DNA of 64,000 nt from positions 93,313 through 157,312 of the forward strand of contig JAUIJL010000005.1 of the NCBI GenBank assembly GCA_030431255.1, in the 5' to 3' direction. This stretch comes from Thermoanaerobaculia bacterium (GTDB lineage Bacteria > Acidobacteriota > Thermoanaerobaculia > Multivoradales > J023). Of this stretch, positions 1 through 64,000 are shown piece by piece (the stretch's first letter is position 1; the number at the start of each line of letters is the position of its first letter). The notes below the pieces were generated by a model. The model was not told the DNA's origin and did no database searches. It saw only the letters and a program-made list of their open reading frames with translations. A program made the position numbers and the translations under genes.

Positions 1-343
1 CCAACCAAGCCGAATCCAAGCCCATGACGTCGACCAGCTCTTGCTCGGTCGTCCGTTCTCGATCCAACCACCGCTGCCAATCCGCAGGGCGGTCGAAGGG
101 TTTCTGCCGCTTGAAGCTTTGAAGACGTTTGAGCCCTTTGGAGGCGTCGATCGGCAAGGCCTCTCGGTCCTCGGGGCTACCGGCGTATTGCCGGTAGATG
201 TCTAGCCGTTCTTGCAGACGCAGGGCTTCTGCCCAAGCCCCTTCGAGCTGGGAGACTTGCTCAGCGAACGTACCGATTTCGAAGGGAGGATGACCAGCTT
301 CAGGGACTGAAAGATCCACTGAATTCGAAGCAAGAGAGCCCAT
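1..343 (-). CDS. Probable type 2 lanthipeptide synthetase (LanM-like), N-terminal part only
   Basis: An open frame on the minus strand starts at ATG 343 and runs without a stop to the left edge, giving about 114 residues. The segment RLQSFKRQKPFDRPADWQ followed by an acidic helix ending near VMGLDSAW resembles the region at the start of LanM enzymes, where a pattern of the kind RLxxWxxxxPF precedes the dehydratase domain. LanM enzymes dehydrate Ser/Thr in a precursor peptide and then form thioether rings. The catalytic dehydratase and the zinc-binding cyclase lie outside the window, so the call rests only on this N-terminal resemblance. I found no convincing precursor-peptide gene in the 344-590 gap. 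It could instead be an unrelated protein with a similar helical N-terminus. Confidence 0.5.
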   Translation of the reverse strand, partial: MGSLASNSVDLSVPEAGHPPFEIGTFAEQVSQLEGAWAEALRLQERLDIYRQYAGSPEDREALPIDASKGLKRLQSFKRQKPFDRPADWQRWLDRERTTEQELVDVMGLDSAWL

Positions 344-379
344 GAAACACACCTCGGCGACGACAGATGACCCCAAGAG

Positions 380-400
380 GACTGGTCATAAATACCAGTC
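380..400. promoter_or_regulatory. Inverted repeat upstream of the LanM-like gene
   Basis: GACTGGT (380-386) and ACCAGTC (394-400) form a perfect 7-bp inverted repeat around a 7-base AT-rich centre. It lies about 40 bases upstream of the ATG at 343, where an operator or 5' leader hairpin would sit. A second, weaker repeat, AGCATG/CATGCT, lies at 432-437 and 449-454. Function is inferred from position only. Confidence 0.35.
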
Positions 401-590
401 AGAAGAGACGAAATCGCGTTAGATTTTAGACAGCATGACTAAAAATGCCATGCTTAACGCTTAAAGATTGACCAACCTGGCGGATATTAGCGGTCCACAG
501 ATTTGTTCGTCAAGACGATTCGGCTCTATTGTTCCTGTCGGCTCCAGCCGTGTGCCTCATGGGCAGGTCCGGTCGATCGGGACGCAGATC

Positions 591-2180
591 TCAGGGCTTG
601 CCGACCGTCACCAAGTGATGGGCCACCCGGAAGCTGTTGGCGAGAATCGTCAGGGTGGGGGCGGCCCCTCCCGAGGTGGGCATGAAGCTGCCGTCGACCA
701 CGTAGAGACCCTCGATACCGTGGGCCCGACAGAAGGGATCGAGCACGGACGTCTCCGGATCATGGCCGGCACGACAAGTGCCGTGGACCAAATAGGAGGA
801 CGTTCCTCCGATATCGGTAGCCACCATCTGCTCGGCACCGAGATCCGACAGCACCTCGAAGGCCCGTGTCGCGAGAAGCTCCCCCGCTTTTTTCTGATGG
901 GGCAGAAGCTCCAAGTGGATGCGCGCCACCGGCAAGCCGAACCGATCCCGAATCTCGGGATCTAGGCTGACGAAGGTGTGGCGGTTGGGAATGAAGTCGT
1001 GGAAGCCTTCGAAGTAAATCACCCGATGGGGTAGCTCGGTCGGTAGAGGTCCTTGCATGCCAGGCACTTGCGGCGCCATGCCGAAGCGAATCACACCGCC
1101 CTTGGCCAGGTCGGACACACCCTCGGGCAAGAAATAGTGATCCATCACCGAGCGGCCGAGGAAGGGATGGGGATCTCGCAGCAGCTCGAAGCCTTGTCGG
1201 CGGGTGTCGAAAAGGCCTTGGCCCATGGTCACCCCATGGAATTGCAGGTGGCGGCCCACCAAGCCGTTGTCGTTGGCCAAACCGCGGGGATAGCGATTGG
1301 ACTCGGACATCAAGAGCAGCCGCGCGGACTCGATGGCCGAGGCGCACACACACACCACCGACGCCTCGACCCGGACCTCCCGGCCCTGATCGTCGAAGTA
1401 AAGGCAGCCGCTCGCCCGCCCACCCTTGTCCACCAACACTCGAAATACCGTCACCTCGGTGCGGACCTCGCAACGCCCGGTGGCCTCAGCCCGGGGGATC
1501 AAGGCTTCTTGGGTGCTGGATCGAGCGCCGACCGGACAGCCGTAGGACGCACACAGCCGGCAATACTCACAGGCGGGCCGTCCTTGGTAGGGCTCGGAGA
1601 GGATCGCCCGCGGGGTGGGAAACGGATGCATGCCCCGATTCCGACACGCCTTTTCCACCGCGTCGGCAAAGGGATGCGCTTTGAGCGGCGGCAACGGAAA
1701 CGGCGACGATCGAGGCCCCTCGAAAGGATCCGAGCCCGAGTCTCCGGAAACTCCCACCTCCCGCTCGGCCATGCCGTAAAAAGGCTCCAATTCGTCGTAG
1801 GAGAAGGGCCAATCCTCGAGCTCCTCGTAGTCACCGAAGCGGCTGCGCATGCGAAAGTCGTCGGGATGAAAACGATAAAAATATCCACCCATATGACTGG
1901 TGCCACCGCCGACACACATGGCGATCCATCCCAATGACGTCAACAGGGGCTGGGTGGTCTTGCGGGTCACCACCGCGTGGGGCTCTTGATCCAAAGCGGG
2001 CACGAAATCCCCGGGTTGAAGCCCCACGTCATGGTGGTAGTCCGACCGCTCGTATCGCGGCCCCTTCTCCAGCACCAATACCTTCCAACCCGCCCGGCTC
2101 AGGGTGAAGGCCAAAGGACCGCCCCCCGCCCCACTGCCGATGATCACCGCGTCGAACGTCTCACTCGATTGGCTTGCCAT
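591..2180 (-). CDS. GMC family FAD-dependent oxidoreductase
   Basis: This 529-residue protein begins with a Rossmann FAD-binding loop, VIIGSGAGGGPLAFTLSRAG at residues 12-31, followed by an acidic residue in VLVLEKG. Around residues 203-220 is a cysteine cluster (CEYCRLCASYGCPVGARSS), as in the gluconate-dehydrogenase and long-chain alcohol oxidase branch of the GMC family. Near the C-terminus HGTCRAG (about residue 467) and VDGSFMPTSGGAAPT complete the usual GMC signature. It probably oxidises an alcohol, sugar or sterol group using FAD, but the substrate cannot be read from the sequence. There is no clear signal peptide. It sits alone, 44 bases downstream of the histidine kinase gene on the same strand, and could be the last cistron of that run. 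Confidence 0.85.
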   Translation of the reverse strand: MASQSSETFDAVIIGSGAGGGPLAFTLSRAGWKVLVLEKGPRYERSDYHHDVGLQPGDFVPALDQEPHAVVTRKTTQPLLTSLGWIAMCVGGGTSHMGGYFYRFHPDDFRMRSRFGDYEELEDWPFSYDELEPFYGMAEREVGVSGDSGSDPFEGPRSSPFPLPPLKAHPFADAVEKACRNRGMHPFPTPRAILSEPYQGRPACEYCRLCASYGCPVGARSSTQEALIPRAEATGRCEVRTEVTVFRVLVDKGGRASGCLYFDDQGREVRVEASVVCVCASAIESARLLLMSESNRYPRGLANDNGLVGRHLQFHGVTMGQGLFDTRRQGFELLRDPHPFLGRSVMDHYFLPEGVSDLAKGGVIRFGMAPQVPGMQGPLPTELPHRVIYFEGFHDFIPNRHTFVSLDPEIRDRFGLPVARIHLELLPHQKKAGELLATRAFEVLSDLGAEQMVATDIGGTSSYLVHGTCRAGHDPETSVLDPFCRAHGIEGLYVVDGSFMPTSGGAAPTLTILANSFRVAHHLVTVGKP

Positions 2181-2223
2181 GGCGCGGAGTATACTGCGCA
2201 GATTTCTGGACGAAAGCTGAGAT

Positions 2224-3672
2224 TTACGCAGGCTCTAACGGCAACCGAATCGTCACCGTCAAGCCGGGACCGGGCTCTGTCGGGCCGGCGACAACGGTTC
2301 CCCCGTGCAGCTTCACCCACTGTTTGACGATGGCGAGCCCTAAGCCGGTACCGCCGGTGGCACGACCGCGGGCGGGGTCGATGCGGTAGAAACGGTCGAA
2401 GAGGTGGGGCAGGTGCTCGGCGGAGACCCCCGGGCCATGATCTCGGATTCGGATCTCGGCGTGGGGGCTTGCCTCGTCCGTGACTCGGTCGAAGTCGATC
2501 TCTACCCCCTCGTCGTCCGGGCCGTGGCGCAGGGCGTTGCTCAACAGGTTGTCGATGACCTGCCGAAATCGGAGGATGTCGATGGAGACGTCCACATCTC
2601 GCGGACCGCGGACGTGAATTCGAGCGCCATCAGGGTCCCAGGCTCGCGCCGCGGTCGTGAGCTCCTGGTGGAGGTTGGCCATGCCTTGATCCAGGGTCGC
2701 GCCCCCGGCCTCGGCCAGAGCCAGGGCTTGTAGATCATCCACCAATCGTCCGAGGTGCAGGGTTTCCCGGTGCAGCGCGTCGACGGTCTGAGGCTCCAGG
2801 GGTTGCAAGCCGTCTTGAACCGCTTCCAAACGACATTGGAGGTGGGTCAACGGCGTGCGTAGCTCATGGGCCACATCCGCCACCAGCTGACGGCGGAGAT
2901 CCTCCGATTGCTCGAGGCGGGATGCCATGCGATTGAAGGCTCGGCCCAGGGCAGCCAGCTCATCGCGTCCGTCCACCCTCACCCGTGTTTTCTGCTCACC
3001 GAGCTCCAGGCCTCGCGCCGCCTCGGTGAGCTGTCGGACCGGCCCCAGGACCCGATGCAACGTGGCGGCGACCATCGCCAGAGAAATGAGCACGACGACC
3101 ACCAAACCGATGAGCATCCATCGATCGAGGGCCGCGATCACCGGTGAGCCCGACCGTTGCGCTTCGGGCTCCGTCGACTCTCCGCTGCCGGTGCCGAGCA
3201 TGAGCGGATCCAGCGGTACCGGACGCACCACGCCCACCGGCTCGCCGTCGGCATCGACCAAGTCCCGCCCTGGGATCTTCAGCTCGAAGCTCTGCCCTGC
3301 CCGCTCGAAGCGGATCGGCTCGCCGAGCGAAGCCACCTCGACCATCAGGTCCGCCAAACGCGGATCGGACCAGGCCAACACCTCGCCTTCCGGAGTGTGC
3401 ACAAAAAAGCCGTGGTCGAAGTCTCGATCCGAAGCTAAAGAGGCGAGAGCCGACGGCAGCTCGCCGGCGCCATGCTCGGCGACGACGACCTGGAGTCGCT
3501 CCGAGAGCCAGTCGAGCTCGGCATCCAGAGTCTTCTCTTCCTGCGCGTCCATGGTCAGGAATCGACGGATCTCGACCCGGGCGGACCAGGTGGAGATCAG
3601 GGCCATAGCGCTCACCGCGGCGAGCACGATCAGCGCCATCAGCGCGCCGAGACGGGCCTTGAGGCTAAGCAT
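2224..3672 (-). CDS. Sensor histidine kinase (HAMP, HisKA, HATPase)
   Basis: This 482-residue membrane kinase has a first membrane segment at residues 9-28 and an extracytoplasmic sensor region of about 150 residues. A second membrane segment (GLVVVVLISLAMVAATL) lies near 190-208 and leads into a HAMP linker. The phospho-acceptor box is VADVAHELRTPLTHL. The ATP-binding part shows the N box DNLLSNALRHG and the glycine boxes DHGPGVS and GGTGLGLAIVKQ. The layout matches the BaeS/CpxA type. Its start overlaps the end of the response regulator gene by 8 bases, so the two are translationally coupled and are almost certainly partners. The signal is unknown. The upstream serine-hydrolase gene in the same operon hints at cell-envelope stress, which is inference. 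Confidence 0.9.
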   Translation of the reverse strand: MLSLKARLGALMALIVLAAVSAMALISTWSARVEIRRFLTMDAQEEKTLDAELDWLSERLQVVVAEHGAGELPSALASLASDRDFDHGFFVHTPEGEVLAWSDPRLADLMVEVASLGEPIRFERAGQSFELKIPGRDLVDADGEPVGVVRPVPLDPLMLGTGSGESTEPEAQRSGSPVIAALDRWMLIGLVVVVLISLAMVAATLHRVLGPVRQLTEAARGLELGEQKTRVRVDGRDELAALGRAFNRMASRLEQSEDLRRQLVADVAHELRTPLTHLQCRLEAVQDGLQPLEPQTVDALHRETLHLGRLVDDLQALALAEAGGATLDQGMANLHQELTTAARAWDPDGARIHVRGPRDVDVSIDILRFRQVIDNLLSNALRHGPDDEGVEIDFDRVTDEASPHAEIRIRDHGPGVSAEHLPHLFDRFYRIDPARGRATGGTGLGLAIVKQWVKLHGGTVVAGPTEPGPGLTVTIRLPLEPA

Positions 3673-4426
3673 CGGACGACGACGCTCTCTCTGACGACAC
3701 TGCTTCGTTCGGCCCGTCCGGCTCGTCCGGCTCGTCCGCCAACCGATAGCCGATGCCGAAGACCGTTTCCACGGGCCGCAGACGCGGATCCTCGGCCGTC
3801 AGCTTGCGGCGCAAATTGCCGATGTGGGCGTCAATCGTCCGGTCTAAACCCTCGTAGCCGTCTCCCAGGGTATTGGCGATCAGCTCGGAGCGGCTGAAGA
3901 CCCTTCCCGGATTGGCCAACAGACAAGCGAGCAGCTCGCCCTCGGTGCGGGTCAAGGCCAGCTCCCGTCCGCCGACCGTCACCCGACGGGCGGCGAGATC
4001 GAAGCTCAAACATTGCCACCGGAGCACCTCCGCCGGTGGGTCCGACCGGCCGGCGGAACGGCGGAGCAGGGCTCGAACCCGAGCCGCCAGCTCCCGCGGG
4101 CTGAAGGGTTTGCACACGTAATCGTCGGCCCCGAGGTCCAGACCCTGGATGCGATCGTCCTCGGCGGCTCGGGCGGTCAGCATCAGAATCTTGAGATCGG
4201 CCTGCGCGGACCGCATGCGTCGGCACAGGGTGGGGCCGTCGAGACCCGGCAGCATCCAATCGAGGATCACCAGGTCAAACACCCCGCCGGCCGGCGATTC
4301 TGAGAACGTTCGCCAGGCAACTGATCCGTCGACCTCGATCCGCACCTCGTGCCCGTCCCGCCGAAGGTAGAGCTCGACGATCTCCGCGGTCTTGCGCTCG
4401 TCTTCGACGATCAGGATAGATGCCAA
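3665..4426 (-). CDS. OmpR-family response regulator
   Basis: I chose the TTG at 4426, preceded by a GAGGAG ribosome site, because the receiver domain begins immediately after it (ASILIVEDE). The longer open frame upstream is antisense-type sequence without homology and overlaps the serine-hydrolase gene. The 253-residue protein has the acidic pocket in VEDE, the phosphorylated Asp in LVILDWMLPGLDG, and the conserved Lys in VCKPFSP. A C-terminal winged-helix domain ends with TIDAHIGNLRRKL, typical of OmpR/PhoB DNA-binding regulators. It lies 14 bases after the serine-hydrolase stop and overlaps the histidine kinase start, so it is the middle gene of a three-gene operon. Confidence 0.9.
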   Translation of the reverse strand: MASILIVEDERKTAEIVELYLRRDGHEVRIEVDGSVAWRTFSESPAGGVFDLVILDWMLPGLDGPTLCRRMRSAQADLKILMLTARAAEDDRIQGLDLGADDYVCKPFSPRELAARVRALLRRSAGRSDPPAEVLRWQCLSFDLAARRVTVGGRELALTRTEGELLACLLANPGRVFSRSELIANTLGDGYEGLDRTIDAHIGNLRRKLTAEDPRLRPVETVFGIGYRLADEPDEPDGPNEAVSSERASSSDA

Positions 4427-4440
4427 CGGCCCCTCCTCGC

Positions 4441-5937
4441 TCAGGATCCGCCGTCGGACACCACGGTTTTTTCGAGCCGGGACTTCTTGAGCGCGCGCCG
4501 CAGGGCGGATCCCACCGCCTCGGCGCCGGGCTCGTCGAAATTCGACAACACGATGACCGTATGCTCGCCGTCGCTCTCCATCACCGCGCTGACCCCGGGA
4601 GCACCCCCCGCAACCCCGATCGGCGTCGTCAGCCGCGGCTCCGACTCGCCCTTTGCCTCTCCCGGCGCCGGCCCGCCCAGCATCCACCGGGAATAGGGTG
4701 CCGGAACCAACCGAAAGTCACGAAACGCTTGATCGAACCGCCACAGATCTCGCGCCGTGGCAAAAGAGCTGCCGGCCGGGCTGCCGATGATCGGCAGCCG
4801 GAAAAGATTGTTGCGCAATGCGCCGTCGGTGCCTTGCAGGGTGTATCCCACCGCGATATCCGGCTGGGGATCGTCGGCGGCAAAGAAACCCGTGGACGAC
4901 ATGCCGGCCGGCTCGAAGACCAACCTCTTCATGGCTTGGGCATAGGGCTCACCGGTGATTCTCTCGATCACGGCGCCGAGCACTTGGTAGCCGGCGTTGG
5001 AATAGGACCGGCCCTCACCGGGCTCGAACAATAAGGGCTGGTGGGCAAAGAGGGGAAAGAAGTCCGCGGGACGGCGGAACCGAGCTTTCGACGCCTGGAA
5101 AAACTCGGGCACGAAGATGTCACCCAAACCGGAGGTGTGTCGCATCAGCTGCTCGATGGTCACCTTCCCGGCCACCTCCGAGCTCGGATAGTCCGGAAGA
5201 TGCTTCGCCAGGGTGTCGGAGCCGGAGAGCTTGCCTTCGGCGGCCAGACGGGCGATCGCCACCTGGGTGAACAACTTATTGATCGAGCCGAGGTCGAATC
5301 GAGTGTCCAGCCGATTGGGCACCTGCCAGCGAATGCTGGCCATCCCCAACGCCTGCTCGAAGATCACCTCTTGCCCACGGGCCACCAGGACCGATCCCGA
5401 GAAACCCTTGCCCTGGGGCCCCGGCACCGACGCCAAGAAGTCGATGAACGCGGATCGCAAGGCCTCGTCCGAAGCGCCGGGCTCCACCTCCGGATCGGCG
5501 ACGCCGAGCCGCCTCGGCGCCGGCCCGAGGCGCAAACCCAGGCCGTTGAATCGGCCCTGGCTCATCGGCAGACGCAATCCCACCGAATCGCCGCGACCGG
5601 TGGATCCCGAGATCGAGAAGACACCGTCGTCGACATCGATTCCGTCGACGGTCAGGCCGCCGAAGCTCGCCAAGTCCGCCGCGATCGTGCGCCAGCTTTC
5701 GGGCTCACGACGCTGCCAAGCCTCGGGGGTGAACGACGCCTCCATGTGCTCGTAAATGGCTTCCGCATCGCCGCCGTCGATCACCTGGACAAAGGCCAAG
5801 ACGGAGGTTTCGTCGGAGCCCGGGGAATCGGAGTTGGCCGTTGAAGGCAGAGAGCCTCCGACCGTCATCGCGACCCACAAGCAGAGCCACATGAGACCCT
5901 GGTGCGGTTTGACAGCGGAATAAATCTCGATGCTCAT
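4441..5937 (-). CDS. Secreted serine hydrolase, class C beta-lactamase/penicillin-binding-protein fold
   Basis: The start is ATG 5937, which has GGAGGA just upstream; the open frame also reads from a TTG at 5949. A signal peptide covers about residues 1-33 (GLMWLCLWVAMTVGG, then SLPSTANS). An N-terminal domain of about 150 residues precedes the hydrolase. The active-site SxxK motif is SINK in GSINKLFTQ, and the Tyr motif is YSN in GRSYSNAGYQVLGAV. The third KTG/HTG motif is not obvious; GGAPGVSAVME occupies that area. Such proteins are D-alanyl carboxypeptidases, esterases or amidases rather than proven lactamases. It is the first gene of an operon with a response regulator and histidine kinase. 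Confidence 0.85.
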   Translation of the reverse strand: MSIEIYSAVKPHQGLMWLCLWVAMTVGGSLPSTANSDSPGSDETSVLAFVQVIDGGDAEAIYEHMEASFTPEAWQRREPESWRTIAADLASFGGLTVDGIDVDDGVFSISGSTGRGDSVGLRLPMSQGRFNGLGLRLGPAPRRLGVADPEVEPGASDEALRSAFIDFLASVPGPQGKGFSGSVLVARGQEVIFEQALGMASIRWQVPNRLDTRFDLGSINKLFTQVAIARLAAEGKLSGSDTLAKHLPDYPSSEVAGKVTIEQLMRHTSGLGDIFVPEFFQASKARFRRPADFFPLFAHQPLLFEPGEGRSYSNAGYQVLGAVIERITGEPYAQAMKRLVFEPAGMSSTGFFAADDPQPDIAVGYTLQGTDGALRNNLFRLPIIGSPAGSSFATARDLWRFDQAFRDFRLVPAPYSRWMLGGPAPGEAKGESEPRLTTPIGVAGGAPGVSAVMESDGEHTVIVLSNFDEPGAEAVGSALRRALKKSRLEKTVVSDGGS

Positions 5938-6031
5938 ATCGTCCTCCAAAGGGCTTGTGACTCTTTTTGATCACGGGCTCGGCCGTGTGAGCCTCAGCTT
6001 AGGGACGACTTTCGAAGATCCTTCGAAGATC

Positions 6032-7012
6032 TCAGATATAGATTTCGATCTTGGCGGCCTTTCGCAAGGCTTCGACCTTCTCCTGCACGCCGAGTCGCAT
6101 GCGGGAGGTTTCCAACATGTAGATGATCCGGGCCTTCACTTCCTCGAAAGGAGCGAGCTGGGCCGGACGTTTTTCCATCACTTGGATCAAGTGAAATCCA
6201 TGTTGGGTCTCTTCGATCTGGCTGACCTCGCCCACTTTCAGAGCCGCCAACCGTTGGTCGGCCTCGGATTCGGTGATCGGCACCCACGGCAGAAGACCGC
6301 CGGAATCGCGGGTGGCGGAATCTTCGGAGAATTGCCGAGCGACCTCCGCGAAGTCCCGACCTTTCTCGATTTGGCGTCGGTAATCGCCCAGGGTCTGGCG
6401 GGCCTTTCGCACGGATTCCGGATCGTTTTTGTCGGCACGCGCCAGGATGTGGCGAACCTTGACCCCCTCGGGCAGACGCATGAGGTGCTGGTTCTGATCG
6501 TAGAATTGCTTCGCTTCCGCGTCGTCCACCAGGGATTTGGCACCGATTTCTTGGCGCATGATTTTTTCCAACGACAAGGAGCGGTGCAGCTGATCCCGCA
6601 GCTGCAGAATGCTCGTGCCCTGCTCCACCAGGCTCGCCTGGAACGCCTCGTCGCTCGGATGTTTTTCCCGGAGTCCCTGGAGCGCCCGCTCCACCTCTTG
6701 CTCCGTGGCCTCAACGCCCCGGCGGCTGCCGTCGTCGAAGATCAACACCTCACCGATCAGGCCGTCGAGCACGCCTCGATAGAATTCGAGATTGGGCTTG
6801 GGAGCCACCCCCTCGGCCTTGCGCACCTGGGAGCGCATGAGCGCGCCTTGGGTCAGCAGCTCGGCTCGGGTAATCGCCTGACCATTGACCGAGGCCACGA
6901 CGTCGGGAAATTCCGCGGGATGGGAGGCCTGGGCAAAGCTCACGGGCACGGCGCTCGTCAACATACCCAAAGAGAGCAAAAGCACCTGGAACAAGGTCTG
7001 AATTCGAAACAT
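6032..7012 (-). CDS. Exported parvulin-type peptidyl-prolyl isomerase (SurA/PpiC family)
   Basis: The start is ATG 7012, which is preceded by GAGGATAGAG; the frame extends further upstream but without a good ribosome site. The 326-residue product opens with a signal peptide (about residues 1-27, ending VSFAQA). A SurA-like N-terminal helical region contains the typical phrase VVASVNGQAITRAEL. A parvulin domain begins at VKVRHILARADK and contains FSEDSATRDSGGLLPW and HGFHLIQV. These proteins catalyse prolyl isomerisation and hold unfolded outer-membrane or secreted proteins in the periplasm. It follows the thiamine-diphosphate enzyme gene with a gap of about 80 bases on the same strand. Confidence 0.9.
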   Translation of the reverse strand: MFRIQTLFQVLLLSLGMLTSAVPVSFAQASHPAEFPDVVASVNGQAITRAELLTQGALMRSQVRKAEGVAPKPNLEFYRGVLDGLIGEVLIFDDGSRRGVEATEQEVERALQGLREKHPSDEAFQASLVEQGTSILQLRDQLHRSLSLEKIMRQEIGAKSLVDDAEAKQFYDQNQHLMRLPEGVKVRHILARADKNDPESVRKARQTLGDYRRQIEKGRDFAEVARQFSEDSATRDSGGLLPWVPITESEADQRLAALKVGEVSQIEETQHGFHLIQVMEKRPAQLAPFEEVKARIIYMLETSRMRLGVQEKVEALRKAAKIEIYI

Positions 7013-7090
7013 CTCTATCCTCATGGGCGGCCGACACGGCCGCTGAAATCCACCGATTTTCCGGCGGTTGGATGGGCTTAGCAAATCGGG

Positions 7091-8842
7091 TCACATGGAG
7101 ATGGAGCCCTTGCGGAAATCGGTTTTGCCGATCCAACAATTGATCGCCACCGGCCGACCCGAGCGGGCGATCTCTTGGGCCTCGCGCAACACTTTGCCGA
7201 CGTCCTCCGGGCGGTCCAGCTTGAGCCCCACCCCGCCGTAACCTTCGGCCACCACGTGGTAATCGCTGTATTCGAGCACCACGGCGGTGTCGTCTTCCAG
7301 GATCTCCACCTGCTCGCGGGCGATTTGGGTCCAGCCCGCGTCGTTGCCGATCAGCGCGATCACGGGCAGACCGTGGCGGGCGTAGGCGTCGAATTCCGCC
7401 AAGCTGTAGGCGGCGGAGCCGTCGCCCCAAATCAGCCACACCTCCGAGTCGGGTCGTACCGCTTTGGCCCCAGCGGCGAATCCGCCACCGACGCCGAGCG
7501 TGCCGAAGACCCCGGGATCGAGCCAGCGCAGGGGACCGCGCGGTCTCAAGGTATAAGACGCGGTGGCAACGAAATCGCCGCCGTCCGCCACCAAGATGCT
7601 GTCGTCGGGCAGGATGCTGTCGAGCTCCCGGAAGAGGTGGATCGGGTTGACGTATTCCACCTCCTGCTGCGCGCGACGGTCGATGTCCGCCTCGCGCGCC
7701 GAGTTGCGCTCGAAGAGGGCTTTGGTAGACGGCTCCGATCGCCAATCTTTGCCCTTCCAACCCGCGTTCTTCAGCTCTTCCGCTACATCGATCAAAAACA
7801 AGCCCGGATCCGCCAGCAGCGGAATCTGGGGACGGCGATTTTTCATCAGGTCCAAATCGCTGAGATTCGCCGACACCAAACGCGCCCTGCGCGGGATGTG
7901 GCGCCCGTAATCTAACCGGAAATCGCACGGAACACCGAAGAGCAGCACCAAATCGGCGTCTTTTAGGGCCAAGCCGCGCTTGTGGCGCAGCTGATTCACG
8001 GGATCGGCCCCCAACAGACCACGGGCCATGCCCGACAAGAAGACCGGGATGCCGAGACCTTCGACCGCCCGGGCCACCTCGTCGATGCGATCGGTCCGCA
8101 AGGCGGCTTGGCTGCCGACCAACGCCACCGGGCATTGAGCGTTTTGGATTTCTTTGGCCACCCTCCGCACCTCGCGACGACCGGCTCGAGGGATCGGAAG
8201 CTCTTTGGGGGCGTTGGGATTGGGTTTCTCCTTGCCCGCGAAAAGTCGATTCACGTGACGGTTGAGATACCAGCGGATGGCCTTTTCCGGCAAATTCCGG
8301 GGGTCTTTGGCTTTCGGACCGACGCCGTACATGTCGCGCACCAGATCTTCGCCGTAGAGCAGGTCTACCGGACACTCCACAAAGACCGGCCCGGGCACAC
8401 CGATGCGCGCCTCCTCGAAGGCCTGCTCCACCATCGGCACCAGGTCCTTGACCCGCGCCGCCGAGGCCATCCATTTGACGTGGGGCTCGAAGAGGGCCAT
8501 CTGATCGATGTCTTGCAGCGAGCCGCGACCTTTCAAAATCGTGCCCGTGGCGCCGCCGAGCAAGACCAGCGGAGATTGGGCCATTTGGGCGTTTTTGATC
8601 GCGGTGATGGTGTTGGTAACCCCGGGGCCGGCCGTGACCGCGGCCACCCCGGGCACCCCGGTGAGCCGGGACACGGCGTCGGCGGCAAAGGCGGCGGTCA
8701 CCTCGTCCCTGACGTCAATGATGCGGATGCCGCGCTGCTTGGAGCTGACCAGAATCGGCGAGATATGCCCTCCGCAGAGGGTGAAGATGTGTTGCACGCC
8801 TTGTTTGACGAGCACCTCGGCTACCAAATCGCCTCCGGTCAT
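7091..8842 (-). CDS. Thiamine-diphosphate enzyme of the ILVBL / 2-hydroxyacyl-CoA lyase 2 type
   Basis: This 583-residue protein has the three-domain layout of the acetolactate synthase family. The N-terminal part reads [18 protein letters not shown] and [17 protein letters not shown], including the catalytic Glu that activates thiamine diphosphate. The cofactor-binding motif [15 protein letters not shown] through LIGNDAGW lies in the C-terminal third. The GGHISPIL and [18 protein letters not shown] stretches look closer to animal ILVBL (HACL2) than to anabolic IlvB. No small regulatory IlvN subunit is adjacent. It may cleave or form carbon bonds next to a 2-hydroxyacyl group. The start at 8842 has GAGGAG upstream. 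Annotating it as acetolactate synthase of valine biosynthesis would be misleading. Confidence 0.82.
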
Positions 8843-8866
8843 GGGCTCTCCTCAATGGTTGCTAAA

Positions 8867-8888
8867 GGGAATGCTTAGGGAATGCTTA
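8867..8888. repeat. Two tandem 11-bp copies upstream of the ILVBL-like gene
   Basis: GGGAATGCTTA occurs twice in exact tandem (8867-8877 and 8878-8888), in the gap between the thioesterase stop and the start of the ILVBL-like gene. It may be a small replication-slippage product or a doubled binding site; nothing shows which. Confidence 0.5.
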
Positions 8889-8918
8889 GGGGAAAAGATG
8901 GTCTCGAGCCGTCGGCTC

Positions 8919-9323
8919 TCAGGGATCGAGCACGTGTTTCGGCGGGTCGAAACAGGTGAATTCTCCCTCAAAAACCAGATCGTCGCCACGCCGGACCGTC
9001 ACGGCGACGAAGATTTTCTTGCCCTCGGTGCGATCGATGCGGGCGTCGGCAACCACTCGCTCCCCCGCTTTGACCGGCCGCAGGAATTTGCTTTGGGCGG
9101 CCCCCAACACCACATTGGGTCGGTTGACCGCCATCATGGCCGCGTAATCCGCTAAGGAAAAGATGAAACCGCCATGGACCAAGGCGTGATCATCGGCCTT
9201 CATGACGTCCGTGGTGCTCAGCTCCAAGGTGGCCGACCCCGGCTCGAGCTTCAAAATCCGGCCGCAGAGATCCGGATCCATGGCGAGGTGGGTGTTGGCG
9301 GCGGGATTCGAAGGCTGCGACAT
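8919..9323 (-). CDS. PaaI-type hotdog-fold thioesterase
   Basis: This 134-residue protein is the usual length for a single hotdog domain. The segment [20 protein letters not shown] matches the hotdog central helix, where HGG and the following acidic residue take part in acyl-CoA binding and hydrolysis. [18 protein letters not shown] and [12 protein letters not shown] follow as the later strands. It probably hydrolyses an acyl- or aryl-CoA thioester in the cytoplasm. The start at 9323 is preceded by GGGAG. It lies directly upstream of the ILVBL-like gene on the same strand, so the two may act on related CoA intermediates, though the gap of about 75 bases leaves co-transcription open. Confidence 0.85.
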
Positions 9324-9393
9324 ATTGGCTCCCGGCTCTTATGCTGAAAGTTATTGGTCGTGCCCGGATGTTGATCCAGGTCGATGAATACAA

Positions 9394-9423
9394 ATCGGGC
9401 CGACGCTCTCGCATCGGCCCGAT
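9394..9423 (-). terminator. Hairpin downstream of the P5C dehydrogenase gene
   Basis: ATCGGGCCGA (9394-9403) and TCGGCCCGAT (9414-9423) form a perfect 10-bp stem with a 10-base loop, 20 bases after the stop at 9443. On the minus strand it is followed by only a short T-rich stretch (TTTGTATT), so it is a plausible but not textbook intrinsic terminator. Confidence 0.6.
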
Positions 9424-9442
9424 CTATGAGTCAAAGTGACGG

Positions 9443-11074
9443 TTATTCGTCCGCCATGTGGGGGTAGGCGTAGTCGGTGGGCGGCACGAAGTTTTCCTTG
9501 ATCGAGCGCTGGGAGACCCAACGCAACAAGTTGAACACCGAGCCGGCTTTATCGTTGGTGCCGGAGGCCCGTCCACCGCCGAACGGCTGCTGACCGACCA
9601 CGGCGCCGGTGGGTTTGTCGTTGATGTAGAAGTTGCCGGCGGAGTGACGCAGGCGAGCGGTCAAGTCGTTGATCACCCCCCGCTCCCGGGCGAAGATCGC
9701 GCCGGTCAAAGCATACGGGCTGGTGGTGTCGCACAGCTCGATCGCCTCGTCCAGGTCCTCGTCGTCGTAGACGTACACCGTCAACACCGGTCCGAAGAGC
9801 TCGACTTCCATGGTCTCGTATTTCGGCTTTTTGGCCAGGATCACCGTCGGTTCGATGAAATAACCCTTGGAATCGTCGTAACCGCCACCGCAGACGATCT
9901 CGGCATCGTCGGACGCCTTGGCCCGATCGATGGCACCGGTGATGGTACCGAAGGCCTTTTTGTCGATGACCGCGCACATGAAGTTGCGGAAGTCCATCGG
10001 CGAGCCCATTTGAATGGTGCCGATCTCAGACTTCAAGCCATCGACCACCTCGGACCACATGGATTTCGGAACGTAAGCCCGGGAGGCTGCGGAGCATTTC
10101 TGCCCTTGGTATTCAAACGCGCCGCGAACCATGGCGATGACCAAGGTGCGGACGTCGGCGCTGGGATGGGCGAAGATGAAGTCTTTGCCACCGGTCTCAC
10201 CGACGATGCGCGGGTAGGATTTGTATTTCTGGATGTTGTCGCCGATGGTGCGCCACATGGATTGGAAAGTGGCGGTGGAGCCGGTGAAGTGGATGCCGGC
10301 CAAGTGAGGGCTGGCCAAAACGGGGTCGCCGACCGCGGCACCACGGCCCGGAACCAGGTTGATGACACCGGCGGGCAGACCGGCTTCTTCCAGCAGCTTG
10401 GTGATGTAGTAGGCCGACAAGACCGCCGTCGAGGCAGGCTTCCACAGGGCCACACAACCCATCATGGCCGGGGCGGTGGGCAGGTTGCCGCCGATGGAGG
10501 TGAAGTTGAACGGCGTGACCGCGAAGACGAAACCTTCGAGCGCCCGATACTCGACCTTATTCCAAATGCCCGAATCGGAGATCGGCTGCTCGGTGTAAAG
10601 CTGACGCATGTAGTGGGCATTGAAGCGCCAGAAATCGATCAGCTCGCAAGCGGAGTCGATTTCCGCCTGGAAGACGTTCTTCGATTGGTTGAGCATGGTG
10701 GCGGCGTTGATGGTGTCGCGCCACGGGCCCGCCAGCAGATCGGCGGCCTTGAGGAAGACCGCGGCGCGGTCTTCCCAGGGCATCTCCGACCAGGTCTTCC
10801 AAGCCTTCTGACCGGCCTCGATCGCCTGTTGCACCTCGGCCTCGCCGGCCTGGTGAAACGTGCCGAGCACATGTCCGTGGTCGTGGGGGCAAACCATTTC
10901 GCCCGTATTGCCGGTGCGGACTTCCTCACCGCCGATGATCAGGGGAACCTCGACCTGCTCCGCGAGCATCTGGTCCAGACGTTTCTTGATCGAAGCCCGC
11001 TCCGGAGATCCGGGGGCGTATGCTTTAATCGGCTCGTTGACCGGAGTCGGTACCTGAATAATTCCGTTGGGCAT
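9443..11074 (-). CDS. pruA: L-glutamate gamma-semialdehyde (1-pyrroline-5-carboxylate) dehydrogenase
   Basis: The start at ATG 11074 has a strong TAGGAGG site; a longer frame upstream lacks support. The 543-residue enzyme belongs to the aldehyde dehydrogenase superfamily. It has the NAD region LWKPASTAVLSAYY and HFTGST, the glutamate box GETGGKDF, and the catalytic Cys in FEYQGQKCSAASRAYVP. The C-terminal FGGGRASGTNDK is typical of P5C dehydrogenases. The overall look is that of the stand-alone ALDH4A1-like type rather than the bifunctional PutA. It oxidises glutamate semialdehyde, from proline or arginine breakdown, to glutamate with NAD+. No proline dehydrogenase gene is adjacent. Confidence 0.92.
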   Translation of the reverse strand: MPNGIIQVPTPVNEPIKAYAPGSPERASIKKRLDQMLAEQVEVPLIIGGEEVRTGNTGEMVCPHDHGHVLGTFHQAGEAEVQQAIEAGQKAWKTWSEMPWEDRAAVFLKAADLLAGPWRDTINAATMLNQSKNVFQAEIDSACELIDFWRFNAHYMRQLYTEQPISDSGIWNKVEYRALEGFVFAVTPFNFTSIGGNLPTAPAMMGCVALWKPASTAVLSAYYITKLLEEAGLPAGVINLVPGRGAAVGDPVLASPHLAGIHFTGSTATFQSMWRTIGDNIQKYKSYPRIVGETGGKDFIFAHPSADVRTLVIAMVRGAFEYQGQKCSAASRAYVPKSMWSEVVDGLKSEIGTIQMGSPMDFRNFMCAVIDKKAFGTITGAIDRAKASDDAEIVCGGGYDDSKGYFIEPTVILAKKPKYETMEVELFGPVLTVYVYDDEDLDEAIELCDTTSPYALTGAIFARERGVINDLTARLRHSAGNFYINDKPTGAVVGQQPFGGGRASGTNDKAGSVFNLLRWVSQRSIKENFVPPTDYAYPHMADE

Positions 11075-11287
11075 GGTTGGCCTCCTATGCGGTCGTTGCG
11101 ACCGTCGTTTCGGCAATCAAGCGTGGGATGCTTCAAGACGCGGTGTAGAAGATTCGCGTCGGGGTGTGCGGTGCTGAAAACAAGGGCGCGGCTCGCTAAA
11201 AGCGGGCGCAGCGCTCAAGACTGGATGGTATACAAATATACATCCGGCGGCCACCCCCGTTTACCGAAGGCTGACAAAGCTGCCGCT

Positions 11288-14200
11288 TTAGCGCTCCAGC
11301 GTCCGATAGGCGGCCGGCACCACCACCAGGGTCAGCAAGGTCGAGGCCAGCAGACCGCCGATCACCACCATGGCCATGGGCGCCCGCAGCTCGCTGCCTT
11401 CGCCCAAGCCGACGGCCATGGGCAGCAGGCCGAGGACCGTGGTCGCCGTGGTCATGAGGATGGGCCGCAGACGCAGACGGCCGGCTTGGGAGATGGCGTC
11501 GAATCGGCTGGCCCCTTCCCGCCGTAGCCGATTGGCGGTGTCGACCAAGATGATGGCGTTGTTGACCACGATGCCCGCCAGCAGCACGACGCCGATCAGC
11601 ACCACCACCGAGATGTGCACGTCGAAGAGCACCATGGTGCCGATGACGCCGATCAGTGACAGGGGCACGCTAAATAGGATGACGAAAGGGTGCAATAGAG
11701 ATTCGAATTGCGACGCCATCACCAGGTAGACCAGGAAAATCGCCAGGGAGATGGCCAGCTTCATGGAGTCGAAGGAGGTCTCCATCTCCTGTTGCTGCCC
11801 GCCCAAATGCCAATCGAAGCCGACGGGCAAGTTGAGGGCTTCCATGGCGTCGGTGATTTCCGCCGACGCCGAGGCCAGGTCCAGGCCGTCGAGATTGGCG
11901 GTGATCAACGCCGCCCGCTCGCCGTCGACCCGTCGGACCTCGGCCGGCCCGTCGGCCTCGATCACCTCCGCCACCGCCGACAGGGGCAAGGCGGTTTTAC
12001 CCTGTTGATGAACCACCAAATTACGCAAGTCCTCGGCGCTGGAACGGTAGGTCTCCTGGGACCGGATGCGGATGTCGATGGTTCGATCCTGGCGTTGGAT
12101 CTCCGTCGCCACCTCACCTTGGACTTTGGTGCGCACCACCGACGCCACGTCTTGAATGGACAAGCCGTAGACCGCCAGACGGCGGCGGTCGAAGATCACC
12201 TGCAGCTCCGGAAGCCCGCCCTCGGCGGTGGATTCCACATCGGTGAAGCCGGGAGTGTCCGCCAGCCGGGCGGTGAGGTCGTCCGACAATCGACGGAGCA
12301 GGTTCAAATTGAAACCCCGTAGCTCGATTTCAATCGGTGTCTTGAAGCTGAAATAGGAAGGGCGTCCGAACTTCGCCTCGAGCTCGGGATCGGTCTGAAC
12401 CAGCTCTCGGACCTCGGCCATCAGCGCTTCTTCTTTTTCGCGGGAAAAGGGCGGCGCCACCGTGAAGGTCAGCTGACCGCGATGCTCCCGATTCTCCCCG
12501 GCGATGCCCCCTTGTTGAGACGCGCTACCGGCGATGGCGTAGACCCGTTCGACCCCGTCGAGCTCCATGGCCTGGGATTCGAGGTTGGCCATGCGCCGCT
12601 GGGTGACTTCCAGGTGGGTGCCCGGGGGCATTTCCAAATCGGCGAAGAACTCCCCCTGCACCAGCTCCGGCACCAGCTCGCCACCCAGGCCGCCGACCAG
12701 GGTCAAGCTGCCGGCCATCAGCAGACCACCCACCAGCAGCACGAGAAACGGTCGGCGCAAGGACCGGTCCAAGAAGTCGCCATAAGCCCGCTCCAGACGC
12801 TCGAAACCCCATTGAAAAAGCGCCGCCGGACGATCCAGGAGCCAGGCCACGGGGCGCAACAGGAGGCCGAGCACCTTCATCACCCCAGAGACCAAAGCGA
12901 CCGTGCCTTTCAAGAGGATTCCGTCCCCAGCGTCCTGATCGGATTCGGAGCGCGGCTCCACCGGCGCTTGCCGCGACGCCAACATGGGAATCACCGTCAG
13001 CGCCACCACCAACGACACCAGGAGGGAGAAGGTCACCGTCAGGGCTTGGTCGGTGAAGAATTGCGCCGCTACCCCCTCGACGAAAATGATCGGTAGGAAC
13101 ACGCAAATGCTGGTGAAGGTGGACGCCATGATGGCCGACGACACCTCCTTGGCGCCGACCCGGGCGGCCTCCACCACCCCGAGGCCTTCGTCCCGCCGCC
13201 GCTGGATAGACTCCAACACCACGATGGCGTTATCCACCAACAGGCCGATGCCGAGGGTCAGCCCGCCCAACGACATGATGTTGAGGGAGATGTCGAAGGC
13301 GTACATCAGGAAGAACGTCGCGACCACCGAGATGGGGATGGCAATGCCGATGATCGAGGTCGTCCGCCAGCTGCGCAAGAAGAGGAAGAGCACCAGAATC
13401 GCCAGCGCACCGCCCATGGCGGCGGTTTCCAGGACCTCGCGCACGGAGGCTTCGATGTAGCGGGCTTGGTCGGTGATTTGGGAGATGCGCAGGTTGGGAT
13501 CAATGGCGTTGAGCGTTTTGCGCAGCTCCTCGATCCGGGCACGCGCGCGCTTCGACACCGTCACCGTATTGGTGCCACCCGCCTTGTAAATCGCCACCTC
13601 GACGGCCTCTTCACCGTCGATCCGGGTCATGATCTCGCGCTCGCGAAAGCCTTTCCGCACCGTCGCTACATCGGAAACCCGGATCAGCGCCGCGCCGCCA
13701 CTGTCGGTGGACGGCAGGCGCGAGATCACCAGCTCCTCGATTTGCTCCGGCCGCAAAATCTCGTTGACGGTCCGGACCATGTACCGGCTCTGGCCGTCCA
13801 CCAGGCGGCCGCCCGTGATGTTGACGTTCTCCTGGGCCAGACGGCTGCGCACCGCCTCCGCGGTGAGACCGAGGTTGGCCAGACGTCGCTCGTCGAGCTC
13901 GACTTGGATCTCTTCCTCCAGACCACCCTGGACCACCACCGCCGCGACCCCTTCTAAACGCTCCAAGGGTCGTTGAATCCGCTCCTCGGTGAAACGCCGG
14001 AGCCGGGTCAAGTCCGGATCGCCGGAAACCGCTAAGCGCAAGATCGGGTCCAGGGACGGATCGTAGCGCAGCAACACCGGCGGCTCCGCGTCCTGGGGCA
14101 GGCGGATGACGTCCAATCGCTCGCGCACGTCGAGGGCGGCGAAGTCCATGGACGTGCCCCAGGCGAATTCCAGCACCACCTCGCTGACCTCCGCCCGGGA

Positions 14201-14449
14201 GCTGGAGGACACCCGCACCAAATTGCCCACCACGCCGACCGCGTCTTCCACCGGCCGGGTGATCAACGTCTCCACTTCCACCGGCGCCGCGCCGGGAAGG
14301 TCCGTGCGCACGGTCATGGACGGATAGGTGATGTCGGGCAATAGGTCGGTAGCGAGATTGCCGAAGGCCACCCAGCCGAAGACCACGGCGGCGACGGCGA
14401 AAATGAAGATGGTGACCGGTCGCCGGATCGAAAGGTCGACGAGGCTCAT
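11288..14449 (-). CDS. RND efflux permease B (AcrB/HAE-like)
   Basis: This 1053-residue inner-membrane pump has a first membrane segment right after MSLVDLSIRRPVTIFIFAVA and two large periplasmic loops. Two sets of membrane helices follow (for example GLTLGIGLLVDNAIVVLES and GVVLLAGIVVNNAIILVDT). The acidic DN pair in helix 4 (LLVDNAIVV) is the part used for proton relay in RND pumps. The start ATG overlaps the end of the adaptor gene by 4 bases (ATGA), so it is translationally coupled to it. Cargo cannot be predicted from sequence alone. No TolC-like outer-membrane channel gene is present in this window. Confidence 0.92.
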   Translation of the reverse strand: MSLVDLSIRRPVTIFIFAVAAVVFGWVAFGNLATDLLPDITYPSMTVRTDLPGAAPVEVETLITRPVEDAVGVVGNLVRVSSSSRAEVSEVVLEFAWGTSMDFAALDVRERLDVIRLPQDAEPPVLLRYDPSLDPILRLAVSGDPDLTRLRRFTEERIQRPLERLEGVAAVVVQGGLEEEIQVELDERRLANLGLTAEAVRSRLAQENVNITGGRLVDGQSRYMVRTVNEILRPEQIEELVISRLPSTDSGGAALIRVSDVATVRKGFREREIMTRIDGEEAVEVAIYKAGGTNTVTVSKRARARIEELRKTLNAIDPNLRISQITDQARYIEASVREVLETAAMGGALAILVLFLFLRSWRTTSIIGIAIPISVVATFFLMYAFDISLNIMSLGGLTLGIGLLVDNAIVVLESIQRRRDEGLGVVEAARVGAKEVSSAIMASTFTSICVFLPIIFVEGVAAQFFTDQALTVTFSLLVSLVVALTVIPMLASRQAPVEPRSESDQDAGDGILLKGTVALVSGVMKVLGLLLRPVAWLLDRPAALFQWGFERLERAYGDFLDRSLRRPFLVLLVGGLLMAGSLTLVGGLGGELVPELVQGEFFADLEMPPGTHLEVTQRRMANLESQAMELDGVERVYAIAGSASQQGGIAGENREHRGQLTFTVAPPFSREKEEALMAEVRELVQTDPELEAKFGRPSYFSFKTPIEIELRGFNLNLLRRLSDDLTARLADTPGFTDVESTAEGGLPELQVIFDRRRLAVYGLSIQDVASVVRTKVQGEVATEIQRQDRTIDIRIRSQETYRSSAEDLRNLVVHQQGKTALPLSAVAEVIEADGPAEVRRVDGERAALITANLDGLDLASASAEITDAMEALNLPVGFDWHLGGQQQEMETSFDSMKLAISLAIFLVYLVMASQFESLLHPFVILFSVPLSLIGVIGTMVLFDVHISVVVLIGVVLLAGIVVNNAIILVDTANRLRREGASRFDAISQAGRLRLRPILMTTATTVLGLLPMAVGLGEGSELRAPMAMVVIGGLLASTLLTLVVVPAAYRTLER

Positions 14450-16035
14450 TCGCCTCCGCCCTCCCCCCGCTGCCGGCGGCGTTCCTTCATGCGCTCCAGG
14501 CGCTCTTCAATCTCGGAGTCGGTCATGCCACGCTCGCGCATCCGCTCCTTCACCTGCTTCACTTGCTCCGGATCGTTGAGGTCCAGATCACGGAATCGGC
14601 CCCCGCGACCACCCCGCTCGCCGCGACCGCCTTCACTGCGTCCAATTTCATCGCGTCCAATTTCATCGCGTCCCGCTTCGGCGCCCTGGAACCCAGGTCC
14701 GGGTCGATCGTCAGACCCGGACCGCGCCGACGGTGCGCCATCCGACACCACGCTGTCCGACACCGCGCCATCCGACGCAGCGCTGCCCGAGCCCAAGATC
14801 TCGATCGGCGTGCCGTCGGTCAGGCCGTCTTGACCGACGACGACGATTTGCTCACCTTCCTCCAATCCGGAGAGCACTTCCAGGAGATCGTCATTCCTGA
14901 AACCCAGCTCCAGATCTCGGCGCGCGGCCATGCCTTCGTTGATCACGTAGACCGTATTGCCCAGGCTATCGAGGGCCAGCGCGGCCTTGGGCACGACCAG
15001 GGCGTCGGGACGATTCGCCATCTCCAAAAAGACGTTGGCGAACATTCCCGGTCGCAGCTTGCCTTGACCCGACACCTCCAGGGTGACTTTCACCGTGCCG
15101 CTGGCCGCATCCACCACCGGCGAGACCCGCAACACCTTGGCTTCAAAACGGGTGTCGCCAAAGGATTCCACGGTCAGCTCCGCCCTTTGTCCAATAGACA
15201 GCTTGGACAGCTCACGCTCCGGGACTTGGATCGGGCACAACAGGGGATCGAAGTCGGACAGCCTGAACAGGCGCGCGCCGTTTTGCAGGAATTCCGCGAA
15301 TTTGACGTAGCGCTGCACCACCAAGCCCGAGAACGGCGCGGTGATGCGGGTATAGGCCAGCTGCACCTCGAGCCGCTCCAGATCCCCTTTGGCCGACTCG
15401 AAGGACGCGAAAGCTTGATCGTAGGACTCCCGAGCCACCAGCTCTTTTTCGAAGAGCTCCTTGATGCGCTCATAGGATTGACGCGCCTCGTCGAGGCGAA
15501 CCTTCGCCACCTCGAGCTGCGCCACGATCTCGCGATCGTCGATGGTGGCCAAGAGCTGGCCCTTGCGAACCCGCTGCCCTTCTTCGGTATTCAGCCGGGT
15601 GACCGGTCCTGAAACTCGGGCCACCAGATCCACCTCGTTCTCGGCTTCGAGGGTACCGTTGGTTTCGAAAAAGAGGGAGATGGTCTGACGTCCGACCGAA
15701 GCCACCTCCACCGGCACCCCGCGCGAGCTTTCGCCGCCGCCGGCGAATCCTCCTGGAGGACCTCCGTGGCCGCCGCGGCGACCTCCGCGACCGGAGCGCC
15801 CCCCGCGACCTCCGCGCTCGGAGCCGTCGCCCTTGTCGGCCTTTTTGTCGCCGTGGCTTTCACCGCCGGAACCCGAGCCCTCAGAGCTCGAGTCTTTGGA
15901 GGCTGAGTCCCCAGAACCGGAGCAGCCGGTGAAGAGAGCCGGCGACGCCAAGAGCAACAGCACTGAAAAGGCCGGCAAAGCCGATCTCCGACGAAAAGAC
16001 GATCCAACAAAAGTGGCCAAAAACGACGTGGTCAT
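14446..16035 (-). CDS. RND membrane-fusion adaptor lipoprotein (HlyD/AcrA family) with basic low-complexity ends
   Basis: This 529-residue adaptor begins with a signal peptide ending at ALFTGCSGSGDS, where the Cys is the likely lipidation site. A Ser/Glu/Lys-rich linker and a Gly/Arg/His-rich stretch (about residues 75-105) follow. The core has the biotinyl-lipoyl-like domains (VARVSGPVTRLNTEEGQRV and ARITAPFSGLVVQRYV) around a short coiled coil, then beta-barrel regions. The C-terminal 100 residues are unusual: GRDEIGRDEIGRSEGGRGE, then an Arg/Glu-rich helix with MTDSEIEERLERMKERRR. The adaptor bridges the inner-membrane pump and an outer channel. It sits between two permease genes. Confidence 0.9.
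   Translation of the reverse strand: MTTSFLATFVGSSFRRRSALPAFSVLLLLASPALFTGCSGSGDSASKDSSSEGSGSGGESHGDKKADKGDGSERGGRGGRSGRGGRRGGHGGPPGGFAGGGESSRGVPVEVASVGRQTISLFFETNGTLEAENEVDLVARVSGPVTRLNTEEGQRVRKGQLLATIDDREIVAQLEVAKVRLDEARQSYERIKELFEKELVARESYDQAFASFESAKGDLERLEVQLAYTRITAPFSGLVVQRYVKFAEFLQNGARLFRLSDFDPLLCPIQVPERELSKLSIGQRAELTVESFGDTRFEAKVLRVSPVVDAASGTVKVTLEVSGQGKLRPGMFANVFLEMANRPDALVVPKAALALDSLGNTVYVINEGMAARRDLELGFRNDDLLEVLSGLEEGEQIVVVGQDGLTDGTPIEILGSGSAASDGAVSDSVVSDGAPSARSGSDDRPGPGFQGAEAGRDEIGRDEIGRSEGGRGERGGRGGRFRDLDLNDPEQVKQVKERMRERGMTDSEIEERLERMKERRRQRGEGGGE
14641..14670. repeat. Exact 15-bp tandem duplication within the adaptor gene
   Basis: The 15-mer TCCAATTTCATCGCG is repeated exactly at 14641-14655 and 14656-14670. 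It encodes the doubled GRDEI pentapeptide in the C-terminal low-complexity tail. The identical codons suggest a recent slippage event. Confidence 0.8.
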
Positions 16036-16050
16036 AGGGTAAGTCTCCGT

Positions 16051-19000
16051 TCAGATGACGCGAACCGCCACCCGCCTCCAGAATCGAGCAATATCGTCGA
16101 CCACCGAATAGAAAGTCGGAACGATCAGCAGTGTGAGAAATGTGGATGTGGTCAATCCCCCGAGGATCACCAGACCCACGGGTGCCCAAGTGGCGGCTCG
16201 GCCTTCGAGGGGACCAAAATATTGGGGCAGAATCACCGGCGCGACCATCGGCAGCAGGCCGACGATGGTCGTCACCGCGGTCATGAGGATCGCCCGCAAG
16301 CGATCCCGTCCGCCGGTGAGGATCGCGTCGCGACGACGCAATCCCTCGGCCCGTAGGCGGTTGATGTGATCCACCAACACAATGGCGTTGTTGACCACCA
16401 CTCCGACCAACACGATGAAACCGAGCTCGGTGAAGTTGTCCCGCGGTTGGGCCGCCAGCTTCATCACCACGCCGACACCGATGAAGGCAAAGGGCACGGC
16501 CATCATGATGGCGAACGGATGGGTAAAGCTTTCGAAGAGCGCGGCCATCAGCATGTAGACCAGAATCAAGGCGAAGAGCAAGGCGAAATTCGAGCCTTCT
16601 TGGTCGCGTTGACCCATACGATTCCAGCGACCGAAGCTCCACGAGTAACCCGGTGGCAGGGGCATCGACGCCATGATGCCACCGACGCTTCGCATGGCCA
16701 TGCCCATGGCCTGCGGATCGTCCGTATTGGTGGTCACTTGGATCTTGGCTTGGCGGTTCTCCCGCTCGATGGACCTCGGCCCGGGTTTCGCCTCAAAGTC
16801 GGCGACCGCTTCCAACGCCATGGCTTCCGCCTGGGTCGGATGCAGCTCGAAACCCCGGAGCTGGCCGAGGGTTGCTTCCTCTTGGTCCCGATAGAGCATG
16901 GTGAGGTCGATCTCACGATCGTCGCTCGAAATATAAGACACGCTGCGGCTCGACAGGGCGGTCTGCACGGTTTGGGCCACCGCCTGGGTCGACAGACCGG
17001 CCCGCAAGGCGCGATCTCGGTTGACTTGCACCCACAGCTCTTGATCGCCGCTTTCCAAGGATAAATCGACGTCGGAGATGCCGGGAATCTGCTCCATCTG
17101 AGCGGCGACCTCACGGGCGATCAGCTCCAGCACTTTAGGGTCGTCACCGGACAGCTCGAGCTCCACACCACCGCCGCCGTGACGCCGGGAGGCTTGGCCG
17201 ATGCGCAGCTCGACACCCGCCTTGGTGGGCAACAGCTCGCGGACCCGATCCCGCACCTCGGTGGTCGACAATCGGCTTTCGCTTTCGTCCTTGAGGTGCA
17301 GCTCGACTCGCCGACCACCCCTAAAACCTCCCCGGGATCGCCCGCCTCCCTTGTCGTAGGACGAAGTGATGTCGGCGATATCGAGCTCGTCTTTCTTGGC
17401 CATCAGAAGGCCTCGGATTTCGTCGAAGAGCTCGCGAGTCTGCTCCAAGGAATAGTTGCGCGGGGTGTCGATGTTGATCGTCACCTGACGTTCTTGGGTC
17501 CGGCCGGAAAAGGATCGCTCGATGCCGGAAAAGAGCATCCACGAGCCCCAGAGCATGCCCGCCGCCAGCACCAAGAAGGCCATGCGAAAGCGCAGGGTGA
17601 ACCGAAGCGTGGCCACGTACCATCGCTCGAGGGCGCGCAGGAACTTTGGCGGCGAGGGCTTCTCGTGAGTCAGGATCAACGCCGCGACCATGGGCACCAC
17701 GGTCAAGGCGACCAGCAGCGAAGCGATCATGACGATGCAAATCGTGGTCCCGACCTCCACCAAATAGCGAGAGAAGAATCCTCCCGACGAGCGGAGAAAG
17801 ATTACCGGCACGAAGACACAGAGGGTCGTTACCGTGGAAGCGATGATCGGCAGGGCGACATCGGACGTGCCGCGCAAGGCGGCCGTAGGAGCGGGCTCAC
17901 CGAAATTTTCGAGCCGCCGGTATACCGATTCGATCACCACGATCGAGCTGTCCACCAACATGCCCAGAGCCAGCACGAGGCCCATCAAGCTGATGACGTT
18001 CAAGGTGATGGTCGACCAACCGGCCTGGCGGATCAAGAAGATCAGCACGAAGGTGAAAACTACCGAAATCGGGATGGCGATGCCCACCAATAGGGTGGTG
18101 CGGAATCGACGGAGGAAGAGAAAGACCGCCAGAATCGCCAGCCCACCTCCCAACAGACCGGCGTTTCGCAGCTGGGAGAGCCCCTTGCGGACATCTTCCG
18201 AGGAATCGTGAAATATGCGCGCCCGATGCCCCTTCCATCGAGGATCGGCGGCCAGCACCTCGAGCTCCGCCTTGACCGTCTGCACCACGTCGAGCAAGTT
18301 GGCGTCGGACGTTTTGTAGATCCGAACCCCGAGGGATTCCTCGCCGTTGAGGAAATTGAAGTCTTCCTGCTCGGGAAAGTCGTACACCACCTGCGCCACA
18401 TCACCGAGGCTGAGCCCGGAGCCGTCGATCGGCAGTCGGCGGATATCGTCCAAGCTCTTCAGCTGGCCGAGCACCCGCACCTGGAGCCGACGAGATCCTT
18501 CGTCGATCTGACCCGCGGAAAGATCGAGGTGGTTTTGGCGCAGGGTCGAGGAAAGTCGACGCACATCCACGCCGTGGGCCGCCATGCGATCCGCGTCCAA
18601 CCGGATCTCGACGGCCCGAGTTCTCAAACCGCGCATCTGCGCCTGGGCGACACCGTCGAGACGTTCCAAGCGTCGCTGCACGACCCGCTCGGCGAAGTCG
18701 TAGAGCTCCTCTCGCGGCCACTCGGCGGAGAGATCGAAACGCAGCACCGGGATATCCGAGGTTTGGAAACGGCGAATGCGAATCTGCCGCACCTCCGACG
18801 GCAACAGATGTCGAGCACGATCCACTCGGTCTCGCACCTCCACCGCTGCCATATCCATATCCGTGCCGTCGACGAACGTGACGTCCAACCGTCCTTGATC
18901 CGCGGACGCATTGGCCGACAGGCGGTCGAGATTCGGCAACGTGCCCAGGCTGTCCTCCAGCGGCCGAATGATCCGCTGCGCCACCTCCTCGGGCGACGCC

Positions 19001-19248
19001 GAGGGCAGGTCCACCGACACCGACACATTGCTCGACGAAATCGCGGGCAGAAACTCGAGCGGCAAGCGGTCCAAGGACAGAGCTCCCATCACCAACACCC
19101 CGACGATCAACATGCACATGGTGATCCGACGATGAATCGCAAAGCGCACCAGCGGATTGCCGTGCTCAGGAGTGGTGTCGAGCCGGGAGTCGTTTTCGGA
19201 TTCCGGCGCGGGCTCAGCGTCGTTGGCAGGGGAAGAAAGCTCGCTCAA
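16051..19248 (-). CDS. RND efflux permease A
   Basis: The start is taken as TTG 19248, which has AGGAG five bases upstream; the open frame continues to a GTG at 19317 that lacks a ribosome site. The product is about 1065 residues. It has an N-terminal cytoplasmic extension rich in Ser/Glu/Asp before the first membrane helix (MCMLIVGVLVMGALSL). RND landmarks include the helix-4 area GLVLALGMLVDSSIVVIES and the second-half equivalent VGVVVNNAIVLVDHINRL. An Arg/Gly-rich insert (GGGRSRGGFRGGRR) is present in the second porter loop. It lies 15 bases upstream of the adaptor gene as the first gene of the operon. Confidence 0.88.
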   Translation of the reverse strand: MSELSSPANDAEPAPESENDSRLDTTPEHGNPLVRFAIHRRITMCMLIVGVLVMGALSLDRLPLEFLPAISSSNVSVSVDLPSASPEEVAQRIIRPLEDSLGTLPNLDRLSANASADQGRLDVTFVDGTDMDMAAVEVRDRVDRARHLLPSEVRQIRIRRFQTSDIPVLRFDLSAEWPREELYDFAERVVQRRLERLDGVAQAQMRGLRTRAVEIRLDADRMAAHGVDVRRLSSTLRQNHLDLSAGQIDEGSRRLQVRVLGQLKSLDDIRRLPIDGSGLSLGDVAQVVYDFPEQEDFNFLNGEESLGVRIYKTSDANLLDVVQTVKAELEVLAADPRWKGHRARIFHDSSEDVRKGLSQLRNAGLLGGGLAILAVFLFLRRFRTTLLVGIAIPISVVFTFVLIFLIRQAGWSTITLNVISLMGLVLALGMLVDSSIVVIESVYRRLENFGEPAPTAALRGTSDVALPIIASTVTTLCVFVPVIFLRSSGGFFSRYLVEVGTTICIVMIASLLVALTVVPMVAALILTHEKPSPPKFLRALERWYVATLRFTLRFRMAFLVLAAGMLWGSWMLFSGIERSFSGRTQERQVTINIDTPRNYSLEQTRELFDEIRGLLMAKKDELDIADITSSYDKGGGRSRGGFRGGRRVELHLKDESESRLSTTEVRDRVRELLPTKAGVELRIGQASRRHGGGGVELELSGDDPKVLELIAREVAAQMEQIPGISDVDLSLESGDQELWVQVNRDRALRAGLSTQAVAQTVQTALSSRSVSYISSDDREIDLTMLYRDQEEATLGQLRGFELHPTQAEAMALEAVADFEAKPGPRSIERENRQAKIQVTTNTDDPQAMGMAMRSVGGIMASMPLPPGYSWSFGRWNRMGQRDQEGSNFALLFALILVYMLMAALFESFTHPFAIMMAVPFAFIGVGVVMKLAAQPRDNFTELGFIVLVGVVVNNAIVLVDHINRLRAEGLRRRDAILTGGRDRLRAILMTAVTTIVGLLPMVAPVILPQYFGPLEGRAATWAPVGLVILGGLTTSTFLTLLIVPTFYSVVDDIARFWRRVAVRVI

Positions 19249-19635
19249 TGAGGCTCCTGGGCCGGCGCGTCGAAAGGAACGGCCTGGGCGAAAATGCTTT
19301 GAAGGATGGGGAATCACCGGATCGGTGATCGGAACCCGAGCCTGTGCATTGTAAAGCGGAGCCTCCTAAGACGGGCATCAGAAGGTGGTAAAGCCTTTGT
19401 AATAGATGTAAACGCAGCTGTAGCAGCTGTTCCAGCTGAGCCCAGGCACCCTCAAATGGGTACCGATCTGCTCGATCAGACCCTTCGCCCAAGGTTGGAA
19501 ATTCTACTAAGCTTCTGGTCCCACATCCAAATACCGGAGCAGGCGTCTTCGGCAGGGAACGAGCAGATCAAAACGAGCCCAAGAGAGCCCTAGGCTTTCA
19601 TGTCCCTCAACATGTTGCCGAAAAGAGACCAATAA
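19249..19635. promoter_or_regulatory. Divergent intergenic region with three phased CAGCTG boxes
   Basis: This stretch of nearly 390 bases separates the minus-strand efflux operon from the plus-strand helicase gene, so both promoters should lie here. The palindromic hexamer CAGCTG occurs at 19415, 19424 and 19433, exactly 9 bases apart. No gene or clear terminator is visible. The function of the boxes is inferred from regular spacing and location. Confidence 0.4.
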
Positions 19636-22600
19636 GTGACCGCCTTTACCCACCAAGTCCAAGCGTGGACCGCCTACTGGCGTGACTCCCTGGCGGACAT
19701 CGAAATGCGCAGCCCGGCCAGCATGCTGGGAAAGTGGTTGCTGCCTGAAGACATCTACCGCCAGGGGATTTTTCCCGAGTCTCTGACCCAACTCATCTTC
19801 AAAGAGGCAGAGAGAGCTAGCCGGTCGAAAACCGATGACGAGCTGACTGAGCTGCAGGTTTTTATCTCTCCCTTGAGCGTCACCCAACTCCGCAGCCACG
19901 GCCGAGCAAGGACAGACGATGAGGTCTATGAGCCTTTTTGGATCGCCGCCGTGCTCAACCGCAAAGGTTTTCTGAGCCCCGACCCAAATCTCGGCCCCTG
20001 GTTCGTGCGTGAGCATCTCGAGCCCAGCAAAGACGACTTCGCCATGCTCGGCACCCTGGCCGACTTCGATGGTTTTCTCACCGAGCACGACCCTCCCACA
20101 CAGGGCGACTGGACCGACCTTCTCGAATATAGCGGCAGGCTTTTCAAAGCGGTGACCGGATTCCACCTCCAAGACTACCTGGACCAAGACGGTGTCCGGA
20201 AACAGCGCCGAGTAGTGCTCGGCAACGCCAAGAGGGGCATCAACGCTCAGATCCTCGGACTCTATGGTGCTGTCCTCCGCGACCGGCCGGATCTCCCCTT
20301 GCTCCAGAGCACGGTCGCTCCGAGACAGCCCAAACCGGCACCGAAACCCTATCCTGCTTGTGGTACCGGGGTTCCCCGACGCCACACCGCGCAGATGGGC
20401 TCCGCATTTCCATTGAACGCTTCCCAGCGCCAAGCGCTTCACGCGCTCACCCAAACCCCGAGGGGTGAGTTGCTCGCGATCAACGGCCCGCCCGGCACCG
20501 GCAAAACCACTCTGCTGCAAAGCGTCGTGGCTTCCGCCTGGGTCAACGCCGCCATCGAGGGAGATGAGCCCCCGGTGATCCTCGCCTGCTCCAGTAACAA
20601 TCAAGCCGTTACGAATATCCTCGACACCTTTGCCGAAGCCACTGAGGTCCACGACGACGATCCATGGTCGAAGCGTTGGATTCCCGATATCGATTCGCTC
20701 GGGCTCTATCTACCGTCCAGCAGCCGCTTCAAGAAAACTGATTACCTCGCGGCTCGACCCGGATTTCCCGCTTGGCAAGGTCTTCCAGAGCGCATGGAGT
20801 CCGAGGAATACGTGCGGCGAGCGAGTGTGGAATTCCTCGGCCATGCCCGCGGCGCGCTGGGCGAGCCGCAGCTGGATCTCGAGAGGGCGGTGGAACGGCT
20901 CGCCGAAAGCATCGGCCACAACGCCGAGCTCTTGGGGCGAGCGCTCGAGGCAGCTCACAGCACGCAGCTCCTTCGCTCCACAGCCCGAGTCCACGGCGCC
21001 GCCGAAGCCTCGGAGCATCTCGAAACGGTCATCAGCCATGCCGAGGGGGAGATCCAGCGCTTCGGAGCCGCCCTCGCCGCCATCCGCGGCGCCATCGCCC
21101 GCGCGCCTTGGTATGAAAGAGCCCTTCTCGGTTTCGGACCGACCCGCAAGTGGGCGGCTCAGCAGATTTCCTTGCGCTTGGCCGAGGTCTTTCACCACCA
21201 TCAAATTCCCGAGCTCGACATAGATCCCGAAAGTTTTTGGCAAAGCATCGAGAGTCACATCGACGCGCTCTCTCAACCCCATCGCGCGATTCTCGATCGC
21301 GCTCGGCTCTGGCAGCGGACAGAAAAAAGCTTCGCCGACTGCGTACGTAGACTGCCCAACGACGAAGCCCAGAAGACTCAGCTGCTAGACGCCCCGGAAG
21401 GCATCCTCCCGGCTCTCGACACCGGTTTGCGTCATCGACTTTTCCTGCTCGCCGCCCGCTATTACGAAGGTCGATGGCTGGTCGAGATGCGCAGCCTGCT
21501 CGACGAGAGTGCCAACCTGAACGCTCAAAGCAAAGAAGCCTGCGAGGCCAGGTGGCGTCGATTCGCCAAGCTCACGCCGTGCGTAGTCTCCACCTTTCAC
21601 AGCGCCCCGAGGGCCTTCGATTACTACGACCCCAAAGCCGGCGCGCCGCGCCCGCTCTACGACTTCATCGACCTGCTCATCGTCGACGAGGCGGGCCAAA
21701 CTACACCCCAAGTCGCCATGGCGACGTTCGCCCTCGCCCGGCGCGCCGTGGTCGTCGGTGATGTGAAGCAAATCGAGCCGGTTTGGGAGCTGCCAGAATA
21801 TCTCGACCACGCCAACCGCCGGAGCCACGGGCTGCCGGAAGCGGATTCCGCGGCCGACGCTCGCAGTGTATCGGCGGGCAGTGTGATGCTGCTGGCCCAC
21901 CATTCGACCGCCTTCACGGTCGGTTTGGGCGAGCCGGGCATGTGGTTGAACGAGCATTGGCGTTGTGTTCCCAAGATCATCGACTATTGCAATGAGCTCG
22001 CCTACCACGGGCATCTCATTGACCGTCGTAAGCCGCTCGAGCAACGCGTTCTTCCGGCCCTGGGTCGGGCCCACGTGCAATCCCCGGCCGGCCGCCGGGG
22101 ACCCAGCTGGGTCAACGTCGGCGAAGCGGAAGCCATCGCCTCCTGGCTCGCCACCCAACGCACTGCGCTCGAAACCTTTTACGACAGCAAAAAAATAGAA
22201 GAGATCGTGGGTGTGATCACGCCGTTCGCCGCCCAGAAGCATGTTCTGGCCAAGGCCCTCGAAAAGGCCGGGCTCGGTGGAATGACCGCCGGCACCGTGC
22301 ACACCTTCCAAGGGGCCGAGCGCCCGGTGATCGTTTTCTCGCCGGTTTACAGCTACTCCGGCCAGGGAACCTACTTCTTCGACCGGGGCCCCAGCATGTT
22401 GAATGTCGCCTTATCCCGGGCTAAAGACAGCTTCTTGGTGATTGGCGACTTACGGCTTTTCAGAGCTTCCAACCGCGCCCTACCTTCCGGCCTTTTGGGA
22501 CATCACCTCTTCGCCTCGCCGGAGAGCGAAATCGCCGGCGTCTCCGCGCTGCCCATGAGAAAGAAAGCGCTTGTGGAGCAGCTCACCGGCCTGGAAGACC

Positions 22601-23373
22601 ACACAAAGGCATTGACTCGCGCGCTCAACGAGAGCCGCGAAACGGTCCTGATTGTTTCGCCTTTTTTGCGGCCGCGCGCTCTTGATCAGGCCAAAGACAT
22701 CGAGCCATTGATCGAGGCCGCCAAATACCGCGGCGTGGACGTAATCGTTTTTTACAACTCCACCTATCATCAGCAAGAAGCCGACCGTAAAAAAGCCGAG
22801 GAGGTGGCCCAGCGTCTACTATGCGTCGGAGCCGATGTCCGCGCCACGGAGGGTATCCACCTGAAGACCTTGGCGGTCGATCGCCGTTGGCTGGCCCACG
22901 GCTCGTTCAATTGGTTGTCGGCTGAACGCTCCGAGAAACGCTGGCAAAATTTGGAGGCCTCTTTCCTCTACAGCGGCGAGGAAGCCGAGGCTTGGATCCA
23001 AAACATCTGGAAAGAGCTTATCGACCAGGAATACGGCGATTCCCGAACATCCAAGGCTCTCCCGAAAGCCGCAGCTCCCTCAGAATCGATGTCGAGGGCT
23101 GAAGTGTCGGAGGGACCTCCAGAAACAGGAGCTCAAGCGAAGCGGAGGACACAGAAGAGTTATACGCACCTGACGGTGAAGCATCTTGCCGAGGAACGTG
23201 GCATGGAAACCGAATCCCTGCGAGCCCGCCTCGTTGAGCTGGGCTTGGTGAAGCTCGGAGAAGGAACGGTCGGCCTGACAGAAGCTGGCAAGCTCGCCGG
23301 CGGAGAGCTCAAGAGAGGGAAATACGGCCCGTTTCTCGTCTGGCCCCGTGATATCGATCTGCGAGGAGATTAA
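19636..23373 (+). CDS. Superfamily 1 (Upf1/Dna2-like) helicase fused to a phospholipase D nuclease; type II Mokosh-like
   Basis: This 1245-residue protein starts at GTG 19636 with only a weak ribosome site. After a roughly 270-residue N-terminal region of unknown fold comes the Walker A loop NGPPGTGKTTLLQS (about residue 283). A long helical insertion separates it from the Walker B box LLIVDEAGQTTPQ (about 680). Motifs GDVKQIEPVWELPE, TVHTFQGAERPVIVF and LNVALSRAKDSFLVIGD follow, all typical of COG1112-type helicases. From about residue 1000 a phospholipase D domain follows, with a complete single HxKx4Dx6GSxN signature in HLKTLAVDRRWLAHGSFN. The last 70 residues form a helix-turn-helix-like domain ending in GPFLVWPRD. 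The helicase-PLD fusion is the defining layout of type II Mokosh (MkoC) anti-phage proteins. The family match is inferred, and a different repair-type helicase fusion is possible. It stands alone between unrelated operons. Confidence 0.8.
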   Translation: MTAFTHQVQAWTAYWRDSLADIEMRSPASMLGKWLLPEDIYRQGIFPESLTQLIFKEAERASRSKTDDELTELQVFISPLSVTQLRSHGRARTDDEVYEPFWIAAVLNRKGFLSPDPNLGPWFVREHLEPSKDDFAMLGTLADFDGFLTEHDPPTQGDWTDLLEYSGRLFKAVTGFHLQDYLDQDGVRKQRRVVLGNAKRGINAQILGLYGAVLRDRPDLPLLQSTVAPRQPKPAPKPYPACGTGVPRRHTAQMGSAFPLNASQRQALHALTQTPRGELLAINGPPGTGKTTLLQSVVASAWVNAAIEGDEPPVILACSSNNQAVTNILDTFAEATEVHDDDPWSKRWIPDIDSLGLYLPSSSRFKKTDYLAARPGFPAWQGLPERMESEEYVRRASVEFLGHARGALGEPQLDLERAVERLAESIGHNAELLGRALEAAHSTQLLRSTARVHGAAEASEHLETVISHAEGEIQRFGAALAAIRGAIARAPWYERALLGFGPTRKWAAQQISLRLAEVFHHHQIPELDIDPESFWQSIESHIDALSQPHRAILDRARLWQRTEKSFADCVRRLPNDEAQKTQLLDAPEGILPALDTGLRHRLFLLAARYYEGRWLVEMRSLLDESANLNAQSKEACEARWRRFAKLTPCVVSTFHSAPRAFDYYDPKAGAPRPLYDFIDLLIVDEAGQTTPQVAMATFALARRAVVVGDVKQIEPVWELPEYLDHANRRSHGLPEADSAADARSVSAGSVMLLAHHSTAFTVGLGEPGMWLNEHWRCVPKIIDYCNELAYHGHLIDRRKPLEQRVLPALGRAHVQSPAGRRGPSWVNVGEAEAIASWLATQRTALETFYDSKKIEEIVGVITPFAAQKHVLAKALEKAGLGGMTAGTVHTFQGAERPVIVFSPVYSYSGQGTYFFDRGPSMLNVALSRAKDSFLVIGDLRLFRASNRALPSGLLGHHLFASPESEIAGVSALPMRKKALVEQLTGLEDHTKALTRALNESRETVLIVSPFLRPRALDQAKDIEPLIEAAKYRGVDVIVFYNSTYHQQEADRKKAEEVAQRLLCVGADVRATEGIHLKTLAVDRRWLAHGSFNWLSAERSEKRWQNLEASFLYSGEEAEAWIQNIWKELIDQEYGDSRTSKALPKAAAPSESMSRAEVSEGPPETGAQAKRRTQKSYTHLTVKHLAEERGMETESLRARLVELGLVKLGEGTVGLTEAGKLAGGELKRGKYGPFLVWPRDIDLRGD

Positions 23374-23380
23374 TAGCGCC

Positions 23381-24142
23381 TCAGAAGCCCAACCGACGCA
23401 TGACGAAGCGTGGCAGGGTGCGGATGACCCACATGATCCAACCCCAGGGGAAAGGGGTGTAGAGCAGCGGCTTCTTTTTGTCGATGGCTTTCATCACTTG
23501 TCGTGCCACCGCCTCGGGCTCGCCGGCGAAGGGAGGGGGTTTCAGGCCCGCGGTCATGCCGGTTTTGACGAATCCGGGTTTGACGTCGAGGGTGATCAGG
23601 CCTTGGTCGCGGAATTTGTGGTCGAGGGATTCCAGGTAGAACGATAGACCGGCCTTGGAGGCGCCGTAGATGGCGACCGGCTTGCGGCCACGGTCTCCCG
23701 CCACGGAGCTGAAGACCACCAAAGAGCCTCCGCCGCTCGCGAGAAGGCGCTTGCGGGCTTCTTCGCAAAAGAGAATGGTGTGGGTGAAGTTGATGTCCAA
23801 CATCCATTTGACGCGGTCCGGATCCGCTTCCAGATCGTCCTGGGCGGCGAAAACTCCGGCGGTGATCACTACGACGTGGATGCTTCCCAACGCTTCGCCG
23901 GCGGCATCCAAAGCCGCTGAAAAACCTTCTGGTTTCATCAAGTCGGCGGCGGCGTGGCCCATGCTGCCGGATTCCGCTCCGGCTCGGACCTCCAAGTCAC
24001 GGGCGCTTCGCTCGAGATCTTCCGGATCCCGGCCGAGCAGGAACAGGCGATCTCCACGCGCGGCCATCAATCGAGCCAGGGACCGCCCCATGCCTTTGGT
24101 GGCTCCGAAAAAGACAACGTTTCGACCGGGCTGCCCGCTCAT
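23381..24142 (-). CDS. Short-chain dehydrogenase, DprE2-like
   Basis: This 253-residue Rossmann enzyme has the NAD(P) loop VVFFGATKGMGRSLARL, the catalytic Ser in VVFSSVAGD, and the YxxxK pair in YGASKAGLSFY. The C-terminal tail (LLYTPFPWGWIMWVIRTLP, then RFVMRRLGF) is hydrophobic and basic. It recalls the tail of DprE2, the reductase that acts on decaprenylphosphoryl-2-keto-ribose in mycobacteria. The gene directly upstream encodes a DprE1-like oxidase, and the pair is 20 bases apart on the same strand, so together they could epimerise a lipid-linked sugar. The start has GGGGAG upstream. It could also be a generic oxidoreductase. Confidence 0.8.
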   Translation of the reverse strand: MSGQPGRNVVFFGATKGMGRSLARLMAARGDRLFLLGRDPEDLERSARDLEVRAGAESGSMGHAAADLMKPEGFSAALDAAGEALGSIHVVVITAGVFAAQDDLEADPDRVKWMLDINFTHTILFCEEARKRLLASGGGSLVVFSSVAGDRGRKPVAIYGASKAGLSFYLESLDHKFRDQGLITLDVKPGFVKTGMTAGLKPPPFAGEPEAVARQVMKAIDKKKPLLYTPFPWGWIMWVIRTLPRFVMRRLGF

Positions 24143-24162
24143 CGCATCTCCCCTTCTTGCGT

Positions 24163-25524
24163 CTATTCTTGCGTCTTCGAGAACGGCCCCACGCCCGGCG
24201 ACCTATCCCCGAGAATTCGTCGAGACAGGGTGCTGCGCAGCCGCGACTCGGGATCATACAGGCGACGGATTTCGATAAATCGGTCCAAACGCTCCCCTTC
24301 CATTGCCCGGAAGTGCGCTTCGCGGGTAAAGGTGTCTTTGGCCAGGTAGATGCGTCCACCCTCGTGAATCACTTGCTCGTTGAGCCTCGCCACCACTTGC
24401 TCGGTATCTTCTTTGATCGGCAAATCGATAGCCAACGACGTGCCCGGACGAGGGAAGGACAACACCCCTTCTCCCTCGGCACCGCAATCCTTGAGCACAC
24501 ACAAGAAGGAGGCGGCTTTGGCTTCGGTCAACAGCTTCAATACCCGAGCGGCGCCGTCTCGGGTGGGCACCACGCATTGGTATTGGGTGAAGCCGCGCCG
24601 ACCATAACCGCGATTCCACTGCAGAACTTTATCCAGGGGATGAAAGAACTCCTCGGGATGCACCACGCCCCGGGTGAGCCTTCGCCAATGGCTCCGATAT
24701 ACCGCTTCGTTGAAGAGGCGCATGGTGAAGCTGTTGAGCAGGGCCGACGGTAGATCGATCGGCAGAGAAATGCGGGGCTTGCGGGACGGTGTCTTCGTCG
24801 GCGCCTCGGAGGGTTGAGCCCAACGACCGCGGAAGAGGATGCCTCGGCCCATGGAAGGACCGCTCTTGAGGCAATCGATCCAACCCATGGTCATGGGCCA
24901 GGATTCCGCGGCTTTGTCCAGGGCATCGAGGAAGAGGCCGAGACTCTGTACCCGCTCCGTCTCTTGGTAGACCCACGGAGAAGGCACGGATTGCAAGCGC
25001 AGCTCGACCTCGAGCACATGGCCGGTGAGACCCATGCCTCCGAGGGTGGCTCGAAAGAGATCGGGGTATTCGTGGTCGGCACGGCTCGTCCAGATCACTC
25101 GGCCATCGGCCAAGCGCATGCGCAAGCGCTCGACGTGGCGGCCGAAGGTGCCCGAAATATGGTGCTCTTTGCCGTGCACATCCGCCGCGACCATACCGCC
25201 CAACGTGATGTAAGCGGTACCCGGCATGACCGGTGAGCACCAACCCCGGGGCAGGAACGTCCAGGTGAGGTCGTGCAGAGAGAGACCGGCCTCCGCATGC
25301 AACAACCCGGTCTCGGAGTCGAAGGCCAAAATGCGATCCGCCAGCCGAGTGCCGAGGGCAAAACCACCGGCTACGGGTAGGGAGGCGTCACCGTAGGAGC
25401 GGCCCAAGCCACGGCTCAGCTCGGCTCCCTTGGATCCGGATTCCAGATCCTCGGTCAGCCGCTCTAGGCCGTTCACTGTGGGGTGACGGCCCCAACCGGT
25501 GAGCTCTTGTTTCGAAACCGCCAT
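24163..25524 (-). CDS. FAD-linked oxidase, DprE1-like
   Basis: This 453-residue flavoprotein has an N-terminal FAD-binding domain of the vanillyl-alcohol-oxidase type, with GRSYGDASLPVAGG and GLSLHDLTWTFLPRGW. A substrate domain contains FTQYQCVVPTRDGA and KEDTEQVVARL, and the tail RRLYDPESRLRSTLSRRI is characteristic. This arrangement matches DprE1, which oxidises decaprenylphosphoryl-ribose at C2. A reductase resembling DprE2 follows immediately. In organisms without mycobacterial arabinan, related pairs are thought to modify other lipid-linked sugars; that is inference here. It lies downstream of the rho terminator hairpin and so probably has its own promoter near 25530-25550. Confidence 0.82.
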   Translation of the reverse strand: MAVSKQELTGWGRHPTVNGLERLTEDLESGSKGAELSRGLGRSYGDASLPVAGGFALGTRLADRILAFDSETGLLHAEAGLSLHDLTWTFLPRGWCSPVMPGTAYITLGGMVAADVHGKEHHISGTFGRHVERLRMRLADGRVIWTSRADHEYPDLFRATLGGMGLTGHVLEVELRLQSVPSPWVYQETERVQSLGLFLDALDKAAESWPMTMGWIDCLKSGPSMGRGILFRGRWAQPSEAPTKTPSRKPRISLPIDLPSALLNSFTMRLFNEAVYRSHWRRLTRGVVHPEEFFHPLDKVLQWNRGYGRRGFTQYQCVVPTRDGAARVLKLLTEAKAASFLCVLKDCGAEGEGVLSFPRPGTSLAIDLPIKEDTEQVVARLNEQVIHEGGRIYLAKDTFTREAHFRAMEGERLDRFIEIRRLYDPESRLRSTLSRRILGDRSPGVGPFSKTQE

Positions 25525-25548
25525 GGTGACGAAGCTTACCCCAAGAAA

Positions 25549-25580
25549 TGAAAAAGCCTCCCACTTTGGGAGGCATTTTT
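25549..25580 (-). terminator. Intrinsic terminator after rho
   Basis: GCCTCCCA (25556-25563) and TGGGAGGC (25567-25574) form an 8-bp GC-rich stem with a 3-base loop. On the minus strand it is followed by TTTTTC, and on the plus strand by ATTTTT, so it could work in both directions. It lies about 75 bases past the rho stop codon. It is a good intrinsic terminator for the rho transcript. Confidence 0.85.
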
Positions 25581-25652
25581 ACCAGAGACCTTGTCACCAG
25601 AGATCTCGACGACGAATCGAAGAGATCCAGCGGGCTGAGCCCCTAGATGCCT

Positions 25653-27044
25653 CTATTTGGACATCGCGCCCAAGAAGTCACCGTTGGTGCGGGTCTTCTG
25701 CAGCTTGTCGAGCAGGAGCTCCATGGACTCCACTGTGGAGAGGGGGTTCAGCACCTTGCGCAAAATCCACACTCGGTGCAGCTCCGACTCGGGCATCAAA
25801 AGCTCCTCTTTGCGGGTTCCGGAGCGGTTGATGTCGATGGCCGGGAAGACGCGTTTATCCACCAACTTACGGTCGAGATGGATCTCGCAATTACCGGTGC
25901 CTTTGAATTCCTCGAAAATGACGTCGTCCATGCGGCTGCCGGTGTCGATCAACGCGGTGGCGATGATGGTCAGCGAGCCACCTTCTTCGACGTTGCGGGC
26001 GGCGCCGAAGAATCGTTTCGGCCGGTGCAAAGCGTTGGCGTCGATACCACCGGAGAGCACTTTGCCGGACGGCGGCTGAACCGTGTTGTAGGCGCGGGCC
26101 AGACGGGTGATGGAGTCGAGCAGGATGACCACATCCTTCTTGTGCTCCACCAGGCGTTTGGCCTTCTCTATCACCATTTCCGCCACTTGCACGTGACGGG
26201 TGGCGGGCTCGTCGAAGGTCGACGACACCACCTCACCCTGCACCGAGCGCTGCATGTCCGTAACTTCCTCGGGGCGCTCGTCGATCAGCAGGACGATCAG
26301 CACCACCTCTGGCTGATTCCGCGCGATCGACGAGGCGATGGACTGCAGGAGCATGGTTTTACCGGTGCGGGGCGGTGCGACGATCAGGGCGCGCTGGCCT
26401 TTACCCATGGGCGTAGCCAAGTCCATCACCCGGGACGCCATGTCGCCGGGCACCTCGAGCTTCAGACGCTCCAGGGGATAGAGGGGCGTCAGATTGTCGA
26501 AGAAAATCTTGTTGCGGACGACATCGGGATGCTCGAAGTTGACCGCTTCGACCTTGATCAGAGCAAAGTAGCGCTCGCCCTCTTTAGGCTTGCGGACCTG
26601 ACCGGACACCGTGTCACCGGTGCGCAGATCAAAGCGACGGATCTGGCTCGGGCTGACGTAGATGTCGTCCGGACCGGGCAGATAGTTGTATTCCGGAGCC
26701 CGCAGGAAGCCGAAGCCGTCGGGCAGGCATTCCAAAACGCCCTCGGCGAAGATCAGACCGCTCTTCTCGGTCTGAGCCTGCAAGATGCGGAAAATCAGCT
26801 CCTGCTTGCGGGTGCCGGTGGCGCCTTCGATGCCCAGGTCTTTGCCGATCTGAACCAGCTGCGAGATGCTCATCTCTTTGAGCTCGCGGATGTCGAGGGT
26901 CGGGCGTTGGTCCTGGCCTTTGCCGCCGGTGCGTCCCTTTCGTCGGCCTTTGTGTCCGGGAGGTTTGGCCTGCCCCGCCTTCTGAGGGGGTGGTCCGGCG
27001 TTTTTCTGCTGCCCAGGGGGTTTTTGATTGCTCTTGTTGGTCAT
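25653..27044 (-). CDS. rho: Transcription termination factor Rho
   Basis: The start is ATG 27044, with GGGTGAG upstream; the TTG five codons earlier is less likely. The 463-residue protein has a basic, Gly/Pro/Lys-rich N-terminal extension of about 45 residues. The Rho N-terminal helical domain ([20 protein letters not shown]) and the RNA-binding fold ([20 protein letters not shown]) follow. The ATPase core has Walker A in [13 protein letters not shown], the Walker B region [17 protein letters not shown], and the Q/R loops. Rho is a hexameric RNA translocase that ends transcription. The extension may be disordered and could bind RNA, as in other lineages. It lies just after engB. Confidence 0.96.
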
Positions 27045-27059
27045 GTAACTCACCCGCAA

Positions 27060-27665
27060 TTAAGACTCTTCAGAATCATCCTCTAGAAAAGCCTGGATAC
27101 GCCTCCAAAGTTGTTGAATGCCCTCACCTGACACCGCCGATACGGGTAAGACCCCATCGTCGTCCGGGAGATCCAGATCCTGATTGACCGCCCTCAGGCT
27201 TCGCACTCGTTTCGAGCGCGGAACTTTGTCGATCTTGGTTCCTACGACCAAGGGCTGATACCCGAGGTCTTCAAAGTACTCTGCCGCTTGGACATCCAAG
27301 GCGGTCGCTCCAACTTTCCCGTCCACCAGCTGCACCAACAGCACCTTGCCATCGGCGGACCGGCGAAAATACTGGTCCATCAGCCGCGCCCAACGCTCAC
27401 GATCCGCTCGAGAGGCCTTGGCAAAGCCGTACCCCGGTAGGTCGACGAAGTAGAGCTTCCTGTTGACCAAGAAGTAGTTGACCAACTGGGTTCGCCCGGG
27501 TGTCGAGCTGGTTCGAGCCAATCCTTTGCGGCCGAGCAGCCGATTCATCAGACTCGATTTGCCGACATTGGATCGGCCCACGAAGGCGACCTCAGGCCGA
27601 CCGTCACGTAGGAATTGCTCGGCCTTCGCGGCCGACAACACGAATTCCGCGTTCTGGATCTTCAA
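27060..27665 (-). CDS. engB: Ribosome-assembly GTPase EngB (YihA/YsxC)
   Basis: This 201-residue protein starts at TTG 27665, with AGAGG upstream, and has the expected family length. The GTPase motifs are G1 GRSNVGKSS, G2 around TSSTPGRTQ, G3 DLPGYGFA and G4 GTKIDKV. These identify the EngB branch, which helps assemble the large ribosomal subunit. Its stop lies 15 bases upstream of the rho start, so the two genes are probably co-transcribed. The C-terminal end is acidic (DDSEES). Confidence 0.95.
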   Translation of the reverse strand: MKIQNAEFVLSAAKAEQFLRDGRPEVAFVGRSNVGKSSLMNRLLGRKGLARTSSTPGRTQLVNYFLVNRKLYFVDLPGYGFAKASRADRERWARLMDQYFRRSADGKVLLVQLVDGKVGATALDVQAAEYFEDLGYQPLVVGTKIDKVPRSKRVRSLRAVNQDLDLPDDDGVLPVSAVSGEGIQQLWRRIQAFLEDDSEES

Positions 27666-27914
27666 GATCCGCCTCTCAAGGGTTCCTTGCCGGTTGATTC
27701 CGTGCGTCCGGAAAGAGCCAATCCCAAGGCGCTCACCGCTGTTTTCGGCGGCAATCCACCGATACGGTCAGCTGAAAGTTGTCAGAATCGGGCGTTCGGA
27801 ATAATGGAACGGAGCTCGCTCAGGTATCGAGGAACCTCGACAAACGAGTCACGTGGAGCGTTGCGAGCCCGAGGCGTTGGAGCGTCGGGCCCTCGGCAGT
27901 CAAATCTACGGAGA

Positions 27915-30326
27915 TCAGTGGGCCAGCGAGCCGGAATCGACAGCCGCGTCCGAGGAATCGAATTTCTCCTTTCCCTCGGGGAGGGACTGAATCTCGCCAT
28001 CCAAGGCGATGGTCAGCACCTCGTCCATCTCTTCCACCAAGTGGATGTTCAGGACGCTGCGGACTTCCGCGGGGAGGTCTTCCAAATCCTTCTCGTTTTC
28101 TTTGGAAACCACGATCTCAGTGATATCTGCGCGGAAGGCAGCTAGGATTTTATCCTTGATTCCCCCCACAGGCAAGACTGTTCCGCGGAGTGTGATCTCA
28201 CCGGTCATGGCGACATCCTTGTGGACCGGAATATTGGTCAAGGCCGACACCAACGCGGTGGCCATGGTGATGCCGGCGGAGGGTCCATCTTTGGGAATCG
28301 CTCCCTCCGGCACGTGGAGATGCACGTCCGTATTCTCAGCGAATTCCGGGTCGATACCCAGAACTTCCGCCCGGCTGCGGACGAAGGAGACGGCTGCGCG
28401 AGCCGATTCCTGCATCACGTCGCCGAGCTTTCCGGTCAAGGTGAGCTTGCCCTTGCCCTTCATCAGGCTGACCTGGGTTTCGAGAATCTCTCCCCCGACC
28501 TCAGTCCATGCTAGACCCGTGGTGACACCCACCACCGATTCTTGATTCTTGGAGCGCTTGCGGAATCTGTGCTTACCCAGGAGCTCCTGGACCCGCGAGC
28601 CGTCGAGAATCTTCAAGCTGTCGTCGCTGCCGTCGACGAATCGGCGAGCGAGCTTGCGGCAAAGGCCGCCGATCTCTCGCTCCAAGTTGCGCACGCCGGC
28701 TTCGCGGGTGTAGTAGTCCACAAGCTCCCGGACGGCATCCTCGGAGATTTCGGCGTCTTTGTCGTCCAAACCGTGGCGTTCGAGCTGTTTGGGAATCAGG
28801 AATTGCTCGGCGATCGCCAATTTCTCATTGGGCGTATAACCGGTCAGCTCGATCACCTCCATGCGATCGCGCAAGGGAGCCGGAATCGTGTGCAAGACGT
28901 TGGCCGTGGCGATGAACATCACCTTCGACAGATCGTAATCGACGTCGAGGTAGTGGTCGGCAAAGGCGTCGTTCTGCTCCGGATCCAAGACCTCGAGCAG
29001 GGCCGCTGCCGGGTCGCCCCGGAAGTCCATGGCCATCTTGTCGATTTCGTCCAAGAGGAACACCGGGTTGACGGTGCCCGCCTTCTTCATCATCTGAATG
29101 ATCTGACCGGGAAACGCACCGATATAGGTCCGGCGATGGCCGCGAATCTCAGCTTCGTCCCGCACACCACCCAAGGACAAGCGGACGAATTTGCGCCCAG
29201 TAGCCTTGGCGATGGACTTGGCCAGGGACGATTTGCCGACGCCCGGAGGACCCACGAAGCAGATGATGGAGCTTTGGGTCTTCTTGGTCAGGCTGCGGAC
29301 CGCGAGGAATTCGAGGATGCGGTCTTTGATCTTGACCAATCCGTAGTGGTCGGAATCTAGGATCGTCTGGGCCTTCTTGAGGTCTCGCAGCTCCCGGCTC
29401 TTCTTTTTCCAGGGAACCGACACCAGCCAGTCGATGTAGTTACGAGACACCGTGGCTTCAGCGGAGACCGGGGGCATGGCCTCGAGACGTTTGAGCTCTT
29501 GCTCCGCCTTCTGCTCCGCTTCCTTGTGCATGCCCGACTTGGCAATGCGATCTTTCAGCTCTTTGAGCTCCTCGCTACGGTCGTCTTTGCGCCCCAGCTC
29601 ATCGTGGATGGCCTTGACCTTCTCGTTGAGGTAGTACTCCTTTTGAGCCTTCTCCATCTGCTTCTTGACCTGCACATTGATGCGCTTCTCGATGTTGACC
29701 TTCTCGATCTCCACATCGATCAAGTCGTGCAAGCGTTGCAGACGCTCGTAGGGATTGAGCATCTCGAGCAGGGATTGCTTCTCGGTGGTGGTCACCATGA
29801 GGTGGGCCGCCAAGGTGTCGGCAAAGCGGTCGGGATCGTCCATCTTGAGGGTCGGCATGAGACCCTCGAACGCCAGATGGTGCGACGTCTTCGCGTACTG
29901 CTCGAAGGCTCCGAGCACCTTCCCCATATAGCTCTGGAGCTTGTCGTTCATGGGGAATTGGATGTCGAAGATATCCACTTCCGCATAGAGGGCGCCGCCG
30001 TCTTCCATCAGGTCGGAGAGCTTGGCGCGCTTTTCCCCCTCGACCATCACCTTGACGTTGCCGTTCGGCAATTTCAGATTCTGGATCACCCGAGCCACCA
30101 CGCCGATATCCTGGATATCACCGCGTTCTGGGTCGTCGATTTTGGGATCCTTCTGCGAGATCAAGAAAAGCTGTTTACCCGGACGGGCCAAGGCGAGCTC
30201 AAGGGCGCGAACGGAGCTTTCGCGACCGACGATAAACGGTGCCATCATAAAAGGAAAAACGACCATATCTCGCAGGGGAACTGCGGGAAGTGTCTTCCGT
30301 TCGGAATCGACGAAACTGGAGTTCAT
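27915..30326 (-). CDS. lon: ATP-dependent protease Lon
   Basis: This 803-residue protein is full length for the LonA class. The N-terminal substrate domain begins [19 protein letters not shown]. The AAA+ domain has Walker A in [13 protein letters not shown] and Walker B in [11 protein letters not shown]. The protease domain has the catalytic Ser in [15 protein letters not shown] and Lys in [10 protein letters not shown]. Lon degrades misfolded and regulatory proteins in the cytoplasm. It sits next to clpX, clpP and tig, forming a proteostasis cluster. The start at 30326 has GAGAGG upstream. Confidence 0.97.
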
Positions 30327-30429
30327 TACACCTCTCGAGCGCTGTTGTCTGACCGGGGTTCGAGTCGCCCTGACCTAATCGGTCGGGCGGTTCTCAAGGC
30401 TTCGTCCTGCTGCCAACTATAAAACCGGC

Positions 30430-31668
30430 TCAGCCTGCCTGCTTGTAGAGCATCATCGGTTGCACTTGGTTGCGCACGACCTCTTCCGAGATCACAACCT
30501 CATTGATGTCGGTCTGGGACGGAATGCTGTACATCAAGTCGAGCATCAGCTCTTCCATGATGATTCGCAAACCGCGGGCACCGACATTGCGCTTGATCGC
30601 CTCTTGAGCAATAGCGACCAGAGCTTCTTCGGTGATTTTGAGGGTCACGTCCTCGAATTCGAACATGGTCTCGTATTGCCGAACCAAGCTGTTCTTGGGC
30701 TCGGTCAAGATGCGCACCAACGCGTGCTCGTCGAGCGCCTCCAGGGTGGAGACCACCGGCAAACGACCGACGAATTCCGGAATCAACCCATATTTGATCA
30801 AGTCTTCGGGTTGCACATGCTCGAGCAATCGGCCGTCCCGCTTGCTCTCCACGGTCTGCACCTTGGCGCCGAATCCCATGGTCTTGCGATTCATGCGCGC
30901 CGCGATTTGATCTTCCATACCGACGAAAGCGCCACCACAAATGAAGAGCACGTTGGTGGTGTCGATCTGGAGAAATTCCTGGTGCGGATGTTTGCGTCCA
31001 CCCTGGGGCGGAACATTGCATTGGCTGCCTTCGAGAATCTTGAGCAACGCCTGCTGGACCCCTTCGCCCGACACGTCCCGGGTAATCGACGGGTTGTCGC
31101 TTTTGCGAGAGATCTTGTCGACCTCATCGATGTAGACGATGCCCCGCTGGGTCTTCTCTTTGTCGTTTCCGGAAGCCTGATACAGCTTGAGGATGATGTT
31201 TTCGACATCCTCGCCCACGTAACCCGCTTCGGTGAGGGTGGTGGCGTCGGCGATGGTGAACGGTACGGAGAGAATTTTGGCCAAGGTCTGGGCCAGCAGC
31301 GTCTTGCCGGTGCCCGTCGGTCCGAGCAACAGAATATTCGACTTCTGCAGCTCGATGTCGCTGCGGGTGCGCTCGGAGTGCTCAATCCGCTTGTAGTGGT
31401 TGTACACGGCCACGGAGAGCTTGCGCTTGGCCTGATCTTGGCCGATCACGTACTCGTCGAGGAGGGCCTTGATCTCTTGAGGTTTGGGTAGATCGGTCTC
31501 TTGCTGCTGCTCGTGCAGTCTATCCTCGGCGATGATGTCCAGACAGATGTCGACACATTCGTCGCAGATGAACACAGCGGGACCGGCGATCAGTTTCTTG
31601 ACCTCTCGCTGACTCTTATTGCAGAACGAGCAACGTAATTGGTCGTCGCCGGTGTCTTTCTTGGCCAT
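30430..31668 (-). CDS. clpX: ATP-dependent Clp protease ATP-binding subunit ClpX
   Basis: This 412-residue AAA+ unfoldase starts with a C4 zinc domain (RCSFCNKSQ and [10 protein letters not shown]). Walker A is [13 protein letters not shown] and Walker B is [11 protein letters not shown]. The [19 protein letters not shown] region and sensor 2 ([14 protein letters not shown]) are also in place. ClpX feeds unfolded proteins into ClpP. The start at 31668 is preceded by GGAGGAAAG, a strong ribosome site. It lies downstream of clpP, with a gap of about 140 bases that holds a small hairpin. Confidence 0.97.
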
Positions 31669-31722
31669 CTTTCCTCCTTGCTCCTCTTGGAGCTTCGACG
31701 GTCGGCCTACCTGGAGCTTGAC

Positions 31723-31740
31723 GCTCGACCTCCGTCGAGC
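31723..31740. promoter_or_regulatory. Short hairpin in the clpP-clpX gap
   Basis: GCTCGAC and GTCGAGC form a perfect 7-bp stem with a 4-base loop, about 55 bases upstream of the clpX start. There is no T tract. It could mark processing or partial termination between clpP and clpX, but function is unproven. Confidence 0.35.
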
Positions 31741-31807
31741 TTCATCTTAGCAGCTGGGCGCCAATCCATGTCATGCGCCCATCACCGTATGCCTTCCGTC
31801 CGTCTCG

Positions 31808-32407
31808 TCACCCCTCGTCGGACGCCGAATCACGGACCGTGATTCGATCGACCAAACCGTATTCGATCGCCGCTTCCGCGGACAGGATATTGTCCCGCTC
31901 CGTATCCCGATGTACCTGCTCTTTATCCTTGCCGGTGTGATCCGCGAGAATTTGATCGAGGCGATCCCGCAGATAGAGCAGCTCTTGGGCGTGGATTTGG
32001 ACGTCGGTCTGCTGCCCCCCCATGCCCTGAACCCAGGGCTGGTGGATCAACACTCTGCTGTTGGGAAGAATCGTGCGTTTGCCTTTTTTGCCGGCGGCGA
32101 GAAGCACCGCGGCCATGGACGCTGCTTGGCCCACACACATGGTCGCCACATCGGGCTTGATGTATTGCATAGTGTCGTAGATCGCCAATCCGGCGGAGGT
32201 CATGCCCCCCGGCGAGTTGATGTAGAGGGCGATGTCCTTCTCGGGATTCTCGGCTTCGAGGAAGAGCATTTGGGCAATGATCAGGCTCGCCACCTCATCG
32301 TCGATAGCCCGGCCCAGGAAAATAATATTGTCCTTCAACAGCCTGGAGTAGATGTCGTAAGAGCGCTCGCCACGGTTGGTTTGCTCTACGACCATCGGAA
32401 TCAGCAT
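31808..32407 (-). CDS. clpP: ATP-dependent Clp protease proteolytic subunit ClpP
   Basis: This 199-residue serine protease has the catalytic Ser in [14 protein letters not shown] and His in RVLIHQPWV. The Asp lies in a region matching [19 protein letters not shown] forms the oxyanion region. The start at 32407 is preceded by GGAGAAG. ClpP forms the tetradecameric chamber that partners ClpX. The gene lies between tig and clpX, the common bacterial order. Confidence 0.97.
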
Positions 32408-32637
32408 GCCGTCTTCTCCTGTTGCGCTTGATCTGAGCTGCCGCTATCAGTTCGGCGAAGTCTTGGAAATTTAGGGGTCTTCATAGTCTTTTCTACGTGC
32501 ATCGGCCGCATTCGTTGTCGCATCTTAGCCAATGAGCTTTACGAGAGGAATGTCGAGAGGGATCCCTCGAAGGCGTCAACCTGCTTGGGATCCGAATTAT
32601 TCCCGTCGGCGATTTCTCGTCTTCCGGTCGAAGAGAT

Positions 32638-33921
32638 TTACTCCTCTTCCGTGTCGCCCGCCTCGGCTTCCGGCTCGTCGTCGAGCTCGCCGAGCAAATG
32701 ACCTACGGTTTGATTCCGGAGCAGCTGTGCCCGCAAGGATTCCAGGCGTCCATCCTGGTCCAAACGCTGGCGTAGAGCCAACGAGGAGGTCCGTTGATCC
32801 GCGGCGGCGGCGGCGAGAAATTGCTCGAACTTCTCTTCGTCGAGCTTCAGCTCTTCAGCCTTGGCGATCGCGTCGAGCACCAATCGCTCGTGGACCCGGT
32901 TGACCGCCACGGGGCGAATTTGATCCACCATGGCTCCCCAATCCAAGTTGATGGATTCGAGATCGATTCCTTGGCGCGCCATCTGTCCGGCCTGCTCCTG
33001 AACCATCTGCTCGGCTTCCTGCTGCACGACCCCTTCCGGCAGCGTCAGGGGATGGCGTTCGCGCAGCTGCTCCATCAGCGCTTCTTGACGACGACGACGG
33101 AGATCCGACTTCTTACGCTCAGCCAAGTTGGAAGCGAGCGCCTCCCGCATTGCTTCTAGATTCTCGAAATCACCCATGGTCGCGGCGAATTCGTCATCGA
33201 GCTCGGGTAGATTCTGCTCTTTCACTTCCCGCACCGTGACCTCGTAGCGATGCTCGTGGGCGTCTTCTCCCTCGCCGTGGCTTTTGGTGTGCTCGAAAGT
33301 GGCTCCAGCCGACTTGCCGGTGAGCGCCAGTCCCAGCTCTTCGTCGCTGTTGGACGCCCCGATCTCATGATGAAGGGGTCGCTCCGTGGCCTCTTCGTCG
33401 TCGAGATCTTTCATCGACGCAACGACCAGATCTCCTTGGGCGGCCTCGCGGTCAACGACTTCCCACTCGGCGAATCGGCGGCGGAGATCGTTCAGATTTT
33501 CTTCGACCTCATCGTCGCTGACATCCGTGGAATCGGCCGGCAGATCGAAGCTCGCGATATCTCCCAAAGCGATCTCGGGCCGGGTTTCGACCACCGCGAT
33601 GACGATCAGCGGCTCGCCGGACTCGAATTTGAGATCCTCGACCGTCGGCGGCAAAAGCGGATCCAGGTCTTTCTCCGCTTGCGCTTGCTGCCAGTAGCGG
33701 GGCAGCAACCGTTCGGTGACCTCATTCTGAATCTCGTTTTTGAAACGCCTTTCGATCACCTTGGGCGGAATTTTGCCCTTGCGAAAACCGGGCAGCTGGG
33801 CCTGCCGACGAAAGTCTTGAACCACTCGACCTATTTCGGCCTCAACCGCCGGTGCTGGAACCTCGATGGTCACCTTCACTCGGCAGGGACCGGCCTCTTC
33901 CATGGATGTCACAACGCTCAT
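32638..33921 (-). CDS. tig: Trigger factor (ribosome-associated chaperone)
   Basis: The start at ATG 33921 gives 427 residues; the longer frame would overlap tRNA-Leu and is excluded. The ribosome-binding N-domain contains the signature GFRKGKIPPKVI. The middle FKBP-like domain is degenerate, and the C-terminal helical arms follow (for example QAGQMARQGIDLESINLD). The C-terminal tail is acidic (DDEPEAEAGDTEEE). The gene lies directly downstream of tRNA-Leu and upstream of clpP. This tig-clpP-clpX-lon order is widely conserved. Confidence 0.94.
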   Translation of the reverse strand: MSVVTSMEEAGPCRVKVTIEVPAPAVEAEIGRVVQDFRRQAQLPGFRKGKIPPKVIERRFKNEIQNEVTERLLPRYWQQAQAEKDLDPLLPPTVEDLKFESGEPLIVIAVVETRPEIALGDIASFDLPADSTDVSDDEVEENLNDLRRRFAEWEVVDREAAQGDLVVASMKDLDDEEATERPLHHEIGASNSDEELGLALTGKSAGATFEHTKSHGEGEDAHEHRYEVTVREVKEQNLPELDDEFAATMGDFENLEAMREALASNLAERKKSDLRRRRQEALMEQLRERHPLTLPEGVVQQEAEQMVQEQAGQMARQGIDLESINLDWGAMVDQIRPVAVNRVHERLVLDAIAKAEELKLDEEKFEQFLAAAAADQRTSSLALRQRLDQDGRLESLRAQLLRNQTVGHLLGELDDEPEAEAGDTEEE

Positions 33922-33972
33922 CGGGTCGGGAGTCCTTCTATTTGGAAAGGAATGGGAATGCTTGCGGAAGGA

Positions 33973-34057
33973 TGGTGCGAAAGGGGGGACTCGAACCCCC
34001 ACCCCCGAAGGGACTAGATCCTAAATCTAGCGCGTATACCAATTTCGCCACTTTCGC
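33973..34057 (-). tRNA. tRNA-Leu (anticodon TAG)
   Basis: The minus strand folds as a class II tRNA with the acceptor pair GCGAAAG/CTTTCGC. The anticodon loop TTTAGGA contains TAG (decoding CTA and probably other CTN codons). There is a variable arm with a CCCTTCGGGGG stem and the T-loop GTTCGAGTC. The 3' CCA is encoded. The gene ends about 50 bases before the tig start and lies 183 bases downstream of tRNA-Lys. Confidence 0.95.
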
Positions 34058-34240
34058 ATAGTAACCTGGTCGCTCAGAACCTCGGTCCCTTAGAACCTTA
34101 GTCGCCCAGAGAGCCCTCGTCGGCCACGGCCTTGCCGTAGGGACTTCGTTTCTTGGATGTCCAGTGATCGGGGCAAGTCGGCTCGGCTGTGGGGAAAGCT
34201 CCGGATCTCTGGCGAGCAGATCGGGAGTGAAGCCGAGGAG

Positions 34241-34316
34241 TGGTGAGCCGCCTAGGAATCGAACCTAGAACCCACAGATTAAGAGTCTGTTGCTCTGCCA
34301 ATTGAGCTAGCGGCCC
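34241..34316 (-). tRNA. tRNA-Lys (anticodon CTT)
   Basis: This 76-base cloverleaf has the acceptor GGGCCGC paired with GCGGCTC. The D-loop sequence AGCTCAATTGGCAGAGC is typical. The anticodon loop CTCTTAA contains CTT, and the T-arm contains GGTTCGATTCC. CCA is encoded at the 3' end. It lies upstream of tRNA-Leu on the same strand. Confidence 0.96.
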
Positions 34317-34356
34317 ACGGACGCGGTAATATAACCGTCCGACTTCCAAAAGGCAA

Positions 34357-34382
34357 CCCGAAATCAGGGGCCTGTTTTCGGG
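34357..34382 (-). terminator. Hairpin between thiS and tRNA-Lys
   Basis: CCCGAAA (34357-34363) and TTTCGGG (34376-34382) form a 7-bp outer stem, with a further CAG/CTG pairing inside. On the minus strand it is followed by a broken T-rich run (TTGCCTTTT). It could terminate transcription from thiS before the tRNA genes. Confidence 0.4.
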
Positions 34383-34439
34383 CTTCTGAGGGGTCTTTCC
34401 CTGAGCTCGGCTCGGGGGCTTTCTCCTCTAAAAACGGGG

Positions 34440-34646
34440 TCATCCCCCTTGGACGAACTGTACCACCTCAAGCTGGTCCCCGTCGACGAGCACTACCCCC
34501 GTGTACCGGGACCGCGGCAGAATCTCGCCGTTGAGCTCGATGGCGACCGTTCTGGGATCCCGTCCGGCACGGTCTAACCAGGCACTCACCGAAAGACCGT
34601 CGTCGATCGACTGCTCGGCCCCATTGACCACGATCTCAATGGACAT
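34440..34646 (-). CDS. thiS: Sulfur-carrier protein ThiS
   Basis: This 68-residue ubiquitin-like protein ends in GG (VQFVQGG), the tail that is adenylated and thiocarboxylated. The pattern IVVNGAEQSIDDGLSVSAWL, then VAIELNGEILPRSRY and GDQLEVV, is typical of ThiS. It delivers sulfur for thiazole synthesis in thiamine biosynthesis. No thiG, thiF or thiH gene is adjacent, which is somewhat unusual. The start has GAGGATTGAG upstream. Confidence 0.88.
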   Translation of the reverse strand: MSIEIVVNGAEQSIDDGLSVSAWLDRAGRDPRTVAIELNGEILPRSRYTGVVLVDGDQLEVVQFVQGG

Positions 34647-34725
34647 GATGGCTCAATCCTCGCTTGGAAATAGGGATGGATGGACCGCCGTCACCAATCC
34701 GGCGACGACCCCACCGCGCATTGAT

Positions 34726-35412
34726 TTAGAGCAGGTGCTTGAGCTCGGCTTGGCCGATGGAGCTGCTGGCGGTGATGATCAACGCTGCGGTCCCGCGATC
34801 CACAGTGGGGATATCGACCGGCAGTCGAACTCCTCCCTCACCATCGGTTTCGCCCAAGCCCAGGGTACGGGGACCGCCGAAGGTGGAAATCATCTTGACG
34901 CTGATCGAAGCACCACCCACCGGCTGCCCTGATTTCGAAGAGCGCGTGCGCAGGGCCAGATCAATCGAGCTACCCGACGAGATCTCCGGCTCTTCCTCCA
35001 GCACCAGGACCAGCTGCTCCTGCTCGGCCTCGCTGGTCAGGTATTCGAGGATGACCTGATCCAGGGTCCTGCCGCTGTCCGCGGACATATCAAAAGTGCT
35101 GGAAACTTCTTGGGCTTTGCGGACCGGGGTTTTTGCCTTCTCGGGAAGGAAAGCACGGATCTTTTCGTCGAATTTGCCCGCCTGGATCGCCTTGATCATG
35201 GTGCGATGTTGGTGATCCATCAAGGCCATGATCTCGTCGTCACCTTTGCCGCTTTCCAGCAGCTCGGTGTAAGAGCCCCGCTTGGCGACCACGACTTGGC
35301 CACCATAATAGATCAGGCTCTCAATACATGGATTCCCCTGCCCTTTGTCCTCGGTTTGGACATGCAGAACCACGTCACCATATCGTACGTCTGTATTGTG
35401 GCCCGTAATCAT
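34726..35412 (-). CDS. Uncharacterised protein with a conserved N-terminal domain and a C-terminal beta domain
   Basis: I cannot assign a function to this 228-residue protein. The N-terminal 60 residues (TDVRYGDVVLHVQTEDKG, then ESLIYYGGQVVVAKRGSY) look like a small domain I recall as recurring in hypothetical proteins of Acidobacteriota and Myxococcota. A helical central region follows (MALMDHQHRTMIKAIQAG). The C-terminal 80 residues resemble an immunoglobulin-like or carboxypeptidase-regulatory fold (GQPVGGASISVKM and TDGEGGVRLPVDIP). No signal peptide is seen. It lies 79 bases upstream of thiS on the same strand. Confidence 0.7.
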   Translation of the reverse strand: MITGHNTDVRYGDVVLHVQTEDKGQGNPCIESLIYYGGQVVVAKRGSYTELLESGKGDDEIMALMDHQHRTMIKAIQAGKFDEKIRAFLPEKAKTPVRKAQEVSSTFDMSADSGRTLDQVILEYLTSEAEQEQLVLVLEEEPEISSGSSIDLALRTRSSKSGQPVGGASISVKMISTFGGPRTLGLGETDGEGGVRLPVDIPTVDRGTAALIITASSSIGQAELKHLL

Positions 35413-35624
35413 GACTTTGGGGACTCGCCTCGGGGAAATCCAGCTCGCGGTCGAGCTTGCAGTCTATTCATAGCAACGGATCGGCCGGGAGTCACATGAT
35501 GTCGATGTTGAGTCTCGAATCTTGCTGCCCCAGATCCTCTCACAAGAATTAATTGTAGGAGCTCCGCGTTACTAGGGTCAAGCTGTTGGGCGATGCTCGG
35601 AGGGACGTGGGTCTCGACCACGGG

Positions 35625-36275
35625 TTACTCCGCTGCTTCCAAACCGAAGAGAGACATCTCCGGTAATTTGAGAAATCGGCGCAAAATCTGCCGTTCCAAA
35701 CGTCGCCGCGCTGAAACCATATCACCTCCCGGCATCCTGTCGCTCAGGCGGTCTAAGGCCCGGGAAAGCTCCGCCTGAAAACGCTCTTCCTCGCCGGTGC
35801 CGAAGTCTTCTCGTGCGCGGACCAAGAGCTCGTCTTCGAGAGCGGCGAGCTGTTCCTCGACGGCTTCCGCCTCGCCGCTCAGACCTTCGATCGTCTCACG
35901 AGCCCGGGCGCTCCATGGGGCTTCGGGGATCGCCGCAGCCAATCGAAGGAGGCGCTGATCGAGATCTAGGGGCGCCGCATCCTCTCGATACCCGGGCGCA
36001 TGGAGCCGAGCCCGCTGCTCAAAGGCGCGCTCTACCGCTTTCGAGTAATAACGCAGACGACGTTTAATCTCTTGTTCTTTCTCCTTGGATCGACCGACAA
36101 TTTGACCAATCTCTTCTTGTACGAGCTCCAGGGGAATTCCTTTCTCAAACCACGATTTCGCGACTCGATAGTCGTCGGGAGCCAGCTGGAGCGGAGCCCC
36201 TCGCAGCTCGATGAACCAACGCTCGAGTTGCTTGAAATAAGCCCGAGCCGGCGACGACTCAAAAAAAGAGCCCAT
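35625..36275 (-). CDS. Uncharacterised helical protein in the birA-coaX operon
   Basis: This 216-residue protein has no motif I recognise. It is rich in charged residues and predicted helices. Its early part (RAYFKQLERWFIELRGAPLQL, then PDDYRVAKSWFEKGIPLEL) recalls a small helical domain. The middle (EEQLAALEDELLVRARED) could form a coiled coil, and a basic segment (SARRRLERQILRRFLKLP) lies near the end. It begins 9 bases after the coaX stop with GAGGG upstream, so it belongs to the birA-coaX transcription unit. A role linked to coenzyme metabolism is not implied. Confidence 0.75.
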   Translation of the reverse strand: MGSFFESSPARAYFKQLERWFIELRGAPLQLAPDDYRVAKSWFEKGIPLELVQEEIGQIVGRSKEKEQEIKRRLRYYSKAVERAFEQRARLHAPGYREDAAPLDLDQRLLRLAAAIPEAPWSARARETIEGLSGEAEAVEEQLAALEDELLVRAREDFGTGEEERFQAELSRALDRLSDRMPGGDMVSARRRLERQILRRFLKLPEMSLFGLEAAE

Positions 36276-36284
36276 GACCCTCGA

Positions 36285-37118
36285 TCACTCCGATCCCCGT
36301 CGACGAAAGAGCCGACGGTTTTTGGCGTAGATCAATTGAAGCCCTTTGAGGGTCAAGCTCTCGTCGACCCGTCGAATATGCTCCGACCCCTCGGCCATGA
36401 GCGCCGCACGAGTGCCGGTGGCAACCACGGTGTCCAGTTCCGGCATCTGATCCTTCAAACGCTTCAGAATGCCGTCCACCAGCCCGAGATAGCCGTAGTA
36501 AATGCCGGATTGCATCGCCGCTACGGTGCTTCGACCGATCAGCTCGGCGGGTTGGCGAAGATCCACTTGGTAGAGCTTGGAAGCCTGGGCAAAGAGCGCG
36601 TCGGCGGAAATGCCGACCCCGGGCGCAATGATCCCGCCTTCATACGCTCCTCCTGGTCCGACGACGTCGAAGGTCGTCGCAGTTCCGAAATCCACCACTG
36701 CAACCGGGGCGCCGTAGAGCTCCCGCGCGGCCAGGGAGTTGACGATCCGGTCCGCTCCCACCTCCGTCGGGTTGTCGTGACGAATCGGCAAGCCTGTGCG
36801 GATCCCGGGCTCGACGAAAACCGCCTCAGCACCGAATAGCTCCCGTGCCAAGGAGCTGATCAGCGGATTGATGGCCGGCACCACCGACGACACCAGACAC
36901 CCGTGGGTATCGTCGGCGGACAGTCCAGCTTTCGCCATCAGGGGCAAGATCAGGGCCGTATACTCGTCGGCCGTTCGAGCGCGGGCGGTGGCGAAGGTCC
37001 ACCGACACACCAGGGCGTCTCGTGCCTGGACTCCGACGACTGTGTAGGTATTGCCGACATCGATCAACACGGCCTGCTCGACACTCGAGGTCGACTTGTC
37101 GAGCTCTTTCTGGCTCAT
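36285..37118 (-). CDS. coaX: Type III pantothenate kinase
   Basis: This 277-residue enzyme has the ASKHA-type phosphate loop LIDVGNTYTVVGV and the pantothenate-site segment NPTEVGADRIVNSLAA. DFGTATTFDVVGPGGAYEGG follows, and then the adenosine region TGTRAALMA. It phosphorylates pantothenate, the first step in coenzyme A synthesis. Its start overlaps the birA stop by 4 bases (ATGA), so the two are translationally coupled, a frequent pairing across bacteria. Confidence 0.95.
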   Translation of the reverse strand: MSQKELDKSTSSVEQAVLIDVGNTYTVVGVQARDALVCRWTFATARARTADEYTALILPLMAKAGLSADDTHGCLVSSVVPAINPLISSLARELFGAEAVFVEPGIRTGLPIRHDNPTEVGADRIVNSLAARELYGAPVAVVDFGTATTFDVVGPGGAYEGGIIAPGVGISADALFAQASKLYQVDLRQPAELIGRSTVAAMQSGIYYGYLGLVDGILKRLKDQMPELDTVVATGTRAALMAEGSEHIRRVDESLTLKGLQLIYAKNRRLFRRRGSE

Positions 37119-37960
37119 GATTCGAGCAATCGCCCCGTGCTCAAGCGTCGTTCCGCGCCGTCCACTTCCAACCGCAAGAGGCCGTCGTCGTCAATGCCCA
37201 AAAACATCCCTCGGGTCACTTGAGCCGAGCCATCTCCACGACGATCCTCTGAGCCACGTTCCCCGGAGTCATCCCCAGAGCCGCCCGGGGCACCCTGGTC
37301 CAAACGGCAAGCGAGCTCGTCTCCGGGCTGATGGATGCTCAGCTCGCGGTAGGCGGCCAACACATCCGCGACGCCCTCAATCTCTCGCAAGGCGCAATCG
37401 ACCCGGTCCAAAAGCAGCGCGGCCAGCTCGTCCAGGGAGAGGGGGCTGCCCCGCTCCGCCACCGAGATCGCTCGCGATTCCTTGAACAGGGCGGAAGCAC
37501 CGTGGTTCACCCCAAAGCTGACCACCGCGATGGGATCGGCGCTTCCGGAAGTCACCACATCGATCAAGATGCCCCCGATCTTCTTGCCTTCGACCATCAG
37601 GTCGTTGGGCCATTTGACCCCACAGTCTACGCCGGCGTCCTCTCGCAATGCGGTCGCCAACGCCGTGGGAACGGTCAGCGGCAAGGCCCGAGCCTGTGAG
37701 GTGCTCAGCTGACGGACCATGGAAGCATACACACCGGCTCCCGCCGGGCTCCGCCAGGGTCTACCGTGCCGCCCTTTTCCGGCGGTTTGCTGCCATGCCA
37801 AGAAATCGGATGATGGTGCTTGGTGGCCTTCGGCTTGATATTCCTTGGCCGCCCTACGAGCCAGGTCGTGACTGGAGGCGATGCGATGGAGTATTACCAA
37901 GCCGCGATCTTCGGCAGTGCGCGTCCGCCGCAAGCGGCGCCAAAAGGTGTCGAAATCCAT
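37115..37960 (-). CDS. birA: Biotin-protein ligase (group I, no DNA-binding domain)
   Basis: The start at ATG 37960 gives 281 residues; the longer frame has no support. The catalytic domain shows ASSHDLARRAAKEYQ, the biotin loop AGKGRHGRPWRSPAGAGVY and KWPNDLMVEGKKIGGIL. The small C-terminal domain contains GMFLGIDDDGLLRLEVDG. The N-terminal helix-turn-helix present in regulatory BirA is missing, so it should be a pure ligase. It attaches biotin to carboxyl-carrier proteins. It is followed by coaX with a 4-base overlap. Confidence 0.93.
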   Translation of the reverse strand: MDFDTFWRRLRRTRTAEDRGLVILHRIASSHDLARRAAKEYQAEGHQAPSSDFLAWQQTAGKGRHGRPWRSPAGAGVYASMVRQLSTSQARALPLTVPTALATALREDAGVDCGVKWPNDLMVEGKKIGGILIDVVTSGSADPIAVVSFGVNHGASALFKESRAISVAERGSPLSLDELAALLLDRVDCALREIEGVADVLAAYRELSIHQPGDELACRLDQGAPGGSGDDSGERGSEDRRGDGSAQVTRGMFLGIDDDGLLRLEVDGAERRLSTGRLLES

Positions 37961-38083
37961 TGAAGATCTTTCGAACGGGAAAGCCCGCCTCCGATCCCAG
38001 CGATTCTCGCGGAGGTCGGAGCCGGGCCGTAGCAAGTCTAGTTCGCGGACCGCTGGTACCGACTAGGCGTCCCCAACCGGCTG

Positions 38084-38950
38084 CTAGGCCGATTCTACTT
38101 GGCGCTCAAGCTCGTGAATTCGCTCCCGAACCACGACCTCCGCCAAGTCGGGAAGCACCTCCCAAGCCACTTCTTTGAGAATCTTGTCGCTGAGCAGCTC
38201 CGCTACTCTGCGAGCGATACGGTCCACATCGCCGTCGGACAAACCACCTTCGGCCGCAGCAGACCCTTCTTCCGATGCGGCAGAAGCCTCTGGGGCCGGC
38301 GCTTCGGGCGCCGACGGAGCCGCCGCGGTTTTGCGCTCCATCGGACGGGTGTCTACGGTATCTCCCGCGGGCGAATTCGGCGGCGGGACCGTCAGGGGAG
38401 CTACGGGCTCAGCCTCTACCAACGGCTGAGGTGCGGCCGGCTGAGGTGCGGCCGGCTGAGGTGCGGCCGGCTGAGGTGCCGGAGCCGAGGGCATTTCCGG
38501 CACTCGCGCTTCCTGCGGCATAGCCGAAGGCAGCACCATCGGCTCCGAGGCCGGGGGCCCGACTGCAGGGGCCGCGGATTGGGCGGCCGATGCGCTGACC
38601 AAGGCTTCGACCCGATTCAAGAGCTCTTGGGAGTCGAAAGGTTTCTTCAGATGGCCGTCGGAGCCGCATGCCGCGGCTTCCGCTTCGTCGAATTGCTCGA
38701 AGGTTCCCACCAGCAGCAACACGGGCAGCCCGGGCAAGTTGGCCTTTGCGTGGCGGCAGACGTCATAACCGCCGGCCCCGGGCATGTGAACGTCGGCGAT
38801 GAGCAAATCAGGTCTCATCTCCGACAGTTTTTGGATCGCTGAGCTGCCGTCACTCACCGCGACGACCTGGTAGTCCTCATCCATGAAGGTGAGCTCGACC
38901 ACCTTCTGAATCGTCATACTGTCGTCGGCGAGCAATATCGTCCTGGCCAT
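38084..38950 (-). CDS. Receiver-domain response regulator with a Pro/Ala-rich linker
   Basis: The start at ATG 38950, after AGCGGAGG, gives 288 residues. The receiver domain (residues 1-120) has ARTILLADDSMTIQKVVEL, the phosphorylated Asp in PDLLIADVHMPGAGG, and Lys in HLKKPFDSQEL. A low-complexity Pro/Ala/Gln linker follows (residues 150-225), with PAAPQ units. A C-terminal helical region (IARRVAELLSDKILKEVAWE, then VLPDLAEVVVRERIHELERQ) closes the protein. There is no DNA-binding output, so it resembles single-domain regulators of motility or gliding, such as FrzZ types. The C-terminal helix may dock a partner. Confidence 0.85.
   Translation of the reverse strand: MARTILLADDSMTIQKVVELTFMDEDYQVVAVSDGSSAIQKLSEMRPDLLIADVHMPGAGGYDVCRHAKANLPGLPVLLLVGTFEQFDEAEAAACGSDGHLKKPFDSQELLNRVEALVSASAAQSAAPAVGPPASEPMVLPSAMPQEARVPEMPSAPAPQPAAPQPAAPQPAAPQPLVEAEPVAPLTVPPPNSPAGDTVDTRPMERKTAAAPSAPEAPAPEASAASEEGSAAAEGGLSDGDVDRIARRVAELLSDKILKEVAWEVLPDLAEVVVRERIHELERQVESA
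38425..38479. repeat. 15-bp tandem repeat encoding PAAPQ units
   Basis: A 15-bp unit (GCTGAGGTGCGGCCG in phase) is repeated about three and a half times with identical bases. It encodes the Pro/Ala/Gln linker of the receiver-domain protein. The exact copies suggest recent slippage. Confidence 0.75.
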
Positions 38951-39096
38951 TACGCCTCCGCTGGTGTCGTCTCTTCGATTGTGCCTATTGGGCAAAGTAA
39001 CACTCCGGTATTCCGGAGTCAACAAAGCCTCGGTGCCTGATCCATCGCCCCAAGCCCTTTAACTATCGTGGCTTGGGCCCTCTCGGAGGGGTCGCA

Positions 39097-42000
39097 TCAG
39101 AGATTCCGTCGATACTCCCCACCCACCTCGTACAAAGCGTGGGTGATCTGGCCGAGGGAGCATACCTCAGAAGCCCTGAGCAGAGCCTCGAAAAGGTTAC
39201 CCCTGGCAAGCGCCGTCTTTCGGAGGTCGGCCAATGCGGCGGGCGCCCGGTCTTGATATCGATCCTGAAACTCCTCGAGCCGCCGAATGCACTCGCGCTT
39301 CTCCTCCGGGGTGGCGCGGATCAAATCCACCTGCCTCGGTACCCCGGCCTTCTCCGGATCTTTGGGCAAGAAGGTATTGACACCGATGATCGGCAGCTCA
39401 CCGGAGTGTTTGAGATGCTCGTATTTCATCGAGTCGTTTTGGATCTCACCGCGCTGATATTGCAGCTCCATCGCTCCCAACACCCCGCCGCGCTCCGAAA
39501 TGCGATCGAATTCCTCGAGCACCGCTTGCTCCACCAAATCGGTCAGCTCCTCGATCAAGAAGCTACCCTGGGTGGCGTTCTCGCACATCACCTGACCGAA
39601 TTCTTTGTTGATGATCAATTGGATCGCCATCGCCCGCCGGACAGACTCTTCGGTCGGGGTGGTGATCGCCTCGTCATAGGCATTGGTGTGCAGGGATTGG
39701 GCGTTGTCGTAGGTGGCGAGCAGGGCCTGGAGCGTGGTGCGGATGTCGTTGAATTGGATTTCCATCGCATGCAGGGAGCGCCCGCTGGTCTGGATGTGGT
39801 ACTTCAGCTTCTGGGATCGGCTGTTGGCGCCGTAGCGATCGCGAAGGGCTACCGCCCAAATCCTGCGCGCCACCCGCCCGATCACCGAATACTCGGCGTC
39901 CATGCCGTTGGAGAAGAAGAAACTCAAATTCGGAGCGAAGTCGTCGATGTCCATGCCCCGTGCCAAGTAGTACTCGACGTAGGTCAAACCATTGGCCAGA
40001 GTGAAGGCCAGCTGATGGATGGGATTCGCCCCCGCTTCAGCGATGTGGTAGCCGGAGATCGACACGGAGTAGAAGTTGCGGACGCCGTTCTCAATGAAAA
40101 ATTGTTGGACGTCGCCCATGCACCTCAAGGCGAACTCGGTGGAGAAAATGCAAGTGTTCTGGCCCTGATCTTCCTTCAGAATGTCCGCCTGCACCGTGCC
40201 GCGCACCGCTTTCAACGCCTTGGCTCTGAGCTCGGAGAATTCCTCGTCCGTCAGCAGCTCGCGGACCTCGTCCCACGAGGAGCCGCGCAATCGGTCGGGC
40301 TGAAGCTCTTGCTCCGCCGTGATGTCGAGCCGTCCTTGCTCGCGCAAGAAACGTCGGCATTGCTGACGGATCGCGGTGTTCATGAAGAACGCCAATAGGG
40401 TCGGGGCCGGTCCGTTGATGGTCATCGACACCGACGTCATCGGATCGCAAAGATCGAAACCGGCGTAAAGCTGCTCGGCTTCCTCGACGGTGAAGATCGC
40501 CACTCCGGATTCGCCGATCTTGCCGTAGATATCCGGCCGTTCTCCCGGCTCCTCGCCGTAGAGGGTCAAAGCGTCGAACGCCGTGGACAATCGTTTGGCC
40601 GGCTGGGCGTCGGCGAGGTAGTGGAAGCGCTTGTTGGTCCGCTCCGAGGTGCCCTCACCAGCGAACATACGGGTCGGATCTTCCGCTTCCCGCTTCATCG
40701 GAAAGACCCCGGAGGTGAAGGGGAATTCTCCGGGCGCGGCTTCCATCAATCGCCACTGTAGCTTGTCCGCCGCCGAGCGGAATTTCGGACGGGCCACTTT
40801 GGGAATTTGGGTCCCGGAAAGGGTCTCGCGGTAATTGTCGACGCGAATATCCCTGCCACGGACTTGGTAGACGAATTGACCGCCCTGATATTGACCGTCC
40901 CAGGCATCCCACTCGCTGAGCAAGTCGCGGCAACGGGTATCCAAACGGCCGATCAAGCGGTCGTGCTCGGCGATCAACTGGGTGATCGCCTCGGAGTGAT
41001 CAGCCGAGGAAGAGCCTTCGGCGCTCCCGAAGGCTTGCCAGGAGTCGGGCACGGCGGCGCCGAGCACCGACAAAGCGCCCCGCAAGGCCTCGACTTCCGC
41101 TGCCGCCTCTACCTGCTCGTCGGCCCATTGGCGATAGGCGCGACAGGTTTCGGACACTTCCGCGAGGTATCGAGTCCGGGCCGGTGGAATGATCGCCTGT
41201 CCGCTGTCCGTGACCCGGCGCTCGTCCGCGGGAAAGCTGGACTGCCAGTCGAGGTCCAACTTGCGGTTGAGGATCTCGATCAGATGAGCATAGAAGGCGT
41301 TGACGCCGGTGTCGTTGAAGTGCGCGGCGCTGGTGCCGAAAATCGGAAGCTGTTCCGCTGGGGTGTCCCAGAGGTTGTGGTTGCGCTGGAATTGCTTGCG
41401 CACATCGCGCAAAGCATCCTCGCTGCCGCGCCGCGTGAATTTGTTGATCGCCACCAAATCGGCGTAATCCAACATGTCGATTTTTTCCAGCTGCGATGGC
41501 GCGCCGTATTCGGCGGTCATCACGTAAATCGCCAAATCACAAAGCTCGGCGACCCGGCTGTCCCCTTGACCGATGCCCGCGGTTTCGAGAATCACCAGAT
41601 CCAGCTCGTTGCGAACCACATCGATGACGTCTTTGATCGACTCCGAAACCTCCCCTTGGGCTCCGCGGGTGGCGACCGAACGCATGAACACCCGCGGGTT
41701 CTTGAGGGAGTTGAATCGAATTCGATCTCCCAACAGCGCCCCACCGGTCTTTCGTCGCGTCGGATCCGCGCACAGCACCGCGATCTTCTTGTCCTCGAAG
41801 TCCGTGAGAAACCGGCGCACCAGCTCGTCGGTGAGGGACGACTTGCCGGCACCGCCGGTGCCGGTGATGCCGACCACCGGCGCCGGTCGACGCTCGGAGG
41901 CCGGCTCGGCGACTGTGGCTGCGACTGTGGCTGCGACTGTGCCGGGCTCTGTGCCCACTTCTGTGCCCGCTTCGGCCCGGGTGATGTCCCGCGCCAAATG

Positions 42001-42483
42001 CTGGTAAGCCCCGTTGACCGACACTTCCAGGTCGCGGACGGGAAAGTCACAACCTTCCACCACCTGGTTGATCATGCCTTGGAGGCCCATGTTGCGCCCG
42101 TCTTCCGGGGAGAAGATGCGATCGATCTTGTCCTCATGCAGCTGGTCGATCTCCTCCGGCACGATGGTCCCACCGCCGCCGCCGTAGATCTTGACGTGCT
42201 CGAGCCCGACCTCATCCAACCGCTGACGCAGGTAGCGGAAGAACTCCATGTGCCCACCTTGGTAGGACGTAATCGCCACGCCCTGGGCGTCTTCCTGAAT
42301 CGCCGCCTGAACGATGTCCTCGACGCTGCGGTTGTGCCCTAGGTGGATGATTTCCGCCCCGGTCGCCTGCATGATGCGGCGCATGATGTTGATCGACGCG
42401 TCATGGCCGTCGAAAAGAGCTGTGGAGGTGACGATGCGAACCGGATTTTCCGGCCGATAGGGAGAGGTCTCGTGAGCAGACAT
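39097..42483 (-). CDS. icmF: Fused isobutyryl-CoA mutase IcmF
   Basis: This 1128-residue enzyme has the IcmF domain order. An N-terminal B12-binding domain has FDGHDASINIMRRIMQATGA, with the DxHxxG-type His, and GGGGTIVPEEI. A MeaB-like GTPase follows with P-loop GITGTGGAGKSS and NKFTRRGSEDAL. The C-terminal mutase barrel contains SVSISGYHIAEAGANP and RYGANSRSQKLKYHIQTSGR. It interconverts isobutyryl-CoA and butyryl-CoA using adenosylcobalamin, with its own GTPase for cofactor maintenance. A low-complexity linker with VAATVAAT lies between the first two domains. Two acyl-CoA dehydrogenases precede it on the same strand. Confidence 0.94.
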   Translation of the reverse strand: MSAHETSPYRPENPVRIVTSTALFDGHDASINIMRRIMQATGAEIIHLGHNRSVEDIVQAAIQEDAQGVAITSYQGGHMEFFRYLRQRLDEVGLEHVKIYGGGGGTIVPEEIDQLHEDKIDRIFSPEDGRNMGLQGMINQVVEGCDFPVRDLEVSVNGAYQHLARDITRAEAGTEVGTEPGTVAATVAATVAEPASERRPAPVVGITGTGGAGKSSLTDELVRRFLTDFEDKKIAVLCADPTRRKTGGALLGDRIRFNSLKNPRVFMRSVATRGAQGEVSESIKDVIDVVRNELDLVILETAGIGQGDSRVAELCDLAIYVMTAEYGAPSQLEKIDMLDYADLVAINKFTRRGSEDALRDVRKQFQRNHNLWDTPAEQLPIFGTSAAHFNDTGVNAFYAHLIEILNRKLDLDWQSSFPADERRVTDSGQAIIPPARTRYLAEVSETCRAYRQWADEQVEAAAEVEALRGALSVLGAAVPDSWQAFGSAEGSSSADHSEAITQLIAEHDRLIGRLDTRCRDLLSEWDAWDGQYQGGQFVYQVRGRDIRVDNYRETLSGTQIPKVARPKFRSAADKLQWRLMEAAPGEFPFTSGVFPMKREAEDPTRMFAGEGTSERTNKRFHYLADAQPAKRLSTAFDALTLYGEEPGERPDIYGKIGESGVAIFTVEEAEQLYAGFDLCDPMTSVSMTINGPAPTLLAFFMNTAIRQQCRRFLREQGRLDITAEQELQPDRLRGSSWDEVRELLTDEEFSELRAKALKAVRGTVQADILKEDQGQNTCIFSTEFALRCMGDVQQFFIENGVRNFYSVSISGYHIAEAGANPIHQLAFTLANGLTYVEYYLARGMDIDDFAPNLSFFFSNGMDAEYSVIGRVARRIWAVALRDRYGANSRSQKLKYHIQTSGRSLHAMEIQFNDIRTTLQALLATYDNAQSLHTNAYDEAITTPTEESVRRAMAIQLIINKEFGQVMCENATQGSFLIEELTDLVEQAVLEEFDRISERGGVLGAMELQYQRGEIQNDSMKYEHLKHSGELPIIGVNTFLPKDPEKAGVPRQVDLIRATPEEKRECIRRLEEFQDRYQDRAPAALADLRKTALARGNLFEALLRASEVCSLGQITHALYEVGGEYRRNL
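41911..41940. repeat. 12-bp tandem repeat in the IcmF linker
   Basis: GACTGTGGCTGC occurs twice in exact tandem (41911-41922 and 41923-41934), plus a half copy. It encodes the ATVA repeats of the linker between the B12 and GTPase domains. Confidence 0.7.
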
Positions 42484-42563
42484 AGCTTTAACCTCGGGCC
42501 CACCGAGGTGGGCATCTATATGTGAACCGAAGGCGATCGGTGGGTCTCAGCCCCGGCTAGCTC

Positions 42564-43709
42564 CTAGCGGGTCAGATGCCGCGCGATGACCATCCGCTGC
42601 ATTTCGGAGGTGCCTTCGTAGATCGTGGTAATTCGCACGTCTCGATAGAGGCGGGCGATTTCGTAGTCCTCGCAGAATCCGTTGCCACCGTGGATCTGGA
42701 GCGCCTCCCAACAAGCCCGATTGGCGGCTTCGGAGGCATAGAGCTTGGCTTGGGACGCCAACCGTCCGGCTTCGGGGCTGTGACCCCGGGACGCGGCATA
42801 GTAGGTCAGCGTGCGGGCCGCGGCGAGCTCGGTCGCCATGGAGGCGATCTTGAACTGTATGGCCTGGTGCTTGGCGATCGGCACGCCGAATTGCACCCTC
42901 TCCTTGGCGTAGCTGACCGCCAGCTCCAAAGCGCGTTGATGAATGCCGACGCTCTGGGCGGCGATGCCGACCCGCGAATGGTCCAGGGTCGCCATGGCGA
43001 TGCGGAACCCCTTCCCTTCCTCACCCAGAAGATAGCTCGCCGGCACCCGACAGCTGTCGAAGTAGAGCGCGGTGGTATTGGACGCCTTCAGGCCCATCTT
43101 CTCCTCGGAGCCGCCGACCCGAAATCCCGGAGCGTCCGACGGCACGACGATGGCGCTGATGCCCTGGGTGCCCTTGCCCGGGCTGGTCCGAGCCAAAACG
43201 ACGAAGTATTTGCCGTAGGCACCGTTTGTGATCCAGGCCTTCTCGCCGTCGATCACCCATTCGTCACCTTCTAGGCGGGCCACGGTTTTCATCGAGCCGG
43301 CGTCCGAGCCGGAGCCCGGCTCCGTGAGGCCAAATCCGCCGATCGCCCCTCCGGCTGCCAATTCCGGCAGCACCGCCTCCTTGACTTCGTCGGAGCCGAA
43401 TTCTTGGATCGGCCAACAGCAGACGCTATTGGTGACACTCATGGTCACCGCCACGGACGGGCAAACGGTCGCCAGCTCCTCCACCGCGATGGCGTAGGTC
43501 AAGACGTCCATCTCGGCGCCATCGTAGGCTTCGGGCACCATCATGCCCAACAAGCCCATCTCGGCCATTTCGGCGATAATGTCCTTCGGGAACTCGTGAT
43601 TCTTGTCTCGCTCGGCGGTGCCTGGACGGATGCGCTCGACGGCGAATCGCCGCACCTCTTCGCGTAACAGCTGCTGCTCCTCGTTGAGCTCAAATGTCAG
43701 CTCAGACAT
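42564..43709 (-). CDS. Acyl-CoA dehydrogenase (short/branched-chain type), copy 2
   Basis: This 381-residue flavoprotein has the two acyl-CoA dehydrogenase signatures, GGFGLTEPGSGSDAGSM and QIHGGNGFCEDYEIARLYRD. The catalytic base is the Glu in TTIYEGTSEMQRM, in the position used by short-chain and butyryl-CoA dehydrogenases. It begins 4 bases after the stop of the other dehydrogenase, so the two are co-transcribed, and IcmF follows about 80 bases later. The context suggests oxidation of butyryl- or isobutyryl-CoA. Confidence 0.92.
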   Translation of the reverse strand: MSELTFELNEEQQLLREEVRRFAVERIRPGTAERDKNHEFPKDIIAEMAEMGLLGMMVPEAYDGAEMDVLTYAIAVEELATVCPSVAVTMSVTNSVCCWPIQEFGSDEVKEAVLPELAAGGAIGGFGLTEPGSGSDAGSMKTVARLEGDEWVIDGEKAWITNGAYGKYFVVLARTSPGKGTQGISAIVVPSDAPGFRVGGSEEKMGLKASNTTALYFDSCRVPASYLLGEEGKGFRIAMATLDHSRVGIAAQSVGIHQRALELAVSYAKERVQFGVPIAKHQAIQFKIASMATELAAARTLTYYAASRGHSPEAGRLASQAKLYASEAANRACWEALQIHGGNGFCEDYEIARLYRDVRITTIYEGTSEMQRMVIARHLTR

Positions 43710-43713
43710 GACG

Positions 43714-44859
43714 TCAACCCTGGTTGAGGACCCAATTGGCGATCACCATCTTCTGGATCTCGCTGGTGCCCTCGTAGATTTCGGTGATTCGGGCGTCGCG
43801 GAAGTAGCGCTCCACGTTGTATTCCCGGATATATCCGTAACCACCATGGATTTGAACCGCCAGATTGGTCACCCGCTGGGCCATCTCGGAGGAGTAGAGC
43901 TTGGCTTGGGCCGCCTCGAGAGTGAAGCGCTTGCGGTTCATCTTGGTCCAAGCCGCTTTCCAGGTCAGCAGCCGGGCGGCGTCGAGCTCGGTCGACATAT
44001 CCGCCAAATAATGTTGGATAGCTTGGAACGAGGAAATGGGCTTGCCGAATTGCTCCCGCTCCTTGGCATATTGCACGGCTTCCTCAAAGGCTCCTTGGGC
44101 AATTCCCACCGCCTGGGACGCAATGCCGATCCGGCCGCCGTCGAGGGTCGACATTGCGACCTTGAAACCTTCACCTTCTTCTCCGAGACGGAAAGCCGCG
44201 GGAATGCGCATGTCCTCGAACGCCAGCTCGGTGGTGCCCGAGCCGTTGACACCCAGCTTGTACTCGTGGATGCCGTGGCTGTAACCGTCGATCTCCGCCG
44301 GCACGAGGAAAGCGGTGATTCCCTTGTGGCCCAGCGCCAAATCCACCGAGGCAAAAACGATCGCGACGTCGGCGTGGGTGCCGTTGGTGATGAAGACTTT
44401 GTTGCCGTTCAAGACGTAGTCGTCACCGTCTCGCCGGGCGGTGGTCCTGAGCGCCGCGGCGTCGGATCCGGCTCCAGGCTCGGTGAGCGCGAAACAGCCC
44501 AGCTTTTCGCCGGCCGCCAACGGCTTGAGGAAGAGCTCCTTTTGCTCGTCATTGCCGAATTTCATGATCGGATCACAGACGAGCGAGTTGTTGACCGACA
44601 GGATCACGCCGGTAGAGCCACAGACCCGGGAGATTTCCTCGACGACGATGCAATAGGAGATGACGTCCATGCCGGCTCCGCCCCATTCCTCGGGCACGGC
44701 CACGCCGGTCAGCCCCATTTCCCCGGCCTGACGGATCACATCGGTGGGGAAGATGCCTTTTTCGTCCGTCTCTTTGGCGATCGGCTTGACCACCTCGTCG
44801 GCGAATCGGCGCACCTCATCGCGGAGCATTTTCTGTTCGTCGTTGAGTTGAATATACAT
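43714..44859 (-). CDS. Acyl-CoA dehydrogenase (short/branched-chain type), copy 1
   Basis: This 381-residue enzyme is a paralogue of the next gene and has the same length. The signatures are CFALTEPGAGSDAAAL and IHGGYGYIREYNVERYFRD, with the catalytic Glu in EIYEGTSEIQKMV. It starts the operon of two dehydrogenases and icmF. The two copies differ throughout, so they are not a recent duplication. They probably split the substrate range (for example straight and branched C4-C5 acyl-CoAs). Confidence 0.92.
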   Translation of the reverse strand: MYIQLNDEQKMLRDEVRRFADEVVKPIAKETDEKGIFPTDVIRQAGEMGLTGVAVPEEWGGAGMDVISYCIVVEEISRVCGSTGVILSVNNSLVCDPIMKFGNDEQKELFLKPLAAGEKLGCFALTEPGAGSDAAALRTTARRDGDDYVLNGNKVFITNGTHADVAIVFASVDLALGHKGITAFLVPAEIDGYSHGIHEYKLGVNGSGTTELAFEDMRIPAAFRLGEEGEGFKVAMSTLDGGRIGIASQAVGIAQGAFEEAVQYAKEREQFGKPISSFQAIQHYLADMSTELDAARLLTWKAAWTKMNRKRFTLEAAQAKLYSSEMAQRVTNLAVQIHGGYGYIREYNVERYFRDARITEIYEGTSEIQKMVIANWVLNQG

Positions 44860-45151
44860 AACGTCTCCTAAGACCGCGGACGCGGTGACTCGATCGCTTG
44901 GATGCCTTGGGCCCGTCGATGTCGACGAGGGATGCAGACGATGTGGGCCCCAAGGGGGGAGGAAGCCCGGTCGGGCCGAGAAAGATTAGCATATCGGCTT
45001 GGTCTTGGGAGGCGGGGCCAGCGCCTTCTGACGAGAAGCGAGCGGACCGCCACCCACGGCCCGACGATTGAACGTACAATCAACCTTTGCGGTGTGATCC
45101 CAGCCGTGTCTGAGCCGCCGAACCAGCTGCGTCCGCGCAGCCCAAATTGCC

Positions 45152-46228
45152 GTGAGATTTCTGAAGGGCCGGACTTTGAAGACCCGACGACGCTACCCAA
45201 AGCTCTCCATCCGCGGCCCGGTGACTCTTTTCATCGTGGTCATCGTGCTCATGCTCACCCTGGGCATCTTGTGGAATGTAGCCTTGGTGCAGGACTACCA
45301 GAAATTGCGGGACCTCACCCATGAGGAGCCCTTTCACTGGCTGTTCATCGCCCTGGGCAGCCTACTCTTTCTCACCATCATCATTCTGTCGAGCATCCTG
45401 TCCTCACAGCTCATCGGTCAAATCCGCTGGGGGCAACGGCAGACCAACTTCATCTCCTCGGTCTCTCACGAGCTCAACTCCCCACTCTCGTCGATCAAGC
45501 TCTTTGCCCAAACCCTCCGCAGCCCGGAGCTGTCGGAGGCCGATCGCCAAAGCTTCGTCGGCAAGATCCTCGACGATGTCGAAAGGCTGCATCGGCTGAT
45601 CGCCAATATCTTGCGCGCCGCGGAGATGGACTTCCACGGAGAGGAGCTGCAGGTCGTGCCCCGACGAGTGGAGATGCGGGCTTATCTGCACGATTTCGTG
45701 GAACGAGCTTCCCATGTCTTCGTCGATGCCCGGCTGACCCTGGAGCTGGTGGCCCCAGCGACCGCTTGGGTGCGGCTGGACGAGCAGATGTTTCGACAAG
45801 TGTTGGACAACCTGCTCGACAACGCCGTTCGATATCGCGGCCAAGAGGATCCCCACGTCACGCTGCACCTGGTGATGGTCGACCCGAGTCAGATCGAGCT
45901 GAGGGTGATCGATCGAGGTATCGGCATTCCAGAGCATGAGGTCCACAACCTTTTCGATCGGTTCTACCGAATCGAGCAGGACGCCCAGCGAAAACGAAAA
46001 GGCACCGGAATCGGCCTCTATGTCGTACGATCGATCGTGCAAGCCCACGGCGGACGGGTTGGCGCCCGCTCCGATGGGCCGGGCAGGGGAGCGACTCTTT
46101 GGATTCGCCTACCGATGCTGACACCGCCGGAAGATGCGGAATCCGCAGACCCGTCCGAGGCCGCAAGCCCTGAGCCACAAACCGGTCACCGAGCCACGTC
46201 CGCCCGTCCGACGAAAGAGACTCCATGA
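45152..46228 (+). CDS. Sensor histidine kinase with two membrane segments
   Basis: The start is GTG 45152, giving 358 residues. Membrane segments lie at about 25-43 and 63-83, with only a short extracytoplasmic loop of about 20 residues between, and no HAMP domain is evident. The phospho-acceptor box is FISSVSHELNSPLSSIK. The ATPase domain has DNLLDNAVRYRG, DRGIGIPEHEV and GTGIGLYVVRSIV. The stop overlaps the start of the response regulator gene (ATGA), so the pair is coupled. Such short-loop kinases often sense within the membrane, and the nearby desaturase makes lipid state an attractive but unproven signal. Confidence 0.88.
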   Translation: MRFLKGRTLKTRRRYPKLSIRGPVTLFIVVIVLMLTLGILWNVALVQDYQKLRDLTHEEPFHWLFIALGSLLFLTIIILSSILSSQLIGQIRWGQRQTNFISSVSHELNSPLSSIKLFAQTLRSPELSEADRQSFVGKILDDVERLHRLIANILRAAEMDFHGEELQVVPRRVEMRAYLHDFVERASHVFVDARLTLELVAPATAWVRLDEQMFRQVLDNLLDNAVRYRGQEDPHVTLHLVMVDPSQIELRVIDRGIGIPEHEVHNLFDRFYRIEQDAQRKRKGTGIGLYVVRSIVQAHGGRVGARSDGPGRGATLWIRLPMLTPPEDAESADPSEAASPEPQTGHRATSARPTKETP

Positions 46229-46935
46229 GCCGCATCTTATTGGTGGAAGACGAAGACCACATCGCCGAAGGTCTGGCCTTCAATTTACGCAATGCCGCCT
46301 ATGACGTGGATGTCGCCAGCACTGGGGAATCGGCTCTGACGATGATGGCCGACACCACCTACGACCTGGTGCTGCTCGACGTGATGCTGCCGGGCATCGA
46401 TGGCATCGAGGTCTGCTCCCGCCTTCGCCAAACCGGCCACATGGAGCCCATCGTCATCCTCAGCGCGAAGGATCGAACCGAGGATGCGGTCGCCGGATTG
46501 GATGCCGGGGCCGACGACTACATGACCAAACCCTTCGATTTGGACATGCTCCTGGCCAAGGTGCGAGGCACGTTGAGACGCCAGGTGTGGGGACGGGCCC
46601 AGGCGTCGAATCACAGCGCGGCCGAGCCGCCCGAGCAGATGCGCTTCGGCGATTGGTTGGTGGATTTCCAAACTTTCTCCGCCGGCCATCCCGATGGACG
46701 CACGGTGGAGCTTTCCCCCAAAGAGCTGGGCATGCTCAGACTTTTCGCCTCGCGGCCGGGCAAGGTGATCACCCGCGAGACCTTCTTGGAGGAGGTTTGG
46801 GAAATGCCTGGCTCCCTAGAAACCCGCACAGTGGACAATTTCATTCGCAAATTGCGCCAGGCCTTGGAGGAGCAGCCCTCCAACCCGCGACACATCATGT
46901 CCATTCGCGGCGCCGGATACCGATTCGTTCCCTGA
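46225..46935 (+). CDS. OmpR-family response regulator
   Basis: This 236-residue regulator has the receiver motifs ILLVEDEDHIAEG, LVLLDVMLPGIDG and YMTKPFDLDM. A winged-helix output domain follows (LSPKELGMLRLFASRPGKV, ending in NFIRKLRQAL and IRGAGYRFVP). It is translationally coupled to the histidine kinase upstream. A desaturase gene lies about 250 bases downstream on the same strand and is a possible target. Confidence 0.9.
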   Translation: MSRILLVEDEDHIAEGLAFNLRNAAYDVDVASTGESALTMMADTTYDLVLLDVMLPGIDGIEVCSRLRQTGHMEPIVILSAKDRTEDAVAGLDAGADDYMTKPFDLDMLLAKVRGTLRRQVWGRAQASNHSAAEPPEQMRFGDWLVDFQTFSAGHPDGRTVELSPKELGMLRLFASRPGKVITRETFLEEVWEMPGSLETRTVDNFIRKLRQALEEQPSNPRHIMSIRGAGYRFVP

Positions 46936-46998
46936 GCCGGCCCCCTCGTCGCCGATTACAACGCAGGGGAGGGACTGCGCCCTCCGGCTCTTCCAAAT

Positions 46999-47021
46999 CG
47001 GGCGGAGGCAAGCCTCGCCCT
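46999..47021. repeat. GC-rich imperfect inverted repeat after the response regulator
   Basis: GGGCGGAGGC and GCCTCGCCC are complementary apart from one bulged G, separated by only two bases. There is no T tract. It may be a weak terminator or a dispersed palindromic element; a genome-wide count would tell. Confidence 0.4.
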
Positions 47022-47187
47022 ACACCGGATCTGCTACGGCCGGGGAGATGCCCTCGGCCTTTCCGTGGACGTCCCAACACATAGACGTTACGAAAAAGAG
47101 ACCGGGTCGTGATGGCATCGGATCGGCTTCGGGTGTTTTGCTTAGGTTTCGACGCTCAATCGGGGCTTCGAAGGACTCGGAGACGAC

Positions 47188-48159
47188 ATGCTCGAATTTG
47201 AATACGACCCGGACCAAAAAATCGACTGGTTGCAAACCGCCCCCTTCCTGGGCGTTCACGTGGCGGCGGTCATCGGCCTTTTCGCCATCCCGCCCACCCG
47301 CGAGCTGGTGGCTTGGGCGGTCGTTTTCTACCTCGTTCGCATGTGGTCGATCATCGTCGGCTATCACCGATACTTCTCCCACCGCAGCTTCAAGACGAGC
47401 CGGGTCTTTCAATTCATCATGGCCTTCATCGGGGTATCTTGTGTCCAGAAAGGACCGCTCTGGTGGGCCGCCCACCATCGGCATCACCACCGCCACTCGG
47501 ATCAAGAGCCGGATATCCACTCCCCGACCTTGCGCGGATTCTTCTGGTCCCACATGGGTTGGATCATGTGCAAGAAGTACCACGCCACCGAGCACCACAA
47601 GATTCGAGACTTCATGAAATATCCCGAGCTGCGGTGGCTCGACCGTCACTACATCGCCGTGCCGGTGGCGTTGGGCGCGCTGCTTTGGTGGCTGGCCGGC
47701 TTCGAGGTCTTCGTTTGGGCCGGATTGATCTCTACGGTGGTCCTTTGGCACGGCACCTTTACCATCAATTCCTTAGCCCATGTTTTCGGCAAGCGAAGGT
47801 TCAAGACCAAGGACACCAGCCGCAACAATCTGTTCCTATCTTTGGTCACGTTAGGCGAAGGTTGGCACAACAACCACCACTACTACCCCGGCTCCGCACG
47901 CCAAGGTTTTTATTGGTGGGAAATCGATATCGGCTATTACAGCCTGCGGCTGCTGGCCCTCTTCGGCATCGTCTGGGACATCAACGAGGTGCCCCAGCGG
48001 ATTCTGGACAAAGGGCGGACCTTAGACCAAAAGGTGTCGGGAAATCAGGGGCCTGCGGAATCGACTCCCTCAGCCGCCGCGGAGGCCACGTCCAGCGCCG
48101 CGAAGTCGGCTCCCGCAGCAGAATCGGAGACCGAAAGCTCTCTAGCCGCGGGTGGATGA
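47188..48159 (+). CDS. Membrane fatty-acid (acyl-CoA) delta-9-type desaturase
   Basis: This 323-residue protein has the three histidine boxes of the membrane di-iron desaturases: HRYFSH, HRHHH in AAHHRHHHRHSD, and HNNHH. Hydrophobic segments surround them (VAAVIGLFAIPP and VFQFIMAFIGVSC). The last 45 residues are an Ala/Ser/Glu-rich tail without the fold. It introduces a double bond into an acyl chain using electrons from a redox partner, which is not encoded nearby. The start has GGAG upstream. It lies after a two-component system on the same strand. Confidence 0.92.
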   Translation: MLEFEYDPDQKIDWLQTAPFLGVHVAAVIGLFAIPPTRELVAWAVVFYLVRMWSIIVGYHRYFSHRSFKTSRVFQFIMAFIGVSCVQKGPLWWAAHHRHHHRHSDQEPDIHSPTLRGFFWSHMGWIMCKKYHATEHHKIRDFMKYPELRWLDRHYIAVPVALGALLWWLAGFEVFVWAGLISTVVLWHGTFTINSLAHVFGKRRFKTKDTSRNNLFLSLVTLGEGWHNNHHYYPGSARQGFYWWEIDIGYYSLRLLALFGIVWDINEVPQRILDKGRTLDQKVSGNQGPAESTPSAAAEATSSAAKSAPAAESETESSLAAGG

Positions 48160-48177
48160 TCCGTACAGCCGAGTCCG

Positions 48178-48762
48178 TCAGTCCTTCATCGCCGCCTTCA
48201 TCCGGCCGTAGAGCCAGAGCTTTGCGAGCTTCCATTCCCTCTTGACGGTCGCCGGCGACACATCGAGAACTTCCGCTATATCGTCCACCGTCAAACCCAC
48301 GTAGAACTTCAGCTCTACAATCTGGGCCTGGCGTAGATCCTCCAACGCCAGCTCGTCCAGAGCCTCGTCCAAAGCGATCAGCTGATCATCTTTGCTGTCT
48401 TCGATGTTGAGGGCTTGGTCCAGAGGTAAGGGCTTGACCCCGTCTCCGCGCTTGGAAGTCTTCCTGGCACGGGCGTGGTCCACCAAAATCCGGCGCATGG
48501 CTTGGGCCGCGAAACCAAAAAAGTGGCGACGATTTTTCCAGCTGACTTTGCGACTTCCGCTCAGCTTGAGGTAGAGCTCGTTGACCAACGCAGTGGGCTG
48601 TAAGGTGTGCTCGGGCGCCTCGCGGTCGAGATACCTGCGGGCTTGAGCTCGAAGGTCGCCGATCACCAAGGGCATCAGCCGAGACAAGGCCTCAAGATCG
48701 CCTTGGCTCCACTGCAACAACAAACGAGTGATCTCGTCGCCAGATAGGCCGTCATCAGTCAT
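48178..48762 (-). CDS. ECF-type sigma-70 factor of the 'ECF-like' family
   Basis: The start is ATG 48762 (a TTG precedes it). The 194-residue protein has region 2 (LVNELYLKLSGSRKVSWKNR, then FFGFAAQAMRRILVDHARAR) and region 4 (YVGLTVDDIAEVLDVSPATV, then KREWKLAKLWL). Together these match the large ECF-like family common in Acidobacteriota, Planctomycetota and Myxococcota. No anti-sigma gene is adjacent on this strand. It is convergent with the desaturase gene and divergent from the kinase operon. The family is often found near Ser/Thr kinases, which fits here. Confidence 0.9.
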   Translation of the reverse strand: MTDDGLSGDEITRLLLQWSQGDLEALSRLMPLVIGDLRAQARRYLDREAPEHTLQPTALVNELYLKLSGSRKVSWKNRRHFFGFAAQAMRRILVDHARARKTSKRGDGVKPLPLDQALNIEDSKDDQLIALDEALDELALEDLRQAQIVELKFYVGLTVDDIAEVLDVSPATVKREWKLAKLWLYGRMKAAMKD

Positions 48763-49240
48763 CAACCAGCTCTCAATCCACCATCAGCTTCAGGCCACTT
48801 GCGTCTGCACCACCCAATCTCTCCCGTGGCAGGAACGGACACCGCGCTCTAGGTGAGGTCACCGAGACGATCTCGGCTCGAGCCGCGATCGGCACCTCCA
48901 GCCCACTGTTCCAGGCTATACGACTTCCAGCGACAGGCTACGCGCCTCAACCAGGTCCGTCAACGTCGATTTGTCCGAAACACGGGCTCAGTGTTTGGAC
49001 ATTCAGACCTTGATCGACGAAAAGCAACGGATCTTGAGATTTCTTGCCATCCGGTGCTCCCAATCACCCACTCGCCCACGCGTTTATAGACAAGAAGGTC
49101 AAGCTCGCGCAGGGATAGATGGGGATCAAAAGCCTCGTGGCCGAGCTGTGTCCACGAAACACACCCTTATTTTTCCCTGCCTACGGATTGATCACCAATC
49201 CGGCCTTCCTTTTCATGCTTTTGATCTGGACGAGGGAAAA
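48763..49240. promoter_or_regulatory. Divergent gap between the sigma factor and the kinase operon
   Basis: About 480 bases separate the sigma factor start from the first plausible start of the plus-strand operon at 49241. The reading frame of the plus-strand gene stays open back to 48971, but that segment is rich in Arg and Ser without domain signal. I see no RNA gene or clear terminator. Promoters for both directions should be here. Confidence 0.4.
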
Positions 49241-50413
49241 ATGGGCGATAAAGTTTTCGCCAGGTATCTTAATCACCTGGATCGGTGGGGAGAGCTTAGG
49301 GATCGACGACTATTCGACGACATGTGGACGGCCTTGCGAAGGGTTCTGCGCAAGGAGCTGACCCGTCGGGATTTATGGCGACTACCACCCGGCTATCTGG
49401 GCATCTACGGCAGCATCAGCTGGACCGACGAGGCGCTCGACGATTTGGTTCAGGATTGCTATCTCTTCGCCATCCATGAACGACGGCGGTCCTTGATCGC
49501 TCAGACGAGGGTACGGCCAGACATCGACGGATTGATTGTGCGCAATGTGCGAAACTTTCTATTCGAAACCCAACGCCGCTGCGATCCCCTGGGATTTCGC
49601 GTCTTCGAGCTGCTTCAGCTGGCGGTCCGCAAATCCGTGCAAGGCGGCAGCTTGAGAATCGTCACCGGAGATCGTCGGATCAGAAATCACACCATCATGG
49701 AATTTACAACTTTGCATCCACCGGAAAGCCCGGGCTCAAACACGACATCGATCGAGCGGCACGCCGGCACGGAAGATCCTGAAACGGAGCTGCCGAAAGC
49801 GGAGACCTTTGAGGAGGTGGCGCTTTTTTGGTGCGACGAGCTGCTGCCGGAGCTGGTCACCGTGCGCGGCTCGGCGGTCGGCAGCTGCATCGAGCACTTG
49901 CAACATCTTTTGGGTGGGTTGCCCGCCAGAGGCATTCACCGCTTTCGATTCGGTGACCTGATCGATGCCGTCAAAAGTGAGGCGCGAACCCGCTGGACTG
50001 CCATCAGCACTCGATCCCTACAGAACCAAGATCCCGTTTTCGGGACGGTGGAACACTTCGGGCCGGCGGGCGATCTGACGCAAAGGGAAAGCTACCGGGC
50101 CTTGCTCGACGGTCTCGAGCAAGCGGTGGGAACCTGGCAAGGTCGACGCGCGACCCGAACCTATTTGCAGCGTTTGCTGACCTTCCTCTGCCACCATGCC
50201 GCGGAAACCGAGAATCCCGGACGCCTGCCGTCTTCGCGCTGCATGGCCGAAATTCTGCACATCCCCCGTGACCGCTTCAACGGCCTATTTCGCATTCTGA
50301 GAGATATGACCACTGATATGGTTACGGAAAGATCAACAACCATGCCACCTCCCGGTCAGCTATCTGCTCAGCTCTTGGGAGCCCACACCCTGAATGGAGG
50401 ACCCCCTCGATGA
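49241..50413 (+). CDS. Uncharacterised protein, possibly sigma-factor-like, in a kinase operon
   Basis: I prefer ATG 49241, which has GAGGG just upstream, giving 390 residues; the frame remains open to 48971. No named family is recognised with certainty. The segment DEALDDLVQDCYLFAIHERR and the following DGLIVRNVRNFLFETQRRCD recall region 2 of sigma-70 factors (the LVQDxY pattern and the NxxxxxxR helix). A C-terminal helical part (LPSSRCMAEILHIPRDRFNG) could be a helix-turn-helix. The next gene overlaps by 4 bases and encodes a membrane protein, so a sigma/anti-sigma-like pair is possible but inferred. Confidence 0.7.
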   Translation: MGDKVFARYLNHLDRWGELRDRRLFDDMWTALRRVLRKELTRRDLWRLPPGYLGIYGSISWTDEALDDLVQDCYLFAIHERRRSLIAQTRVRPDIDGLIVRNVRNFLFETQRRCDPLGFRVFELLQLAVRKSVQGGSLRIVTGDRRIRNHTIMEFTTLHPPESPGSNTTSIERHAGTEDPETELPKAETFEEVALFWCDELLPELVTVRGSAVGSCIEHLQHLLGGLPARGIHRFRFGDLIDAVKSEARTRWTAISTRSLQNQDPVFGTVEHFGPAGDLTQRESYRALLDGLEQAVGTWQGRRATRTYLQRLLTFLCHHAAETENPGRLPSSRCMAEILHIPRDRFNGLFRILRDMTTDMVTERSTTMPPPGQLSAQLLGAHTLNGGPPR

Positions 50414-51525
50414 AGGCTTCTCCTCGGGAGAGTCTCTGGAGAATGATTTCCGCTCATCCGACCGCGGATGAAGAGCCTCCCGCTTGCGACTCGCCCGACG
50501 ACCTCTTGTGGCCCGGGACCCTTTGGGCCCATCCAGCTACCGCTGCGTTCGCCGTGGAGTGGCTGGTGGTCGACCGCGGCAAGGAGCGCCCGAAGGAATA
50601 TTTGTTGATGCCCGCCGACAGCCATCCGATCCTGGGCATTCGAGACTTGCCGATTCCAGCCGACGAGCCCTGTGGACCGCTTTCGATCCGTTGCCACCTA
50701 GGACGGTGGGTGTGTCCGTCGGTGCTCAAAGACGCCAAGGCGTCCGGCCAGATAGAGCCACAGCATCTCGAACGTGCGATCGCGTCGTTCCGAGCGTCTT
50801 GCCGACACCCGCCCGCGGACGCGCTGGTCGGGCGGGACGGCGGGCCGTCGCCGAGCTACGAGGACTGGATCCAGGACCTCGAGCTCGCTTGGGACGCCCT
50901 GATGTCGGCGCGGGAGCCTCCCGCCGAGCCGTCATCCGCCGGCAAGCGCTCGTCGGCCTTCGAAGCCTTTACCCTGGTGATTCTCGGATTCGGTGCCGGC
51001 AGCCTATTCCATCTCGATAAGGCTCCCCGTTCACGCTCCGCTTCCTGGCGCCGACGGTTCCGCAACTCGAAGGCTCAAGGAGCCTCAGCCCACAATTCAC
51101 AGTCACCGGGCATCGGCGGCTTGGTGTTGCCCCAGAAGGGATTCATTCCGCCGTCCCAAGACTCTTCCGACCCCGGACGACATCACGAAATCGACTTGCC
51201 CCTCGGCGCTGAATACCTGCTGCTTTTCTTCCCGCTCAATTTCGAGCCCGCGCTGCCTAAGTACCGGCTGACCCTCCACGACCTCACCCGGAGCCTTGCC
51301 GCCCGAAGGAGGCAAAGGGTCGTGCTCACCCAAGGTGCGCTGGAATTGGGAGACTCCCGCGACCAGGGGTTATACGCCATCGTCGCTCGAACTGCACTTT
51401 CGCCCGGAACGTTGTACCGTATCCATGTTGAAGGCTACCGTGCTCCGTCTTGGATCACGGTTTGCCGTCGGGTCCTGCGCATTCGCGTCACGGCGGCTCA
51501 GGCTGCTGAGCCCAACGACTACTGA
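50410..51525 (+). CDS. Uncharacterised single-pass membrane protein (anti-sigma-like position)
   Basis: This 371-residue protein overlaps the previous gene by 4 bases (ATGA) and has GGAGGA upstream. The first 175 residues are cytoplasmic-looking and rich in Pro, Asp and Arg. One membrane segment follows (FEAFTLVILGFGAGSLFHL, about 178-196), then a roughly 170-residue extracytoplasmic part. This contains HEIDLPLGAEYLLLFFPLNF and ALSPGTLYRIHVEGY, suggesting a beta-sandwich. The layout resembles an anti-sigma or sensor protein whose outer domain reads a signal. I do not recognise a named family. The kinase gene follows after 35 bases. Confidence 0.7.
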   Translation: MKASPRESLWRMISAHPTADEEPPACDSPDDLLWPGTLWAHPATAAFAVEWLVVDRGKERPKEYLLMPADSHPILGIRDLPIPADEPCGPLSIRCHLGRWVCPSVLKDAKASGQIEPQHLERAIASFRASCRHPPADALVGRDGGPSPSYEDWIQDLELAWDALMSAREPPAEPSSAGKRSSAFEAFTLVILGFGAGSLFHLDKAPRSRSASWRRRFRNSKAQGASAHNSQSPGIGGLVLPQKGFIPPSQDSSDPGRHHEIDLPLGAEYLLLFFPLNFEPALPKYRLTLHDLTRSLAARRRQRVVLTQGALELGDSRDQGLYAIVARTALSPGTLYRIHVEGYRAPSWITVCRRVLRIRVTAAQAAEPNDY

Positions 51526-51560
51526 AGCACCGAACATCTAATAGCTAACCGAGGTGTGCC

Positions 51561-54230
51561 ATGGCCCAGGCAAGCTGGCACCAGATCAAACCGATCTTGG
51601 AAGCCGTCCTGGAGGCTCCCGATTCCCTGCGCCAGGAAATTCTGGAGCGAAAATGCGGGCAGGACGCGTCCTTACGCCGAAGCGTTGAGGAATATCTGGG
51701 TTTTGAGCAAGAGGCCGACGAGCTCTTCGAAGAGGTCTCTCACGCTCTCTTGGCTGAATCCCCGATGGGCTCGGGAGATGTCGGCGATCCCTTCATCGGA
51801 CACCTCATCGACGACTACCGCGTGGCCGAGAGGCTCGGTCGAGGCGGCATGGGCACCGTCTACCTGGCGGAGCGCGAGGGTGAGTTCAGCCAAAAGGTGG
51901 CCCTCAAAGTCATTCGTCGGGGTATGGATACCGATGAGATCGTCGGCCGATTCCAAATGGAACGGCAGATTCTCGCCCATCTCGAGCACCCGAACATCGC
52001 TCGCTTGCTGGACGGCGGGTCCACCCGAGACGGCCTTCCTTATTTCGTCATGGAGCACATCGACGGGGTGCCTCTTGACGCATATTGCGACCGACGACAG
52101 CTCGGGATCAACGCCCGCCTCGAGCTGTTCCTAAAGGTCTGCGACGCGGTGGAAGCCGCCCACCGCCGGTTGATCGTGCATCGGGATCTCAAACCCTCCA
52201 ATCTGCTGGTGACAGCGGACGGCACCGTCAAGCTGCTGGATTTCGGAATCGCCAAGCTGCTGTCGGACGATCAGCAGGCGCTCTCCGTACGCACCCGACC
52301 GGAAGAGCGCATCATGACCCCTCGCTACGCGAGCCCAGAGCAAGTCCGGGGGGAGCCCATCACCACCGCCAGCGACGTCTACTCCTTGGGCGTGGTGCTC
52401 TTTCAGCTGCTGACCGGACACTCGCCTTATCGGCTCGAAACCCTGACCGACGAAACCGTCGCGCGCCACGTTCGAGAGGAAGATCCCCAGCGCCCCAGCA
52501 CGGTGGTCGGTCTGGACGAGGAGATTTCCACCAGCCACGGCAAAACCCTGCGCATTGATGCCCAGGAAGTGGCCGAATCTCGCGGGCTGGATGCCAGGAC
52601 CCTCAAGAGTCGCCTATCCGGGGATCTCGACGCCATCGTGTTGAAAGCCCTGGCCAAGGAGCCGGAACGGCGATATCTCTCCGTCGAGCGTTTGGCCCAA
52701 GACCTGCGGCGGCACCAACAAGGCCTACCGGTCGAGGCCGTAGCCCCGACGATCGCCTATCGAAGCCGTCGCTATCTTCAGCGTAACGCCCTTCCCGTCG
52801 CCATCGTCAGCGGGCTCTTTCTCGCCCTCGTCATTTACGCCCTCACCGTCAGCGTGCTGCTCGATCAAGCCGAGGAAGCCAAAGCTGAAGCACTCACCAG
52901 TGAGAAGCAGGCGGTCGCTGCTCGAGATCAGGCCGAAGAAGCGCTCGGCCTGCTCAGTAACATTCTCATCGGGGCAAAACCCGACAACGCGAGGGGGGCC
53001 GGGGTTTCATTCAATCAACTTCTGAAGCAGGGAATCGAGCAAATCGGAAGGCTCGAAAGCTCCCAAACGAAGGCGGTAATGCAACGAACTCTCGGCGACG
53101 TTTTCCGTGCCCGAGAAGAAAAACAACGAGCGCAGGACCTCTTCCAAGGATGCTTGAGCACCCTTGAGGACCTCGGCTCCGAAAATTCCCATCTCGCCAC
53201 CTTCTGCCGCCTTCACCAAGGCTCTCTATTGCTCGACAAAGGAGATTACTCCGCCGCTTTGAAGCACATCCGCCCTTCGGTAAAGGCTCTCGAAATTCAC
53301 TATCAAGGTGTCGACGCGCTCAACCTGGCCAAGGCCCTCAATGCTTTGGGCAGGGTCTACTTCAAACAAAACGACTTTGATCAAGCCGAAATCTACTTGC
53401 GCCGGGCCCTCGAAATGAAGGAACGCATGGCCAAAGCTTCCGCGGAAGACAAGGTTCTCTTGAACGACCGGGCCATGTTCGTGGGTCTGAACAATCTGGC
53501 CGCGGTGCTCATCGCCCAAGGCAGGAACGAGGAAGCAGCCGATATGCTTCAAGGACCGATCGACCAACAAAGGAGCCTCCCCCCTGAGGAGATCTTCCAC
53601 TCCGACTTCGCTTCAGCCCTCAGCAATCTAGGACGAGCGCAGTTCCAGTTGGGTCGGCTCGAGCAAGCCCAGGCAAACTTCGACGAGTCAGTCCATATCC
53701 GGCGGCGCCTCTACCCAGAAGGTAATAGAACGGTAGCTTTCGCGCTCATCAACTCCTCCAAACCCCACCTGCAAAAGGAGCAACAGACAGAAGCGCTCGA
53801 GGATCTGATCGAAAGTGAGCACCTCCTGGAACGTGAAAAAAAACCGAACTATCGTCTTCTCGGAATTGCCAAAACATCGCTGGCTGAAGCATTCGCTGCC
53901 CTCGAGTCTTTCGACCAAGGTCTGGCCAAAGCGTCGGAAGCTCTCGAAGCCTTTAAACATGTCAAGACCCTCAAGCCCTGGCGCATTCCCATGACCCAAC
54001 ACATTCGAGGCGCCTGCATCGCCCGCATCCAGGATCCGGCAGCCGGCGAGCGCCTGATGCTCGAAAGCCTTGAGGCGATGGAAGCGGAAGGCGCCTCCAA
54101 CCTGGATCTCGAACGGGCTCTCAAACGCATGGCCGACTTCTACGATTGGCGAGGCGAGGCCGCGGAAGCGGCTGCCCTTCGCGACCAGGCGCGGGCCCTG
54201 ACCGCACCGGACGAAGCCCAGGCCCAGTAG
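51561..54230 (+). CDS. Membrane Ser/Thr protein kinase with TPR repeats
   Basis: This 889-residue protein has an N-terminal helical segment of about 80 residues and then a Hanks-type kinase domain. The Gly loop is GRGGMGTVYLAE, the catalytic Lys is in VALKVIRRG, the loop is HRDLKPSNLL, and DFG occurs in LLDFGIAKL. The APE-equivalent is YASPEQVRGE. After about residue 400 comes a membrane segment (AIVSGLFLALVIYALTVSVL), a short coiled coil, and an outer region of TPR-like helical repeats (for example AKALNALGRVYFKQNDFDQA). It probably phosphorylates partners on Ser/Thr in response to an outside cue sensed by the TPRs. It is the last gene of a three-gene operon ending in a hairpin. Confidence 0.92.
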   Translation: MAQASWHQIKPILEAVLEAPDSLRQEILERKCGQDASLRRSVEEYLGFEQEADELFEEVSHALLAESPMGSGDVGDPFIGHLIDDYRVAERLGRGGMGTVYLAEREGEFSQKVALKVIRRGMDTDEIVGRFQMERQILAHLEHPNIARLLDGGSTRDGLPYFVMEHIDGVPLDAYCDRRQLGINARLELFLKVCDAVEAAHRRLIVHRDLKPSNLLVTADGTVKLLDFGIAKLLSDDQQALSVRTRPEERIMTPRYASPEQVRGEPITTASDVYSLGVVLFQLLTGHSPYRLETLTDETVARHVREEDPQRPSTVVGLDEEISTSHGKTLRIDAQEVAESRGLDARTLKSRLSGDLDAIVLKALAKEPERRYLSVERLAQDLRRHQQGLPVEAVAPTIAYRSRRYLQRNALPVAIVSGLFLALVIYALTVSVLLDQAEEAKAEALTSEKQAVAARDQAEEALGLLSNILIGAKPDNARGAGVSFNQLLKQGIEQIGRLESSQTKAVMQRTLGDVFRAREEKQRAQDLFQGCLSTLEDLGSENSHLATFCRLHQGSLLLDKGDYSAALKHIRPSVKALEIHYQGVDALNLAKALNALGRVYFKQNDFDQAEIYLRRALEMKERMAKASAEDKVLLNDRAMFVGLNNLAAVLIAQGRNEEAADMLQGPIDQQRSLPPEEIFHSDFASALSNLGRAQFQLGRLEQAQANFDESVHIRRRLYPEGNRTVAFALINSSKPHLQKEQQTEALEDLIESEHLLEREKKPNYRLLGIAKTSLAEAFAALESFDQGLAKASEALEAFKHVKTLKPWRIPMTQHIRGACIARIQDPAAGERLMLESLEAMEAEGASNLDLERALKRMADFYDWRGEAAEAAALRDQARALTAPDEAQAQ

Positions 54231-54231
54231 A

Positions 54232-54275
54232 GCTCTGATGCGAGACCCGGTGTTGCCGGGCCGTCGCATCAGAGC
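54232..54275. terminator. Strong bidirectional hairpin between convergent genes
   Basis: GCTCTGATGCGA (54232-54243) pairs perfectly with TCGCATCAGAGC (54264-54275). An inner CCCGG/CCGGG stem closes a 5-base loop. It begins 2 bases after the kinase stop and ends about 20 bases before the convergent gene's stop at 54296. There is no long T run on either side, but the fold is very stable. Confidence 0.75.
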
Positions 54276-54295
54276 CTACTGGTCGCTTCACGCCG

Positions 54296-55591
54296 TCAGC
54301 TGCCGATTCGCCCACCGACGAGGGAGTACCATTCACCCGCTTCGGCGGTGCCCAACCGGACCAAATACCGACCTGGAGCCAAGGTCTCGATCAGCTCTTG
54401 GCCGTTCTGACCGAAGCTTTGAGCGATCCGACGTCCCGACTGGTCATAGAGCACCATCCAGGTCACAGAGCCTTCCGCGAGGAGCGCCATCTCGGCACGC
54501 TCCCGAAGCTCGAAGGTGTAGGACTCCACCATCGATGGACCTCGGCTCATCGACGAAACCATGGCCTTGCCGACCGGTAGATCGGCGGCGCAGGCGAGGG
54601 ATCCGGCCATGGCGGGATCGGCGCAAAGGCCCATTTCGTCGGCGAGGGAGCGAGTCGAAGGCGTGGGGCCCTGCCTGAGCAACACGTCGTCGATCGGATC
54701 GTCCGGAACCTCGTCGCCCACGTCGTCGTTCTTGGTCGCCAGCTCGAGACCGCCGGAGCCAGGGGCGCGGAACAACACATCGTCGATCGGATCGTCCGGA
54801 ACCTCATCACCCACGTCGTCGTTCTTGGTCGCCAGCTCGAAGCCGCCGGAGCCGGGGGCGCGGAACAAGACGTCGTCGATCGGATCGTCCGGAACCTCGT
54901 CACCTACATCCCCATCGGTCTTGCTCGTGCCCGACACCGCCAAGGCATTGCGGAAGGGAATACGACCGGGATCCGCAAACAACACGTCGTCGATCGGATC
55001 GTCCGGAACCTCGTCGCCCACGTCGCCGTTTTTAACGGCTAGCTCGAAGCCACCGGGGCCGGGGGCACGGAACAACACGTCGTCGATCGGGTCGTCCGGA
55101 ACCTCGTCACCCACGTCTTCGTTCTTGGTGCCGCTCGATCGAGGTGCATACGGCGACAAGGCCAAGACCAAGCGGGTCGACTCCAGGCCGGCGTCCGAGC
55201 CACCCTCCGAGCGGATGCAGTAGTCACCGGCTTCCAGTCGCAGCAGACGTCCTGCCAACCAATCCACGCCCCCGGATCCAACCCCTTCGATCACCACCCT
55301 CGGATCGCCGGATCTGGACCGCCAGGAGTAGGTCTCCGCCAATAAATAGCCGGGTCGCTCAATCCTCAGCAGGACCTCCGGAGCCCCTTCGAGCTCCAAG
55401 ACCTGCCCCCGATCGAGGGCTCGATATTCAGCCTGCTCACAACCGGCGCCGTCCCTGGCTCCGACACCCTCCGAGCCAATCGACCCGAGCTCCAACGCAT
55501 TGGCGGCCAATGCGGGATTCACCAGCAAAAAAAGGTTGCTAAGAGTAGACACAAGGATGGAAAATAAACTATATTTATAGTTTTTGAGCAT
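54296..55591 (-). CDS. Secreted protein with five near-identical acidic repeats between two beta domains
   Basis: This 431-residue protein has a signal peptide (residues 1-30, ending NPALA). The start is preceded by GGGGGAG. A first beta-rich domain (LLRIERPGYLLAETYSWRSR and RLLRLEAGDYCIRSEGG) resembles pre-peptidase C-terminal folds. Five repeats follow with the 16-residue core DVGDEVPDDPIDDVLF, spaced 31, 38, 31 and 31 residues in the protein direction and linked by RAPGSGGFELATKND-like spacers. A second beta domain ends the chain (ESYTFELRERAEMALLAEGS and ETLAPGRYLVRLG). The repeats carry many Asp residues and might bind calcium, which is inference. No known family is recognised. It is convergent with the kinase operon. 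Confidence 0.85.
   Translation of the reverse strand: MLKNYKYSLFSILVSTLSNLFLLVNPALAANALELGSIGSEGVGARDGAGCEQAEYRALDRGQVLELEGAPEVLLRIERPGYLLAETYSWRSRSGDPRVVIEGVGSGGVDWLAGRLLRLEAGDYCIRSEGGSDAGLESTRLVLALSPYAPRSSGTKNEDVGDEVPDDPIDDVLFRAPGPGGFELAVKNGDVGDEVPDDPIDDVLFADPGRIPFRNALAVSGTSKTDGDVGDEVPDDPIDDVLFRAPGSGGFELATKNDDVGDEVPDDPIDDVLFRAPGSGGLELATKNDDVGDEVPDDPIDDVLLRQGPTPSTRSLADEMGLCADPAMAGSLACAADLPVGKAMVSSMSRGPSMVESYTFELRERAEMALLAEGSVTWMVLYDQSGRRIAQSFGQNGQELIETLAPGRYLVRLGTAEAGEWYSLVGGRIGS
54681..55130. repeat. Five direct DNA repeats encoding DVGDEVPDDPIDD units
   Basis: Near-identical copies of about 50-60 bases begin at 54681, 54774, 54867, 54981 and 55074, with spacing 93, 93, 114 and 93 bases. 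The core CGTCGATCGGATCGTCCGGA is almost unchanged across copies (one has a single G for A change). Synonymous positions are conserved as well, pointing to recent duplication or gene conversion. Confidence 0.92.
55566..55583. promoter_or_regulatory. AT-rich palindrome in the first codons of the repeat-protein gene
   Basis: AAACTATA (55566-55573) and TATAGTTT (55576-55583) form a perfect 8-bp inverted repeat with a 2-base centre. It covers codons 3-8 of the minus-strand gene. It is strikingly AT-rich against GC-rich surroundings, and could be a binding site or ease translation initiation. Confidence 0.4.
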
Positions 55592-55928
55592 ACGCTCCCC
55601 CTAGACGGGCCCAGTGCGCCCGAAAAATCTTTATTTTTGCTTACACAGGTCCCGGGTCCGGATCACCGGGGGCCGATCGGCGATCGCGAAGCGTTACTTA
55701 TTCGTCTTCGCTGCTCACTAAATAAGTAACGGGGGCCCAGGGGGAATTGGCTGGATTTGGATCAGGTTTCTTCTGATCTTTTGACCGGAAGCCTGTAGAT
55801 GGGGATTGAGACCTCGTTTACACAGCACCTTTGGATTGACATGATGCCCGGGCACCCGATCACGGGTTGGAAAGAAAACACGGCTTCGAGACATGAAGCT
55901 CGCGAAATACACATCAGGAGCGAATCAG
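55592..55928. promoter_or_regulatory. Divergent gap with an 11-bp inverted repeat
   Basis: CGTTACTTATT (55692-55702) and AATAAGTAACG (55721-55731) form a perfect 11-bp inverted repeat with an 18-base spacer, between the divergent repeat-protein and propeller genes. The wide spacer suits a dimeric regulator or a leader hairpin. No gene is visible in this stretch. Confidence 0.5.
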
Positions 55929-57554
55929 ATGCCTTCTACTCCAATGCTTTCTACAGCTAGGCCCAGATGGTGGCCCGCAGTCGCAATCCTCTGTTTGGCG
56001 ACCGCGGCTGAGGTTGCCCTTTGGATCTACTTCTCCGACAACATCATGCAGCAAGTGCTGTCCTCCTGGATGGTCGTCCTTGGAGCTTCGGCGCTGCTCG
56101 GCCTCTGGTGGCTGTTTTTCTCCCGTCTCCCGTGGAGAACAAAATTCCTGGGCCTGGCATCTGTCGCGGGAATCGGTCTCGTCTTCCTCGGGCTCTTCAG
56201 ATACGAGGGCCTCGGTGGCGACTTCAAGCCCATTTTCAAATCTCGTTTTGAAAAAACGACCGAGGAAAAGGTTGCCGAGCTCACACCCGAAGCTGCAAAA
56301 CGAATCGCGTCCCAGACCGCCGACGAAGGCGCCGAGAAGCTCGTAGCTACCGAAAGGGATTGGCCCGGCTTCCGGGGTCCTTATCGCGACGGCATCGCCC
56401 GTGGAGAGGAAGTGCGATCAGATTGGCATGAGCATCCGCCGAAGGCTGTCTGGCGACGCCCTGTCGGACCGGCGTGGTCGTCGTTCGCCTTGGTGGGCGA
56501 CTTCCTTTTCACCCAGGAGCAGAGGGGAGATTCCGAGGCCGTCGTGGCTTACCGGCCCGACACCGGGGAGGAAATCTGGGTACACACCAACCCGGGTCGT
56601 CACGAAACCTTTCTCGGCGGCATCGGCCCACGGGCCACCCCGACCTTCCACGACTCCCGTCTCTATGTCCTCGGAGCCACGGGAACCCTCGATTGTTTGG
56701 AGCCCACGACCGGAAAGGTGATCTGGAGCCGCCAGATCGCGGAGGATGCCGGTACCGAGCAGCTCGAGTTCGGATTCTCCGGCTCTCCTCTCGTGGTCGA
56801 CGACAAAGTGATCGTAAACCCGGGCAAGAATGTGCCCACTGGCGGCGATCCGTCCATGTACGACGGCAGCCCCCCAGGAGCCGTCATCGCCTACGATCGC
56901 CTGACCGGCGACATTGTGTGGAAGACCGGAATGCGACAGGCGGGTTACGGCGCGCCTCGGCTTGAGATCGTCGATGGCGAGCCTCAGATCTTGATCTTCA
57001 AAGCCTGGGGATTGTCGGGCCACGATCCCGCCACCGGCCGAGAGCTGTGGTGGTGGGAGTTCATCAATCCCTATGGGACCAACGCCGTTCAGCCGATCCT
57101 CACCGCGTCGGGGGATATCTACATCAGCACCGAGAGCACCGGCTCAGCTCTGCTCCACGTGAGCCGCCAAGCGGATGCTTGGACCGTCGAGCCGCGATGG
57201 GTTCGGCCCAACAAGATGCGCTTGCGTTTCAACGGCGGTGTTTTACAGGACAACCATGTCTATGGATTGGACGGAGGCATTCTGTCCGCCTTCGAGCTCG
57301 GGGAGGGCAAGAGAGCCTGGAAGAAAGGACGCTACCGATTCGGGCAAATCTTGATGCTCGAGGACTTCTTGCTCGTGCTGGCTGAAAACGGCGACGTCGC
57401 GTTGGTCCGGGTGTCGCCGGTATCGATGACCGAGGTCGGACGTTTCCACGCCATCGACGGACGCTGCTGGAACCACCCCGTGGTCCGAAACGGTCTGCTC
57501 TACGTGCGGAGCGATGAGGAAATGGCCTGTTACGACCTGCGAAAGGCTGGGTGA
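55929..57554 (+). CDS. Membrane-anchored PQQ-type beta-propeller protein
   Basis: I chose ATG 55929 (AGGAG upstream) over 55893, giving 541 residues. The N-terminus has three membrane segments (WPAVAILCLATAAEVALWIY, SWMVVLGASALLGLWWLFF and LGLASVAGIGLVFLGLF). After a linker the propeller begins with DWPGFRGPYRDGIARG, a phrase common in PQQ-like proteins of Planctomycetota and Acidobacteriota. Blade motifs follow (VVAYRPDTGEEIWVHTNP, LDCLEPTTGKVIWSRQI and VIAYDRLTGDIVWKTGM). It may be a structural or binding propeller rather than a true PQQ dehydrogenase. It lies 10 bases upstream of the SGNH-type gene. Confidence 0.85.
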   Translation: MPSTPMLSTARPRWWPAVAILCLATAAEVALWIYFSDNIMQQVLSSWMVVLGASALLGLWWLFFSRLPWRTKFLGLASVAGIGLVFLGLFRYEGLGGDFKPIFKSRFEKTTEEKVAELTPEAAKRIASQTADEGAEKLVATERDWPGFRGPYRDGIARGEEVRSDWHEHPPKAVWRRPVGPAWSSFALVGDFLFTQEQRGDSEAVVAYRPDTGEEIWVHTNPGRHETFLGGIGPRATPTFHDSRLYVLGATGTLDCLEPTTGKVIWSRQIAEDAGTEQLEFGFSGSPLVVDDKVIVNPGKNVPTGGDPSMYDGSPPGAVIAYDRLTGDIVWKTGMRQAGYGAPRLEIVDGEPQILIFKAWGLSGHDPATGRELWWWEFINPYGTNAVQPILTASGDIYISTESTGSALLHVSRQADAWTVEPRWVRPNKMRLRFNGGVLQDNHVYGLDGGILSAFELGEGKRAWKKGRYRFGQILMLEDFLLVLAENGDVALVRVSPVSMTEVGRFHAIDGRCWNHPVVRNGLLYVRSDEEMACYDLRKAG

Positions 57555-57564
57555 AGGGAATGCA

Positions 57565-58695
57565 ATGGCGGCGCTTTCCACTTTCGCCGGCACCTCATCG
57601 TTGAAAGGTCGGTTGATCAATCTCGGCCTCTTGGTGCTCTCCACCCTGGTGGCGTTGTTGCTCGCGGAGCTCCTGCTCAGGTCTTTCGTCCGGGTCGGCT
57701 CGTTTCAGTGGCAATCGGAATCCGGGCACCACTGGAATTCAGAGGACTCGAACCGGGACTATGTCTTGACCCCGGGATTTCGCGGCCGTCTCCGCGCCCC
57801 TGAATTCGACCATCCGGTAAGCGTCAATTCCCTCGGCTTTCGAGGGGAGGAGCCGGATCACGAAGAGCCACCGGGATTCGTCATCGGAGATTCCTTTGTC
57901 TTCGGCGTGGGTGCCGGAGAAGAAGAGACGATTCCCGCCCGCCTGGCTCTACACCTCGATCGCGCCGGGCAGCCACGGCCGGTTTGGAATCTGGGCATCC
58001 CCAGCCACTCTTCCCCCCAATACCGGTGGACCCTGGAAGCGCAAAGACGACACACTCGACCCGCTTGGATCGTGATCTGCGTTTTCATGGGTCGCTTGCC
58101 CAGCGACGCCAACGATTTGTGGGGAGCGGTGAGCTTCGAGGCGCAGCGGGCCCGATCGGCCGACGCCGACACGGGCCCGCCGAGTGGCTCCGATAACCGG
58201 TCGGCCACACCGCCCCGTGGCCCCGGCTTCATCAAACGGTTGCGTAAATCCCTCAAGTGGCTGCAGCGGCGCTCCGCCCTCTATACCTTCACCGCGTCGC
58301 GCATCGCCCCCAGCCTGCGGGCATGGCGCCATCGCGGCACCCAGCTGGCGGAGCTCGAGGTCCGAACCTTCGAGCAGGGATGGACCTATTTGCGCCGGGA
58401 TCTCTCGGCCATGTCCGAGATCGCCGCAGAGGACGACATTCCGATGTGGCTGGTCCACATCCCCGAGGCCTCGGATGTCATCAACAATGATTGGCGGATC
58501 TTCGAGCGTCTGAGAACGGTGGCCAACGAGCTGGATATTCCCCTCGTCGATTTGAGGCCGGTTTTCATGGAGGAGCCCGGCCGAAATCTCTACTATCCTT
58601 TAGACGGACATCTGAATCCCACCGGCTACGATCGCGTCGCGAAGGAAATCGCGGCCGCCATGCTGACGAAAAGCGGTCGAGACCGGGGGATCTGA
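57565..58695 (+). CDS. SGNH/GDSL hydrolase-like membrane-anchored protein
   Basis: The start at ATG 57565 (AAGGGAAT upstream) gives 376 residues. A membrane anchor lies near residues 14-35 (INLGLLVLSTLVALLLAELL). The block I motif GDS is in FVIGDSFVFGVGAGEEET, and block V DGHLNPTGYDRVA holds the catalytic Asp and His. This supports an esterase or acyl-transfer role on a surface substrate such as a polysaccharide. Its close spacing after the propeller gene implies co-transcription. Confidence 0.82.
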   Translation: MAALSTFAGTSSLKGRLINLGLLVLSTLVALLLAELLLRSFVRVGSFQWQSESGHHWNSEDSNRDYVLTPGFRGRLRAPEFDHPVSVNSLGFRGEEPDHEEPPGFVIGDSFVFGVGAGEEETIPARLALHLDRAGQPRPVWNLGIPSHSSPQYRWTLEAQRRHTRPAWIVICVFMGRLPSDANDLWGAVSFEAQRARSADADTGPPSGSDNRSATPPRGPGFIKRLRKSLKWLQRRSALYTFTASRIAPSLRAWRHRGTQLAELEVRTFEQGWTYLRRDLSAMSEIAAEDDIPMWLVHIPEASDVINNDWRIFERLRTVANELDIPLVDLRPVFMEEPGRNLYYPLDGHLNPTGYDRVAKEIAAAMLTKSGRDRGI

Positions 58696-58858
58696 TCCGC
58701 AACAGCTTCCATCTCCGGGAGGATGCCGAGATGGTCGGCCATGTGTTTTCGGCCGAGATCGCGGAAAATTGTGCTCGATGTCGCGCTACCTATTGAGCTA
58801 AGTCTCACTTTCAAAACTCTGATCTTCTTAACCCCCAGGCTCCTTGAGGAATCTAACC

Positions 58859-60187
58859 ATGGGCATTGTGCCGTCTTTGGTCGACCGTCTATCCCCCGCT
58901 CCACGCGTTTGCCTCTTCTTGGCCTTCTTCACCTTTGTCCTCTGCACTGCCGGCGCCGCCTCTGCCGTCGATCCCGCTTCCCAAGAACGGGTTTGGATCA
59001 CCGTCGGTGCGGACGCTTTTGAGATGCTTCAGCATGCGGACGAGATCCAGCTCGACGCACAACCGCTGCGCGCCTATCAGGAACAAGACGAGGTGGTGAT
59101 CACCCAGGTCAGCGCCCTAGACCTGCAGAGCATTTCAGGTTTGATCCACAAGTATTTCGAGCGCTGCAGCGGCTTTATGGTCCATCCCGACCTGGACCAC
59201 GCGGTCGAAACCCTGAATCGTCAACACGCCCAGCGGGGCGCTACGATCGAATACCTCCTCGATCAACAGACCGCCATGGCCGCTCTGCAACCCAGGCTAC
59301 AGGCCGAAAACATCCGCGAAACCATCGAGCGGCTGTCCACCGACTTCAACAATCGCTACTACGGTCACCCGTCCGGCCAAGCCGCCGCGGAGTGGATTCG
59401 CGACCTCTGGCAAGGCTATGCCGCCGGCCGTGAGCATGCGACGGTGGAGCTGGTGCAGCACGCTTGGACTCAGCCCTCTGTGATCCTGACGATTGAAGGT
59501 AGCCACTACCCCAATGAATTCGTGGTGCTCGGCGGTCATCTAGATTCCATCTCCTCGGGCTCCGGCAACCCGGATTTCTTAGCCCCCGGCGCGGACGACA
59601 ACGCATCCGGCATCGCCACCCTCAGCGAGGTGGCCAGGGTGATGCTGACCCAGAATTTCAGGCCCAAACGCACGGTGCAATTCATGGGATATGCCGCTGA
59701 AGAGGTCGGTCTTCTGGGCTCCCGTGACATCGCGGCCGAGTATGAGGCCGCCGGCACCGAGGTGGTCGCCGTGCTGCAGCTCGACATGACCGCATTCAAC
59801 GGCTCCGCGGAAGACATCGCCCTGCTTTCGGACTTCACGAATTCCACCCTCACCTCGTTCGTGGGCCAATTGGTGGACACCTACCAGCCCGAGCTGATGA
59901 GAACCAGCACCGCCTGCGGCTACGGCTGCTCCGATCACGCGTCGTGGCATCGGGAAGGCTACCCTGCCGCCATGGCCTTCGAGGCTCGTTTCGGCCAGCA
60001 CAACTCCTCCATTCACAGCACCGGAGATACTCTGGCAACCCTCGGCAACAGCGGTGACCACGCCCTCAAATTCGCCCGATTGGGCCTGGCTTTCGCCGTG
60101 GAGATCAGCACCGACGAGCTCGGCGAGGTGTTCTTCAACGGCTTCGAAAGCGGCGACCTCACCGCTTGGAGCGTCGTCGAGCCATGA
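58859..60187 (+). CDS. Secreted M28-family zinc aminopeptidase with a C-terminal DGFESGD-type tag
   Basis: The start at ATG 58859 (GAGGA upstream) gives 442 residues. A signal peptide spans about residues 1-36 (FLAFFTFVLCTAGAASA). The two-zinc site is complete: His/Asp in VVLGGHLDSIS, Asp in GADDNASGIATL, Glu-Glu in AAEEVGLLGS, Asp in LQLDMTAFNG, and His in SDHASWHREGYP. This matches leucine-type aminopeptidases of family M28. The C-terminus ends FFNGFESGDLTAWSVVEP, shared with two neighbouring proteins. The stop overlaps the start of the next gene (ATGA). Confidence 0.92.
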   Translation: MGIVPSLVDRLSPAPRVCLFLAFFTFVLCTAGAASAVDPASQERVWITVGADAFEMLQHADEIQLDAQPLRAYQEQDEVVITQVSALDLQSISGLIHKYFERCSGFMVHPDLDHAVETLNRQHAQRGATIEYLLDQQTAMAALQPRLQAENIRETIERLSTDFNNRYYGHPSGQAAAEWIRDLWQGYAAGREHATVELVQHAWTQPSVILTIEGSHYPNEFVVLGGHLDSISSGSGNPDFLAPGADDNASGIATLSEVARVMLTQNFRPKRTVQFMGYAAEEVGLLGSRDIAAEYEAAGTEVVAVLQLDMTAFNGSAEDIALLSDFTNSTLTSFVGQLVDTYQPELMRTSTACGYGCSDHASWHREGYPAAMAFEARFGQHNSSIHSTGDTLATLGNSGDHALKFARLGLAFAVEISTDELGEVFFNGFESGDLTAWSVVEP

Positions 60188-61887
60188 GCTGCCGGCAATC
60201 CCTCCGAACCGTCACCCTCGGCCTGGGATGGATCGCCCTGCTCACCGCCGGCTCCGCGGGAGCGCAGCTGCAGCCTCCTCAGGATCCGGTAGGAAATCCG
60301 ACCACGCCGAGCAAGGCCTCTCTGGGTAAGGTGCTTTTTTGGGATGAGCAGCTTTCTTCTACCCGGACCGTGGCCTGCGGCACTTGTCACATCCCACGGG
60401 ACGGTGGCGGCGACCCAAGATCCGCCGCGAATCCCGGTGCCGTGCATCCCGGGCTCGACGGTGTCTTCGGAGGGCCCGACGACATTTTCGGATCCCCTGG
60501 AGTGCCCGCCAGCAGGACCGACGGCACCTACATCCTCGACAGCACGTTCGGGCTGGCTCCCCAGGTGACCGGTCGCCGGACCTCCTCATCGATCAACGCC
60601 GGTTACTCTCCCACCTTATTCTGGGACGGCCGGGCCGCCGGCGAATTCGTCGATCCGGTCACCGACCAAGTGGTCCTCGCCTCCGGAGCGGCCCTGGAAT
60701 CCCAAGCCTTGGGCCCCCTGGTCAATGACGTGGAGATGGCCCATGAAGGCCGGACGTGGCCCGAGGTGCTGGCCAGAATCACCGCTTCAGAGCCTCTCGC
60801 CCTGGCTTCGGACGCACCCCAGGCGCTATTGGATTGGATCGATGGGCGGAGCTACGAGCAGCTCTTCACCGATGCCTTCGGCACCCCCGGCATCACCGCC
60901 CCGAGGATCGGCATGGCGATCGCCGCCTATGAGCGCACCCAATTCACCAACCAGGCTCCCTTCGATACTTTTCTCGCCACCGGCAGCGGTCTGACGCCCC
61001 TGGAGCAACAGGGACGCTCGGTCTTCGTAGCTTCCAGCTGCGACCGTTGCCACAGCCTGGACATCACCTCCGACCACGACTTCCATTTCACCGGCGTCCG
61101 TCCGCAAGCGGACGATGCGGGACGTTTCGACGTCACCATGGTGGAAGAGGACCGGGGCAAAATGCGGACCCCGAGCCTGCGCAATGTGGAGCTACGGCCG
61201 CCCTTCATGCGCAACGGTAGATTCGCCTCTCTGGAAGCGGTAGTGGACTTCTACGACCGCGGCGGTGACTTCGACGCTCCCAACAAGGATCCTTTGGTGC
61301 GAGAGCTGAATCTCACTCCCACGGAGCGGAACGCCCTGCTCGCGTTTCTCAGGCGTCCATTGACCGACCCCCGACTGCGGGACGGCCTGGCTCCCTTCGA
61401 CCGTCCTGGGCTTTATTCGGAGTCGAGCCGGGTTCCCGTGGTCGGCGGCACGGGCGTGCCCACCGCGGAGGGACCGACACCGAGAATCGTGGCGCTCGAG
61501 CCACCTCTCTTGGGCAATCCCGGATTCACCGTCGCTCTCTTCGACGCCGGAGCAGGAGGCACCCAGGCGACCCTGGCCATCGATTTCCAGGACCCCGGGC
61601 TCACCCAACCGGGCTCCGCGGCGTTCGCCCTCGAAACCGTAAGCCTCGAGGTGGCCAAAAGCGGTGATCGCTTCGCCTCCGTCAGCCTGGCGATTCCCAA
61701 TGACGACACTTGGTTGGGACGCCCCCTCTTCGGCCGCTGGTATATCCCCGGCGCCGGCAGCGGAGCCGGCACCGCGGTTTCGAATCTGGTGACCTTCCGG
61801 ATCTTCAGCTCCTTGCAGAACGGGGCCCTTTTCCTCGACGGATTCGAGTCCAGTGACCTATCGAGGTGGACCTCGGTCTCACCTTAG
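60184..61887 (+). CDS. Di-haem cytochrome c peroxidase/MauG-like exported protein
   Basis: The start at ATG 60184 overlaps the M28 stop by 4 bases and gives 567 residues. A signal peptide covers about residues 1-28 (LGWIALLTAGSAGAQ). Two c-type haem sites are visible, CGTCH near residue 65 and CDRCH near 285. The region MRTPSLRNVELRPPFMRNGR is typical of cytochrome c peroxidases. The last 130 residues form an added beta domain, and the chain ends FLDGFESSDLSRWTSVSP. It may reduce peroxide or carry out another oxidation outside the cytoplasm. Confidence 0.9.
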   Translation: MSCRQSLRTVTLGLGWIALLTAGSAGAQLQPPQDPVGNPTTPSKASLGKVLFWDEQLSSTRTVACGTCHIPRDGGGDPRSAANPGAVHPGLDGVFGGPDDIFGSPGVPASRTDGTYILDSTFGLAPQVTGRRTSSSINAGYSPTLFWDGRAAGEFVDPVTDQVVLASGAALESQALGPLVNDVEMAHEGRTWPEVLARITASEPLALASDAPQALLDWIDGRSYEQLFTDAFGTPGITAPRIGMAIAAYERTQFTNQAPFDTFLATGSGLTPLEQQGRSVFVASSCDRCHSLDITSDHDFHFTGVRPQADDAGRFDVTMVEEDRGKMRTPSLRNVELRPPFMRNGRFASLEAVVDFYDRGGDFDAPNKDPLVRELNLTPTERNALLAFLRRPLTDPRLRDGLAPFDRPGLYSESSRVPVVGGTGVPTAEGPTPRIVALEPPLLGNPGFTVALFDAGAGGTQATLAIDFQDPGLTQPGSAAFALETVSLEVAKSGDRFASVSLAIPNDDTWLGRPLFGRWYIPGAGSGAGTAVSNLVTFRIFSSLQNGALFLDGFESSDLSRWTSVSP

Positions 61888-61934
61888 TCGGCCGACCGCC
61901 TAACGCCTACCGGCTACCGCCTGAATAGAGTCAG

Positions 61935-61963
61935 GCTCGGTGCTGCCGCGCGCAGCACCGAGC
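61935..61963. terminator. Hairpin after the cytochrome c peroxidase gene
   Basis: GCTCGGTGCTG (61935-61945) pairs perfectly with CAGCACCGAGC (61953-61963), with a 7-base loop. It lies about 50 bases after the stop and has no T tract, so it may end transcription together with Rho or stabilise the 3' end. Confidence 0.6.
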
Positions 61964-62086
61964 GCGCGCGGCTCCAAAGCCAAGGCGGGGAACACAAGCG
62001 AAATACAGGTGAAGACCCCAGGCGGAGAGCCGCACCCGAGCCTTTTGTAGATGACGTCCTTTGAACCCCCTTCTCAAGGAAACGAC

Positions 62087-63469
62087 ATGACTCACTATCG
62101 TGCTTCTTGCCCAACACCGCTTCGATGCTTCTGTGCGCTTTTGCTCAGCCTGTGCCTGGCCTCGCCGGGCATGGCGCAGACCGTGGAGTGGCTCTCCTTC
62201 ATCGACGTCACCGACACCAAGCTGTCGGCAGACTCCTCCCTCGGCAGCAACGACACCGTGGAAAAAGACCTGATTGCAGGCGATATGGACAAGGACGGTG
62301 ACACGGACCTGCTGATCGTGCGGAAAGTCCGATTCTCCAACGCAGGCGGCCTGAGAAACGTGCTGTTGATGAACGAAAACGGCGTGCTGACCGACCGCAC
62401 GGCCACCCTCGCCCCCGACATGCTCGATCAAACCGACGACCGGGACGTGGTGTTGGTGGATCTGAACGGAGATACCTGGCCCGACCTGGTGACCGCCACC
62501 ACGTTCACCGAGCAGCCCAGGATCTATATGAATTTGGGCGAGAACGGCTCCGGAACCTGGCTCGGCTTCGACTATGACCCGAAAGAGGGGCGTTTGCCGA
62601 CCTTCTCTCCGGGTCCGAAGTTCTGCGCGTTGGCGGCGGGAGACGTCACCGGCGACGACCGTCCCGACATCTATTTCGTCGACTATGACAACAACTTAGA
62701 AGACCGGTTGCTGATCAACAACGGCAATGGATTCTTCACCGATGAAACCACCTCGCGCATGACGCTTGCCATGTACGAGTCGGTCTTCGGCACGGACGCG
62801 GCGATCGTCGACATCGACGGCGACGACGACTTGGACATCATCAAGAACAACGCGAGCGGCTCCAGCCCGCCACCGGACGCCAGCGAGCCGGCCGTGAGGA
62901 TTTTCTACAACGACGGCTCGGGCAACTTCACCTTCATGCAGCTCGCCTACACCGTCGCTCCGTACATGATCGAGGTCGCGGATTTCGACCAGAACGGCCG
63001 CCAGGACATCTACGTGGTGGACGATGCCCAAGACGCGATCTTGTTCAACACCGGCAATGACGGCCAAGGGCATGCGCAATTCAACGCCGTCGCCCCCTCC
63101 AACAGCCCGGCCACCAACTTTTTCGGCGGCAACACCAAGGTCGGAGACCTCGACGGGGACGGGATCCTCGAAATCTTGGTCGCCGATGTCGACACCGACA
63201 TCGAAGGCTGCAATCGCAAAATGACGATCCTGAGAGGCACGGGCACACCGCCGAACATCACCTACTCCGATCCGCTCACCGGCGGAACCCGCAATTACAC
63301 CACCTCCGGCACCTTCGATGTGGAGGTCCTGGATTGGAACGGCGACGGTCAGCTCGACATTTTCGCCGCCACCTGCACCGGAAACGTGATGCTCGAAAAC
63401 GTCAGCCCCATGTTTTTCGACGGCTTCGAGTCCGGCGACACGTCAGATTGGTCGTCGACCACACCTTGA
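62087..63469 (+). CDS. Secreted VCBS/FG-GAP repeat protein with a C-terminal DGFESGD-type tag
   Basis: The start at ATG 62087 (AAGGAAAC upstream) gives 460 residues. A signal peptide covers residues 1-27 (FCALLLSLCLASPGMAQ). At least seven Asp-rich calcium-loop motifs follow, as in DMDKDGDTDLL, DLNGDTWPD, DVTGDDRPDIY, DIDGDDDLDII, DFDQNGRQDIY, DLDGDGILEIL and DWNGDGQLDIF. They are typical of beta-propeller VCBS repeats that fold with bound calcium. The end FFDGFESGDTSDWSSTTP matches the two preceding proteins. A surface or adhesive role is likely but not shown. Confidence 0.88.
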   Translation: MTHYRASCPTPLRCFCALLLSLCLASPGMAQTVEWLSFIDVTDTKLSADSSLGSNDTVEKDLIAGDMDKDGDTDLLIVRKVRFSNAGGLRNVLLMNENGVLTDRTATLAPDMLDQTDDRDVVLVDLNGDTWPDLVTATTFTEQPRIYMNLGENGSGTWLGFDYDPKEGRLPTFSPGPKFCALAAGDVTGDDRPDIYFVDYDNNLEDRLLINNGNGFFTDETTSRMTLAMYESVFGTDAAIVDIDGDDDLDIIKNNASGSSPPPDASEPAVRIFYNDGSGNFTFMQLAYTVAPYMIEVADFDQNGRQDIYVVDDAQDAILFNTGNDGQGHAQFNAVAPSNSPATNFFGGNTKVGDLDGDGILEILVADVDTDIEGCNRKMTILRGTGTPPNITYSDPLTGGTRNYTTSGTFDVEVLDWNGDGQLDIFAATCTGNVMLENVSPMFFDGFESGDTSDWSSTTP

Positions 63470-63474
63470 CGACC

Positions 63475-63882
63475 TCACCCCCCGGATCGTTTGACGGTCC
63501 ACCCCTTGGTTTTGAGCTCGGCGATCACCGTGTCGCGGTGATCGCCTTGAATCTCTATCGTCCCTTGCTTGACGGTGCCCCCTGAGCCGCAGCGTGCCTT
63601 CAAGGTCTTGGCCAAGGCCTTGAGATCATCCCCCTCCAGCGGCACGCCGTGGATGACCGTCACCCCCTTGCCCTTTCTTCCCTTGGTCTGACGCTCGACC
63701 CGCACCACGCCGTCTTTCGGAGGCGCGTGGGAGGACGAAGCCCCTTTTCCTGACCGCTTTCCCTTGCCCGGGGCAGGCTCCACGCTCGGCCGGCTGCACG
63801 CGCATTGATGCTTGGGCCAACCGCAACGGGAACACTTCTCCGTCGAGTAGGCGAGCCCACCCGACTTATTCTTAGATTTCAT
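63475..63882 (-). CDS. SUI1/eIF1-family translation factor (YciH type)
   Basis: This 135-residue protein has an N-terminal Cys cluster (KCSRCGWPKHQCACSRP), probably zinc-binding, and a basic linker. The SUI1 domain follows (GVTVIHGVPLEGDDLKALAK, then CGSGGTVKQGTIEIQGDHRD). YciH proteins influence start-codon choice during translation initiation. The start has AAGGAAAGG upstream. It converges with the VCBS gene, with stops only 5 bases apart. Confidence 0.92.
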   Translation of the reverse strand: MKSKNKSGGLAYSTEKCSRCGWPKHQCACSRPSVEPAPGKGKRSGKGASSSHAPPKDGVVRVERQTKGRKGKGVTVIHGVPLEGDDLKALAKTLKARCGSGGTVKQGTIEIQGDHRDTVIAELKTKGWTVKRSGG

Positions 63883-64000
63883 CGTTAGCCTTTCCTTCAG
63901 CTCCCGAGGTCCTTGGGATCGACCACGGGGTTCTGCCGTGAGCTCGGCCTATGGTAACCGACCTGCAAGCGGCTCAAAAATACACGAAGAAAAATCGAGA
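63883..64000. other. Upstream region of the SUI1 gene at the right edge
   Basis: These 118 bases hold the promoter side of the minus-strand SUI1 gene. No further gene start or RNA is evident before the window ends. Confidence 0.4.

What the first reader, a model, noticed from the sequence alone, without database searches (positions are those of the whole stretch)
58859..63469. Shared C-terminal tag FFDGFESGDxSxW on three unrelated exported proteins
The M28 peptidase, the di-haem peroxidase-like protein and the VCBS protein end in FFNGFESGDLTAWSVVEP, FLDGFESSDLSRWTSVSP and FFDGFESGDTSDWSSTTP. The folds are unrelated, yet the last 18 residues match and all stop after Pro. There is no membrane helix or basic tail as in PEP-CTERM or LPXTG tags. 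It could be a sorting or surface-attachment signal that is recognised by an unidentified machine.
Basis: partly seen in the sequence, partly recalled or inferred. Interest (0 to 1): 0.65.

Follow-up and report, generated by a model that had tools for sequence, protein, structure and literature searches.

The report
Detached beta-strand as export tag
In one order of Acidobacteriota, many unrelated exported proteins (around a hundred in this genome) end in the same short peptide, which is the first strand of a known type of protein domain; a small exported protein that is this domain without that strand occurs in most of the same genomes, which suggests that the peptide plugs into it and so holds the proteins at the cell surface.

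Summary
In the window's genome (10.2 Mb, inferred Acidobacteriota) the tag profile matches at least 150 times; of 100 core-motif places read, 78 lie within 15 aa of a stop, 36 of them exactly 9. Carriers are mostly Sec-exported and otherwise unrelated; codon use shows selection on the peptide, not copied DNA.

The tag is strand 1 of a LamG/CBM-like jelly-roll domain: a profile of complete domains hits 56 of 67 tagged C-termini, through its first columns. A separate small secreted protein family is that domain without strand 1, with a signal peptide instead (profile-profile E 1e-39, starting at column 26). I found it in 30 of 34 tag-bearing and 0 of 6 tag-free genomes of the order. In five genera an 'acceptor' gene lies directly downstream of a tag-ending gene, and in four genomes the acceptor carries SLH surface-anchoring domains.

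Best explanation: strand complementation in trans, a natural tag/catcher pair that holds exported proteins at the surface or in the matrix. Binding is inferred, not shown; four tag-bearing genomes lack a recognised acceptor.

The parts
58844..60187 (+). cargo 1: exported M28-family peptidase (TTG start shown; an ATG lies at 58859)
   Evidence: ORF; Peptidase_M28 E 1.2e-37; signal peptide by home-made rule
60131..60184 (+). tag FFNGFESGDLTAWSVVEP at the C-terminus of cargo 1
   Evidence: profile match E 1.5e-8 at G000:C50:153440-153496
60166..61887 (+). cargo 2: exported di-haem (MauG-like) peroxidase; TTG start shown, a later ATG at 60184 overlaps the stop of cargo 1
   Evidence: ORF; CCP_MauG E 3.2e-36; AlphaFold model with unfolded tail 553-573
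61831..61884 (+). tag FLDGFESSDLSRWTSVSP at the C-terminus of cargo 2
   Evidence: profile match E 5.2e-8 at G000:C50:155140-155196; four Acidobacteriota relatives end in the same tag
62051..63469 (+). cargo 3: exported FG-GAP/VCBS repeat protein (probable ATG at 62087)
   Evidence: ORF; FG-GAP_3 E 2.4e-27; signal peptide by home-made rule
63413..63466 (+). tag FFDGFESGDTSDWSSTTP at the C-terminus of cargo 3
   Evidence: profile match E 2.2e-8 at G000:C50:156722-156778. The proposed acceptor is outside the window (G000:C20:64333-64992, minus strand)

Best explanation
The tag is a detached beta-strand that works as a docking signal. Shown by sequence: [ILV]-F-x-D-G-F-E-[ST]-G-D-x-[ST]-x-W is homologous to strand 1 of a jelly-roll (LamG/CBM-like) domain; the rest of that domain exists as a separate secreted protein (the 'acceptor': signal peptide + domain without strand 1); in the window's genome one lies at G000:C20:64333-64992, minus strand. 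Tag and acceptor tend to be present and absent together, form adjacent gene pairs in five genera, and some acceptors carry SLH anchoring domains. Inferred: cargo and acceptor are exported through Sec and then across the outer membrane by an unidentified route; outside, the free tail of the cargo adds itself as the missing strand to the acceptor's sheet (strand complementation in trans), perhaps with a structural metal site shared between the tag's Glu and the acceptor's invariant Asp; the acceptor then holds the cargo at the cell surface (SLH) or in the polysaccharide matrix.
For: Tag = strand 1: the complete-domain profile A12 hits 56 of 67 tagged proteins, all 56 through its first columns (start 2-6) at the protein's C-terminus, 0 of 67 shuffled. 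Acceptor = domain minus strand 1: hhalign 100%, E 1.2e-39, complete-domain columns 26-204 on acceptor 24-208; 35 of 37 candidates read have a signal peptide by the home-made rule and none of the 35 a strand-1 motif in its first 90 aa. Free tail: residues 553-573 of the window's peroxidase have pLDDT below 50, the body mostly above 80. Co-occurrence: 30 of 34 tag-bearing against 0 of 6 tag-free genomes (p 5.5e-5). Adjacency: 10 of 36 acceptors have a tag-ending ORF stopping within 200 nt upstream. SLH domains on 4 acceptors, E 7.8e-17 to 4.7e-12. Peptide-level selection: 65 of 65 tags differ in DNA.
Against: Four tag-bearing genomes lack a recognised acceptor: G028 (37 profile tags), G037 (11 strict tags), G034, and G029 (a body next to a tag gene, but no signal peptide found). 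G004 has an acceptor but only 2 tags. Five of the six tag-free genomes are one genus, so there are about two independent absences, and there the whole jelly-roll family is missing. Adjacency could be a relic of gene fission, and outside the low-tag genomes only G015 shows it. No outer-membrane route or anchor for acceptors without SLH is known. The acceptor profile A11 does not itself contain a place for the tag.
Confidence: 0.6

Rival explanations
1. Classical sorting signal: the tag is read by an unidentified outer-membrane export or processing machine (T9SS-, T2SS- or sortase-like), perhaps cut off or joined to an anchor; the jelly-roll family is only its evolutionary source.
For: Position at the C-terminus, signal peptides and the use of the same slot for a FlgD_ig tail in Eisenbacteria relatives fit an export signal.
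Against: T9SS tail model over cut-off in 0 of 40 genomes; secretin matches in 40 of 40 genomes, tag-free ones included; tags inside RHS proteins fit cleavage poorly; it does not explain the strand-deficient acceptor next to tag genes. No search for sortase, rhomboid, exosortase or CPBP families across genomes was made.
Confidence: 0.2
2. The tag binds matrix polysaccharide or another ligand directly, as a minimal lectin-like strand, and needs no protein partner.
For: Net negative last 22 residues in 67 of 67; several acceptor loci lie among genes that look like polysaccharide and sulfatase genes (by eye).
Against: A single strand out of its domain has no known sugar-binding face (general knowledge); pairing of tag and acceptor genes is better explained by direct contact.
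Confidence: 0.08
3. Relic or structural cap: the tags are remnants of lost C-terminal jelly-roll domains, or cap the C-terminus of the carrier, with no partner.
For: Homology to the domain start; in G000 one carrier (L051) looks like a relative of proteins that in G029 and G034 still have the domain (by eye).
Against: Conservation of F, G, F, E, G, D and W over about a hundred unrelated carriers with free codon choice; one modal end, 9 aa after the core; an acceptor-profile search of 1.2 kb downstream of 67 tagged genes found no remnant (the domain profile gave one weak match, E 8e-4, downstream of L076); the tail is not packed on the one carrier modelled.
Confidence: 0.12

Closest known systems
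Dockerin-cohesin anchoring (cellulosomes)
   Same: Works like it: a C-terminal module shared by many unrelated secreted proteins docks to a receptor domain, which in some cases sits on an SLH-bearing anchor (here SLH on 4 acceptors; cellulosome side from listings and recall).
   Different: A 13-18 aa strand instead of a folded calcium-binding dockerin; the receptor is the domain from which the strand was split. No dockerin match in the three window proteins and no cohesin match in 8 acceptors.
Donor-strand complementation/exchange (chaperone-usher pili; TasA fibres, PMC9674648, abstract read)
   Same: A strand of one protein completes the sheet of another.
   Different: There it builds fibres from like subunits; here it would join one small acceptor to many unrelated cargos. 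Only one G016 protein (acceptor ending in the tag) could chain.
SpyTag/SpyCatcher (recalled)
   Same: A beta-strand split from a domain, used as a peptide tag for the remaining part.
   Different: Engineered and covalent; here natural, and no conserved Lys is seen in the acceptor alignment, so probably not covalent.
MYXO-CTERM, PEP-CTERM, GlyGly-CTERM
   Same: Short C-terminal tag on dozens of unrelated exported proteins in one lineage.
   Different: Those have a transmembrane helix and a basic end read by a membrane protease (MYXO-CTERM: abstract of PMC11980579); this tag has neither.
T9SS C-terminal domains
   Same: C-terminal export/attachment module on unrelated proteins; a FlgD_ig tail occupies the same slot in Eisenbacteria relatives of the peroxidase.
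   Different: CTDs are folded domains of about 70-100 aa (size recalled); Por_Secre_tail is over its cut-off in 0 of 40 genomes of this order.

Membership tests
MYXO-CTERM / PEP-CTERM / GlyGly-CTERM tags | C-terminal transmembrane helix | tested here: not met
   1 of 67 has a helix-like stretch in its last 45 aa, upstream of the tag
MYXO-CTERM / PEP-CTERM / GlyGly-CTERM tags | basic residues at the very end | tested here: not met
   2 of 67 have two or more K/R in the last 8; 67 of 67 net negative over the last 22
MYXO-CTERM | invariant Cys in the signature (abstract of PMC11980579) | tested here: not met
   Cys in the last 24 aa in 11 of 67
MYXO-CTERM / PEP-CTERM / GlyGly-CTERM tags | cognate processing protease in the genome | not tested
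   no search for exosortase, rhombosortase or myxosortase was made
LPXTG sortase substrates | LPXTG-like motif | tested here: not met
   0 of 67 with LPxTG/LPxTA in the last 60 aa
T9SS cargo | type-A C-terminal domain (Por_Secre_tail) | tested here: not met
   0 of 40 genomes over cut-off, 1 weak match below it
T9SS cargo | T9SS translocon and PorU-like enzyme | not tested
   no search made
Dockerin-cohesin | dockerin domain on the cargo | tested here: not met
   none up to E 1 in the three window proteins; for the 62 cargos only 25 of 70 families are shown, none a dockerin
Dockerin-cohesin | cohesin domain on the receptor | tested here: not met
   no cohesin match up to E 1 in 8 acceptors
Dockerin-cohesin | receptor can be held by SLH domains | tested here: met
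   SLH on 4 of 8 acceptors scanned: G011, G032, G033, G036
Donor-strand complementation systems | receptor fold lacks one strand that the partner supplies | tested here: met
   by sequence only: domain columns 1-25 missing in the acceptor family, and the tag matches those columns
Donor-strand complementation systems | physical insertion of the strand | not testable with these tools
LamG/CBM-like jelly-roll (concanavalin-like) superfamily | sequence match to a curated family | tested here: inconclusive
   CBM_4_9 E 0.017 over the start of one complete domain, Polysacc_lyase E 0.0042 on one acceptor, all below cut-off; half of one model resembles glucanase, pentraxin, galectin and LG folds with low TM-scores

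The most novel reading that the evidence does not exclude
A natural, genome-wide tag/catcher protein-sorting system: one beta-strand, split off a jelly-roll domain, has been put on the end (or into a loop) of about a hundred unrelated exported proteins in a genome, and one or a few small secreted acceptors, in some lineages fused to SLH anchors, capture them by strand complementation.
Probability: 0.55. Interest if true: 0.92.

Novelty: categorically new. Interest (0 to 1): 0.86.

Why it matters
It would be a protein-sorting principle in which no enzyme reads the tag: the tag is the missing structural piece of its receptor. It gives a cheap, concrete binding test for a lineage with hardly any genetics, would explain how these Acidobacteriota keep dozens of hydrolases, oxidases and RHS-repeat proteins at the surface or in the matrix, and offers a natural tag/catcher pair for biotechnology. 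The three window tails have no Pfam or NCBIfam match, and the acceptor jelly-roll has none in 25 members by NCBIfam and none above cut-off in 8 by Pfam, so annotation pipelines would miss the system.

Tried and rejected
DNA repeat or mobile element: rejected; 65 different DNA versions of 65 tags, codon diversity within the resampled range in 9 of 12 columns; three columns (variable Ala1, second Phe, Ser6) are somewhat less diverse than expected.

Common descent of the carriers: rejected; 67 tagged proteins fall in 48 blastp groups, 40 of them with a single tagged member, the largest with 11. Five proteins over 1100 aa were left out of the Pfam scan: 62 of 67 scanned, 70 families, the commonest in 6 members.

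T9SS, T2SS, type IV pilus as the machine: Por_Secre_tail over cut-off in 0 of 40. The gspD model rings in 40 of 40. I first took the stronger secretin match, missing from the tag-free genus f4 g7, for T2SS; its neighbours look like PilM-N-O-P-Q, and a cluster with pseudopilin- and GspF-like genes stands in tag-free G009 as well as in G000 (by eye). The missing PilQ in g7 is left unexplained.

Recurrent neighbour of tagged genes in G000: only kinase-, regulator- and sigma-like groups recur (by eye).

Frameshift as the source of the split in G029: my first reading; put aside when other pairs proved to have signal peptides on both halves. G029 itself may still be a broken domain.

Other bacteria: I recalled similar C-termini in Gammaproteobacteria; the long pattern gave 0 of 321 genomes in the class of G282 (genome of L155, Candidatus Rariloculus; its class is recalled, not told by the tool). 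Shorter forms were not tested there.

Papers: none of 5.39 million held papers contains DGFESGD, FADGFES, FDGFESG or DGFESG, none holds both 'C-terminal motif' and DGFES; the listings show nothing on this tag. Only open-licence PMC papers are searched. Abstract and outline read: PMC11980579, PMC9674648. All others seen only as listings.

AlphaFold of the complete domain (3 sequences) failed over the tag half (pLDDT about 23-32 in residues 1-110). PDB by acceptor profile: one incredible match, E 0.55. Plasmids: no match to the acceptor.
Full report
CHECK. The three window proteins end as described and belong to unrelated families. The core D-G-F-E-[S/T]-G-D has 111 DNA matches in the 10.2 Mb genome and none for the reversed pattern. 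I read 100 of the 111: 78 lie within 15 aa of the stop, 6 at 16-40 aa, 16 deeper. In the 78, residues that the pattern did not fix are constant: F at core-2 and W at core+10 in 78/78; 36 end exactly 9 aa after the core. A profile made from 40 tags matches at least 150 times in this genome (150 of 434 candidates scored, all matched), 105 times in G038 and 37 in G028, at E up to 1; these counts include places inside proteins. In three other families of the order, 23 of 23 sampled tags (8 in G007, 8 in G012, 7 in G038) end within 9 aa after the 9-residue motif.

CARRIERS. 65 of 67 tagged proteins have a signal peptide by a simple hydrophobicity rule, against 161 of 355 other ORFs with the same rule; the rule is permissive, so only the contrast counts. 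Sixty-two of the 67, aligned, share little but the tag and match 70 Pfam families (25 shown: BNR, M36, M28, M12, M14, NHL, FG-GAP, GSDH, beta-helix, MauG and others), the commonest in 6 members. All 65 tags examined differ in DNA, with codon use close to that of the genome: selection acts on the peptide. In the AlphaFold model of the window's peroxidase (32 sequences) the body is mostly confident, while the last 21 residues (and the signal peptide) are below pLDDT 50: a free tail.

A NATURAL EXPERIMENT. Of 52 loci with relatives of the peroxidase, I read the ends of 36 (16 not read). Four end in the tag, all titled Acidobacteriota, Acidobacteria or Thermoanaerobaculia; 15 stop within 8 aa of the end of the shared part, without tag; two Eisenbacteria carry a FlgD_ig tail (above cut-off); five others (L129, L138, L140, L147, L160) have tails that look dockerin-like to the eye, but no Pfam dockerin model matched. 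One Acidobacteriota relative (L160) has no tag. The slot is thus used for C-terminal modules in several phyla.

DISTRIBUTION. Of 40 genomes of the order, the own one included, 32 carry the core, up to 111 copies. In a phylum sample of 247 only 8 match a longer pattern: four in the order with 28-124 matches and four elsewhere with one each. In the class of G282 0 of 321 match.

WHAT THE TAG IS. In genomes with few tags (G029, G034, G016) the motif also begins C-terminal domains of 190-265 aa; in one, Pfam's CBM_4_9 touches exactly this start, below cut-off (E 0.017). Complete domains occur in tag-rich genomes too, as in G010 'VDGFESGDLSGWD...'. A profile of six complete domains (A12) hits 56 of 67 tagged proteins, each time through its first columns at the protein's end, and 0 of 67 shuffled sequences. 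It also hits 13 of 355 ORFs counted as untagged; of the 12 shown, seven are known carriers of the motif outside my 24-aa limit and three more match at their very C-terminus. So the tag is strand 1 of a jelly-roll by homology.

THE PARTNER. Searching the domain body without strand 1 (A8, 12 genomes) led to small secreted proteins that begin with strand 2 after a signal peptide. A profile of four of them (A9) matches in 32 of 40 genomes, complete domains included. I read 37 candidates that looked stand-alone: 35, in 30 genomes, have a signal peptide, and none of the 35 a strand-1 motif in its first 90 aa; two (G029, G034) have no recognisable signal peptide. Twenty-seven of the 30 genomes gave one, G003 and G018 two, G016 four; not every match was read. 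Profile-profile comparison aligns domain columns 26-204 with acceptor 24-208 at E 1.2e-39: the acceptor is the domain minus strand 1. In the window's genome it is at G000:C20:64333-64992(-), MLKRSLIAFTAFALVAGSAFGATSLSVTADAAMAG...YLDEFASFRTLAAP. Its jelly-roll has no NCBIfam match (25 members) and no Pfam match above cut-off (8 members).

CO-OCCURRENCE. Counting a genome as tag-bearing if the strict pattern or the profile finds at least one tag: 30 of 34 have a stand-alone acceptor, 0 of 6 tag-free ones do (p 5.5e-5). Exceptions: G028, G037, G029, G034. Five of the six tag-free genomes are one genus (f4 g7), the sixth is G026 (f6 g17), so there are about two independent absences; both families contain tag-bearing genomes with an acceptor (G038; G011, G019, G032). 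G024, G030 and G035 were tested for tags by patterns only.

ADJACENCY. Among 36 acceptor loci, 10 have a tag-ending ORF that stops within 200 nt upstream on the same strand (G011, G015, three in G016, G019, G029, G032, G033, G036); an eleventh regex match (G018) is not tag-like. For acceptors in genomes with up to 11 strict tags it is 9 of 12 (the other three: G004, G022, and the G016 protein that itself ends in the tag), against 4 of 174 ORFs in the 20 loci, which were fetched because they hold tags (p 2.5e-10). The threshold was chosen after seeing the data; one search had used 9 of 11, with G022 left out. Over all acceptors it is 10 of 36 against 4 of 174 (p 4e-6), but untagged ORFs in the tag-centred loci of tag-rich G000 give 27 of 338. 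G011, G019 and G032 are one genus, G033 and G036 another, so the independent cases are five genera. In G019 the profile finds one tag at E up to 0.1 in the whole genome; it lies in this gene group, with a second, variant tag between it and the acceptor. Acceptors of G011, G032, G033 and G036 end in SLH domains.

MECHANISM. Shown by sequence: homology of tag and missing strand, separate export signals, co-occurrence, pairing of genes, SLH fusion. Inferred: binding by strand complementation, surface or matrix retention, a shared metal site (the Glu is invariant in the six complete domains, the Asp of the last strand in the 25 acceptors; the metal idea rests on recalled CBM structures). Twelve RHS proteins carry the tag in an internal loop; in the ten scanned it lies at the start of, or up to about 200 aa before, the Rhs core domain. 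This fits a strand that can be offered from a loop in proteins whose C-terminal part varies, and fits C-terminal cleavage poorly. One protein of G016 is an acceptor that itself ends in the tag, so it could chain or close on itself.

NOT SETTLED. The route across the outer membrane, the anchoring of acceptors without SLH (several lie in loci that look like polysaccharide or sulfatase regions, by eye), the four exceptions, and binding itself.

VERDICT. A real, large, lineage-restricted C-terminal tag; most likely a natural tag/catcher system built from a split jelly-roll domain. I rate it categorically new as a sorting system, although each principle (docking tags, donor strands, SLH anchoring) is known.

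Noticed in passing
L301:5638-7110, L304, L307, L312, L315 (acceptor neighbourhoods): Many sulfatase-like and other genes end in a shared C-terminus L-[RK]-[AS]-L-G-Y-[LVI]: a second candidate C-terminal signature in this lineage.
   Followed up: no
L034, L044, L046, L058, L069, L073, L085, L099, L100, L102, L103 (G000): RHS-repeat proteins, several at contig ends, carry the tag in an internal loop at or before the Rhs core.
   Followed up: partly
L267:808-2343 (minus), G016:C35: A 512-aa protein is a strand-1-less jelly roll with signal peptide that ends in the tag IFTDGFESGDVSAWSGAVP; it could chain head to tail or close on itself.
   Followed up: partly
G019, G032, G033, G036 (L318, L331, L323, L330): Tags next to these acceptors have the variant G-F-E-[GS]-G-x-x-P-G-x-W; three of these four acceptors have SLH domains (the G019 contig ends before that part), which hints at matched tag/acceptor types.
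   Followed up: no
L084:9126-10913 (minus), G000:C44: One protein carries the tag directly after its signal peptide, followed by other jelly-roll-like domains.
   Followed up: no
G009, G017, G024, G030, G035 (f4 g7): The tag-free genus lacks the stronger secretin match, whose neighbours in G000, G038 and G007 look like type IV pilus PilM-Q.
   Followed up: partly
L212, L213, L214, L215 (G177, G047, G055, G204): Single tag copies in four genomes outside the order, three of them read at C-termini; transfer or contamination not resolved.
   Followed up: no
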